Assembly: GCA_950295325.1 (NCBI GenBank)
Contig: OX485804.1
Coordinates: 62,588,533-62,652,532, forward strand
Direction of reading: 5' to 3'
DNA: 64,000 nt
From: Polytrichum commune
Lineage: Eukaryota > Streptophyta > Polytrichopsida > Polytrichales > Polytrichaceae
Within the stretch, counting starts at the first letter, position 1. Every line of letters starts with the position of its first letter. A program made the position numbers and the translations under genes. Below, one piece after another: positions 1 to 64,000 of the stretch. The notes beneath the pieces are model-generated. The model made no database searches and was not told where the DNA came from. It saw only the letters and a program-made list of their open reading frames with translations.

Positions 1-3000
1 GGTTGAATTCAAAACCTTCTTGGTTTGCATATCGATAGCAGAAAATACTATGAGGACGCCATCATCAGACAAGATGGACTTGCACAAGGACATTGTTGCA
101 ACCATCCAGTTCTTGTCATATTTATTCCAAAGAGGAATTTCAGCAAGTCTATTGGAGAGGTTGAAGTCAAGACCGTCGGGAAATTGCAGAAAAACCAAGT
201 CAACGGCAAATGGAGTCGGACTTCCCATGACATGAAATTCGCGATTGTCTTTGAACTGAAATACCACAACATATCACAATATAAGACACAAAATAAAATC
301 CAAATGAAAATAAAAACATTACAGAAAATACCAAAACAATAATACTTACGTTTTCAAGAAATGTCCGCCATTGGATCCACTCAGGAGGGCCTACTTCAAC
401 CCCTTCAGACTTGTTCTTGACAGCAGTAGATCGAGCAAAAGAGAGTGTGAGAAAGTTCTTCAGTATGAATAACTATTTTCTCAAAACATTCGTTGGCACA
501 CGATGAATAGTGTCATAGGTGCTCGAGTAATGGAATTCCAATACATCGCACCCAGACTTTGAACTTTCGCCTCCAAGTGGATTCTTATCCAAATCATTGG
601 AAAGAACAAGCAATTCTTCATGTTGTGAAATTTCCGATTGTTCTTGTATTTTGGTTTCAGGAACATGTTTCCTCTTACGACGTTTTGTCTCTTTTGGTTC
701 TGGCTCTCTAAGTTTAAGCTGCACAATTTGTGCTTGCAAAATTGCAGTATCACGAGGATCCACATTTTTAGCATCATTTATCTGACGGATTGTCTTCTCA
801 CTTGACAGACATGCATCCTTAGGACAATCAAGATACCAACCACAATCCTCATAGTGTCGGAGCGACCAATCCAAACAAATCTCAGTAGTGAACATGCATG
901 AACCTCCTGCACCAGTGTCACGCCAATTTGGGAAAAAACGAGGTTCCCCTATAACGCATTTATCTGGAATCAAAACATATCGAAAATACCTACACACAAA
1001 AATATTGTAAGTCAAATATTCCATGACAATTTGACAAATGGAATCAAAAAAATCAAAAAAATAATAAGATTAGGTTGTACCTGTATAATACACGTTTCAT
1101 AGCAAGATCAATATTAGGTTACTCATCCCAACCGTTGTGTTTTTTAACTTTTCCGCTTTGGAATTCACGATAGAATATTGAATTGAAAGCCACAAACTTC
1201 CAGGTTTGGATATACTCGGAGAGAATAGGCACATCTGTAGGCAACTGGAGAAGAGATGAAAGAATACTTTGAAGCTCTTCGATAGCCTTTTTTTCCAACT
1301 GTGCCCAATATGTAGACTTTGATAACCAATCATCAAGTGCAGAATCAGAGAGGGGCGATTTCGGGAAATGCAATGCATCTTTGTCAAATCTATTGCCATT
1401 CCAAAGCTTGAGCCATCCAACTTTGACTTCTGCATCCACATTACTGACAGCAACACGATGAAGTTTCTCTTGTAGCATTTCAGGCACCGAAAATGAACCC
1501 CAATGGTGCTTAACTTCTTCAAGGAAAGCAGAGGTAAGGTTGATATCAGCAATCGCTAGTTGTTTCGTAAAACTAGAAGATAACATTGCACATTTTTCGT
1601 TGACAGCTGCGGATATTGCTTTTGAAACTCCGTCTGATGTCCGTTCAAGATGATGAATTTCATTGTACTGGTTGAGAGCAATATCGCTAGCCTCAGCAAG
1701 TTCTTGCTGAAAAATCAAACAAAAATCAATATTTATAAATTCATATAGATGTAATGTAAAATGAAGGTGAATAAACATAAGGCACATATTAGCAATGGTA
1801 GAAGAACTTACACTGTACATGTAATCCAAAAAAATTGGTCGTGCCAAAGAATACCAAGTTTCGACGGACTTCTCCTCACATCGTTTATAACTCTTTGGAT
1901 CCAGTTGCTTTCTGAAGGAAGTCAAAGGCATGGTGCCAATACTTTACATCCGATATAAAGTATGCACCAAATTGGTGGATACGTGAGAATTTTCGGTTGA
2001 CCTAAAAGAAACATTAAATTGATTAGATTCATGATGATATAATTTGGAAAACAAAATATAAACTAGAAATAAGTGTAAAAAAATAGGTAAGAACATTACT
2101 TGTTGATGTCATGCATAGCAGTCAACAAACTTGGAATGTCGTCAGGCTCGGGCGCCAAAATGATAGAATCCACAAAGACATGACGTTCATAATCTTTGGT
2201 ATATACGCGGTCAATATAATTTTTCCAAGCAAGAAATCTGTGATTTCCATCCCATATAAAAAACATCTTGTTCTTGTATGACGTCAATGACAAATCTATA
2301 TCCAATTGAGATTCAAACAGGGCATTGGCTTGAGCCCAATTTGGGCTCCAAGATGCGCGAATCTCATCATCCACGAATTGAAAGTTTCCCTTAGAATCGG
2401 TGGTCGATATATAAAACACACGGTCACCATCACGATAACCATTGAAAAAATCAACCTCCAATTTAGTAATGTCACCCTTCAAAGCAGGACGCACAATCGG
2501 CATAGGAACCATGCGACATAAGGGTACACGCAAGCGAGCATTAGGTCCAGCACGGATTGAAGAAATTGTGGAAGTGGAATTGACCTTTCGTTTGTTCGTA
2601 AGCTCCCACACTTTCTCTTGATAAGTTTTATTATCACCATCATTATCTTCATCCGAGTCAAAATCATCGAGAGATTCATTTATTTTTTTCTTTTTCTTAT
2701 TATAAAGATTTGACGATATGTCATGATGATGATGAACTTGTTGAGATGGACGATCTTGAGTTGAATGCATTGTGGAATCATCATCAGTAGAAATAAGAGT
2801 CATTCTTTCCAAATCCATTGATTGGTCCTAAAACAAATGAAATAAGTTTCATAAATATTTCAAAACAAGTAGCAACACATTAGCAATAACATTACAAAAA
2901 CAACAGCAATAGCAACAACAATAACAACAGAATACCACGAACACAGGGAAGAATGACAAAAATTATCCTAGACACAGTCATTTGCACCTTTAAATATTGT

Positions 3001-3082
3001 ACAATTAGGATGGCCGCTCACCCCAAAACTACAAGGCCAGACCCTGTGCGTCCAACTACAGGTCTAACAAAGTTGGACGCGA

Positions 3083-3779
3083 GGTTTGGGTCAAACGACC
3101 CAAACCATGCTCACAGTTTGGGTCGTTCGACCCAAACTAGGCAGACAGTTTGGGTCGATCTACCCAAACTAGGCTCACAGTTTGGATCGGCCGACCCAAA
3201 CTAGGTAGACAGTTTGGGTCGATCAACCCAAACCATGCTCACAATTTCGGTCGACCGACCCAAACCAGGCTCACAGTTTGGGTCGATCGACCCAAACTAG
3301 GCTCATAGTTTGGGTCGGCCGACCCAAACTAGGCACATAGTTTGGGTCAGCCGACCCAAACTAGGTAGACAGTTTGGGTCGATCGACCCAAACTAGACTC
3401 ACAGTTTGGGTCGATCGACCCAAACTAGACTCACAGTTTGGGTCGATCGACCCAAACTAGACTCACAGTTTGGGTCGACCGACCCAAACTAGCCTCACAG
3501 TTTGCGTCGGCCGACCCAAACTAGCCTCACAGTTTGGGTCGACCGACCCAAACTAGGCACACAGTTTGGGTCGGCCGACCCAAACTAGGTAGACAGTTTG
3601 GGTCGATCGACCCAAACTAGGCTCACAGTTTGGGTCGGCCGACCCAAACTAGGTAGACAGTTTGGGTCGATCGACCCAAACTAGGCTCACAGTTTGGGTC
3701 GGCCGACCCAAACTAGGTAGACAGTTTGGGTCGATCGACCCAAACTAGGCTCACAGTTTGGGTCGGCCGACCCAAACTG
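3083..3779. repeat. Tandem array of about 22 palindromic 32-bp units (array A)
   Basis: Each unit is a near-perfect or perfect palindrome of 24 bp with core TTTGGGTCGATCGACCCAAA, followed by an 8-bp spacer such as AGGCTCAC or AGGTAGAC. The central four bases vary among GATC, GGCC, GACC and others. In the last seven units GATC-centred copies with one spacer alternate with GGCC-centred copies with another, giving a 64-bp higher-order repeat. Degenerate units sit at the left edge (3083-3280). The array lies in intron 1 of the leftward gene. Confidence 0.95.
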
Positions 3780-4012
3780 TCCGCAATTTACGCCTGATTA
3801 TGCGCAATTACCCAGTCACCACGAAAGTGCAAACAAACCTTGTACTGCACCTGTAGATGAGAGAGCTTGCAGCAATGAGCTCAGGTCCGACGGAGGAGAG
3901 AAAAGAGACTCAATGCTTTGGGGTTGTGGCAATTTATACTACTTGTCCCTGCAGCCATATTTAGCATGGCTCTTCGTGGCCCCGCATAGCCGCTAGAAAG
4001 TTGCTAGCGCAC

Positions 4013-4215
4013 ACCCTGTGCGTTAACGCACAGAGTCTACTTGCCCAACTTTGCCCAACTTTGCCTCTAGCTAGGCAAGTAGACCCTGTGCGTTAACGCA
4101 CAGGGTCTGCGCTGGCAACTTTCTAGCCACTATGCGTTACCGCATACACCTTGTGCGTTAGCACATAAGGCTTGTGCGTTAGCACATAGACCCTGTGCGT
4201 TAACACACAGGGCCG
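4013..4215. repeat. Palindrome cluster, left block of array B
   Basis: Two full copies of the palindrome with core CCTGTGCGTTAACGCACAGG (near 4015 and 4084) are followed by decayed or half-length versions (GTGCGTTAGCACA and similar) to about 4212. The sequences between them (CAACTTTGCC, GCAACTTTCTAGC) resemble the spacers of the main block at 4678-5220. No gene is seen in the 4216-4677 gap. Confidence 0.85.
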
Positions 4216-4677
4216 AGACGTGAATTTGGAAAAAAACGTGTCTGGAATTTGTAGATTTGCGAAAACTTGTAAAATCTGGAAAAAATGCTAATGGGATCCA
4301 AAAAAAAAACAAAAATATGCTATATTATCTAAATTTCCGTAGCTACAAATGCTTCTGATATTTTGTTTTGGTTTGAAATGATTTTCTTTTCTCATTCTTC
4401 TATCTGTTTCCTTGTTTTGGGCCACCTCGTAGATTTTGGGTTTCGGGACAGAAAAAAATTTATGCTATTTTGTGTCATTTTCTAGCTCCTATAACGTATT
4501 GCATGAGTACTTGAATAGTCATATTTGTCATTTCTTGCATTCTAACCTCGTTTTGAATAGTTATTTTGCTCCTATGTTCTGAACATCGATTTAAATTCAT
4601 ACAATAGATATTTGTTTTAATTTTAGGCTCTCCTAGTCGTTTTACCTCCCAACTTTGGGCTTCTTAAGTTGCGCTTA

Positions 4678-5220
4678 CGAACCCTGTGCGTTAACGCACA
4701 GGGTTTCTCCTCCCAACTTTGGCCTTCCTAAGTTGCGTTTATAAACCCTGTGCGTTAACGCACAGGGTTTCTCCTCCCAACTTTTGGCCTTATTAAGTTG
4801 CTCTTACAAACCCTATGCGTTAACGCACAGGGTTTCTCCTCCCAACTTCGGCCTTCCTAAGTTGCTCTTATAAACCATGTGCGTTAACGCACAGGGTTTC
4901 GACTTCCAACTTTTTGCCTCCTAAGTTGCTCTTATAAATCCTGTGCGTTAACGTACAGGGTTTCACCTCCCAACTTCTCGCCTCTTAAGTTGCTCTTATA
5001 AACCCTGTGCGTTAACGCACATGGCTTCGCCTCTCAACCTCTCTTCTCTTAAGTTGCTCTTATAAACCCTGTGCGTTCTCCTCCTGACTTCTAGCCTTCC
5101 TAAATTTCTGTTATATACCATGTGCATTGACGTATAGGGTTTCTCCTCTCCAATTTATAACCTCTATAAATTGCTACTACATGACATGTGAGTGAACGTA
5201 CAAGGTTCTCCGTCCTAACT
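4678..5220. repeat. Tandem array of about 9 palindrome-plus-spacer units of 62-64 bp (array B)
   Basis: Each unit holds a palindrome of up to 28 bp centred on GTTAAC (core CCTGTGCGTTAACGCACAGG), then a spacer of the type TCTCCTCCCAACTT...CCTAAGTTGCTCTTATA. About seven units are well preserved (4678-5090); the last two (5115-5220) are decayed. The palindrome sequence has no similarity to array A, yet both arrays have the same architecture and lie in the same intron. Confidence 0.92.
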
Positions 5221-5548
5221 TACAACTTATGCACTATCAAATTAAGTGAACGTTGAACTGACTTACCTTTTTGTTTGTCGTCTTCTTTGAACTCGTCTTC
5301 AATTCGGACTCTGATATACGATCGTCTACATCTTCTTTGCTCTTTGCACCTTCATCATCCTCCATCGCATCAAAATCCAATGTCTTCACAGTTTCTTCTA
5401 CCGTACTCAACAAGTTTATTTTACCTTCCTTTTTTGCATCATTCTTTCCCACACTGAGTCTGAACTTTTTTTTCTCGGAAGTGAAATACAAAGCTTTCCT
5501 ACGTCTTCTGTTCGGCCTCACGGGTGTTCTCTCTACATCGTCTACCAT

Positions 5549-6069
5549 CGTTGGTATCTATGATATGTTTTCTATCAGGTACTATCATTTATTCTTCCAA
5601 TGTATCTATCTTACAAAATCCGGCGTATATTACGATCACATATTGTAATTGGCGTTCAATGAACGAGATATTTCAACGCGTTTGTCATTATGTGTTTATT
5701 TTTGTTATATCGCCAAAATTTTCTGACACCTACTTTGTTCTATTCATAATGATCAATAATTTATTTTTCCAACCAATTTTAATTCTTTCTACATCTGCGT
5801 CAGTCCACACATATATATTTTAAATTTCTACCAATCCTTTTAGTATTTGACGCCGTTTTGTGTATATCTTGCTCGTAAATAGTCTCTGACTATTATTGTA
5901 TTATGTCCACTTCTGTATTATTAGATGCTATGTATCACACGCTTTCATCTCCATCCATTATTGTATCACACGTTTTCGTTTTCATTCATTTCCTCACACA
6001 ACTCTATACAAAAACAACATTCACCCCATATTTTTGTGATGTGTTGTTCATATGTTCTTTTAATTTTCT
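5549..6069. promoter_or_regulatory. Shared gap between two divergent genes
   Basis: About 520 bp of AT-rich DNA separates the ATG of the leftward gene (5548) from the ATG of the MULE transposase (6070). It has no palindrome units and no convincing ORF. By position it would hold both promoters; no specific core element was recognised. Confidence 0.4.
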
Positions 6070-9000
6070 ATGGCTACCATTAGAGCTCATGGATCTTTTG
6101 TTCCCTTCATCTTGCCACTCCAAGTTGATGGTCATGTGAGTCTTTCAGAGAATTTACTTAGTTTGAGATTCAACCTCCAGATAGGAACCATGTATTTAGA
6201 ACATGAGATGTACTCTGCAGATGGAGAGGTGTATGAAACGATTTTGGTTCCAAAAAATAGAACTGATGTTGGTTTTATGTGGATCTTAGGACCTGGTTCA
6301 TTTAGGGTGATAGGACTTTCTGAGTCTCAAATGCAAGCTTCAACTGTCATTTTGACAAACGAATCCGGTACATCCACAGTTCAAATTCCCTCTATCACAC
6401 ATCTTAAGGTGGAACCCCTTGATGATAGTGTATTTGTGCTATCAGATTCAGAAGATGACATTTGTGCATCTGTTGATCTTTCAAACACATCGCCATTTCC
6501 ATTTAGAAGTGTAGCCAAATACCTTTGCGGTCTTATGTACAAAAAGGTGGTTCCCCAAATCTCACCTTCTCAACGTCCTCCACTACACCCTTCACCTTCA
6601 TCTACAGGGTTGACTATGGTTGATGCCTTGAAGCTGACAAAGTCAAGAAAAAGATCAAAGTCCGATCTTGCATCCATTGATTTTGACAGTATAGATGTTC
6701 GTGAAGTCAAGTACTTACCATCTTCTTTTAATGGTGATATTTTATTTCTCTTGCCTCCTGTGGCACTCAAAGCTCCAAGTACGTATGGTCGCTCAATGGA
6801 CGGCATGGACAAGATGTGCGACGGTCACCCTTGGTGCACCACCAAACCACGAATATCCAAAATGACTTTGGACTGTCCTTCCGGCGCTCTACTTGTGCTG
6901 GTCATCTCCAATGTCATAATGACTACTGTGATTACATGAATCGTAATGGGGGCCTCCGGAACAACACTGAATGGGCCGGTTCAACTCCTATCCCATTTGT
7001 TGTGGGTGTTGTTCCCCCTACTAAGTCCACTGTCGAGTGTAAGGTATGTCGTTCCACACCTGTATGCATTGCTTTGTGTAATGCTCGAATCATATACATT
7101 CACTCCACATCCGTTGGAATGTCCAGGGCTTGCATTCATCTTGGTGTACATGATCATCCTGTGGCCAATGGCACATGCCGTGAATCATTGGACATGGCAT
7201 ACCAATGCGTTGCAAATGAAGTATTGAAAACACCCACAGCAAAAAATTCAGCCATAGTTATGGCTGCGAGCAAACAATTCTTGGCCGATTACCTTCTCAA
7301 ATCTCCCGCAAATGTCGAAGGCCATCACTTGGTTGGTTCATCCCTAGAGGTCGTCATGGACAAATTAAGCACTCTTGCCTCTCCAAATTGTCGTAACTTT
7401 GTATCTGGATCAAAGCGTTTTTTGCGTAGTGGAATGGGAACTATGGATAGTATTATGGCGCTCAAAGACCACTCTGCTTTCAAATTCGTCCATGGTAGTC
7501 GGTTCCCAGGGCAGTCAAAGGACAAAGTGTTTGTTTTTAAGATGTCTGTAGACCTTCCAGGTAGTGGTGTGGAGCTTGTGAAGAGGATGCAAGTCGGTGG
7601 GAATATGGAAAATTCATGGATTATGTTTGATCATGTCAAACGTTTGAAGGACTGGACGACCATGGCTTGCCATGTGTACGACAGTCGATACTGTAAAGTG
7701 TTGACTATTGCGTGTTGTGACATGCAATCTGAAGATGGTGCAGCGTAAATTCTCTTTTGGGAAAATTTGAATGCTGTCATGGCAGATAATGATGTACCAA
7801 ACGTAAACTTCAAAGGGTTTATGGCTGATAGTGCTCAAGCTAATTGGAATGCGGTGAGGGCGATTTACGGGGATGGTGATCCAAGTCTACCCATGGTTGC
7901 ACGTGAGCGTACATGTCTTTTCCATTGGTCCGCAAGCTTGGATAAGGTGACCTAAAAGTATATCAAACCATCCTTGCAATTTCAACACAAACAAATATGC
8001 AAGGATTACAAATACGCGAAAACAATGGACGACGCTGAGACCAAGTACCATGTGATTCGTTCTTGGTGGTTGTCATCTGGAGCTGCCTCCGAAGAAGGCA
8101 TCCTTGGCCTTTCAGAGTGGTTGGGATTTTGGCACTTTCGTTACAGACAATGGGATGGCCATATGCTACTTGTAAGTACATATCAAACTTCATTATTCAA
8201 TGTAATATATCCTATGTTTTTCTTCTTTTTTATCTTTCTGTGTTGTTCATAGGATATGACGTGGCAGCCATTTTGGGTTGAACGACCCAAACCTAGATAT
8301 ATAATCTATCTTATGTTTGTCTTATCCTTGTATTTGTGTGTTGTTCATAGGATATGACAATAGAAGAGCGTGCGGAAATGCCAACATGCAACCTTGCAGA
8401 GACTGCACACAACAAATGGCTCCAACAGTCCGGCAACAAGATGTCTTGTTTATATGAAGCTACAGTGGACGACATGATCCGTGCTTTCATGCAAATTGCA
8501 AATTACCGGACATGGTTGAAAGGGGGGTCTGATGGTAAAGGTCCTGATTCGGCATCCTTGAAACTCAAAGTGGCTGCCAGGTGTGGAGATCCAAAAATGT
8601 TGGCCGATGCCATGAAGTCTTATCCAGGGGCAGAAGACGTCAACACTAGAAATTGTGCATTGGAAGGGTCAGAGCTCTTTGGTTCCACCAAACGCAAATT
8701 CAACCTACCACCGGGTGCTGATTGTGACTCTCATCGACCCGACAAAGTGAACTATTCCATTCCTCGTCCGAACACCCGAGCAACTCGTCAACGCATAGAG
8801 GAATCGTTGAGTTCTACAATTCATGGTGTGGCTCATACTACATCCGTGTTAGAGACAGATTGTCTTGCTTCCAAGTGGCACATTGCAAGATTACCACCCA
8901 ACTCAGCCAAACGATGTTGGGCACTGCAGGCCATCACAGGGACTATGTGCAATGCCAAAGTCGGGACTGGGAAACATGGCACACCTGCTCCAACATACAA

Positions 9001-9718
9001 AGGGCTCAGGAAGGAATTTCGCTCTCCCAACAATGTGGAGTATGAATTTTGGTTTTGCCCTGACGACATCAAACGTTGTGTGAATGGCAGTAAGAAGAAA
9101 TATGTGTTGGACTGGCCTATAGTACCCAACACATGGCCGGTGAAGATAGGTACCAATCTATCGCGAGAGGAGGTTTTGGCACTTGAAGATGCTGGATTTC
9201 AACTACAGCAGAGGGAGGCATTGTCCCCTCGTCGTAGGCTTTCAACAATCGCAACTCTCTCCATCCCTCGCTCGCATTTTTCTATGCCACCAAACCCGGA
9301 CGCCCACCCTACATTCAGGTTTGGAAAGACAATGCGTCGTAATCCAACAGCACCGCTAGCGGATCACAAAAACAAATGGGAGAGCGCCGGGCTCATGGAG
9401 GGTTACTATGTGGTTGGGGTCACTGCCATTCCATATCCGGGCTTTGGAGTGATAATCAACATTGTCTCCAAGCAGGATATCACCTACCATGTCACAATTG
9501 GCCACATCCCGCATTGCACATGCCCGGATTTCACGAAAATGTCCTCTCATGCATTGGGAAAGAAAGGAAAATGGGTGTATTGTAAACATCTTTATTATGT
9601 GTTTAGATTTTTATGCAAGGTGGATTACGAGAGTGACAAGTTCATTCATGCACCTACATATACCTATAACGAGGTCATGCGACTACTTGAATTTGCTGGT
9701 ATTGTAGAGTGTGAGTAG
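6070..9718 (+). pseudogene. Mutator-like (MULE) transposase, decayed
   Basis: The exons are 6070-8171 and 8351-9718, with a GTAAGT donor and a TTCATAG acceptor. The N-terminal part has a possible SUMO-interacting segment, VFVLSDSEDD. A Cys/His-rich block follows (HLQCHNDYCDY, CKVC...C, HLGVHDHPV), reminiscent of FLYWCH or WRKY-GCM1 zinc modules. The DDE core shows a candidate first Asp in TIACCDMQSED, a second in GFMADSAQANW, the MULE C-x2-H motif in TCLFHW and a Glu in NLAETAHNKW. Near the C-terminus is a SWIM zinc finger, CTCPDF...YCKHLYYV. Damage: a one-base frame change near 6840 (the frame-1 ORF ends at 6939 and the frame-0 ORF continues), TAA at 7746-7748 and TAA at 7953-7955. The second exon is open throughout (about 455 codons). 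The family call is secure; this copy cannot be active as written. Confidence 0.9.
8172..8350 (+). other. Transposase intron with a duplicated 3' splice region
   Basis: The intron end is present twice. The segments 8208-8260 and 8306-8357 are similar and both finish GTTGTTCATAG|GATATGAC. Between them, about 8267-8293, lies TTGGGTTGAACGACCCAAAC, which matches the palindrome units of array A. Use of the first acceptor would add codons that soon reach a stop, so the second is the likely functional site. Confidence 0.7.
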
Positions 9719-9790
9719 TATTGCAAATGGTCTATTAAGTACCATATATTTGAATGTCAAAATATGACATGTTTTTGTTTGGATTTTTAT

Positions 9791-9796
9791 AATAAA
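9791..9796 (+). terminator. AATAAA polyadenylation signal after the transposase
   Basis: AATAAA lies about 75 bp after the transposase stop codon and is conserved in the duplicated 3' end near 10368-10373. Its function is inferred from position. Confidence 0.4.
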
Positions 9797-9909
9797 AATC
9801 AGCAATGGGCTGGAAGTATTTCAAATGATTCAGTAACTTCATTTCTATTTAGACTACGACCCAACCGTGAGCGGTTTGATTGATTGACATGGATAAATAA
9901 TAACAAGTT

Positions 9910-10112
9910 TCTAAAAATAAAAAATAATTGAGAAGATTCTACGCACATCCGCGTAGTAACGTCTTCTTGGTATCCGCCTATAAATTATTCCTGCTTTATC
10001 ACTAGCTCAATTTGGGATAACACCAGTCAATGTAACCAACCGGATTCGAACCCGGGTTGATACAGACCTAATACCAGTCTCTTACACAACTCGCATCCAC
10101 AGGCGGATGTCT
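9910..10112 (-). mobile_element. tRNA-derived SINE
   Basis: Read on the minus strand, the element begins near ACATCCGCCTGTGGATGCGAG. It has an A-box-like segment (GCGAGTTGTGTAAGAGAC) and, about 35 bp later, a clear B box, GGTTCGAATCC. It ends in a T-rich tail (TTATTTTTTATTTTTAG). The spacing of A and B boxes fits a tRNA-related RNA polymerase III promoter, while the rest is not a foldable tRNA gene. It sits between the transposase 3' end and its duplicate. No clear target duplication was found. Confidence 0.65.
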
Positions 10113-10189
10113 CAAAACCTAGTAGTTACCTACATATTGACTATTTCTAATATCTAATTTCCTTTCATTTGTAGATTCTGGGCCTTAAT

Positions 10190-10420
10190 TCAACCCGTGA
10201 GCAGTTTGAGTGGCTCACAATTATGGCACCTACATGTACGTATAATGAGGTTATGCACCTACTTGAGCTTGATGGTGTTGTGGAATGTGAGTAGTTGTGC
10301 AAGTGTTGGTTGTAACTACATGTATAAGGATGTCAATAAATGACATGTATTGGTTTGGATTATTATAATAAAAATCAGCAATGAATTGAAAGTATTTTAA
10401 ATGATCTATGGAAATAGGGC
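10190..10420 (+). repeat. Second, diverged copy of the transposase 3' end
   Basis: Bases 10224-10295 encode APTCTYNEVMHLLELDGVVE, closely matching the transposase C-terminus at 9649-9718 (APTYTYNEVMRLLEFAGIVE). The similarity continues through the 3' UTR, including TATAATAAAAATCAGCAATG. A shorter match (CCGTGAGCGGTTTGATTG near 9869, CCGTGAGCAGTTTGAGTG near 10196) lies at the inner edges. This is a partial tandem duplication later split by the SINE, or the end of a second element copy. Confidence 0.8.
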
Positions 10421-10538
10421 CCTTTCACTTGTGCTTCATTTAAAATATTGGCAATTTACAATTGAAAATATGCAATTAATTTGTCAAAATTTTGGTTGTG
10501 TACCCTAAACCCGTGTGTCTTTACTAAATTTGGAATCA

Positions 10539-10610
10539 TTGCTCATATGTTACTGCTCATTGCTCATGTGTTACTGCTCACCGCTCACCGCTCACTGCTC
10601 ATCGCTCATA
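10539..10610. repeat. GCTCAY minisatellite
   Basis: Repeated GCTCAT/GCTCAC hexamers interleaved with GTGTTACT units. A translation across it (10481-10915) has no recognisable protein features and is probably chance. Confidence 0.6.
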
Positions 10611-11719
10611 AGATAGCTTCCCTCCCCTCACATGAGCTCGTAACACAACAAAATAATGACCACTTCCCAACATGCTTAGAGTACTTCCCATTGCAGATGA
10701 ACGAAGTTGAGTGGGTTAAATGTAGAGTAGAAATCATCCATCAATCTAGAAGTTGTTTCTTGGATGCAAAATGGAAGCAACAAACAACCATAAATCATTT
10801 AGGGAGCACCAACCACGCACATAATTCACTGGCCGTGCCCATTTTGGGCCCAACTGTTTTGTCTCGGAACCCTAAGTTGGAAATAGAATTGGCATTGTTA
10901 AGGGACCACGATTAGGAATGCTAAATGCATGGATGTTGGGCATTAGAATGTGGGACATGATGAGGTTGATGCGTTTAATATCACATTAGAGTTATCCGTA
11001 AAGTCCCTCGGAGAGAGGGAGGAAGGAAACCGTGGGTTCGATCCTTCTATGAGAAAACTTTCCATTGACCCTAAAAATTCTAGAGCGTATTGTGGTTTGG
11101 TTAGATCATCTAAAAAGTAAGAATTCTAGAACTTAATTTTAAGTCAAAAAATGGCATCTCGTGAAGTTAAGGGTTAAGAGCTCGTTGGCTCCTTGTGTAT
11201 CGGAGCATGTTTTGAAAGTTGGGTGAAACTCTTGAGAAGTCTTCTTTCCACTTCTCAAACTTTGAGAAATAAAAACTAGAATCTAAATTAGGGTATGTGC
11301 ATGGGACCGTCGTTCTAAATCCTATGCAATGCTAGCTTGGCCCACCCAGCCTAGCAGGACAAATTAGGAAACCTAATTTTAATAGCCTAACACCACTCCT
11401 TGTGTATGATAATTTAAAGCATTAAGAAAACATGGATGACTTTGTGTTAATTCTCGTAAACTTGAAGTTTGGGACTAAATCCATGGTTTCATCCGCCTCA
11501 CTTTACAAACAACTCTATCATATGAAAATGAAATCACCAAAAATTTGCCTCCAAGTTTCATTAAAAACAAATTTTCATACACGCTCTACTTTGTGAGTCT
11601 AGTAGAATGTTTAACATGGGATACGGGATGGAAAGCAAGAATGTTATGCAAATCAACCCCTTCTCCTAGTGAGTGTAGGAGTTGCGCCCTCAACATTGGC
11701 AACAATCTACCCTCTCTTA

Positions 11720-12109
11720 GGGTTGGTTCTCACATGGTCTCAAGTACCAAGTCCCAAGTCACTTGAGGTCAATTTATGCAATGTCAGCCGTTGAGAGCAT
11801 GGAAGTTGGGACTTACCACTTCACATGAGATCCCAAGTCCTAAGTCCCAAGCATGACATGGATGTATACATGGTGTCATTTTTGGGAGGTGAGGCTCATG
11901 AATTGTGTTGAGAGTTGGGTCGAGCAAAAAACTAGACCCAACTCTTAACAAAAGTCTTGTGAATAGTTTTGCATAAAATAATCAAGATCCGACTTTAAAG
12001 ATGATTAACCATATTTTAATGGTGTCTCGAGACTCAAAAGTTGGGACTTCGCCTCCATGTTGGGACTTGCTGACTTGAGTGGGACTTGGGACCCCATGTG
12101 AACTGGCCC
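11720..12109. mobile_element. Tourist-like (PIF/Harbinger) MITE, copy 1
   Basis: A 390-bp element starts GGGTTGGTTCTCACATGG and ends CCCCATGTGAACTGGCCC, so the ends are inverted repeats. It is flanked by TTA on both sides, the 3-bp target duplication typical of PIF/Harbinger elements. It is similar along its whole length to the element at 50631-51019. There is no transposase inside, so it is non-autonomous. Confidence 0.85.
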
Positions 12110-13750
12110 TTACTCCCAATACTCAACCCCCTCTTCTTTCTTGCTTTCTTTCTTTGAATGTTTTTAGTGAAGCTTCTAAATATTTTGCAATCAAAATACA
12201 ACAATTGGAACATGCATTTAAATGATCAAAGATTATGCATATAACTTTCTTTGAGGATATCAAGCCACAATCCCCCCCCCCCCCTCTCCTCCAACCCCCT
12301 TATCTATAGTGCACCCTCCTACATGTGAGAAACACTTCAACGAATTAATGACCTTTTCCTCCAAAAGACGGGATACGAGGACAAATCAAAGCAAGCTTGG
12401 AGCTTAAAATGCTTAAACACCATACAAGTGTAGAACCTATCCCAAACCTCGGACCTTGGCCCAAAAATGTTCACAAAAAATGGATTTCAACCCCTTTAAC
12501 GAATTGCCTTTCAAGAAAGTTAAAATCCATAAATAAAATCTTATTATAATTTGCTTATGAGGGCCCAAATCTTGCCATTTTTGGGCCTTCAACACATGCA
12601 CTAAGTAAAATGTTACATTTGTGATTTCAAAACCATTTTATCATATCAAAACAATATCAACAAAAATAGGATGTTATTGGATTTCTCTACTCCATGTCAA
12701 CAAGAGTCTCTTACACTAAAACATAAAGAAACTGGCTTGCTTTGGCATTAAAATGTAATATATGTCAATACTACATGGCCATATAACAATTGGAGTTGTC
12801 TACAAGAGTAGGGAACACTTCCCACATTGGGAGGCAAGGGAGCGGTGGCCATACCATTTGCGATCATTTATCAAGGCCAACTTGTCCTCAAAATGTTTGT
12901 GTTTGAACTGTGTAGGAATAACAATGACAATGTTGCAGGGTACTATTGATGTCAACAATCGTAGCAATGGAACTATCTCTCAAGGGATTCTGAATTTTTT
13001 TACCAAGGTTTATTCATTGATTTTGTTGTGTTTGATTGAAGTTTATAAATTTTAATTATATACTGCAACTCCAATTTAAGTCATAAATCCCAAATATTCA
13101 CACAAGAAAGACACTTTAACTCTTCAAAGAAATAAAGAAGATTATTTTGCATAGTAATTGTTCTCAAATGCCTCAAACCTTGAGATACATGTTATGTACA
13201 TAGATATAAAGGGTGAGATTTTTTATTTGAGCAAAGCAAATATGTGGATGATCTTCAAGCTTGCATACATAAATTGTTGTTGCATCCTCATGGCATGTGG
13301 TATATCGAGTCGAGGGCATGAGGTGAACAAAGGCTAAGTGTGCCATGAACGGAAGGATGGTAGCCTTTTTGGATCCTTTTTGGCTTCTTCCTTGGCTATA
13401 ACCCTACTCTTGTATACAATTTGCAAGCCTTCTAGGTGCTTCTAAATTCCATTAACAACAATTTAGGCTTTGGGCCTTGGATTCATGGTACTAACCTAAA
13501 AAACACTTATGGCATATGTGCACGTTTTATTGACCTTGAATGTGCACTTTGGGTTCTAAGACCAATGTCTTCCTCTTGCCCCTACTCCTTTGCATATGGG
13601 AAGCAGTTTTGCTTTATAAAATTATGACAACAAATCATCTTTGGGCCCTCCTTAGAGCCGGTTGAATCAAGAGTAGTTGGTGGAAATGAGTTTTGCATGG
13701 GGTTGTGGTATGATTTGGATGTAGGGCAATAAAAAACAAATAAAAAACAT

Positions 13751-13782
<32 letters not shown>

Positions 13783-13864
13783 TAGTGATGGTCAACCTAT
13801 TTTGCAAAAACCCCATTACCATACTCATGCCCTTTTATTGGATAAGGAGGGCCCAAGGCCCATG

Positions 13865-14030
13865 CATACCATTATTCATATTCATAACAATGTTACGTGG
13901 GACTAACAATATTTTATATAATATTCTCAAATATTCCCTATATTCAGACGGATGTGGGTAATAGTCAAGAATATTCCGTGGAATGTTGCCAGTCCCACAA
14001 AACATTGTTATGGATTTGAATAATGTTATG
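13865..14030. mobile_element. Palindromic-ended MITE family, copy 1
   Basis: The left end (CATTATTCATATTCATAACA...GTGGGACT) is inverted relative to the right end (AGTCCCACAAAACATTGTTATGGATTTGAATAATG region). It has the same ends and internal motifs (GAATATTCCGTGGAAT, CAGACGGATGTG) as the copies at 18948-19083 and 19257-19415. Confidence 0.8.
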
Positions 14031-17000
14031 TGAAAATTCAACCGACCTCATGGTTTAGGTTCAAGCTTTCATGGCTACTAGTACCCTTTAAACATGCACA
14101 TTCGTTTATCAAATCAATATCCTCCCACCCATTCAAGCATGATGAAACAAATTTTAGGGTTGTGGGGCTGATTGAGTTGAAGGCGTGCTATGGAAGCGGG
14201 CATTGCATACTACCTGCAATAACACACTATGGGTTTTGAAAAAATCATATCTCTTCTCCAACCTAGGTGCTATAAACCCTTCGTACATTTTGTTTTCTTT
14301 CCAACAACCACATATGTCACCTCACTTTGGTTATTATATGTGAATGCATGTGTAAACACTAGCTTGAACATGTGTTGTCCTAGCTTGTTGCAATTGTGCA
14401 TACGGATTAATATCATGAATGAATCCATCCCATGCATCTATGCCAACCATATGCCCACGCTGTTGTGACTTGCTATATGCATGCATGCTCCCATGACTTG
14501 CCACTACGTCTTCATGGAACGCTTTAAGATTTTTTTAAATTTTAATTAAAAGAATTCCCAGGTCCACCCAACCATTGATGACAATTGGTATATTTATTTA
14601 GGATTTATGATTTTTATTTTCAAATATATATTCTCATTCATAATTGGGTATTGAGACCGTTTATAAGTTGTTTATTTGAATATTGACATGTGCCCTACGT
14701 GTTCACTTCGAGATATCATGTACATAATAACATGATTCAGATAACATGTTTCCTGATATTATTCTATATGAACTCAAATGAAATAATTTAGGGGTAAAAC
14801 AACCGTTTAAAAGAGATGGGGGTTTCAAGTCAAACCAAAGATATGTTATGAAATATAAGATCCAAGGCCTCCTCCTTTAGCTCAAGCAAATGAGTAATTC
14901 CAATTGTGTGCACTAACAAAATATCAAAACATCCAACCACTATCTTCCTCACGGTTGCACAAATCCAAACACATAATTTCACAAAGTGATGATACAAAGA
15001 GGAAGACTTAACAATTATATTGCAAGCTGCAACGATAATTATTTTTTCCTAGACACACAATCATAGGCAGTTTACAATTAGTATTGAGCAAGTTAATAGA
15101 ATTGGTGACACTAACTACATTATCTAGTGTAGTACCACTCTCCCATGACAAAGATATTCAACATTAGGAATTACAAAAGGGGATCTATGTCATGACAAAA
15201 GTGAAGTATTCTCATGCCACATGGCTCAAATGCAAATTTGTGATTACACTAATTCAAAGGAAAAATCCTTCTGAAGAAGACTCCTCTTTAATATGTGTGC
15301 ACACAACCACCTTCCATTCTCAAGGTGATGCGGTGACTAACCTACTTTGGGAGTCATTATGAGCAACTAACTGACGTTTTTTCTTCTCTTTCTTGTGTGC
15401 ACACCAAATTTGAAGCCAACTCAACCCATACCCAACCCATCCCCCTCTTTAGTTTAACTTTAGTCCATAAAATTGTACGTGTATAGAACATTTATAACTT
15501 GAAATGGACGTCTCTAGAACATTTGGAAATTCAAATGTACGTGTATAGAAGATGCCCAAATATGATGGTTGAAAATTAAATAATTGAGCTCTTCATAGTT
15601 CATCCTAAAGGCCATAAACCGACTTTGACTATAGGTCGTCAATGGAATTAAATTGTCCTTCTTTGTTCTATTGCCCATGTCATGTTGCCACCTTAGCTCC
15701 ACCACTCCCCACCGTGCCTACCTTTTGTGTGATATACCCGGACTAAAAGATTTAATGTTGGATTATGCAAGAAAGAAAGACTATGTATAACATACTCTTA
15801 ATGAATAAATCAAGTTGGAATTAGACAAATCCAATTAGAAGAATGGTGATTGGATTAAGTTGGAATTAGACAATTCCACCTAGTGGATCAATGATCGGGG
15901 AGAACCGATAGTTAGTTACAAATGAACCATTAAAGTTTGAGAAATAACCGGTTGAAGTTCAAGACTTCATGATAATTAACGTTTACTTTAGATGAATTTA
16001 TGGAATATAACTCAAATTAATATATAAAAACCGAAGGACGTCAACATGTAACCGATAGGACTTGCAAACACTAGGATCTCAACCGATTATGCCCAAAAAT
16101 CTCCTTGATCACTATAGTGGATTGTGATTGAGCAAAAAATAGAAGATAGAGCCGTAAATAGAAAACTTTCACAATATAAGAAGTACAAAGTCAAAAGAAT
16201 GGTTTGGCATAAAGGGAGCTTGGGGGAGGAGAAAGGATCTTTTGTCTCCCCTATGGTCGGATGATTCGAGCTCGTAGCAATCACAATATTGTGATTAAGT
16301 TGTAAAGCTTTGGTAATGTACAAGGTTTGAAAATTCTCAACATTGGTGTCTCATATGCACTCATGCTTGTATTCTTCTTGTGTGAAAGAGGAAGATGACA
16401 TTTTCCACTTGTAATCCCCCACCATTCCACACTAGTTTCCTCTTTCTTTTGTCACATGTTTTTTTCAAGGAAGAATTTTTGGCATGTGACCTTTTTTCTT
16501 TGGAAAGCTAGTTGGACATGTGTCCATCTTTACAGACTCCCTCCACCACCACCACCACCACCAAATAGCTTTGTTGTATACAAGGTAGGTATACCCATTT
16601 CCAATAACTTAAGCAATTTTGCATAAGTGTTGTACATGTGTGATAATGGGGTGATTATTTAGATGCCTTTAAATTGATATTTGAATGTTTAAGAAAAGCA
16701 AATCACAAATTTATTTTGAAGTATTGCAGGTACAACAAATTTTCAAAGGCAAGATCCTTTCCCAACCCATATTCATAGCACATGTCAACATGTTTATGAT
16801 AAATGATAGATGAAAACTTTAGTATAATTAGTGTCATTTTTAAGGAACTGAAATATGTGCCCTTTTAACTTGCTTTTTCCCATCACGCTAAAGTCATGAA
16901 CGGCTATAACTCCTTCCTCACTTGATCACTACCTATTTCCATCATTCCAAATTAGAAGATGACAAGTACACATGTGGAACTTCACGGCTTTAGGGAATTC

Positions 17001-18947
17001 TATGTATTGACCTTTAATTTCCTAAGGCTATGATAGGGTTTTTTTTAAGTGCATTTCACTCAATGTTGTTTGTGGAATTTTCATAGAGAAATTTCGAGGT
17101 TGAAGTGGGATACATGGGAGATATATATGTAGGAATTTGAAACATGGGAATTGAACTATTTGTGTGTGTGGGGGGGGGGGGGGGAGATGGGGTAGAAATA
17201 CTATATAGATCTTCAAATACATGACATTTGAATAAAGGTGCACGCGTAAAAATGGAATGTTTTACCCCCAAATAAAGAACCTTTGACCATTCAAATTCAT
17301 CTAGAAAATGAATGAAATGCTTGTGTGATGTACTAAATGAGAACAACCCAATATTTGAGCACCTCCACAAATTCTCATGCCCATATGTGCCAGAATGGGC
17401 TAGTTGCAACTACAATATATGAATTGTCTTATATTTTTTAATTACATATGTGCAAAGAATTTCTTAAAAACTAGAATGTGTCCAAAGGTCAAATGGAACG
17501 GTAGATGTGAACATGAAGGACATATTTACATGACATCAAAAAACATTTCACTTCTATCAAAATTAACACCATCGATGTTCATGCAAAGTTTGCATTTGAG
17601 TGGCAACCATTGATGGGAATCAACATCCTCACAAAGCTCCCAACACAACATAAACATGATCACTTCTCATTTTAGCAACTTCTTGCACACTCTACTCATC
17701 TCCAAGTTGCATGGGTTATGTGTCTATGGATAGATATCCATGTTGGCTTGATGTTCATAGTATTTTTGATTGCGGATGAATGAGGTAGGAGGGGTAATAA
17801 TAGGGCATAAATCATCCATCAACTATAAAATGGTTGTTGGGAAGTTAGGAGTTAAGATTGGGGCGGTTATTGGAAATTGATTTGTATTTCCTCTCACATA
17901 CTTCATATTTTAGTACACTTGCTCATCTAGAAGGCCCAACAAATACATACATTCATCATACATCTTTCAAGCACTTGTGTTGGATTCCTCCTACAACAAC
18001 ATTATGATGTTGAGTTCATCTTTGTAGTTTGCTAACCATGTTCATTAACCCATTATTGCCCTGGGTGCATTCAATGAACTTGCAATTTTCATACCACCCG
18101 TGATGTCAAGGGTGCTTGAGCTCACTATATATCAAGTAGAAGCCAACTCCACAATGAAGGCGTGGGAACAAAAATATCATCATTCCAACCAAATTTGAAA
18201 AGATTGAATGGCGCAAGGTTGAGATTATTAAGTGGGGTGGCTTAGTGAAAATCTTGTTTTCTAAAATTGGATGACGTTATGGATGTACATCCTCAATTAA
18301 AATATACACACATGTGCAAACTTGGAAAACATACATGTGAGAACTTCAAAAGTGAAGTTCATATGCATGTTATAAAGGTGGTCAACGTTCATTGCCTAAA
18401 TGATGGGTGTCTCACATATTGAACTTAAATGTCATCTTTGGAGCATGTTCGCTTTAGGTTGTTGCCCTTAACTATTGGAGATAGTTGATTTGTACAAAGG
18501 GTAACACCCATAGGAGAAAAAAGAAAGACTTGCCTCCTCACTCAAATCTTATTGACCTTCTACGAGGATTGAATTCACCTAGGAGCATCGTTTCCTTCAT
18601 ATAAAACCAAAATCTAACAAGACTTGCATCTATCTTTTTTTGACCGTCTAAGAATCATCATGCCAAGTGGGAGACCCGGATGATGATGTGAGGTGGCGAT
18701 TTAGAACACTCTCATGGCAAAAGATGACCCCTTGGATCACTGGGGCCAACAAAAGGTTAAAAAAGGTTGATGAGGGCGCATACAATTAATGGAAAATTAT
18801 GAGATCATTGTACAAATTAAAGGATATAGTAGTATTATTTATATAATATCATATATTTTGTTGTGGGGCACATATGCTATGTGTAACCCCTTCAATATAT
18901 TGTTGAATACCTATATTAAAACTATTATGTTTACAAATTTTACCTCC

Positions 18948-19083
18948 CATAACATTATTTAGATCCATAATAATGTTATGTGGGACTGCCAATATTCCAT
19001 GGAATATTTCCCAATATTTCCCACATTCATATTGAATGTTGTAAATCCCGCATAACATTGTTATGGATCTGAATAATGTTATG
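18948..19083. mobile_element. Palindromic-ended MITE family, copy 2
   Basis: The ends are CATAACATTATTTAGATCCA and its near reverse complement, finishing GAATAATGTTATG. At 136 bp this is the shortest and cleanest copy. No target duplication is clear. Confidence 0.82.
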
Positions 19084-19256
19084 CCAATGAGTTATAAAGA
19101 TCCTACGTTTTAAGATGAAGGTTTTGAAATATGCACTCACAGTGACCTCCTCTCAAGGGCACATATACAGTTATGGTAAAGTGATTTCATGGGAAATCCA
19201 AAAATCATTTCATGAGTTACCTCAAAATATTTTCTGGGCACCCTTGAGAAAAGGTA

Positions 19257-19415
19257 CCATAAAACATGATTCATATCCATAACAATGTTTTGTGGGATTG
19301 ACAATATTCCACAAAACATTCCCCTCATTCAGACGAATGTGAAGAATATCCGAGAATATTCCATGGAATATTGTCAGTCCCGGAGAACATCGTTATGGAT
19401 CTTAATAATGTTATG
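19257..19415. mobile_element. Palindromic-ended MITE family, copy 3
   Basis: The left part (TTCATATCCATAACAATG) mirrors the right part (CATCGTTATGGATCTTAATA, ending ATGTTATG). The internal ATTCCATGGAATATT and CAGACGAATGTG match the other copies. It lies only about 170 bp from copy 2. Confidence 0.8.
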
Positions 19416-19796
19416 CCATGTCCGACCTTCCCACTATAAAAATCCGTACATGGTGAGAAATTTGGGTAGTCTCATGGAATATAACAATAAAGTAAAATAG
19501 CCATAGGGTACTCTAGGATCATGGACGTATGTCCCTTCTCATGAGCATGTTCATATGAGCTTACTCATGAAATATTATTACTCATTCTAGATGAAGTATG
19601 TTTTAGATCATTATCTTAAAAAACAACAACAAGTAACCTTAACCCTTAAATGTTTACTTGGGGCTCAAATCAATGGTAAGTAAATTTTATCAAATTGCAT
19701 TGACCTTTTGGTACGTTAGGCACTATAACAATTGGAATGTGTGGCAAATTTGTTTTTAGAATTTCTCAAGCCTCCGTATTTGTTAAAGTGCATACT

Positions 19797-20013
19797 ACAC
19801 TGATCATCCCAATTACCACATGTCACTATTTGGAGTTACACAATGCTATAACTATTTATTGAGAATTTAATATTTTATGGAGCAAAGTTATTTGTGTTCT
19901 TTAATTTTGAATTTTTTTAGTCTCTTGTTAGTCAAAATTGAACTTTGTGGAAGACATTCTTTCACTGCGTAATTCCGAATAGTAACACACAATGATTGGG
20001 ATAATCAATGTAG
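19797..20013. mobile_element. MITE with about 45-bp terminal inverted repeats
   Basis: The left arm has ATCATCCCAATTACCACATG then TCACTATTTGGAGTTAC. The right arm carries the inverted version: GTAATTCCGAATAGTAACAC then AATGATTGGGATAATC. The inner part resembles the element at 61071-61311 (CTATTTGGAACCACGCAATGC), so it is probably a divergent member of that group. Confidence 0.65.
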
Positions 20014-21074
20014 TTGGGTTTTGGCATCTTGTTCACAAACGTGGTTCTTGGCCAGGGGATAAATGTATATCTTCCTCTATAAAAATAATTTCTTCACCAT
20101 CAATTTTGTGAACTTCTTTCATATTATGTGGGCCACATCTAACGTTGGGATATGCAATATGTGCATATGAAGAACTTGCCCAAAACAAAGGGATTTGCTT
20201 TGACAATGTACAATTTGAAAACCAAGGCTTGTGGAAAGACTACAATATCAAACGTTTATATGTTTTGAAATTTCATAAGCTTTCCAATGGTATATTTCCC
20301 AGTTTAATTGGTGCCCACAATATATGTAACTTGATAAGAAGCAAACATGAAGAATCTCACATTGGGACACCTTATCACTCATTGCCTATTACATCTCACA
20401 TGCAAATACTTGGAGATGATGATTGTTTTAAGTTACAAGTCATCTACATAGCCTAAACATCTGCATGGTTGAATTTGAAAATTTCTTATTGGATGTGAAG
20501 GTAAAACCCATCAAAGTTTAGGTTTTGACACATGGGCCTTATGAGGTTATTTGAGAGGGACTAATGGGTAGGCATTCAGGGGTTAAACACCTCCATAGTA
20601 TTGCTTTGAGAACCAAAATGGACCTTTGGAATGTCATTGTGTGTGTGTGATGAAAATATGCCACTTTATTTTAAAACACTTTGGTCTTAATCCCTAAGCA
20701 TCTAAGAGGGCATGTTTGGACCTCGTTGTGCACATAAACATGTATTTGAACTAGATATATACTTCCTTTTTTAGTCAACAATGAAAAACGACCCTATCTA
20801 ATACTAACTCATTCTTCTTGTGCACTTTTCAAATTGGTTGAATACCTCAACACTTGATATTGAATGTTTGGGTTAAAATACAAACATGAATGTCACATGT
20901 GAATATATTTGTGTTTTTTTAAACATAAGATCAAAACCCAAAGATATGAAGAAAGATGATTAAGACTTGGTGAAGCTTGTAGAAATTGTTTACATGGCCA
21001 CATACATTGAGCCCCTTGGTCCTTTAAGGGTCATTGTGCTTAATTCGATACCGTTGAATTTTGGCCTTGGACCC

Positions 21075-21093
21075 TAATGTAAACCGCCCCTAA
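21075..21093. mobile_element. Solitary Tourist-like terminus
   Basis: TGTAAACCGCCCC followed by TAA matches the right end of the element at 59271-59715. No matching left end was found nearby, so this is a fragment or a highly decayed copy. Confidence 0.45.
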
Positions 21094-21232
21094 TCGACGC
21101 CCACCTTAGTTTACGTGGTAAGCATATGCCCTCTAAAAAAACACAATTGGAACAAATCCACAAAAGAAGGAAAGAATAGAAGCTATGGAAGAGCCTAGAG
21201 GGGAACCACCTAGCCTAGGGTTTGGGGCTCTC

Positions 21233-21248
21233 TAAACCCTAAACCCTA
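21233..21248 (+). promoter_or_regulatory. Telo-box motif upstream of the importin gene
   Basis: Two adjacent copies of AAACCCTA lie about 1.1 kb before the importin start codon. Telo-boxes are common near transcription starts of plant housekeeping genes, so this may mark the promoter; the start site itself was not identified. Confidence 0.4.
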
Positions 21249-21984
21249 GAAGCTTTGAAGCTCTGTTCGCCATAGCCAGAAATCCTTCATTTTCTCTCTA
21301 CCTTCAACTCCCGATTGGAAACCACCCCTACAAAGCACGATCTGTGTGACTCCTCATTTGTACTCGTAGATCGGTATACACAAGCGATTTCAATCCATGC
21401 GGTAGTATTCTTACCCGGGATTTATAGATTTTCTAGGAGCTCAATCTACATTTGCAGGCTTGGCGTGACTGTTTGAATCGAATCGAATCAAATCAATCAT
21501 CACAATGCGATCCATCAGACGAATGACACGAATTGCGCAATTTCAATGTATGTGTCTGATTTTTCTTGCACCTCGAAGAGTAGCGTTGTGATCGGTTCCA
21601 TGACTGCATTGATATGTTTTTTCCAGCACAGGGCAGATTTGAGTAGGTTTTGTTTTTCTCTTTGTCCATTTGATTGCTTCCAGGAAGTTGAGCTCGTTTT
21701 AGGGTTCGATTGTAGTCAATCACCCCCCAGAATGAGTCCCTTGATGCACATGAATCGGTCAAACCATAGCTTTCGTTAAGGGACGATTGTAATCGTCGAT
21801 GGTGTATAGTAGACTGTAGCAACAGTGCATACTGCGCTAGTGATTATTTTGTGACCTAATTTAAGAGATTTCGTTTTGTTAATAAAATTCTGAAGAGTCG
21901 GCTGTACCACTCATTGTAGTTCGCCCTTTAAGATTGTCAAAGTGAGTGTTTCAGCAGATTTCCGCGTCTTGATGCTCTTGAATT

Positions 21985-22240
21985 TTTATCTCCTTACGCA
22001 TTATAAGCCTTCTTTTAGAATTCTAAATGTGTTTTTAAGCTAATCAAGAGCCTCATGCTGCTTGTCATTCTTGGGACAACATTGAGAGCCCTCCATGGTC
22101 CTTAGCTCTCATTTCATATCAACTGTGCTCGAAGTAATACATCTTTGAGCCAAATATGACGAAGCATGGGAGGTAAAATTGTAAGCAATTCTTAAAGGCT
22201 GTATCAGGAGCTGAGTGGAAAACCTCAGCTAACCATGAAC
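21985..22240 (+). repeat. Direct duplication flanking importin exon 1, upstream copy
   Basis: This segment matches 22533-22778. Shared blocks include TAAGCTAATCAAGAGCCTCA, TTGTCATTCTTGGGA, CATGGTCCTTAG and CAAATATGACGAAGCAT. It ends about 90 bp before the coding start and is probably 5' UTR or promoter. Confidence 0.85.
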
Positions 22241-22328
22241 ATATGGTGGATTTTGATTTTGTGCAGAGGTGATTGATTGGGCATGAGATACTTGCATTAT
22301 AAGTTAAATCTCGCTGTTGCAAGACACG

Positions 22329-25300
22329 ATGGGCAATGAGGCCGCGGACGGAGGCCAAGTGTGGTTGGTCAACTGTTTAAATGCCACACTTGATGCAAAT
22401 CTACAAATTCGCCAAGCAGCCGAAGAGGCATTGAAGCAGGCATCCCTCCAAGCAGGTCCTTTTCCTGGCCTCAATCTCGACCCTTTTTTTAAGATCAACA
22501 TCAGTGATTTTGGAGGTGGATTCTTCCTGAATAATTCTCTCCTTGCGCATTAGCCGAATTTTCATGTGATTTTAAGCTAATCAAGAGCCTCATGCTACTT
22601 GTCATTCTTGGGAGGACTTCGAGAGCCCTACATGGTCCTTAGATTTCAGTTCATGTAAAAGGCGTTCATAAATATGCATCTTTGAGGCAAATATGACGAA
22701 GCATTTGAGATAAGGATATGAGCAATTTATAAACCCATATATAGGGCTTGACTGGTAATCCTTCAGCTAACCACTTGACATAATCCAAACCTACAATTAG
22801 ATGAACTTGACCAGGTGAATCGATTGAATTGCTAACACCAATGCATGGTGATAAGTCAATCAAGAGAGTTAAGTATTAGAAATGCTCCTCATTCAATGCG
22901 TGCCTCTTGTTTAAGACTTAGACTTTGTGGAGCATACAGCTTTCTGTATTTATGGTTCACAATTATCTTTCTACTTTTCCAAGAACTCTCAGCATGAACA
23001 CTGACAAACATGCCATGAAATGGATATGATAACACAAATTTCTGTGTGATGATGTCGATTGTGTAGGATATGGTGTGGCTCTAACTAAGGCTACTTTGAA
23101 CAAGGAGGTGCCTTTGGGTCTGCGACAAATATCCCCTGAAAACTGGGTTACTGGCCCAAAAATTGTACATTAGGATTTTTATGGCTGGCTTATTTTGGAA
23201 TCTGTTGTATACTTGTTTGTATTTTCAATATTAAAGTTCATGATAGTGCTTGCTGTAGTGAACTATGTGGATGTTGATGATCTATAGAGATTGAAGATTC
23301 TGTTTATTATTTTCCTTGACTACTTGTCACCTAGCGGCAGTGTTACTGAAGCAGTATGTGAAGCAACACTGGCAGAAAGATGACAAGAATTTTATTTCAC
23401 CGGAAGTATCACTTGAAGAAAAGGTTTTTGTTTCTTGTACATTTCTGTGACTTGAGTGCAATGCTGTTTGAATTACTACATCTATGTTGTTCCATACTCC
23501 TTCCAGCAAACAATTAGAATGTCCCAGTAGTTACTCATAGTTGCCTGAGGAGAACACTACATTCCATGTAGGCATCCCTTTGTTTGAAGTCTACTTGCTC
23601 AACTGCTTGTTAATAGATTTTGGAGCAAGCAATCCTGAATCTTTTTTAATCATGAATATTACACTTCGTGCATGACTACCTGAAGGAACTGTTGCTTAAT
23701 GTTGCATACATGAAAGGCAAATTATTTTCTAGCTTTATGCCAAGCTTTTGCTTGGTGTGATCCTTGCTGTAACTTCCTTAGATAAATGACCCAACTACTG
23801 TTACTTCAATAGTGTTTTTGCCACCTTTCCAATCACAGTGGTCATCTACTCCTGTTACAGGCAGCCATCAAAGAACTTCTTCCTCCAGCATTGGAGGACC
23901 CACATGGCAAGATCCGGACTGCTGTTGGAATGGCAATTGCATCAATTGCCAACTGGGACTGGCCTGAAGAATGGCCTGGTTTGATGGACTATCTGATTCG
24001 ACTCATTAATGACCGCACAGATGTCAACAAAGGTATTGATGTACCCATATACATTCATTTTTGAGGCTAGTCTAAGGTGTGTGCTATATTTGTGTATAGA
24101 AGTTACTAACACACATATTGTATTTTTGGACAGTGCATGGAGCATTGCGATGCTTAGCCTTATTTGCTGGTGACCTTGATGATGTCCAATTGCCACCTTT
24201 GGTGCCAGTTCTTTTCCCTGCTCTCTACGCAATTGTTACTTCCCCAGAAGTAAGTTCTTCCCTTGTCGGCTCGTTTGAGGCATTTGGTGGGTGCTGCATG
24301 AGAAGTAATATTCTTTGTTTGACATAAAAGTTTGATGTTAAGCACCTTCAGTCAACGCTGTTAATCCCTTCATGGTAACTACCCCATGTAGCTCTATGTA
24401 ATTTTTGGGATTTTTGGATCTATTGAGGTTCATTTTAAGGTTCAAAAAACTCAATGCTCTCAAAGTCAATCTAATAGGTGCATTGCAGGCAGCTCATAGA
24501 ATGTGGTGCATTTAGTTTTGTAAGCTCTGTATCCTGCTGCAGTTATACTTCGATTGGCTGAGGGTGTATCTATTGCCATGAGTTTACAAGGCTTTTCTAT
24601 CCTCTGACTGTTACTTTTGTGGGTACCTCAACTGATGATGCATCTTTGAACCCATAAGATGCTTTTGATAAAGCTTCGGGTAGTTGGCGAGTAGTACTTT
24701 GAGTTGATGTCTTTTCTTGTTCTGGTCACAGATGGTAGATCAGATGTTATATCTTAATAGATAAGGGTCAAATGGTTTGTTGCACTTAATGCTGTAGCAA
24801 AGTTTATTGACCTTAGGATATCTTTGTGTCCTATTATCCAGGCTTATGAAAGCTCTTTACGGCGGCGGGCCCTAATTATTTTGCACAGTTGTATTTCAAC
24901 TCTGGGTGTCATGAGTGGTGCTTATCAACAGCAAACGAAGGAATTGATGACACCCATGCTGAAAGCTTGGATGGAGCAGTTTGCTCTGATATTGACACCT
25001 GTTGTACCGTCTGAAGATGCTGATGACTGGGGCCTGCGAATGGAGGTATGTGTGTCTGTCCAGCTGTTGAAAATTTATAAGGAGCTAGTTTGTTTTGTGT
25101 AGTGACTATTGATGCTACTCTGGACACCGTCAGTCTATTTTGTGAATATATGAAATTGTCCTGGACCAGCAATTGTGAAGCTCTGTAGAAGTTTCTACTT
25201 GCAGGAAAATGCTCATACGAATCCGATCTGAGATTCTTGTCTTGTTATTCTGAGCCTTTTATAGCTAAGGATCACCCAGAATCTGTAGGATGTTATACTA

Positions 25301-28300
25301 ATCACTCTCCACGTTTCACAAAGGCTGGTCAGGGACTTTGCAAGCCTTGGTAGTGCTCCAGTTGATAGGTGGCGAGCAAAGATAATAAACTTAAGAGTGG
25401 AAATTACTTAAGAGTTTGCTGGTGTGGTTTAATTTAATGAAATTGGCATGCAGTGTGCAAATTTGTACTAAGTGCATACTGAAATGAACAAAGGGTATCT
25501 GCGTCCAGTCAAATGTCCATATTCTGGTCTTTAAGAAGTCCAGCTAGTCAAATACAGTAGTTTGAAGCTGACCTTCAAGTGAAATTACTTACCTGCAGAA
25601 CAAGTCATGTGTGCTTTGGATATGTTGATTACAGGCATTGAAGGTTTTAATGCGAATTGTAGAAAATTTCCCTAAACTGGCTGCAGCAGAATTTCCAGGT
25701 AAAATCCCCAAAGCACTTGAGTTCTTTTTATTGATTGTTCAGTGCAAAGATCTGCATTTTATATTGGTGCATATTTTTTCTGGTGAATGGCTGCTGGTCA
25801 AATGATTTACCACAATTTTACTATTGCTGCATATTTGTTCTCTATCGTTTCATTGCATGTGCTCTTTGCTTCCCTTCTCTTGCTTATTATTTGAGCATGT
25901 AACTCTTGGATAGCTGGATCACAGTGCTTTGATCCCTGGTTACTTATATCTGTAAGTGTTGTCTAAAACGTGGTACTTACAAGGATATCTGTTTTTGTTA
26001 TTGAACAATAAAGTTTCTACCTTGCAAGAATTTGGAGTGTCTTGGAGCACAATTCTCTCGTCACAACCCCAATACTGTGATGACAAATGTGCTAACATTG
26101 AGAACACCTTTTTTTGCAATTCTTTCACAACCAAAGCAAATAGGTCAGGTTCTTGTGCTACACTTCCTCTTATATCAGATTTCCTGTGCAGCGGTTCTGG
26201 GCCCACTTTGGCAGACATTTGTCTCGGGTCTTAAAGTTTATGAACGAGCATCTGTGCAAGGGATGGAGGAGTCCTTTGCAGGAATGGCGGACTCCGATGG
26301 CACTGACCAAAGCCTGGAATCATTTGCTATACAGGTTCAATTAATAATTTTACACATCCATTAACTTATGTAGTTGAAAGCACTTGTTTCTCTTTGAAAG
26401 TGTTGGAATCTGGATGTGTTGTAAACATGTTCTGTGCAGGAGAATAATGTTTTGTGGGCATTTTGGTCTGCATTCCTCTCATTTTCCAATACATTAAGTG
26501 GTGAAGTCCCTTGTACTAAATTTAGTGTTAAATTTGTCTATTTGCAGCTATTTGAATTCCTGTTGACAGCTGTTTCCAGCCCTCGCTTCAGCAAGGTTTG
26601 TTCTTGTGGCCTAAATTGACCTTACTACAGTATCATAGGAAGGTGCACAATGTTCACTATTGCATTTTCTGCTAGATTGTTAGGCTATGTTATGCAATTG
26701 AAACATTTTGACCAATCCCTTAGCTAGTTGGATTGTCCCAGAGATGTCAATTTTCTTGGCACTTTAAAGTTTGCTTGGATGAGGCCGTGTCAGCAAATAT
26801 ACCATCCATATGCAACAATGTCGGCTGATTTAGCTATCTTCCAAAGTATAGTTGTGCGTATCCTGTTCATTTCCTGGCGTGATGGTTACTTCTGAGCTCT
26901 CTGCTCTAACAACGTATGCCTTCTTTGCCTTCAAAACTTGAAAGCAGATTGTGCAGAAGAGTGTTGGTGAGTTGGTGTATTACACAGTTGGCTACATGCA
27001 AATGACTGAAGAACAGGTACTTGTCTTGGAGGTTCTGCAACTTGTCATTAGTGCCATCTGTTTGTAGTAGGCACCACAGAGAATTCCATGATGATTGGAA
27101 CACACTTTGATAGTATGAGGTCTATGGGCTTGATCTGAGGTTGTTTCTCTAGCAACATTTTGATTGTCCGTGAATTAACACAGTGCATTCAACAACACAG
27201 GACATGCTAGGTTCTCTGAAATGTAGAGTGATTTGTGTTGCTACATGTTTTCCTGTTTTGATAGGTACAAACTTGGTCATCTGATTCAAATCAGTATGTT
27301 GCTGATGAGGATGATGTTACATACAGTTGTCGTGTTTCAGGTTAGATTTGATGAAGCCCACAAAAATATAGGAGCCCTCTATTTCTTGAAATATTCTTGT
27401 CTAGGGACTACAGTCAAATTTGCTTCACATTTTATTGACTTTCCTTTTAAGATTACTAGGACCAGTCATGTCTCTTAGTTCTACAGTGCCATCCTTGGAT
27501 TTTTCATCTCCAACGACATCACAGTTTTTGTTAGTGAAGTTTCTCAGTGAGGTGAATTTCTATTTGTTTACTTCCATGGTTTGTTTAGTGTGTGACTGTT
27601 TGAACAAAGTGAAACTTATGGGTTACTTTAGGGCCTATATATGACACAAACTGGAGTTTCTATTCTGGGCAGGAATACTGCTGTTGGAAGAGCTAGTCGC
27701 CGTGTTTGATATGGATGGACTTCGATTGATAGTTGAAGCTGTGCAACAGCGACTAGCAGAAGCTAGCCAGGGCAAAGCTCAAGGTCGCACTGACTGGTGG
27801 AAGGCAAAGACAAAACAATGCACAGCCTCTTTGCACGTGTTTGCTGCATTTTTTTTCTTCCTGTTTTCTATTCCTGACCAACATCCCTGTATTCTATTTA
27901 ATATATGCAGGAGACAGATTGCTACTGTTCTCTTATTTCCTTGCCTCACCTTTATTCTGGTTTGGCAGCTCCGAGAGGCATCTATTCTTGCAATTGGGAC
28001 TGTGGCTAATTACCTTCATGAAGCAAAGGTACTACAATGTTGCTCCTGGTGGCTAAGACATTGCAGTGTTTCCCTCCTGAATTTTTTGCTCTCTGTTTAT
28101 ATCTTACGCTACTTGCGGTTTGTTGCTGTACTGGTGCGTTCAGGAAGACTTATTGACATTCAATTTTGAGCCCTTCTTGGATTCCATTTTGAACGAGGAT
28201 CTTGGGTCAGGTGTGTTTGTGGGCTTATGTTTGTTGCTCAATGAATTGTCATTTCCCTTCTCTCTCCTGTATATTTCAATTCATGCATTTTTACTGTGAC

Positions 28301-31300
28301 TCAATTCCTTCTTATTTCTTCCAATTGGTTCTGTGCTGCTGTTCCAGAAATATTGAAGAGCATCATTTTATCAGTACCTAAAGTTACAAGCAGATAGTGG
28401 ATCTTGAGGTTCTTGAGATAGTATGATATCTTAGTTAGATATTGTGTCCTTCAAAGATTGAAGGCAACAAGATACCTGTAACCTAGAGGCATAGAGGCAC
28501 ACTGTGTCTGAGGGGTTACATACACTTTAATTCTTTTGTCATTTCTTTCAAGTGTGTAATTCAGAATCATCTATATCTCAGGTGTGGAGGAGTGCCCTTT
28601 TCTGCATGGTCGAGCGTTGTGGGCTGCTGCCAAATTTTCCACTGCAGTGAGAAAGGCCTAACTTATTTCATATGTGTTTGTACTTTGTCTTTATTAACAT
28701 GTCTGGAGTAGTTAAACTCTTGTTTAAGAATCTGTTATTCCCTGACTGATGATTCCATATATGTCTGCAGATTGATAAAGGAAGGTCAGAGAGGTTTTTC
28801 TATGCAGCTATTAACGGCTTGGCAGATGGCTAGTAAGTTCTGCTCACATGCAATCAGTGTATAGAGATATATGTTTGTACCTTAGTTTCTGACCTAGCCA
28901 GCTTGGAAATATTCTAACTTTGCAGCAGATCCCTGTACCCTGTAGCCACATGCATGGATAAGCTCGTTCACTTCCTCTCACGAGCTGTTGTACTTTTAAG
29001 CACATGATATTGCTATCATTGTTCAAGGTCAACTGGCTAATATGACATCATATAGTGAACTTCATGAATCCTGTGGTGATACTGAGGATAAACAAATGAA
29101 TTGTGTGTGGGTGGTCATTGTTTACAGCTCGGCAGCAATCAAAGTAGGGGCTTGTCGAGCACTCGCTCAGTTATTTGAACAAGTGGAGGGTTCAGTTTTG
29201 CAACCTCACCTTCCTTCTGTTTATGTCGCCCTCAGCAAACTACTCCAGGAGGTAGGTCAGAGAAATTTTGCATTAAGATTTGTAGATATTCTATTGCTGG
29301 GCCATTGGTTTGAGGTCGTTGAATATGTTATAGATTTAACTTCTTCAGATAATGTGATCATGTTTGTCAGAATGAACAATATGTTCACAACAGATGTAGA
29401 TCACTGTTGTTTCAGTGCACAATTAGCTGTTACACTTTATCTCAGTGGCCTTGTACCATTTTGCCTCTGATATTCTTCTTATGAGAAGCCTATTATTGTG
29501 TTCTGATCTATTTACTTTTATGTAACATTTCTCTCTTTTGCTACCTGCCTTTTTTTGGCAGAGAAAATGTGACGTATTTTAATGTACAGATATCTATACC
29601 TTATCGTTGAGTGAGTATTGGACTCACTGAGGATAGTATCTCTTTCTTGCAGGCCTCTGATGAAACTCTCCATCTTGTGTTGGAAACCGTCCAAGCTGCA
29701 GTGAAGGCTGGTGAGTTATTTTGGGATTTTTCTAAACATATGCATATTCATTTTTAAAGCATATGGAATGAAGTTTATAATCAACTCAAATCTTTAGTTA
29801 TACAACTCAGGTTTCAAAGTCCCCTGGTGTGCACAGATGATCAAGCGGCAGCTGCAGCAGAGGCCATGATATCCCCTCTTATTTTGAATGTCTGGGCCCT
29901 CAACGTATCGGATCCTTTCATCAGTTTTGATGCATTAGACACTTTGGAGGTCAGTCTTTAGAGTACATATGGCCTTTAAATTTTGTCGTATGTTTATCTG
30001 GTTTCACGAGTTCAAAAGTGTGTCTGGAGCTCATGGACTCAAACTGTAATGATTGATTCCAATTTGATGTAATGTCCAAAGTAATCATGCCACTTACCTC
30101 AAGTGTATTGTGAAGCTTTACAAGCACCTCCAATTAGAAGCCTGCAATTCTATGTGAAGCGTAGATGTCAGTAATTTTTTTGGTCTGGTTTCACTTGCCA
30201 TTTGTACTCTAAGACTTGAAAGTAAGAACTTTAGTTTTCTAGTGAAGTGTGGAAGGTGTGACTTGATGTAACTTGATTGATGACTAAATTACTTTGGTTG
30301 CAATTGCAGACCTTGAAGAAGGTTCCAGGGTGCCTCCAGCCACTGGCAATGCGTGCTTTGCCAGTCTTGGCATCCATTTTGGCCAATGTAAGTCTTTACA
30401 GCCCCAAGTACCGGTAATTTACTAAAGGTTCTGGTCGAGGTATTCTGAAGCAAAATACTGCAGCACTTGTTTAAGCACTAGTGGCTCTTGAATTTTGCAG
30501 CATTATTTCATGGATTAGTATTTAGCAATGTTTGTATCAGATGTCTGGTTTATACTAGAGATTATACTCAAATATTGCTGTGTAATCTCAAGTTGCACTT
30601 ACTCCCTGGTATTTATTTCTGGTGTCTGAGAAATGGTTTGGTTTCTGGTAGCCTCAACATCAACCTCCTGGCCTTGTGATTGGAGCTCTTGACCTTCTCG
30701 CCATGCTACTCAAGGCAAGTCTTCCTCATATTATGATATTACCACATTATTGTACGAAAGTGCTTCCTATCCATAAAATATGTTCACCTGCCATTGTTGT
30801 CTGTTTTCCGAACAGTGTTTAACTGCTTCTAAATAAGCTTATGTGGTGATGTATTCAAAATACTTCCATCTCTTGTAACCACCATCCTTTTGATACGGAG
30901 CAAATGCTGAATTCAACACACATGTAAGAATCGCAAAGCCAGAGAGATTAATTTTGAGACATTCATAATGACCTTGCAGAAAGCGCCTGTGGATGTTGTG
31001 CGAGCAGCATATGATACAACATTTAATTCTATTGTGACAATAATTCTTCGGAGTGATGACACAAGTGAGCTCCAAGTGAGTATCAAACAACATTGAGAAA
31101 TTTGAAAGGTTTTAATGCCATGTGTATTTTCTGTTCTGCATTCCAATTTGGTTGAACTATATCTAACTGGTTGTCACTTGTTTACCTTGGAACATAATGA
31201 TCTACACATTTTGATTTTATGAATTGTCTTTGTGTCACTTTGTAGTTGTGTTCTCTGATTTGGTCATTTTGTTCTTCCAGAATGGTACAGAGTGTCTGGC

Positions 31301-34300
31301 AGGTTTTGTAAGAGAAGGAGGAGAAACCTTGCTGGGGTGGTCTGGTGATGCAGATAGGACAACACGCATGCTCCTCGATGCAACTGCAAGGTATGTGGAA
31401 CATAGACATATTATTGTGGATTATTTATGGGTATGGTTATTTAATATGTATTCATAGCTTAATCGTTTACTTTGTCTAATCAAGATTGACACCTACACTT
31501 CTGTAGTTGATTTGCTTTTGACATTTATTATAGTCTGTATAAATGCATTGATTATGCATTGGGGCTATTCCAGGATGTTGATGAACTTCCAGGTTTTAAC
31601 TCAGCCAAGTTATTACTCTCATGTTGTGTCTTTCAATGCAATGTGTAGGTTGCTGAACCCAGAACAAGACAGCTCGGCTGCTTTATTTGTGGGGAACTTT
31701 GTGACACAACTCATCATGCAGCTGTCTGTAAGGATGGCTCCGCACATTCGGGATCTTATTGGTGCTCTTGTCAGTCGAATGCAGTCCACCAATATGGCTG
31801 TGCTCAAAACAACGCTTCTAATCGTGTTTGCAAGACTGGTATGACAGTTTTCTTTCTTTGTTGGCTTCGTGAACTACTGCCTTGCATTTCACAAACTCCC
31901 TGATTCCACCAGACCTAACAAGTCAAGCAAATCCAAAGTATTTAAAAAAACGAATTCAAACTCTCTTCCTAGGAATAACCTAGACACGGAACTGCAGTGG
32001 TAGCTGTATTTATAGCAAGATTTAGCAAAAACATGTAATCTGAAATTTGTTGTTGCTAAACCATATAGTTTCACATACTGTATGGTTGATACTTGGAAAC
32101 CTCCGCTGTCACTGTTGAGTGTCTTAGATACAGGAAACGAAAGAACCACTTTAGTATTTGTTATAATGTGAATAAGAAGATGATTAAGGATTAAAGGCAC
32201 CATATCTTCTGCATTGTCCGATTGGACACTCCTTTATTGTTCACTCTAGTTCTGCAGCCAGTTCCTGTTTATCACACAGGCTGGTCATGAGATATCCTCT
32301 GCATTCTCACATTCAATCTCCTAGCATTGATATTGCTATTTTTATAGAGTGCAAGCTTTACTACCAAAAAGACTCTACTGTCATGTTAAGTCTGCACATT
32401 AAAACCAGACTTTCTGTATAATGCTAGGTGCATATGGCATCCCCAAATGTGGGCCAGCTTTTGGACCTGTTGGCCAGTGTTCCTGCTCAAGGGCACGAAA
32501 ATGCACTCTCCTATGTGATGTCAGAATGGACAATGCATCAAGGTGAGTTGGCTCAGTTTACAATGCTTCTTATGTATTTTGTACTGGGCTGTATTCGTTT
32601 TTGTTTTTCTTCCATTCTTTTAGCATATTTAGTGGAGTTAGTACTTTTCTCTAGTTGGATATATTCTTGAGATTACCATGATGCTGCCCATTGAGGATCA
32701 TGCAAATCTGTCAGGGATTAAGATGTTGAAGCTAATTAAATGGGATGTTGGTTTCATTATATGCCATAGGGGAAATACAAGGATCATATCAAATTAAAGT
32801 GAGCACAACTGCTTTGGCTTTGTTGCTAGCATCTGGTCATCCACAGCTCTCACTAATCTATGTCCAAGGCCATATTATCAAGGTATATCTGAAGGGTAGC
32901 ATTGGAGTATGAATAGTTATGATCTTATTATTTGTTTGACTTGCTGTGTAATACTGCTGGATATTTTTGTTCACTTCCAGCAACAAATAGGTTTGCTGTT
33001 AGTATTTATTAGCTCTGCCCTGAGGGAAGGGACCTAGGGGTGGTCTCTGAAATGGGCCAAAGTTTGGCAGCCAACTGGAAACTGCCACATGTATGCTGTG
33101 ATTCTATGGTGTTAGTAACTCGCCCTTCAAGTGGAGTCCAATCGTAAGTGAGTTTTGATCTAAAGTGGTCTCTAAAGTGAGCCAAACTTTGGACTTGGTC
33201 AGAAAGCTGGCTAGAATTAACAACATGTGCAGGATAATAATAGGGCAGAGCACTCTTGCAACTAGCCGCTTGTTAATGAATTGTTGTTTGTAATTTCAGT
33301 CTACCTCTGGTGGAATAGTGACACGATCGCGTGCCAAAACTTCTCCAGACCAATGGACACAAGTTCCTCTCCTTGCAAAGGTTCTGTTACGGTTCCTATC
33401 AATTTGACCTCTTAGCTTTAAATTCCTTTAGATATGGTTATAAGTAAACCCACAAATAATGAAACCTTAAGACTTAGTTATAATTAGGTTACATTAATGG
33501 TCTACTTTCAGTCAACTTCATTTATATTTGGAGTCAGTATATTTTGCATGTATTGAAGAAGTGAACAACAATCAAGCCGATGATTTTGTCTTTGATGTAC
33601 TCTTGAATTCTGTTCATTTTTTCAGTCATTTCCTTGGCAGTCAAGAAGGGTGAATTCATCTACAAATCAAATCTTGTACAGTGTGTCTTGCCATCACAAG
33701 TTTGGCTATTTATTTGGAAACTAATAGCTGAAGCTTGTTGGCATTAGTACAGCTTCTCGCCTTGTTAGCTGACTCCTTGGTGGAGGCCCAGGAGCAATCA
33801 TCGGCACTTGGGCAAGACAATGTGAGTTTTTACTGTTGCTGGGTATACAAATCTTAATCTAAACAGTGTGTATGCATCTTCTTTTCGGTGACGTGTTCTG
33901 TAGGATCCTACTCTGCAGCTGACACTTAGTTTCAGAAACCATGCACTTCCACTGTATTGATTTGGCTAAGCCTGACAGTACTAAAACCAATTTGCTAGTG
34001 GTTTTAGTGGCGTCTTTGGCATTTGGTGTTTTTAGTACTTGATCTTTGCCAGTTTATGTATGTAATGGAGAAGTATAGGGGTTTGACCATTTCAGAATCT
34101 GTGTTTATGGAACTTGTGGGCCATGTGATTCATTCAGGATGATGAATGGGAGGAGATTGATGATGATGAGGACGAGGATGATGATGACGAAGATGTGGAA
34201 GATGGTGATGAAGCTGGAGCTATGGAAACCAAGTCTAGCAATAAACAGTCCTCTGTTTTTAAGGAACTGTCGGACTTCAAACATTTGATTACAGAGGAGG

Positions 34301-35471
34301 TACATGTTCTTTAATTTAATGTCACATATGTATATATATATTTTCAGTAGTGTATGTCGCACAATATGGTTTCTTAAACTAGTACTAAACTGAAGAGAAG
34401 CTTGGAAGAAGCTGCACTAAATATGATATTTAGTGTCACCAATTCTAATTGTCTTGCTCAATATTAATTGTATACCGCAGTATAGTGTCACCAACACTAA
34501 CTAACTGTTAACCCAACATTATTTGTCATTCCTTGGAAATGTTTTGGGGATTATAAATTTTCAGTGTTGGAATTACTGTCGCTCAACAAGTGATTTTTCA
34601 TCCAAATTTCAATCATCCATGACAATATTTCGTCACAAGAGAAGGTAGGGTTTTGGGCAATGGATCAAATCATCGATCATCCATGACAATAGTTGTAAAC
34701 TTATTCATAATAAGTGTCATCCGAAAAGTTACCATAGTGATAGAAAATACCATGATAGTAAATATCATATTTATTGTACTTAATTTCTGTAAAAAGTGTA
34801 TCTGATGTGAGAGATGTTTCAACCTACCCTTCCTCATTCTTGCTTATGAATACTGTGAGGTGTACCCAGAAAATCTAACTATGCCAAGCTTGTGGTCAAG
34901 AGCCTGTCAATAATTAGTGTTGATTGGTGGATGAAGCTTGAAGATGAAGATTACCAAGAAGATCCATGTGCAGCCACTGATCCTCTAAATAAGGTACAAA
35001 AGCAATGGGGTTTAATGTATAGCTGAAAATTTTCACATTCCTTCTGCAGTCTTCTTTCATATCTGAAGAATGTCAGAAATTGAAGTCTGTTGCGGTTTGG
35101 TGGAATTGAGCAAGAACTTACATATTTGTGTGAATTGCAGATTAATTTGACAGTCTATGTGACGGGTTTCATTAAGCAATTGATGGAAACAGACAGAGTT
35201 TCGTTTGAGCATATGTGTCAGGTACGATTCTACATGCACCTGGACAATTTGGTATCAACTATTAGCAACATGGTGACTTTTGGTGCCCTTCAAGCTATAA
35301 TTATAACCCCATCAGTGCAAAGCTAAATCCACAATATTCTTGTAAATTCTTTAGTACATATGCGCAAAAAGTTTCCATTTCTTTATATCATGTTGACACT
35401 GTTTCTGTTGGTTTTTGCAGACACTCACAGATGCTGAGAAAAGAGCAGTTCAAGCAGTGCTGGCCAGATGA
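22329..35471 (+). CDS. IPO9: Importin-9 / KA120-type karyopherin-beta, 32 exons
   Basis: Nuclear import receptor of the importin-beta family; family members carry cargo such as histones and ribosomal proteins through nuclear pores, and plant KA120 also restrains immune-receptor activity. Exon ends: 22329-22455, 23067-23128, 23331-23423, 23861-24032, 24134-24249, 24842-25045, 25635-25698, 26192-26334, 26548-26595, 26948-27016, 27265-27340, 27673-27803, 27969-28028, 28144-28210, 28582-28646, 28771-28832, 29128-29251, 29653-29710, 29837-29949, 30310-30387, 30652-30714, 30980-31075, 31281-31390, 31649-31838, 32428-32542, 32770-32882, 33300-33380, 33753-33821, 34138-34299, 34937-34993, 35141-35221, 35421-35471. 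They sum to 3,120 bp, 1,039 codons plus stop, without frame breaks, close to the family's usual length. Diagnostic segments: GLRQLAAVLLKQ, NWDWPEEWP, VHGALRCLAL, KVGACRAL, SYVMSEWT. Exon 29 encodes a strongly acidic loop (DDDEDEDDDDED). The ATG chosen precedes the first HEAT-like repeat. Boundaries may be off by a base or two. Confidence 0.95.
22533..22778 (+). repeat. Direct duplication flanking importin exon 1, intron 1 copy
   Basis: This is the partner of 21985-22240, offset by about 540 bp, and lies in intron 1. Divergence between the copies is moderate, so the duplication is not recent. Confidence 0.85.
23129..23330 (+). other. U12-type AT-AC intron (importin intron 2)
   Basis: No GT donor can join exons 2 and 3 in frame. 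Cutting after CAA gives an intron that begins ATATCCCC and ends TCAC, with a perfect minor-spliceosome branch site TTCCTTGAC at 23312-23320, 11 nt from the 3' end. This joins GLRQ to LAAVLLKQ exactly as the protein family requires. Confidence 0.88.
27804..27968 (+). other. GC-AG intron (importin intron 12)
   Basis: The only in-frame junction between DWWK and LREASIL uses AAG|GCAAAG as donor and TTGGCAG as acceptor. Confidence 0.7.
30715..30979 (+). other. GC-AG intron (importin intron 21)
   Basis: The donor is AAG|GCAAGT, which matches the GC-donor consensus perfectly; the acceptor is CCTTGCAG. The reading frame joins AMLLK to KAPVDVV. Confidence 0.85.
34415..34780. mobile_element. MITE in importin intron 29
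   Basis: It begins CACTAAATATGATATTTAG and ends with the inverted AGTAAATATCATATTTA. Internal blocks (AACCCAACATTATTTGTCAT, TAGGGTTTTGGGCAATGGAT) are shared with 60516-60985 and, in reverse orientation, with 41253-42726. It does not disturb the flanking splice sites. Confidence 0.85.
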
Positions 35472-36914
35472 CAGTGGTTATAGATTATTGAAAACATGGG
35501 AGAAACAACTTTGCACTTGCAATTTTTTGGCCCAACTGCAAAACGAAACCATGGTGGAAGTGCTTCTGGGGACATGAAGGTGGTGGTGTGTTGTGTGCAA
35601 TTATGGAGAATTTGTACTGTGTCACTACTGATTTATTAGATCAGAGTGCATTCTTGAGAATTGTTTCTTAAGTCAATAGTCATTGGAACAGTGATGTTTG
35701 TAAGCCTAGAATTTTGACTCAAGATCCCAAGTCTGGCATTAGGCTTCTTTTATGTGTTGTGCTTCCCAACTAAACAGGAAGCTTCAATGACGGTTCTGAA
35801 TGCTGGAATGAATAGGTCAAGTGTTTTGGGAATTGTTTCTCATTTTGTGTACTCCAAATTGCAACAAAATTTTATTTCAATTTGCTGGTTTTTGTTCAGC
35901 ATCTAAAATAAGAATTTGTCTAGGGCGATATTGTCCCAGGAATCATTACCTAGCCAGATTATTTTTCTCTGGGTCAAGCACTTTTGAGATTTTTTCCTTG
36001 CAGATGCCTCTTTAGGAACACTTCATTGATCTGTGATTCTTTTATTCTTTATGGTGGGAACATGGAGGATCGTTATCAGCATTGGCTACTTGCAACATCT
36101 GAGCCTGGCTCAAACTTTGGCCTAGCGTAATGTCCATTCTGAATTCAGCTTTAGGAGACTGTAATTTAGATTCACTTCTTACGAACTGGCTCTCAATTGT
36201 GTGTATTTATATACTATTTGTTATCAGGTCTGGAGACCTCTGCCAACTTTCTTCAACTAAATCCTAGTCTCCATTTCCTTGTTATCATGAGTGAAACGAG
36301 ACCATACCAAGCCTGCTATATTCAGGTCACTGCATCACTCTTGAACTTTTGCAGTGGCAATACACACAGCTCTCTATGCAACTACAGTAATTGGGTGATC
36401 AGTATCAGTGAGCAGTAATGTTATATCCTGTGCATGGGGTAAGCAAGTTGGCCAGGAAATAATTCAAAATAACTAAGCCTAATTCTTTTTGGAAATTATT
36501 GGGTTCTATGGCCTAAATGAAAGAAAAAGTAATAATCAAAATGCCTAAATTTTAGGAAATATGGTGCATTAGAAAAACTCAATACAGAGTCAACAGTTCA
36601 CATCTGACAACACAGCTTGTCACATGTATTCACAAAAAGTGAACTTCAAATTCACGCATTAGGTATTAAACCTCTCGTATTCAAGTCAATAAAAGGTTAA
36701 GAGCATGTGAAGTGTGCTAGAGAAGTGTGTATAAGCAAATTTAAGGTGAGGTGTTGCTGTGTGAAGGCCATACGATATGCTATGTGCCTAAATGAATAGT
36801 TCAATGGTAGCATAACATTACTTAGAGTTCAACTCTCGTTTTGTGGACCACCAAATGCTCCAAAAGTTGTGCTCCCATCATCCCACTCTTATAAAGAATG
36901 CATACATTTTCGTA
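35472..36914. other. Importin 3' UTR and spacer
   Basis: No coding exon is recognised. The first several hundred bases after the stop are probably 3' UTR; the exact polyadenylation site is not clear. Confidence 0.5.
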
Positions 36915-38345
36915 TGATCTTACGGGTCATCCAAAGAGTTGGGAAGATGCGCCTCTCTATCGAGCTCACCAAGTCACTTGGGGACGAGATCATCAATGCC
37001 GACTCCATCAATGCCGACTCTGTCCAAGTGTACAAAGGCATGGACGTGGGGGGCGGCCAAAGCGCACGTTCACGAGTAGCAAGGCGTCTTGCACCACCTC
37101 ATGGACTTAAGGTGAGTTTGCATGTACGCCGTTGCCCACTAGATTCTAGATAATAGTGGGTGGGAGGTGTTCATGTGTAGTTAAGCACAAGTCGTTATCC
37201 AATCACATTTTGGCGCTATATTTGTATGCGCCCACTAACAAATCTTCAATCTAAAAGTGCTAGTCACGGATCCGTTACAAACTCAAAAGAATCGATGTTG
37301 GTCTAGAACTCCATCTTTGATAATCAAGAGGAGAAGGTTAGTAAATGAACCCAGAATTGAGATGATGGGAGTAGCTAGTTGGCACACACATACCCTCCCC
37401 ACCATTTTTTTCTCTACATTTGGGCGGGTTTGTCCTATTCACACTAGAATCTGGAGGGCGACGGCCTTCATGGAAACTCACTCTTATGCTCTAGACTATT
37501 GAGTACACCTACGAGCAATTTCTCGCTGATGCCGGCGCTGCGACCGAAGAAATACTCGCAAGAGGCTTGCTACCCATTGTCATTAGCGGCACGGGAATGT
37601 GTATGTGTTGGTAAATGCAGAATAAACAAGGCATCACGTCCCACCCACTCCCGGCGAAGACACAGAGGATTCACAGATCACCTCACCGAATGGGACTACG
37701 ACTTCCAACGTTATTTCTTTACCAGCACCAAGCGGATCTTTACCCACGGGTCGATCGATATACAATGCGAGCAGATGATTCCCAAGCTCCTAAAGGAGAC
37801 GTCCTGGCTCTCGACTTGGGGGTGTGCCCGGGTAGCAACACAGCGGCGAAGGCCATCGGCGATGACAGAGCCATGAAGTTCCTGCTTGAAGCTCACGGCA
37901 GTCATAGTGTTGTGAGCGTCGAGAGGTTCCTCACTTTGCTCTCTGACAGCACATCTCTAAAGTCTTGGTGAGGAAGCAGATCGCGTGGTTCCATCATTCA
38001 GCGAGGAGCGAGGTGCGCAAGTTCCTGTGCGTGCAAGCCGGCCAGCCTGTGGAGCAGATGGCGGAGCTTCTGGCCAGCGAGTACAGGAAGGCGCCATGGA
38101 CATGCACCTCCTTCGGACTTCTCAAGTGGGGAGATTCTGAGACTGTCGAGTTTGAAGGAGCAGAAGCGGATGAAGAATTACAAGTCTGAGTTCAAGGTTT
38201 ATTCCGACCCGGAGACGGTCATCGTTGCTCTCAAGTGGATAAGGGCAACTCAATCTCGATATGGATCAATACTACCTGCCAATGGAATCAACATCAGCTC
38301 TGGCGTACATCATGATCAGCCGATGCTCCACAGCAAGCTTTGAAT
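36915..38345 (+). pseudogene. tRNA isopentenyltransferase (IPT9/MiaA-like) pseudogene
   Basis: The intact family transfers a dimethylallyl group to A37 of UNN-reading tRNAs and is a source of cis-zeatin. Recognisable pieces in order: LSIELTKSLGDEIINADS, then ADSVQVYKGMDVG (about 36955-37060); EYTYEQFLADAG...RGLLPIVISGTG (37501-37600); WDYDFQRYFFTSTKRIF (about 37690); LALDLGVCPGSNTAAKAIGD (about 37805); RKQIAWFHH (37970); and YSDPETVIVALKWIR (38200). These lie in at least four changes of frame, one within the 37780-37810 stretch that is too short for an intron. The Walker A segment expected before LSIEL is not readable (RVGKMR remains). A 15-bp tandem duplication repeats INADS. Splice-like donors remain (AAG|GTGAGT at 37111), so this is a decayed gene rather than a processed copy. 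Confidence 0.82.
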
Positions 38346-39348
38346 TGCAGAGAGCTTAGTCAATCTGCACAACGGGTTTCATTTAATTTTGCATCGAGTC
38401 CAGCGATGTATTCATGCTTCCTTGCTACGCACTAATGCATTTTGACTGCGTTAATGTGAAGTTATTGAGCATAATAATGTCACAAAATGACACTTTCTCT
38501 TAGTGGAATCCATGAATGCCACAAAGTTGACAAACGAATATGACATTAAATCCACTAGATTCCAGTAGTGACGGATAGAACACAGACAAACACCCATAGG
38601 TGATAGACCGTGTTCCATAAAATCAAAACAAGCATTTGATCAAGTTACATTGTCCGTCTCAATCGCTTGCTGACTCCGGGTGATGATGGTATGATTTCAT
38701 TCCATTATTCCTGCAAGGGCCTGAGTTCATTAGATTTTTACTACACAGGTGATCCGGAACGCACATCTTGCTGTGAGGAACTCATAGCAAGTCGACCAGG
38801 GGATTGTCAGCTATACATCAAAATTCTGAGTTGTCCAATACTGGATGAACTACTGAGGCGGCAATAACTGCAACTGGAGGCTCATGCGCAAGTGCAATAA
38901 AGGAATCTATTTTCGTTTAGTTGACATGTTGAACTTGCACATTCCTTCCCTTACATCTGTCTCAATGATTTTCTTTCTGCTAGTTGTTCAGTGCTTCAAT
39001 TTAGGTTTTGGAACTCATGTGACTTCATGCATTTGTTGTGCAGTACAGTGTTTTGAGTTGTCTCATGTAGTTTGCCCCAATATGAGTCTGGAAATCACGT
39101 CACTAGTATGCCGAAAAACGTTGACCTTTCTATTGGTAATTGAGTACTTCATTACAACTCATAATGTTCCTTACATTTGTCAATTCCAATTTGGTGTTCT
39201 TTCTTCTTGTTCGGTACTACAGTTTCCGTACAGGCTTATAAGAAGGAACCAAATTGTATCTTACAAGTTGAGTGCCAGCTTCTTTGTTGGCTTCGGCTGG
39301 GAATCTCTTTTTCTTGTGTGAATGTGAGGGTTTTTGTATCCTTGCATT

Positions 39349-39552
39349 TCACTTCCTGGATTAGCGCCCCTGCATCATAGCACTTTGTGCCTAAAGCCTA
39401 ATTGAATAACTGGATGGAGGTGGAATTGAAAAAAAAATGGTGTTGCAGGAGGTTATATTTGGTGTGGATGTGACGTTTTATGTATTTTTTGCAGTCCACT
39501 TCGTGGATTAGTGACCCTGTATCGGAGAACTTTGTCCTTGAACCCTAATTGG
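39349..39552 (+). repeat. Pair of about 57-bp direct repeats
   Basis: 39349-39406 and 39496-39552 share CACTTC-TGGATTAG, CACTTTGTGCC-like and ACCCTAATTG-like blocks. The origin is not known. Confidence 0.6.
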
Positions 39553-39734
39553 ACTACCAAATTTCTACTTTGAGGTTCATTCAAAATGGAGTTGTACCAA
39601 CTTTTTATTTCTTAATGTTTTTAATTGGTGTTGCAGGCGGTTATTTTCTCACATACGAGGACAACCACGCAATCGGGGCCAAGGGCAAAAACTTGGAGAA
39701 TCATCTTCGAATCTGCTACCGAGTAGGCTCATTA

Positions 39735-40350
39735 TGACCCAGCTCCAGGTCTGAAGAAGAAGAAGAAGAAGAAGTCGTGATCAGAATGTAGAATCAGTTT
39801 TGGGTGATAATTTGGGTTGAAATTTGCCACATGACAGGCAGAATAAATGACTCCTGGTGTAGGTCTTTCTGTCGCCCAAATTGTAGAATCTCCCTATCAA
39901 ACAAGACCGTGGTTCAAATGGTATTCATTGGGAATCTCACGAAGATAGATTTGAGACTTGCAATTTTCTACATGAGAATGAAGAATAATGAACCACTAGG
40001 TCAGCTAAATATTTTTTCTTTCGAACTCGGGCAAACAATTAGTGAGTCAGCTTTGAATCTGTTAACAAGTCAGCTTAATACGACTCGGCTCCAGGTCAGA
40101 AGAAGTGATTAGAATGTGGAAGCAGTTTTGGGTGACCAAATGCAGAATGAGCAACTCCTCTCATAGTATCTCTTGTGTCACCCACATTGTACAATTTCGG
40201 GTAACAACAGATAGGCTCAAATCGCTTCCACATTTTGTTCAGAAGTTGACGAAAAGAGATTTGGGACTCGCAGACAGGTTTTTACCTGGAAACGAAGAAT
40301 AGTGAACCACTAGGTCAACAAGATCTCATTTCTTTCAAATTAGGGCATCC
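39735..40350 (+). repeat. Tandem duplication of about 300 bp, diverged
   Basis: 39735-40030 and 40085-40350 share in order CTCCAGGTC-GAAGAAG, AGAATGT-GAA-CAGTTTTGGGTGA, GAGATTTG-GACT-GCA and GAAGAAT-ATGAACCACTAGGTCA. No coding potential is recognised in either copy. Confidence 0.7.
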
Positions 40351-41566
40351 ACATTGATCCCGTTGAGTTAGGGACTAGTGTGTATGAGAAGGCTGCCATG
40401 GCACCAGGCACGTTCAGTTTAGCTTGAAATGCTACTGTAAGAGCCCCTTAAGATGCAAACCACCACAGTGAGTGGTAATGTGAGCAGTTTCAATTGGAAT
40501 CAAGAATTGATTTTCACATCCATCTCTTGAATCACAAATTTTGATGTTAACTGGCAGATGGGAGAATCCTTTGATGGGGATGGATATCAACAGGGGATCC
40601 CTATCCGAGTGTAGGTGAAGCAGCTCTGAGGTTTGATGACGAGGAGACTGCAGTAGATTTGGCTGAGAAGTAACTTATGGTTGGCAACACACGGTTATCA
40701 TGAGTTACATACTCTTTGCACTTTGTTAAATGACACTCACATCCTGAGGTATGAAAGGTTGAGCATCTTGCTGAAGTGCTACCCATCAAGAAATGTGATT
40801 AAAGCTCATCATTTGGCTCTAGAATTGGCATTCATATGATCACTGTAGTTAGTGCGGAATGTAACAGGTTGATATGGGTAAAATGGAGTTGTCGCGTACT
40901 TATAGACACGGCTACAGCTAGTGCTTGCAAGTGTAATCTGAGCATATTCAGCCTTTGCACTTCACCTTTGAATCTCATTTATATCTTCCAGTTTATCAAT
41001 GCATTCGAGAACAGACGTGGAAATGTATGTCCTCTGATGTACATCAATTTGAATTGTTCACAACTAGTCCAATCCTAGCATACCTCACACGATGCGCTGT
41101 TCAGAAAGTAGAGTGTAACCGTAAAGAAAACTACACTCTGAAGGTTGATTTGTTCTTTTCCCAAACCTTACACTACACACCATCTTGCCAAACTTGTGAA
41201 GGAGATTTGGGTTGTGAAGTAGTTCTAAACCTACCATTGGCAACATGAAGAGTACACTAAATATGATATTTAGTGGCTTATGGTATTTTATGTCACTATG
41301 GTAACCTTTCGGATGACACTTCTTATGAATAAGTCAACAAATATTGTCATGGATGATGGATGAGTTCATCCAATGGTGAGAATCCTACCTTCTCTTGTCA
41401 ACAACTTGTGATGAAATATTGTCATGGATGATTGAATTATGGATGGAAAATCACTTGGTAAGTGATAATAACTACAACACTGTAAATCTATAATCCCCAA
41501 AAAAATTTACAAGGAATGACAAGGAATTTTGGATCAACATTTAGTGTTGGTGACACTATACCACGG

Positions 41567-42659
41567 TCCCGGGTACGCAACTCCCATATTATACGTAGGG
41601 GGCATCATATTAAAAACGGCTTAGAGGACGGCTTTTGTAAAAATTATATCAAATTAAAATGATCAAAAAGTTGGGTGAAGACCAAATTAAATAAATGAGA
41701 TGAAAAAATAAATTGGGTTCCATATTTATTAAAAAAAACCTCCAACGTATATAAAAAATTGAAACCCCTAGTTTTTTAACCTTGTAGAGCGTCTAAGAGG
41801 GGTATTCAATGTAGATGTCGGATTAGTATTCACAAATGATAGAGGGTCCTTTCGAGGTCTCCCTCTTTTGGAAGGAGTTGTGGCAATTACAGGTGTAACG
41901 TATTCCTTCTCCCTATCTCTACCTCCACTACATGAGCCTCTACTCTTCATCTCACAATCCATGTGTTTGTTTAAGCCAAGGATGACCCTCCTAAATGAGC
42001 ACAAGCACACTCCAAAGCGACGACACAAAGGCTCCAAAGCAAAGCCGCACACTCCAAAGCAAAGACACAAAGGCTCCAAAACCGAACACAAAAGCTTCAA
42101 AGCAAATATATAGAAGCCTCAAACCCTAAGCCCTAAGCCTAAACCGGGAACCCATGATATTTTGAAATACCCCATGATACCCTTGAGTACTCGGGGCACC
42201 ATATGATGTATATGGTCTTAAAAATGCATACCTCAATTGTATCCTAACACAAATCATTAGTTTTCTATCCCAACAGTTAGACCAGTAGTTGCCTATACAT
42301 AATTTTAAAAAATCCACATGAATATTTGCCTCCAATTAGAATTATAAGCCACGAATAGTTGCCTCCCATTAAAATTATAAGTCATTCACAATGTTAAAAT
42401 TTTATTAAAAAGTCCAAAAAGTTGGGTAGTTTGACTTATGGTACATGTATTAAAAAAATCATATAATTAGGTTTACAATGCAATTATATGCTTCAAATTA
42501 TATTCATTTCCTATATATAATTACATTTTTGGATTCCTTGTTAGAAGGGCTACAAGGGTTTCCTACATTAAAACAAATTGTATCACTCAATATTGGACTA
42601 AAACGCATTATAAGTGATTATAATCAGGACCATATAATACGGGAGTTGCGTACCCGGGA
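41567..42659. mobile_element. 1,093-bp TIR element nested in a MITE
   Basis: The ends are TCCCGGGTACGCAACTCCC and its reverse complement, with inverted similarity extending to about 27 bp (one mismatch). CCACGG flanks both sides (41561-41566 and 42660-42665). Because the TIR tip and target are both C/G-rich, the exact boundary could shift by one or two bases. No DDE transposase is visible. The superfamily is unassigned. Confidence 0.88.
41768..42100 (-). CDS. Small ORF with an AT-hook motif inside the nested element
   Basis: This 110-codon frame ends SKRGRPRKDPLSFVNTN...RRSTRLKN. RGRPRKDP is a canonical AT-hook core, and the basic tail could bind DNA. The N-terminal third overlaps a CAAAGGCTCCAAAGC minisatellite (about 42005-42110) and is Leu/Cys-rich, so the true start is uncertain and an upstream exon is possible. 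It is a plausible element-encoded DNA-binding protein or its remnant; no family is assigned. Confidence 0.4.
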   Translation of the reverse strand: MKLLCSVLEPLCLCFGVCGFALEPLCRRFGVCLCSFRRVILGLNKHMDCEMKSRGSCSGGRDREKEYVTPVIATTPSKRGRPRKDPLSFVNTNPTSTLNTPLRRSTRLKN

Positions 42660-42726
42660 CCACGGTTTACAATTACTATCGAGCAAGACAATTAGAAATG
42701 GTGACACTAAATATCATATTGAGTGG

Positions 42727-45300
42727 TCCACTCAACCACAAGAGAATAAATCATGTCCATGGAGTAAACAATGACCTAGATGAAAGGTGTTGATTGGTGT
42801 ATTAAACGTCTGATGTAGTGTGACATTGAAATGGGTGGGTCATGTTAAATAACGTGTAACACTAGTAGAAAATTGTGCCCAAAAACATCGTTGCTGAAAT
42901 CGTTTGCGATGATTTTTGGCAGAGTTTTCTATTAGTGTAATGACTTGCTATGTAGCCCCATGTATCATGTAACACTTCTCTCAAATTGCCATCCAACCCA
43001 ATGAGTTGACATCTCATTGTAGTCCATCTTACAAGGTGTTCTTCCATCTACCAAGATTCAATTGAAAGAGGTGTATCCTCAATGGATTAGGAATTCTTAG
43101 GTTATCCGGAATACATAAGAATTGTTCCATTTACATCGGAGCCTAAGTAGGTTTCTTAAGAACATTGTGGACAATGTGTTCATCAAAGTGATCATAAACC
43201 CGATGTAAGTTATGATGCCCTATTTTTGTCATCTACATTTTGACCAATTTTATCTATTTATGTACATTGGCATTGGACATTCATTTTCTTTATTTTTCCA
43301 TCTAGAGGTAGTGAACAGAAATTTGTCCTAAGTTTTTTGAATTTGATTCATCATTTTTTAATAAGTTATGAATTTTAAACTATTTTTCTAGAGTGTTCTA
43401 TGATAGATTATAAATGGTCTCTTTTTAGAAATGAACAACTCCTACTATAGAAGCGAGTCTTGTTTGTTAATTACATCTAAGTTTATGTTTATACACCTAT
43501 CATGTGTCTTGGAACCAATACATAATGAGCAAATTACACATTAACTTGGCTCTAAATACCTTCACCAAGTTGTCTTATATCCAACACCCTAGCCAACCAA
43601 TCATAGCAAACAAGAGGATGGAATTGTCTTGTCCTTGGAATCATACTTAGCTTGTCATATTTAGAGAGATTGTGTTCTTTATTCTTGGTACTTGCGTTTA
43701 CCATTCAAATGTTTCTAAGGGATGTTTCACACTATGGCCATCTAATCGAAGGTTGTGGGATTGAATGGCCAAACTTGTTGAGAGTTCAAAGAACTGGGCT
43801 GAAAATAGCTAATAAATTATAGGAATTGGAGCCTTTGGCCGGGCATAGTGTGAAGCCTCCAAAGGCAAAGCCCAAAGTCCAAACCCATATCATTTGTCCA
43901 ACTTCCATCCATTTTTCTCTTCATCAATCCATCCGATGTTTAAAATTTCCTCTCGCCTTTTCTAGGCATGGATTTTAGAAGTGAACACATATTTGTTCTT
44001 TCAAGGTCATAAAATATGTCATTGTGGGTATTTTGGCATTGCAAAAACTAGCAATTTTTCAATAAAATGCCCAAATGATGATGTTGGCAATTTATATTGC
44101 ACAAGGACGGAATGTCAATTATGTTGGCAATTTAAAAGATATGGAGGTTTCTTTAGAACATACACTTATGGGATAATATTCAGATGGTGATTTTTTTAAG
44201 TGAACGAGGGTGAATACATCTACATTTCAATATTTATATACTCTTTTAGGACATGTTTTGGAAAAAAAAAAATACATATTTCAGACAAACTATTAGTGTT
44301 GAGTGTAGAATTGTATTTTTTTTCGGTTAGCAAGTGGTAATTCATTATAAATTATTGGTAATTTATTTGAGGTAGAATTGAATAAAACTTCTATTATTGT
44401 GAGAGAATGTTTTGAAGCTATTAGAATTCATTTGAGACCATTGATTTTTAAGAAATCAACTCTTATTGAGATAAATCAAATAGCAAAGGGTTTTGAAGCA
44501 TTTCATGGTATTCCATTTATTTATAAGGAACAGACAATAGTCACACAAGGGACGCTTTTTGAATCCCCTATAGGCATTTACAGTTCAAATTCCCTCCGAG
44601 AACATCCTTTTTATATAAAACACAAGGAAAAAACATCTCACAAGAAAATGTGAGACAGGAAAAATACAAGTCAGAGAAGAAGGAAGACACATAGGGAAAT
44701 AAAATAAAATACTTGCAAGGGAAAATCTATTACAATCCCCTGTAGGGTAAAATTAACATATTCATGTACATAGGGAGAACCAATCATATAGGAAATGTAA
44801 AATGAATTCCCAAAGGTCTTTCATATACAATTATCCACAAGGGATTTTGTTACATTTTGCTTAAAAAATTCCACAAGGGATTCGTATACAATTTCCCGTA
44901 GGAATTTTCAAAGTAAATTTTCAACATGGGAAAATATCACATCTTTCTATAAATGTAAAAAAATGGTATTTTGAAAAAAATAAAAAATGACCTATGAGGC
45001 ATCAATGCTCAAATGACCTATCAAACAACAAGATCTTTAATCTACAACTACAATCACTTCCTTTCACACAAGAAAAAATTCAACGCTCCAACTTTTCAAC
45101 CAACTTTCAAACACCAACTGCAACCACCTTCCAAATACTAGTTTCCATCCAGTTGCTTTCAAACACCAACTTCAACCACTTCCTTTGAAATCAAAATTAG
45201 CAACAGCTTCCTCCATACCGCTTTAGCATTCCTACAAAAGTATCAGTTCAAACTTCAGAAATAAATATTATATATAACTATATTATTAATTAAATTAAAA
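42727..45300. other. AT-rich intergenic DNA
   Basis: No recognised gene. 44240-45300 is strongly A-rich and holds only short unassigned frames (for example 44378-44653, 91 codons). A small putative MITE is listed at 43724-43856. Confidence 0.6.
43724..43856. mobile_element. Small putative MITE
   Basis: The left end GTTTCACACTATGGCC is inverted relative to the right end GGGCATAGTGTGAAGC. Similar TTTGGCCATAGTGTGAAGC occurs at about 48462. No target duplication was determined. Confidence 0.4.
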
Positions 45301-45318
45301 TTGATTACCTGATTACAT

Positions 45319-45900
45319 TTATTTCCTTCGATAATGCTTGATCTCAATTGCGTAACAAAGAATATCCTCTATCTTCCAGCGAAGAGTGATCCCTTCATTC
45401 ACAAATACCAAACTTGCCAACTCTGGCTCCCGTGTCTCCACGAACTCAATGAGCCTCCTCATCATACTAGTATCGTGTCTAATAAAAGGGTGCTTAAAGA
45501 ATTCCCCCACGAATGGATCCGCCAGGTCTGAGAACCAGTGCCACACATCACCATAGTTCAGATTCAACTACTCATGTTGTCTTGGATGGCATCTCTTCAA
45601 AAATCCCTTTCCCCACAGTTTCCTAGCAGCCAAACGCCTAGGTCTAGGGTGAAAGACACGCTTGTAGGTCAAAAGAGTATGAGGAAATCCTAAAACCTCC
45701 TCATGCTCCCCACGTTGTATTGGATGGGTAGGCTCCTCCGGTTCCTCACCCTCTTCTAGATCTTCTTCGGGAAAACCTACTCCAGCATCGGAGCCCACTT
45801 GTTTTATACCGCAATGTCCGCAGAAGAACGAACTAGGACTCCCCAACTTCAACTTACAACTCCAGCATAAAGCTTCATGTGCAACACCTGGCATTGCCAT
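45319..45900 (-). pseudogene. Zinc-ribbon and acidic-region ORF with one internal stop
   Basis: Starting at the ATG at 45900, 110 codons run to TAG at 45568-45570, then the same frame stays open for 83 more codons to 45319. The first half has a four-Cys zinc ribbon, CWSCKLKL...FFCGHCG (residues about 12-35), then an acidic run, EEDLEEGEEPEEP. The second half begins around NYGDVWHWFSDLADPFVGEF and is rich in aromatic residues. An upstream in-frame TAG supports the start. The retention of one frame across the stop suggests a recently broken gene, or a short protein plus chance. Family not recognised; it may be element-derived, since no host homologue comes to mind. Confidence 0.45.
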
Positions 45901-45909
45901 CACAGTTCT

Positions 45910-48147
45910 CTTCTTCTACATAGTGGTTTCTTTTTCCTTCTCCACTAGCGATGTATGAGTTTCATTCCCCTTCTCCGCCTTTGTGATCATATCCTTATTC
46001 TAGAACCATCACATGACTATATAATATTCATATAATATTCATTACTAAAAATGATATTATTTATGTTTATTATAGTGTGTAATAGATGTGCATTGCAAAT
46101 TTTGGTATTATGATTTTTGATGGGCTTGACGGATTCATGATTGGGCATTATTTCATAAATTGGAAATTGGAAAAAAAAACTATGAAAGTTACATATGTAC
46201 CTACAAATTCAGTTTTGATGATAAATATTTTATGAGGGTTTGATTTTTATTCACCATTTAAAGGAGGGAAAAAAAGACTTCCTAAAAGAAACACTCATTG
46301 GAATTTTAAACAATCAAACGTTCATATGTTTGTAGAAAAAAATATTTGGGATGCTGAAATGAAGATGGTTTATATTATTGAAAAAAATTGATATGTCATC
46401 ACATAATATGTCTACCATTGTTACTATTTCTTTATGTCTTCATAGTCTATGCATTCAAGATATTGATAAATTCTCAGTATAGAATTTGACAAAGAATTAC
46501 AAATCGAAATCAATATGTCACAAATAAAAATTTAACAAATAGATATATTTCATGCTCTAGAATCATCATTGAAAGAAATCAAGAAGTTGCAAAAGATAAA
46601 TCCATAAACCGAAAAAACACCATTTATAAAACCAGGAGAAGAATAAAAAAATAGGAAACAAGGAAAATGATGCATACGAAGAAACCAAATAAGAATAAAA
46701 AAAGAAGATAAGAAAACATATTGGTTGATTCAATCTGGGTTCATATATTATTAACGAAGAGTTTTTACAAATTTTCTTTGGAAAAAAATTCAGGTTTTTA
46801 GTTTTAAAGTTGTATGTATAATTATGATAACTTTAGCTTGGATGAAAAGTAATATATATAATTCTAAAACTTATTGATCAAACGTTCAAATTGATATTGT
46901 ATAATTTCTAGTAGTTAGTTTGTTATCTCAAATTTTTTTTATCAATTTTTTGTTAGTTTCTACCATTTTTTCAAAGATATTAATGGGTATATCATAAAAA
47001 TTATGCTTATATTTTGATGTTGGTGTTGATATAGATATTGATGGTAGTGCACTCTTTACATCTAGGAATGAATTGGTCTAGAATTCCATGTTATCCGTGA
47101 TTGTAGCCAAGACTTGCTTTATGACTTCTCAGACTTTGTGATACCACTCGACTAGAGCATCATAAAATTTACTTTATTACGGATTATTCCTAAAAATACC
47201 ATTGGTCATTTTGTTTTTCTTTGTATGCATTAAAGATGGTCTTAAATTTTGTACAACAAGCCAAATTTAAAATTTGGTTTAATTTGGTAGCGTTACAAAT
47301 TTGGTTTAATTTGTTTAAAATTTGGTAGCGTTACAACCATTTGAGCATGAAATCTTACTCATGTGCCAAATTCTACAACTAAAAGAGAGAAAAAATAGGA
47401 AATAATAAAAATGGCACTAAAAAAAATCATACTATATGCACAAATCCTCAAACACATACTGTAATTATGATAAAATGAAGACAAAGGTGGAATGGATTAC
47501 CAAAGGAAAGTAGGTAGAAGATGTGACCATTGATAGCAAAGTCTCCCCACTATGGCTTAACATCCAACAATGACTAAATATTTGCATCCCTATTGGGGGG
47601 ATAGGAAGGCCGAGGGGCTGGGACCAAGACCGGATACCGACACGGACATAAAGCCAAGGTTTTTAGGCCCCAAATTGGTCCAATCTTAAATCCGGTCTTT
47701 TAGTTAAAGTATACAAACCTTATTTTATTTTATTTGCCGTCCCTTTCAAATTCAGGCTCCATCATCCCCTTAACTTTAATGAGTTCAAGCACTTTTGAAT
47801 CCTCCCACATTTGATTTGCCTCTTCTCCTTCTCCTTCAACTTTCTCTATCACCTTTGTTCCTTCTAAAGGTTTAGGAAGAACTTTTTTTAGAAGACCCTA
47901 CAATGTCACAATCTCCTCCATGTACAATCCTCTTGTCTACCATTTGAGCATCTCTTTTTCCTAATATTTTCTCTGTAACTTGAGTTGAATAGGGTTAAAA
48001 TGCTCGATAAGAATTTGGAGCAAAATAATCTCCATCCCCATTAGATTCGGTTGGCTACAATAGTAAGGGTTTTGAGAGAAATTATCCATCTTCCTTACTT
48101 GTGAGAAAATGAAAGCTAAAATCTGCTCAAAAATCATGAATAGGTCC

Positions 48148-48181
<34 letters not shown>

Positions 48182-50253
48182 CATTCTATGTCAAAACAAC
48201 CCCTCCAATCTAACAACCAAGATCTTGTCAATTTTTGGATTTTTTATAAAAAAATCGACAACCTCTTGACCATAGTTTGGATTTCCATCCCTATCCGACC
48301 CAAACTTCCTTGGAGGGTCCGTCTCCTTGGTCAAAAAATATTGCCATGTAGGCATTTTGGAGAGCAACGGCCTTTGAACTTTGGCCTCTAGTGTGAAGGG
48401 TCGAGAGGCCGAAGTCTTGGTTTGTTGCAATCTGATTGGTGGAAATCAATGGCCTCTCAACCTTTGGCCATAGTGTGAAGCGGCAAAGATGGGCTCCACC
48501 TAATTCCAACACCTCCCTTCCGTCACTAGTTCACTGCATTGGAAACTTTGGAAACCCTAGGACCCTATTTTTTGAATTTGTTCCCTTTGAGCACGGAAAG
48601 AGGACACCATAACGGTATCAGGGCAGTATACCCTTGAGGTGGAAGCGATACTGGTGCAAATAAAAAATCCTTTAAGTACTGTTTGTGGTGAGTTGGTCAT
48701 TAAGAAACAGTTGATTTCAAATGGTCTAAAAGGTTCCTTCCAAAGCACCAGAACTCGAATACCTGAAAGAACATAGCCTTCCCCAAGATTTGGAAACCAA
48801 AATCAAAGACATCAGCGACAAGATAAGAAAGCATGTAGGCATGCAGTCAACTGTGTACGTCTTCTACATTATATGGATACAATTGTAAACAAAAAACCTA
48901 GAGTCTACACAACCTTCAAACAGAAAGGTCACATGAGAAATGTACTATAACTAGTTTCTTATTCTGAAGGACCAGGAGGAATTGGTCTCATCGACACTAT
49001 TTTCAAATGGTCTAGCTGAGGCGCTGTGTGCCGACTCCTTGCCACTAACGTTGCAGCACCCTTTGCAGCTTCGGGATGGTGTCAAGACAAACTGCATGAA
49101 GAAAGGTCATTAGAGCCCACCAAGAACAATTCTTTCCAAACAGGAAAGCCTGCTTAACCTCAACTTGCATGAGTATTCACAACAAGATGAAAAACCTAGA
49201 ACTGGCTAACATGGACTAACTGTCCGCTGGCAATAGCTTACGAACCAAGGATTACTTCTTGCAGCAGTAGTGACTTTTGGTAATACTGATCAGCTGAAAT
49301 GGAGAAGTTTCTCAGAAAACACAACATAAATTCAGAAATTCAGAAAAGACAATCATGTCAGAAATAACAGGGACCAACAATTGCCTGCTGAAAAGACATC
49401 CAACAGTTGCGCAAGTACAAAAACCTACTCAACTCTCGATATGCAAGCTTGAGATAACGAGATAACACAATGAACCTATCACTGAGACCGTCCACTCGGT
49501 ATCCTGAAAGAACTATCTTCTCGTGTAAAACCAGGCCCACCCGTTGCCGACTCACATAACAGACATTTAATATGGATGCGAAGCACATATTATGTTGGAA
49601 ACATTGCAGCTAGGGCTCCCTCCCATCGACATATCCGCAAATACATGTGAAAAGTGGATGCAACTATCCCGTTTGTTGCCACCGCAAACTCTCAACAATA
49701 TAATGAGACGAGCAATTAATGACCTTATTTCCCCTCACGTTTCCACCTAAAATAGTCTAGGCTGCTTAGATTGATGAGTTATTTACCATGTCATTTTACA
49801 AGACAACGTGAAATCAATAATTTTCTTTTCCTGAATGCGAATATGGATACGACAACCGGTGGGAGAATGCACCGTGCCTGCATCCGCAAAACCAAAAGCG
49901 GATGGATACAAGTTGGATACAGATACGGCAACAAGTGGGCTTTGCTGTAATAAGCAGATACAGAAGATAATCCACTAAAATACAGAACACAACAGATATC
50001 AGTTCTCTTCGATTGATGAATGGATTCAGGTCAAGTAGTGAACCCCTACCTTCCAAGGATAACAGTCTGGATAATGCTCCCATGCTGCTTCTCAGGAACA
50101 TGCACCCGGATGAATCTGTAACCGACCTCCAAAATTTACTTGATGATAGTAACAAAACCGTTGTACCAAAATGGTTGCTGTGCAGAAAACCGCAATCCGC
50201 AACCAGAAACCAAGAAACTGAGGACGCTTCAAACCCTAGGGTTTGCAGCCCGG
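45910..50253. other. Intergenic DNA, AT-rich then mixed
   Basis: 45910-47500 is AT-rich with nothing recognised. An AG dinucleotide run lies at 48149-48178. Repeats of a TTTGGCC...AGTGTGAAG motif occur near 48374-48485. A short minus-strand frame around 49090-48960 (ends SFRIRN) could be an exon but has no family match. The 49800-50253 part is probably the 3' UTR of the SMAP1 gene. The palindromic AAACCCTAGGGTTT lies at about 50231-50244. Confidence 0.5.
48149..48178. repeat. AG dinucleotide microsatellite
   Basis: About 15 uninterrupted AG units. Confidence 0.95.
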
Positions 50254-50442
50254 CTAAGCTAGGTCGGTATCGTCGAAGTCGTCTTCGAAGTCGTTGAAGA
50301 AGTCGGCGTCGGATGGCTTGTGGTCGACTGCGGCGTCGCCAAGCAAATCCAGTGCGTCTCCATCAACATCGACGTCCATGGCCACCCCTACCACTCCGTC
50401 CTCCAGGTCCGGCATATACAGGCCTGCCGGATAGGCCTTCAT
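50254..50442 (-). CDS. SMAP1: SMALL ACIDIC PROTEIN 1 homologue (62 aa)
   Basis: A single-exon ORF of 62 codons plus stop. It begins MKAYPAGLYMPDLEDG, carries an acidic AMDVDVDGDALDLL middle and ends in the diagnostic F/D-rich tail DADFFNDFEDDFDDTDLA. Arabidopsis SMAP1 is also about 62 residues with an almost identical tail; it mediates the response to the synthetic auxin 2,4-D and associates with the COP9 signalosome. The ATG at 50442 was chosen because it gives the family length; the frame is open further upstream but without an ATG. No membrane segment or signal peptide is present. A Tourist-like MITE starts about 190 bp upstream, in the promoter or 5' UTR. Identification rests on the tail motif and length, and is strong for so small a protein. 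Confidence 0.88.
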   Translation of the reverse strand: MKAYPAGLYMPDLEDGVVGVAMDVDVDGDALDLLGDAAVDHKPSDADFFNDFEDDFDDTDLA

Positions 50443-50630
50443 CCTGTTTGAATCCGTCTCAACCTTCACCCACAATCAACAAAACCGATCCTCAACTTTC
50501 ACAATCATTCCTGGCGCTCCACCCACTCTTGCCAAGTGCTGTGGAATGCAGATTTTACGCAAGCTTGCCGCTGCCGAAGCTTCGAAATCCACTGCGAAGT
50601 GCACGACAATCTTCTTCGTCTTTCTTCTTA

Positions 50631-51019
50631 GGGCCAGTTCACACGGGGTCCAAGTCCTAAGTCCCAAGTCACTTGAGGTCAATCCGTGCAATCTCAACCG
50701 TTGAGAGGCTTGGGACTTACCACTTCCCACGAGGTCCCAAGTCCTAAGTCCCAAGTACGACATGGATGCCTACATGGCAACACTTTTTGGAGGTCAGGCT
50801 CAGGACTTGTATTGAGAGTTGGGTCGCACAAAAAGCTAGATCCAACTTTCAACACAAGTCCCCCAAATATTTGTGCATAAAATAATTGAGATCCAACTTT
50901 AATTTTAATTAATACATTTTAATAGTTTCTTGAGGCTTAAAAGTTGGGACTTTGTCTTCATGTTGAGACTTGCTAACATGAGTAAGACTTGGTACTTGGG
51001 ACCCCATGTGAAGTGGCCC
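50631..51019. mobile_element. Tourist-like MITE, copy 2, upstream of SMAP1
   Basis: It starts GGGCCAGTTCACACGGGGTC and ends GGGACCCCATGTGAAGTGGC then CC. It is similar throughout to 11720-12109, including AAGTCCTAAGTCCCAAGT and TGAGAGTTGGGTCG. The flanks are TTA on the left and ATA on the right, an imperfect 3-bp duplication. Confidence 0.88.
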
Positions 51020-53990
51020 ATAATGTTCTCCGTAAAGCACAAGCATGTTTCAATCCATGCTTTGAAGATGAACTTAGGTCATGTTTATAAAGCATTAAGC
51101 CTTGTCTGAAATTTTGCTTTCTAATGTGCGGAGCCCTTATATCATGTAAAGCACTTATACATTTTTTTTCATCTATTATTATGTGTCCATTATCTAGCTT
51201 GAATGTGCATATAATTGAATGGAGGGCATTATGCTGGGGCGGAATGCCCTCGCCAAAAACGTGATCCTACCTCTTGGCAAAATGTCCTTCATACATCTTC
51301 TCTAGCAAAAATCTAGGAGTTCTTTACGTAGAAGAATGCCCCTCAAGTTGTGGATTGCAAGATTTTTCAAGCACGGCCGTTGGGCTCCTACCCTTGGGCA
51401 ATGCCCTTAAATACTACAATGGAGTCCCCTAAGGCATTCCCCTATAATTGCCCATAGTGGCTCATTACCCTATATCACGTAATATCCTTAGTCGTGGAAG
51501 GAGGTATTCTTTGGATCCGAATATATATCACGTAGTTGGGTTCTAGACATGCTTATTGTTGATGCACCATCTTTCTAATGACCATTTGGACAAGACTTCT
51601 AAGTCATATTGACTCATCCTCCTTCCTAACCTACTAAACCAGTTTTTGCAATTTGAAATGCAAAAACTTGCATAAACGAATGCATGTCAATTGACACGCA
51701 CAATTTAGAATTTGACATGTAGTGTGACTTGTGAAGAAAAAAACCACACATCAATTGACACGTACAAATTTGAAGTGACACGCACTACCAAGCATGTGAC
51801 ACTTTAGAAGAAAATGTAGATGTCTATTGACACTCATTTTTGTTTTTGAATTTGTCAAGTGACACTTTTGATTTGAGGTTTGAACATCAAATGAAATTTG
51901 TCAAACATACACACTGCTCGCTTTCTTCCTGCTCATTTCCAGTGTTGCATAGTAAGTACTTATGCAAACCCCTGCATCACTAGCTTATGAGAATTGGGAT
52001 TTTATTAGGGTTTTCCCTGCTTCCGTGCTGCACTTGCAGGCGATCTCCTGTCGCTTCCGCAACACTTGTAGGGTTGAGGTGCAGATCAATTGCTGGGATT
52101 GCCTGTACGCTTCACACGTAACTCCAGCCTCTCTTTCTATCTTGCAAGTTTGTGTTGGTGGTTGATACTCATGGCGATCCAGGAACTCTGTTTCTCGAAC
52201 CTCAGTCCAATATCGATTGCCTTCCTCGACGAGGGCTACCCCTTGTTGGCAATACTCCTGGGAGAGTTTCATTGCATTAAACATTCTGAACATCGAGGAA
52301 TCTTGCTGGTGAGGAGTGGTACATTGATGTATTTGACAAGAGTTGGGGACTTCATGGCACAAGACTTGATTAAAAATATTGTTTGGCAGAAAGACCTTTC
52401 CCATCCCATCATCCACAATGTTTCTAAAAAAATTCTTACCGCCTGAACCAAACTTGAAAATTCCAACTTTCCAACTGGTAAACCTCAACTTCACGTTTGC
52501 AACCATTAAACCTCCTCATTGTAAAGTTGGGCTTTCACATTCAAGTGCCCAACAAAAAGAAAATGTTAGTAGTAATGCGTTTCAATGTCCTCCTCGCCAA
52601 GAGTGGTCTAGAATTCAGAAGTTCATTAGCATGCTCAAGGTAAATTTGTCAAGATATCGGAGACAAATATAAGAATACATTGATTTGGATACGTTAGCAT
52701 CAAAAAGTCTCGGTTTGGGATGCATACTGTGAAATTTGGTTGCAAAACTAATAAGCTGCATCTTAGCAAGATCTTGAAACCATTAAAACTTGATGTAGGG
52801 GAGTTTGCATTACACATACATAGATTTGATCGACATACACAGCCGTGTGATGACCAAATTCTATCTGTAGTGTTTGGACAGGCTTGGGTCGGCCTGCAGA
52901 CCAACCTCATAATTTCTCTTCAAACTTGCGCTCAAGACGCAATTGTAACATCACAAACTGTTGAAACAGTTGACGATTAAATCATGAAGTAGAGCAAATA
53001 TGTAGTTCCACCGCAGCATCTGTTCAAATTCTGGGCAGATGAAATGGGGAAAACCACAGGAGACGTGTGTTGACACAATAGGTTTGCTAAAAAAATGTAC
53101 ATTACATGAACCTTCTGTTACAAGCCACGCGAGAGACTCAGTTGGCAGGAGATTATTGATGTGAAGCTATGTTGGAAGAAAATCCAAATCTATTGGGAAT
53201 ACTCGTTTGCATCATGGAGACTCCCTCAGGATCAACTCCCTTCGTCATTTTATGCTGTTGGTACCACTTTGTCCTCTCTGTTCCAACCAGCACCAGATCC
53301 CCAGTATCAGTTTGCAGATGGTCAAATCACCCTCAGGAATCCAATTATAAACAACTGACTTCGAAATAAATCATATCTGTAACATCCACCTAATAACGCG
53401 TGGAGCCAAAACCATCAGTTAGACTCTTCCAATGTTGTTACAAATAAACTGGATACTGAATAGTTGACGATGAAGGATGTCTAGATGCTAAATTTCTATT
53501 TGAATGATTTGCAAACCAACACCTACTATCTGATGAAATGCTAGAACTATCATGTTAAGCAGATAGAGTAGAGAATGAAATATAAGCACCTAATTGCATG
53601 ATATGTTGATTCAGTGTATGGGAAAATTTCTTTACACACATTCAGTGGTAACCAGAGGTCAATGATGACACTTTAGTTTTATTACAAAAGGTCATCACAA
53701 AACAAGTGTGAAGACGCTTAAAGAATGAAGAGCTCTTTATTTACAGATAATACTTTTTTCTCATGGATAATATCCAAATGCTTAAGGGAAATGTTTGCCT
53801 GGAGACAGGGAGAGGGAAAGAGCTAGGGAAAGGGATATCTTTTTCACAGGGTAGGTGACACTGCAGAGTTAGTAAGTAAAGAGTTAGTAGGAATGTAAGG
53901 TTAAAGTTGGATATAATGAGATGCTGTCCAAATCCAGAAGGGGGGAGGGGGAGTATATTCTTGTATTGTGTCAACAGACACTCAGTCAAG
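51020..53990. other. No recognised gene
   Basis: 51020-51960 is AT-rich; a TCAATTGACACG-type motif recurs near 51689, 51754 and 51825. From 51985 to 52506 overlapping frames are open on both strands (173 codons on minus, 118 on plus), none with a known motif. Plus-strand frames at 52379-52672 and 52720-52980 could be exons of a decayed gene, but no family is recognised. The 3' UTR of the receptor gene probably occupies 53740-53990. Confidence 0.4.
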
Positions 53991-56900
53991 TCATATTGGC
54001 AAACAATTGGAGGTCCTTCTTCTTAAGGATGAAGATGATTTCAACAAACAAGCACTCAGACTCTGTTGCAGAGTATCGTTGAGAGAGGACTGACCAACAA
54101 GCTGATGAGGGAGGTTGAAATTGTAGTCCTCCTGAGACCTCCTTCGCATATACAGGAACACCCCACCGGCAATGGCAACAACCGCTGCCAACACCCCGAT
54201 CACTATACCGAAGATGGCGCCCGTGGAATGGCTTGCTTTGTGAGAGCAATCTGGTAGCGATGGAACACCGCAGAGTCCTTGGTTATCTGCCAAATTGATG
54301 TACCCACCATGTACTCCAATGGTGTATATCGCCTCTGGGACTGGCCCAGCCAGATGATTGTTGTCAAGGCTCCTGCAAAATCAAAAGGAAGCATTTCATT
54401 AATGATGATGAATACAGAACATCAACATACACCATTCACATGATGATGGTACAATACATCAGAAAATACATGAGAGAGAGAGAGAGAGAGCTCTTACAGA
54501 TGTTGCATTTGTGCGCTGCCAAGGCTAATGGGAATGGCGCCTACCAGAGAATTATAAGACAAATCTCTGAATTTCACAAATAAACAAAAATATAAATCAG
54601 AACATCTGAAAACTTGGGTGGACTATGGAGCATGGCAGAGTACATAAACTAACTCCTTGGAACACTATGATGTCATTCTAACAGTTCGAGGCTCATAATT
54701 TGTTAGGTCCGATCATGCATTTTACGTGTTTGTGTCAACAAGTTACACAAGGAAAAGGAAGCATCATTTTCTGATTTCAAAATAATGAAGATGAAGACAC
54801 TATGAATGATGATGAAGTATGGAAAGAGAAAGAAATCACACACTAGAAGTCCTCGTCAGGGACTTGCTATGAATCATGCTTACAAAGAAATTAGGTTGTT
54901 TGTTCCCAAGCCTGAAGGAATGGGACCTGAAATTTGATTATTGCTGGCATTCCTGTGGTCCAATATCAACACATTAGAATGAGAACAAACAGAAAGATAA
55001 ATCTACTTGAAGTGCACTCTACGAATATTTTATAAAGTAAAAATGCTCTCATAACCGCAAAGCAGATAAGGGAACGAAAATAATGTATGTGGCAAAAGCA
55101 TATAGATCAGTTTCTTACATTGTTATGAGATGAGAAAGTTGGTTAATGTCTGGAGCGATATATCCTGTAATACCTTGCTGCGCAATGTTTCTGCAGTAGT
55201 CAAATTCAAGGTCGTTAGAATGACAACATTGCAACTTTTCGTCGACAACCAGAACAACATTAATCAGACACCCCTATCAAAAAAAACACCTGAATCAGAT
55301 AGCAATAACCTCATCCGTGGAACACAAATTTCATATTGAGAAAGGATTGATATCTGATCCACAGTGGAGTGGACTATACAAAAGCAAGTAGAATTCTGAG
55401 TGCGTACATGTGAGTGACAATGAGGGAGGCACCATCAGCGGCAAGATTACAAGTGACTCCTTCCCAGGCATCCCAGTCAGTGGGTGCGCAAGGATCTCCG
55501 TTCCATCCCAACCTCGAAGGAACATTTAATGTGTCTCTCAATGCATGCATAGCAGCAGCTGCTCAGAGCGAATGTCAAATGATGTCAGCAAATTTTCCAC
55601 CGACGCAGGAACTCCCAATCCACTCACTGGTCTTACTTGAGAAACAACATCAGAGACGGTTTGCCTTACTGATTAGAGTTGCAACCAATACCTAGGGTCA
55701 TTTACGAGCATAATTTACAGGATAAAATAGAAACATAATTAAAGACACCAAGATTTCAGTAACCAAGAGAATTCAGAAAAAGGCTGATAACTAGACATAA
55801 TTGGCGAAGATTACGCACCTTCTGTGAGGTTTGTGGCAATATCTGCTGGTACAACCGCAAGAACTTCCAGCCCACAGATGAGAGGGCTCCCTATGACCGG
55901 TACAAGTGAAATTGTGAGTTGCCCCCCAGTCAGATTCTTCACAGTGTAGACATAATCGAAAGCTGCATTAGCTCCGACTTGCTGGAACAAATCCAATGAG
56001 GGCAAGACTGTTAGCCCATTGATGGAAACATTGAACACACGTAACCCAGCGTTAATTACAGTTGGATCGATCTCCGCAAAGTGGAACCAAATCTGATAGT
56101 CCAACTTCGCATCCACAGTAAAATCATACACTATCGGGATGCCCGGCTGCGCTTCGATCCGACAGATTTGGTAAAGGCGCGCAGGCCAGTAATTTGGTGC
56201 CAAGTTTGACCCAGCGATGTTTGCCTGTGTGGACACGACTGCTCTCACATTGTTTGTGTACACATCATCTGCCTCCCAGGATCGTCCTCCAAGGTCGGTC
56301 ACATTGTCAAACCCTGGACCGAAAGAGGAGTTTCCCCCCGTCAACCTGCCATAGTCCACAAGGATCACATTCTGCCCCGTGACATTGGAATTGTAAGACA
56401 GATCATCCACTTTGAGAAGCTCAAGAGCTCCAATGACTGGAACATCTGTACCAATGCTGTAGAAGCAGATTGTTGCCACACTGTCGTGAATGTAAGCATA
56501 CAGATCTGAGTAGGCACCGAAGTTGCTATTATCATCGGCCCATGGGTACCGCCAACTGAACACCACAGTTCCTTCCACCGATACATCGAAACTCGGTGAG
56601 TGACTCAAATTGTCGTAGTTGTTGTAGGCGAAGAACATCTGAATTTGGTGTCTGCCCAATGGCACCGGTACTTCGTAGCAGTTCTTCTTGCCCTCCGAAA
56701 TGGGGAAGTAACGGAGCGTGCGTTCTTGTTCCCTGGGGAAATTCTCGGGGTTCATCACACTTCCTGAGTCACCAGCTGAAAAGAATCGATCCGCGTCCCA
56801 TGTTTGGTTGACGTTATTGAAAAACGTTTGGTTCCCTCCACAATCTATGCGCACATAATTGTCTGCCAAATTTCCCACATCGCCTGTACGTCATCATCTT

Positions 56901-57739
56901 GGCTAATCCACAAAAACTCAATTGTGTTCCTCTACTACACATCCTGTTTTGTATGAGACATGACATTGAGCAATTTCACCTACAAAAATCCACGATCAAT
57001 AGAGAAATGAAGAATGTTGAAAGGTAAATAGGTGTATGGACAAAGAGAAAGAGCACATTTTGGCTAATTCACACCAATTCAAATGTGATCCCCTAATACA
57101 CATGTTATTTTGAATGTTAAGCATGACATGAGAATTGCACTTCCAAAGATCAACATTCAAGAGAGAAATGCAAGGTGTTGAAAAGTACATTGGTCCATGA
57201 TCCACTTTGTCACCGAAGGACGAAGGGAGTGGGGTAAATTTCATGAATGGGTTAATCGGCAGGAGGAATTCCATGAATTGATGAGACGAACTTTAGGGAT
57301 GCAATTACAATCACTGTCGGAAAACTTCATGATAACATTTAAACCCTTAATGGGTATCTTTTCGAGAGGTGCTCAAGCAAACCTGGAGCTGCGATACAAA
57401 GAATCACATTTCGGTGTATTGGGTTGATGGGATCCAACTCAATGAGGTGCTATGGTCGCAATTTCTTTGTGCATTATGGGCTAACTGATGTACAGGAGAG
57501 GAATGTAGGTTGCAGAATGAACGATCCGTCTTGTAACCTAGTGCATTTATGACAGTCGCAGAATGTGGATTGCAGAACTAATAAAGTCACCAAACATACA
57601 TTATTTAACCCTTAGTGAGAATTGAAGACAAGATACTTAGTTGCGAAGAGGTGTTTGAATCCACACCTAGACCCTGCGCAAACACCGCGGGCAGGAAGGC
57701 CAGAAGCAACACCCACGCAGTTCGAGGAATCCCCGCCAT
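53991..57739 (-). CDS. RLP4-type receptor-like protein: malectin-like, LRR, transmembrane, no kinase
   Basis: Seven exons on the minus strand: 57739-57667, 56883-55819, 55558-55408, 55190-55119, 54952-54884, 54566-54498, 54372-53991. All junctions are GT-AG and in phase, giving 626 codons plus stop. Residues 1-23 form a signal peptide (MAGIPRTAWVLLLAFLPAVF, cleavage near AQG). Exon 2 encodes a tandem malectin-like region starting NYVRIDCGGN. Exon 3 holds the linker with GWNGDPCAPTDWDAWEGVTC. Exons 4-6 each encode LRR units (ITGYIAPDI, ISGPIPSGLG, LVGAIPISLG). The last exon gives an LCGVPSLPDC cap, one membrane segment (AIFGIVIGVLAAVVAIAGGV) and a cytoplasmic tail of about 70 residues, starting MRRRSQ, with no kinase domain. 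That architecture matches Arabidopsis RLP4 rather than the kinase-bearing relatives. A plasma-membrane cell-wall sensing role is inferred from the family. Confidence 0.92.
54471..54490. repeat. GA microsatellite next to an exon 6 donor
   Basis: About ten GA units lie a few bases inside intron 6 of the receptor gene. Confidence 0.85.
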
Positions 57740-59270
57740 GGCGCTCGACAAAACTTCACAATGATCTCAATACCCACGCATCGTTTCCACCACCATGAAA
57801 AAATCGGACGAGGCCAGTGACTCAGGCAGCTCCGTTCTTCACCCCTTTCACCTGATCCCAAAAATCGCAACCCGCACCAACACACCCACATCAACAACAG
57901 CGTCATCCTTGCAGGATTGAAATCACCCAAGAGAGAGGATCTTGCACCTTCCTCGCCATTTTAAGCAATGCTACCCACCCTCTCAACCTAATATTGAAAG
58001 AAAAATACACCTCCATTGGGCTCGTCCCCTGAAGAATCCACGGCCGATCTAGCAATGCCAGCACCTTCGAAGAGCCTAAGCCATGTCCACAAACGACCAA
58101 CAACAATATTTTTGAGAAAATCCTCACCTTTAACTAGTAGAGCTCCGCCTCCCAAGCTGCATCACCACCTCTCAGAACCTCTCAGAACCCCACCGCCCAC
58201 ATTGACGCCAACAACGTCCCGGAAGCAAAGATGAGCTTGCTCAACCAAAACCCACAGATCTCCCCGACCAAAATGTGGGGCAACCGAGCTAGATCCAAGG
58301 CAACGTTAAGGTGTCTCCTTGCTTTGCAACAAAAGCACCACAACAGATGCACACGAGACTTGACAAGTTAGCCCAGAATCTAATACTGTCCAGCCGCCAC
58401 TTTGACAGCTCCCAAGTTGAGTTGGCTTAGTAGGATCTGAATACCTCCAAAAAGATTTGGTTGTGAGGATCGTAGGCGGCCGACAAGACAATGAGAGGCC
58501 GAGAGAGACCGGCCAGAGCAGGGCTCGGGGCGATATGGGTAAGTTGAGTTGCGCGTGGTGACGGGGGCGGAAATGCGAGGAGGGAGGAGGTGATTATTCC
58601 TCCGGGTGCGGCGGCTGGCGCGCTCTACTCCGCCCCAAGTTTGCTAATTTGGTTCTGATTTCGTTTTAGTTTTTTTGTTTCTTCGGTTGTTCGGATGTGA
58701 ATCATACGATGCTTTTCGCAGTGGATGTTAGCGGGAAGGAGGAGGAAGGAGCCGGGAAGCAGCGTCTTCAACGAACTTAAGCTTAATCTACTAGCAGATG
58801 GATCAGGACTCAGGAGTGTCGCCACCAACAATTTACTTATTAGCTCCCCGTTCGGTGGGGCGATCACCAAGACATGCTGCAAGTGGACAGAGCGTGGAAA
58901 GTTAGCGGCATTCAGGATTTCCGCATTTGTTGCGAAGATTGTGAATCTCTCGAACTACCGCAACTGTAGAAGTCCTTCATCTGACTTACTAGGACAATTG
59001 CGCCTTGTTGTACTGTAACAATAATCTATGGCACTGGGATTTACTGCCCCTGTACTACACTGCTTGTGGTATTTAGTGGGACGTACACTATTTATTAAGG
59101 GTACACTAAATCTACTCTATGTCCATTTTGGAACTTTAGAACAATGACAGTGAGTCATTGTTTCAAAGTTCCAAAAGCAGTTGGCCATTGATGGTGGCGT
59201 GTCGGGATTGTTCAAGAAATTATTCATATGCACTTGTACAATGGGTCAGGATGTAACGAGCCCAAACTAA
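57740..59270. other. Receptor 5' flank and spacer
   Basis: The region is GC-richer than its surroundings from about 58440 to 58640 and likely contains the receptor promoter and 5' UTR. A plus-strand frame at 58725-59018 (97 codons) is not recognised. No other gene is seen. Confidence 0.45.
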
Positions 59271-59715
59271 GGGGCGGTTTACACTATGGACCATGAAGTC
59301 GTCCCACGTAAGAGGCCTATTTTGTGTGGGACAACTTCATGGGACAACTTCCATGGTCCGAGTTACTAAAATATTAGTTTTCATGGTTCATGGGCCCTTC
59401 ACTAGGTGTAAACCGAATGTGGACCATGAAGAATGACCATGCACCAAAAAGGCTTAAAACGGCATTTTTCTGACATGGGCCCTTGCTCTTTTTCCCGGAC
59501 CACCTCTTTTGCTTGTCCCAACGGAAAACCCGTTGGACCATGGCAGTGGATAGAGTAGGCTTAAAAAATAATATTTTGTGGACCTCAACCTCCGTGGTCA
59601 CTCTGCCATTTTTTCCTTGGTGTAAACCCAAGTCGTCCCGGGACGACTTCAACGTCCAATCACATCGCCTAGACGGCCTTGGGACGACTTCATGGTCCAT
59701 AGTGTAAACCGCCCC
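59271..59715. mobile_element. Tourist-like MITE with long TIRs
   Basis: The ends are GGGGCGGTTTACACTATGGA...GACTTCATGGTCCATAGTGTAAACCGCCCC, inverted over about 35 bp. TAA flanks both sides. The element is 445 bp and lacks a transposase. Confidence 0.92.
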
Positions 59716-59730
59716 TAAGGTAGGGAAAAC

Positions 59731-59974
59731 GTAACCGGTTGGCCGCTTTGTTTCACCGAGGTGGCACTACACGATTGGCTCTGAGCACACAGGTTTGCAA
59801 ACGATAACCTCGACATCCCAGCCGGTTATGATCATCTAAATCGGTTATGGTGACAAGTGACCCACTGTTTAGGTCACCTGCGCGGCTCAACAAAGCGGCC
59901 AACCGGTTATGTCCGGTAATCGTTTTATTGGAACCGGTTCTGCACCGATAACCGGTTCCAATAAAACGATTACC
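59731..59974. repeat. Nested foldback rich in AACCGGTT
   Basis: An outer inverted pair (59731-59752 and 59889-59910, GTAACCGGTTGGCCGCTTTG and its reverse complement) encloses 136 nt. Immediately after it is a perfect hairpin with 25-bp arms, 59915-59939 and 59950-59974, and a 10-nt loop. AACCGGTT occurs several times. It begins 16 bp after the Tourist element. Confidence 0.92.
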
Positions 59975-60515
59975 TAATACATTCACGACACTTACCGAGG
60001 TGTCTATGTGAATTAGTTTATGTAGTGAGGTTAAATTGGGATGAAAGAACAACAAACCTATATGCAATAAGTTCTTACCAAAACCTCCTCCCCTTGCCCC
60101 TCGGTACTAGGTATTGTGCAATGAAACCCCCCAAACTACACAATATAAATATTTAATAATTGCCAACAAGCCTATGCAAGTGTGTCGACACTAGGTTTTT
60201 GTTGACACAAGTGATCTTTTTAAATGAATATGTTTTTTGATATTTTTTAAATTCATGTAAAAGTTAGGTTCACATTCATAAGTTGTAAACTAATAACTGT
60301 TACAAGGTTCAGAAGAAGCGAGAGAATAGATCATATGATGTAGGGAGAGAGGGAATCACATATGAGTGTACTTCTCATCCATCCAACATAAAAGCTTAAC
60401 CCCCTATAGGTTTATGGTCGATTAATCTCAAATGACTTTGACTACACTATATCAAGATCTTTAAAGCTAGTTATGGTGTCACTTCTACTTTTAAAATGTA
60501 CCCTACATGCTACAC

Positions 60516-60985
60516 ACTACACTAACTATGATATTTAGTGTCACCAATTCTGATTGTCTTGCTCAATACTAATTGTAAACCACAATGTAGTGTCACCAAC
60601 AGTAAATGTTTAACCCAACATTATTTGTCATTCCTTGTAATTTTTTAGGGGATCATAGATTTACAGTGTTGCAATTATTGCCACTTACCAAGTGATTTTC
60701 ATCCAAATTTCCATCATCAATGACAATATTTCATCGCAAATTTGCTAGGATGCAAATTATACCAAACTTAAGAACATTTACCTTAGGGTGGAGGCAGAAC
60801 CGAGAGAAGAGTAGCAAACTAGAGAAGGTAGGGTTTTGGCCAATGGATGAACTCATCCATCATCCATCACCCATCACCCATCACCCATAACAATAGTTGT
60901 TCACTTATTCATAAGGTGTCATCCAAAAAGTTACCATAGTGGCATAGAATACCATATGACACTGAATATCATATTTAGTGTAGTT
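60516..60985. mobile_element. MITE of the intron-29 family, full-length copy
   Basis: It starts CTACACTAACTATGATATTT and ends GAATATCATATTTAGTGTAG. It shares internal blocks with 34415-34780 but has an extra 60700-60830 segment and a CATCACC minisatellite at about 60855-60890. Confidence 0.85.
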
Positions 60986-61070
60986 TAGGGCTTTTATGTT
61001 GGATAAATGAGAGGTACACTCATATGCAATAATTCCCTTTCTCCATAGAACAACCCATTGTCATCACTTA

Positions 61071-61311
61071 GGGCCAGTTTACACTACACAAAATATGATA
61101 TTTAGTGTGACTTACTATTTGGAACCACGCAATGCTATAATTGTCTATTGTGCATCTCATATTTTTTATCAACCATGGTCGAATTGGTTGTTTGGCCATT
61201 ATAGTACATTAACACCTTTACTTAGTAGAAAAATACATTAATAATAAAAAGATATAGAAACATGTAACTCCGAACAGTAAGTCACACTAAATATCATATT
61301 TTGTGTAATGA
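61071..61311. mobile_element. Tourist-like element sharing the ATATGATAT core
   Basis: It starts TTA|GGGCCAGTTTACACTACACA followed by AAATATGATATTTAGTGTGA. The right end has the inverse, AGTCACACTAAATATCATAT, but lacks the final GGGCCAGTTTAC part. It links the GGGCC-tipped elements with the intron-29 family. Confidence 0.75.
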
Positions 61312-64000
61312 CTAGTGATATGATCACCGCTTTCTAAAATCTTCTCATCAGTTGAGAAATGAGTGGCCATCCCACTTTGTTTTACACAAGGTCACTTACA
61401 ATAGAAATGACGATGGGTGAGCATGTCATAAATTGGATGAGAAAGCGACATAGAATCCTACATGTCCATAAATGGATAATGTTTGGTTCCCTGGGGGTGC
61501 ACCTTTTCATAACATGTAAGAGTATACATGAGTGCACAATAAGGGTATTAATTTGAACGTTGCCATACTACGTATATGTATGCCACACACATTGTAGCTC
61601 GTAGTAATGTACATGTATGGACCTTTGGAAGGTATACAACACTTCTACTTGTATGGTAGTGTCACTAGACTTTATGGGACAAGTGTTTAATATTGGATGA
61701 AACTAGAATGAATGCTTTTTCTCATTTCCTTATCTTATCTAGGCATGTATGGAAGAGGCAACATTAGGGTATTGGAAGGGGGCCTTTGAGTTGAGAACAA
61801 AGGCACTTCTTGCTTAGGGTTGCAAGAGGAACGGGCCACACCTCTTTGCAAAGGTTGATCAAAGGGGATGTAGATGATTGATGTGGTTGGTTGATGCATG
61901 TAGCGAATGCATGCATTGGGTGACTTAAAGGTTAGGTCTTGTCACAAAGCGCAACTAAAAGTTTGTTGAAATTGTGAAGGTGCTTGAAACTCCTCCTTTC
62001 CTCATTCAATTTCACATTGCCCTAGCTCCTTTTGGGTGTTCATCACATTAGTGGTTTGTGTATTTGATTGTGGAAGTACAATAGGCGTTTATAGATAAAT
62101 TCTTTCATCAATGGAATACTCAATTTTGAACAGAGAGTAGAATGTTTGTCTTGCTCAAAAATAAGCTATAGCTATTATCAAAACATGCATGGTAGAGAAT
62201 AATTAACAAGTGGAAAAACAATGGGACAAGTAGTTTTTTTTGTTGGTTCAAGATAATTTGAGTTTTGATTGACATCGAAACTACAAGATTCATACAAAGA
62301 AAGTCTAGACAAGAACCACTTGAATCTAGAATTATCAAAATGTGGTAGACCAAAAAACTAACTCCAATTAAGGTTTGGTTTGTTGGGAGGGTTTATAAGG
62401 TGTGTAGAAAATTTGGTAATATTGGTTGGAGTATAGGGATCCAATTGACTTGATGGACTATTCATGAGACATGGAGATTGGCTTATGTCAATATCAAAAA
62501 GGCCAACAAGTGGACTTATGATCTTACTAATTATTTGATGAAAAACTTCTTAAGATCTTATTGGTCTTTTGAAACAATAATCACATTACCTTCTATGACA
62601 TATATTGTAGACTTATATGCTTATGAGTTACATTTGGGGGATGAAAAAGTCTTCAACAACTTTATGATGAATGCTAGGATTTTGCATTTTACATGTGATA
62701 GTGGTTGATTGTTATTCAAAAGCATATTTGTATACTTATGTAAATGACTATGTAGGAATGTAAACTTTTTTTCATGTATACGTATTGTCACTTGTATTTT
62801 TATCATTGAAATTGTATGTGTATTGCTTGATTTTACCCCAAAAAACTTGTGTGTAAGGATTGTTGCAAACACACATGGTTCTTGGATTTTAATGAAAGGT
62901 GCGCCCCGGGGTTTGGTGTTCACCTATATTTTGCAACGAGAGAACCCAAATAAAATGAATTGATTTTCAAAGTCTAGGAAGCCAAAAAGCTAGTGGGACT
63001 AAAAGTAGATTAGGATGGTGTCAAACCAACTAATTTCCGAGTTCCTTAGAGAGGCGGAGTGTGGTAGCCTAAGTGAGACAACGACTAATGTTGACTTGAT
63101 GGGTCCAATTGAAAGAAAGACTTGAGACTCCCTAATATTACATTCTCAAATAATAGTTTATATTCATATCTAATGAGGACACTTCAACACAAGATGTGCC
63201 TCATTTTCAACGACTTTATAAGAGCAAAAACGGTAAACTCTATTATCTCTAGAGATAAGGATAGTTGACCACCATCCAATTTCAATGGCAAGTCTATGAT
63301 TCAAGATGCAATGATTTGCTATAGCAATGATTTTGTGTTGTGGTGGTCTCGATGGTTGCTTGAAGTACATTTCACATTCGTATTAGAGAAAATCCTCAAG
63401 GTGGAGGTAATCTAGTTTCTACCTTGAGAGATGCAAAGAGTTATACCACTCATTAGCAAGAAAAACCTCCTTGATATCATCAAATGTGTTTATTGATGAT
63501 GTTGGGTTGTCATAGGTTCCCCAATGAGATAAACCCCAAGATGCTTTCCATACAGGTGTAAATTTGTCCCAGGTGTGAATTCCTTGTTCTGCAAGGTGTC
63601 GGGAAAGTGAGGATGCTTGATTATGTGACCAAATAAGTTACTTGAGCCTAAAAACATCACTTTCAAAAATGTTTGCTAATTCATGTAGGTAAAATAGCTT
63701 GAAAATATTTCAAAACATTTTCATAGATTTTGGAATACTAGAAAGAGTCTACCCATTATTTTTTCAAAAAATAATATATTTATATGCAACCTCCATAAAT
63801 TTGCAAAGTTATTTAAATAAACATGCCTGTTACAATCCATAGGGGGTTTCCATTGATGTTGGATTGCTAGGTGAGAATCACCACAAAAACAATCTTATTG
63901 CAGGTGAGAGTCTTCTATTGAATGAAGGTGTTGTCCCCCTCTTTGTGGAGCAATTCTTACATTGCCTCATTGAGCAAAACTTACACTAGGGCATTGAGCA
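61312..64000. other. Intergenic DNA with no intact gene
   Basis: The frames present are short. The frame at 62478-62708 (76 codons, starts MAYVNIKKANKWTYDL) is not recognised. A possible LINE scrap is listed at 63170-63370. Confidence 0.5.
63170..63370 (-). mobile_element. Possible non-LTR retrotransposon C-terminal remnant
   Basis: The minus-strand frame ends RFCSYKVVENEAHLVLKCPH, which resembles the terminal Cys/His segment of plant LINE reverse transcriptases (C-x2-C...E...H...C), with the second Cys replaced by Tyr. No reverse transcriptase core is seen nearby in the window. Confidence 0.35.

Follow-up and report, generated by a model that had tools for sequence, protein, structure and literature searches.

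To our knowledge, the VANC proteins of Arabidopsis are the main worked-out case of sequence-specific self-protection by a DNA transposon. VANC21 motifs occur as tandem repeats in the introns of VANC and VANB and upstream of VANA (PMC5735166). A different kind of accessory gene is described in PMC12477816: transposons of Ectocarpus (Sola1-1_Ec32) and of red and green algae encode accessory proteins that combine a ParB-like part with an N4/N6 methyltransferase, and in Ectocarpus the gene runs on the opposite strand to the transposase. Within the literature searched, transposon methyltransferase accessory genes are reported for algae only, and open-access searches turned up no Mutator-like element (MULE) that carries a methyltransferase gene.

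The element described here, from Polytrichum commune, resembles VANDAL/VANC (PMC5735166, PMC10398659) in that one DNA transposon encodes its transposase and an accessory (partner) protein by two distinct genes, in the rapid change of array copy number and in an accessory gene that evolves faster than the transposase. The VANDAL-like layout proposed in an earlier sequence-only reading of this DNA is borne out as well: short tandem motifs lie in the accessory-gene introns and vary between related families. Unlike VANC, which carries DUF1985/DUF287 regions, the partner has a methyltransferase fold; the motifs are palindromes of 18-24 bp whereas the VANC21 motif, YAGTATTAY, is non-palindromic, and anti-silencing is a role that we infer here. 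The algal accessory genes share with the partner a large N4/N6 methyltransferase protein opposite the transposase (1173 aa in this element against 1104 aa in Ectocarpus). The present element differs in its transposase type, its land-plant host, the loss of the catalytic motif in its subfamily, a ParB part that is unsupported, and its palindrome arrays, of which the text consulted in PMC12477816 makes no mention. The sequence-only reading had called this an undescribed type of element; given the algal precedent, the claim reduces to a variant of a known arrangement.

A two-gene DNA transposon and its copies

The window is a 64,000-nucleotide stretch of contig OX485804.1. It holds the right-hand 90% of a DNA transposon that carries two genes and makes target duplications of the Mutator type, 9-10 bp long. 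The whole element measures 11,841 bp (C2:62587316-62599156), and its left terminus lies 1,217 bp before the window start, at C2:62587316 (L061:1784); the end at 9800 given earlier was wrong, as the element runs on to 10624. Its features are as follows.

1..10624, no strand: part of the DNA transposon within the window, left end outside
10536..10624, no strand: right terminal inverted repeat (TIR) with subterminal GCTCAYY tandem units, from repeat finding and comparison of copies
8351..9718, plus strand: transposase 3' exon, encoding 455 aa and a SWIM-like CxC...CxH zinc motif; 91-97% identical among at least 93 copies
8172..8350, plus strand: transposase intron; a single A palindrome lies at 8272
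6070..8171, plus strand: transposase 5' part, interrupted in this copy by stops at 7746 and 7952 and by a frameshift near 6830
5549..6069, no strand: divergent intergenic region of 521 bp between the two ATGs, presumed bidirectional promoter
5267..5548, minus strand: partner exon 1, ATG at 5548, donor GTAAGT; the second copy confirms both reading frame and splicing
2828..5266, minus strand: partner intron 1, 2439 bp, both arrays inside; GT-AG, phase 0 on both sides
2100..2827, minus strand: partner exon 2, WDGNHRFLAW motif; from open reading frame and second copy, ParB-like by eye only
1812..2001, minus strand: partner exon 3, with a CAA to TAA stop near 1947 in the window copy
1081..1706, minus strand: partner exon 4, with a CAA to TAA stop near 1122 in the window copy
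350..989, minus strand: partner exon 5, with a stop at 473 in the window copy; the second copy is open there
1..255, minus strand: partner exon 6, start of the methyltransferase domain, continuing into L061
L061:2354-2813, outside the window: partner exon 7; exon 8 lies further on

The divergent layout had been read correctly from the sequence, with the transposase ATG at 6070 on the plus strand and the partner ATG at 5548 on the minus strand, as had the in-phase junction of exons 1 and 2. The window copy is damaged, having stops in the partner and stops and a frameshift in the transposase; in a second complete copy the partner model of eight exons is open through 1173 codons. One intact copy is located at C3:17490700-17505460. 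The window copy is bounded by the TIRs GGGGAGTGCTATCTTATGAGC.../...GCTCATAAGATAGCTTCCCTC and a target duplication CCCTCACAT(G), and the ends of the second copy are the same, with a target duplication of 10 bp, GTCCGTAGAC; the TIR core is GCTATCTTATGAGC. In both copies a single TIR pair and target duplication surround the two genes, and no separate terminal repeats were found for either gene.

The transposase is present in at least 93 copies in the genome, a lower bound, and in 72 of the 93 scored the partner lies divergently upstream (chance expectation about 0.4) at a median distance of 5.4 kb. The arrays are conserved in place and vary in number. The right terminus was the same in 30 of 30 copies, followed by 30 different flanks, and some of the tails were identical. 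Since these 30 transposase copies differ in their right flanks, they represent dispersed insertions and not a host locus. The transposase and partner, enclosed by one TIR pair, have spread jointly, at least some copies recently.

In the transposase, the ratio of non-synonymous to synonymous changes is 0.26 in frame in the 3' exon and 0.34 in frame at 7160-7950, versus about 1.1 in the other frames of the latter segment. Among recent copies, exons 2 and 4 of the partner show weak in-frame constraint, and the partner diverges faster than the transposase (e.g. 80% versus 94%).

The label of MULE transposase given to the enzyme in the sequence-only reading is plausible. The 9-10 bp target duplication falls within the 8-11 bp of MULEs, TIRs are present, and the protein has the SWIM-like zinc motif as well as, by eye only, a D...CxH pattern. 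Pfam SWIM (PF04434) scored E=0.099 and 12.7 bits against a cut-off of 19.6, with CxC...CxH present. The label is not borne out by Pfam: unlike other elements in the same genome, the 1162-aa transposase has no match to the MULE domain PF10551, and HHalign against genuine MULE domains of that genome gave background level only. An Rfam search of the window found no family.

The partner protein

On profile comparison the partner belongs to a recognisable family, its C-terminus having an N4/N6 amino-methyltransferase fold. Exons 6-7 of the second copy match PF01555 (N6_N4_Mtase) at E=3e-4, below the family cut-off, while a sister gene matches at E=1.1e-7, above it. HHalign of the partner C-terminus with phage N4/N6 methyltransferases gave 96.9%, against at most 0.8% in 20 shuffles. 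A Pfam scan of the partner segments returned N6_N4_Mtase alone and no VANC regions (DUF1985/DUF287). The catalytic motif IV, (D/N/S)PP(Y/F/W), reads QFPN in the window family and DVPE in a family whose partner is 43% identical, so normal catalysis is unlikely in these two; it is nearly intact in the sister gene, as DIPY in place of DPPY.

The phage ParB-methyltransferase fusions (L073, L077-L080) share with the partner the methyltransferase part, with motif IV before motif I; unlike that part, the ParB domain at their N-terminus could not be aligned with exons 2-3 of the partner. A DGNHRxxAW motif and the layout of the partner N-terminus resemble ParB by eye only; HHalign of exons 2-3 against the phage ParB-methyltransferase alignment gave 0.4%, equal to shuffles, and in the genome PF02195 (ParB) matched on the small contigs C10, C12 and C23 only. 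A tblastn search for phage relatives of the partner found none, and no PDB relatives of use were found. The models that AlphaFold2 built for exon 2 (8 rows, pLDDT 35) and for the methyltransferase region (6 rows, pLDDT 40) were unusable.

Palindrome arrays and their distribution

Both palindrome arrays that had been reported in the 2439-bp intron 1 are present.

3084..3778, no strand: array A, 32-bp unit x 21.7, palindrome TTTGGGTCG-NN-CGACCCAAA, TRF score 977
4645..5077, no strand: array B, 64-bp unit x 6.8, palindrome ACCCTGTGCGTTAACGCACAGGGT, TRF score 599

Single B palindromes lie outside array B at 4014, 4084 and 4191. The palindromes, 18-24 bp long, occur in partner intron 1 and in the transposase intron, where the window copy has a single A palindrome and the second copy an expanded array with 7 of them (E2 11626-11818). 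In the 408-Mb genome TTTGGGTCGNNCGACCCAAA (palindrome A) occurs 9,731 times and CCCTGTGCGTTAACGCACAGGG (palindrome B) 444 times, and their reversed controls occur 0 times, which argues that the palindromes are not due to chance. Of 40 places with array A, 37 are found upstream of exon 2 of the partner, at a distance of 209-647 bp, and among the first 50 B sites listed for the genome 45 have a partner copy no more than 5.5 kb away. Across 272 array-A units from 30 copies, the arms retain 1.4-2.0 bits, the central NN 0.2-0.5 and the spacer mostly 0.4-1.1; the arms are thus nearly fixed while centre and spacers drift, and copy number ranges from 0 to 22.

The identity of the intron-1 palindrome tracks the partner subfamily. 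A sister subfamily with an 82% identical partner has palindrome B only, and the 43% family, which also has a transposase homologue divergently upstream, carries a third palindrome, GGKTTCGGGACCGAAMCC, arrayed in both intron 1 and intron 3. In the sister element whose methyltransferase is the most canonical (DIPY), the 4.8 kb that precede the methyltransferase exon contain no palindrome array. Transposases 93-94% identical occur with different palindrome sets, and those 91-96% identical are paired with partners 95%, 80% or just 22-36% identical.

Most copies of palindrome A, as sampled, belong to a second element family unrelated in sequence: 81 of the first 100 A sites listed fall in three L069-type elements. 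This high-copy family (at least 142 matches) has no detectable sequence relation to the transposase or partner, and its A sites, too, occur in arrays and in introns of its own gene. The L069 protein was considered as a methyltransferase and rejected, the motifs being visible by eye only and HHalign giving 2%. Palindrome A, being carried mostly by this family, is not cleanly specific to the window element and is not simply its private binding site. Nearly the same transposases pair with divergent partners and palindromes, while unrelated families share one palindrome, and on these grounds we tentatively suggest that partner gene and array may form an exchangeable self-protection cassette moving between transposon backbones, with elements trading or parasitising each other's anti-silencing or DNA-marking codes.

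Possible function of the arrays

By analogy with VANC, we propose, with a probability of about 0.5, that the partner (probably dimeric) or some complex of which it is part would bind the palindromes arrayed in its own element and keep the element free of host silencing, as VANC does with the tandem motifs in VANDAL introns. The transposase would work at the element ends, on the subterminal GCTCAYY repeats, which are distinct from the palindromes. The partner would act mainly through binding in the window subfamily, because the methyltransferase catalytic motif is lost there, and methylation may persist in the DIPY subfamily. Against a VANC-type reading, no sequence similarity to VANC was shown, and profile comparison does not support a ParB-like DNA-binding region. 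The carriage of palindrome A mainly by another family, the array-free stretch beside the DIPY gene and the weak constraint on partner exons 2 and 4 count against the proposal as well. If correct, the proposal would add an independent case with another fold (methyltransferase-like, often without the catalytic motif) and three unrelated palindromes in one genome, and would imply that the combination of accessory protein and intronic motif array evolved repeatedly; methyltransferase accessory genes would extend from algal transposons to a land plant. Because many young copies and several subfamilies coexist in one genome, co-evolution of protein and motif would be directly testable, and the palindromes are defined 18-24 bp candidate sites for binding tests.

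The partner might instead be an active methyltransferase writing 4mC or 6mA at the palindromes of its own element, as PMC12477816 proposes for algal ParB-methyltransferase transposon proteins. The PF01555 score of the DIPY gene and the ParB-like plus N4/N6 methyltransferase genes of Ectocarpus Sola1 and of green and red algal transposons favour this, but QFPN and DVPE make catalysis improbable in two families and the DIPY element lacks an array in the stretch read, and we consider it unlikely. We are equally doubtful that the palindromes serve a factor belonging to the host or to another element family, on which factor the window element hitch-hikes; the predominance of L069-type elements among A sites fits this, but no such sharing was seen for palindrome B or the third palindrome, and palindrome type goes with partner subfamily.

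Arrays within elements help some transposases, and the palindromes that lie in an intron of the transposase, with an expanded set in the second copy, would suit transposase binding sites or a transposition enhancer; yet the termini bear GCTCAYY, a different repeat, in place of palindromes, and near-identical transposases have different palindrome sets, so that we regard this as very unlikely. Somewhat less improbable is that the arrays act as RNA, through pre-mRNA hairpins giving small RNAs or controlling splicing, or are functionless, neutral tandem repeats. Plants produce siRNA from such repeats, the predicted folding of the array transcript is extremely strong (z = -41), and tandem repeats turn over fast by themselves. 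Arm substitutions, however, were one-sided in 146 cases and symmetric in 4, which indicates no compensatory pairing, and drift leaves unexplained both the fixed arms beside a drifting spacer and the new palindrome at the same intron of the 43% family.

Boundaries of the element and co-occurrence of its genes

The placement of the transposase, the partner gene, both arrays and the intron-1 junction in the sequence-only reading was confirmed in every part in the window sequence. In the assembly that holds the window at C2:62588533-62652532 (408 Mb; seven large contigs, a number compatible with n=7 in polytrichaceous mosses), 30 transposase loci aligned after orientation are about 95% alike up to window position 10624 and then diverge abruptly; the right end, GATAGCTTCCCTC, is present in 30/30 loci and is followed by 30 different flanks. 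The left end, GGGGAGTGCTATCTTATGAGC at C2:62587316 (locus L061), repeats the right end in inverted orientation, and the target duplication CCCTCACAT(G) lies on both flanks of the window copy. A second complete copy, E2 (C3:17490700-17505460), has the same ends with GTCCGTAGAC flanking both sides. Because both copies show these shared ends and flanking duplications, partner and transposase lie inside one 11,841-bp element, a single terminal repeat pair surrounding both genes as the two-component proposal anticipated; no further termini were observed inside it. Some copies have identical 660-bp tails and the median pairwise divergence among copies is 2.6%, which argues for recent movement. Window positions 9650-9829 (the transposase coding end and 3' flank) are repeated at 10226-10405, 576 bp downstream, with 81–84% identity.

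The expected genome-wide co-occurrence was borne out. Ninety-three transposase copies were scored (3364 candidates in the initial search; counts are lower bounds), and 72 of these have partner exon 2 divergently upstream at a median distance of 5.4 kb, against a chance expectation of about 0.4. The arrays lie near the partner: 37 of 40 array-A places are 209–647 bp upstream of partner exon 2, and 45 of the 50 palindrome B sites listed first have a partner copy no more than 5.5 kb away. The sequence-only label MULE held in part, since target duplication and ends are Mutator-like while the transposase fails Pfam MULE; the superfamily is probably Mutator-like on the former grounds, and the latter calls for care with the name.

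The partner protein and its constraint

The E2 partner reads as an uninterrupted protein of 1173 aa once its eight exons are joined; every donor is GT and the acceptors are AG, that of exon 8 being one base off the CAG of the window copy. Exons 6-7 match PF01555 (N6_N4_Mtase) at E=3e-4, below the family cut-off, while a related gene (L070/L071), 22–36% identical to the partner over exons 2-7, carries this domain in a single exon above the cut-off (E=1.1e-7). A three-member partner-family profile aligned with phage ParB-methyltransferases over 200 columns at 96.9% probability (maximum 0.8% in 20 column shuffles). Motif I (VVDLTCSTGAS) is discernible. Motif IV, canonically DPPY, reads DIPY in L070, QFPN in E2 and DVPE in the family 43% identical to the partner. 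The profile matches and motif I support a methyltransferase fold, whereas the degenerate motif IV makes classical catalysis doubtful in the window/E2 subfamily. A ParB-like N-terminal part, suggested by the look of FIWDGNHRFFAW, found no support in profile comparison.

Among young copies, constraint on the transposase is clear (ratio of non-synonymous to synonymous change 0.26 and 0.34 in the coding frame, about 1.0–1.15 in the others). Partner exons 3 and 5 are also under constraint (0.45 and 0.50 versus 0.8–1.1), and exons 2 and 4 weakly so (0.60 versus 0.76–0.80 and 0.58 versus 0.65–0.80). Conservation of the protein across families 22–43% identical, which is stronger evidence than the young-copy ratios, suggests that the partner is a working gene. 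Both genes are decayed in the window copy.

Replacement of palindromes and apparent exchange of modules

In array-A units sampled from 30 loci (272 in all), information content per position is 1.4–2.0 bits in the palindrome A arms, 0.2–0.5 at the two bases of the centre and mostly 0.4–1.1 in the spacer. Copies hold 0 to 22 array-A units, and the transposase intron has seven A units in E2 versus one in the window copy. The sister subfamily (L065, L066; partner 82% identical) has up to three palindrome B arrays, with units of 53, 64 and 66 bp; palindrome A is absent there. In the 43% family (L064, L067), whose partner has a transposase exon of 40% identity divergently placed upstream of it, arrays with 52-, 85- and 213-bp units occupy partner introns 1 and 3 and carry a third quasi-palindrome, GGKTTCGGGACCGAAMCC (250 genomic occurrences, control 0). 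Since A/B, B-only and third-palindrome arrays occur in related subfamilies, the arrangement is, to judge from these comparisons, conserved and the palindrome replaced. L064 appears to contain pieces of two elements; at its positions 2700-3400 a repeat that looks subterminal, CTCCGCTCTCCGCTCTACGCTCACATACTTGAGTTTCCCC, separates two same-strand partner pieces and may mark where a second-family element ends beside another copy.

Palindrome A occurs 9,731 times genome-wide, and 81 of 100 sites, among the matches listed, fall in three stretches of the L069 type; L069 itself was read and the other two were assigned by site spacing. L069 (C1:1180900-1190899) is a distinct element of high copy number, with at least 142 matches to its protein; it bears the same palindrome, TTTGGGTCGNNCGACCCAAA, both as a 64-bp array and inside introns. 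Sequence comparison detected no relation of its gene to transposase or partner. Methyltransferase-like motifs (FDPL, NVFGGSK) were noted in it by eye only.

Among the matches listed, 21 of the 93 transposases have no divergent partner exon 2, and these include a group 91–93% identical, five with a PF01555 match 9.95–10.6 kb away on the divergent side. The one inspected of the five, C1:9651093-9663700, has a partner 22–36% identical with motif DIPY and a tail differing from the window element beyond window position about 9878; no palindrome array was found in the 4.8 kb read. Since a near-identical transposase carries so different a partner and tail, the two modules appear to have been exchanged between elements. 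Directly upstream of the DIPY-type gene, on the same strand, ORFs with protein-kinase-like motifs by eye (LGRGSYGVVWK, IGDWGSA) lie at L071:942-2361 (C1:9657341-9658760); a Pfam scan covering two ORFs gave no match.

A candidate anti-silencing role

Arabidopsis VANC21 binds a short motif and strips silencing. Rapidly changing tandem repeats of this motif are found in VANC21 and VANB21 introns and also precede VANA21, while different motifs serve the related VANCs (PMC5735166, PMC10398659). The layout closely parallels that of the moss element, which may work like VANDAL/VANC, although the accessory protein differs. A Sola1 element of Ectocarpus has a ParB-like plus N4/N6 methyltransferase gene opposite the transposase, red and green algae also have such genes, and it has been suggested that the proteins bind the element encoding them and modify it (PMC12477816). 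The partner is probably a member of such methyltransferase-fold transposon accessory proteins, its ParB part being putative. The VANC-like layout and the algal precedents lead us to propose, as the most likely reading and with a probability of about one half, a self-recognition protein that would recognise the palindrome arrays of its own element and counter its silencing, doing so through binding wherever catalytic activity has been lost.

Three small contigs (C10, C12, C23) also carry canonical ParB and N6_N4_Mtase genes and are probably contamination of bacterial or phage origin in the assembly; the C12 protein is a phage-like fusion whose nearest relatives come from IMG/VR and a Desulfofustis phage. 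Elsewhere in the window lie a gene and, just upstream of it, a repeat:

55811-56890, minus strand: malectin-like gene (PF12819, E=1e-48), which together with the GT-AG introns points to a plant
56895-57194: 161-bp tandem repeat, two copies, just upstream of the malectin-like gene
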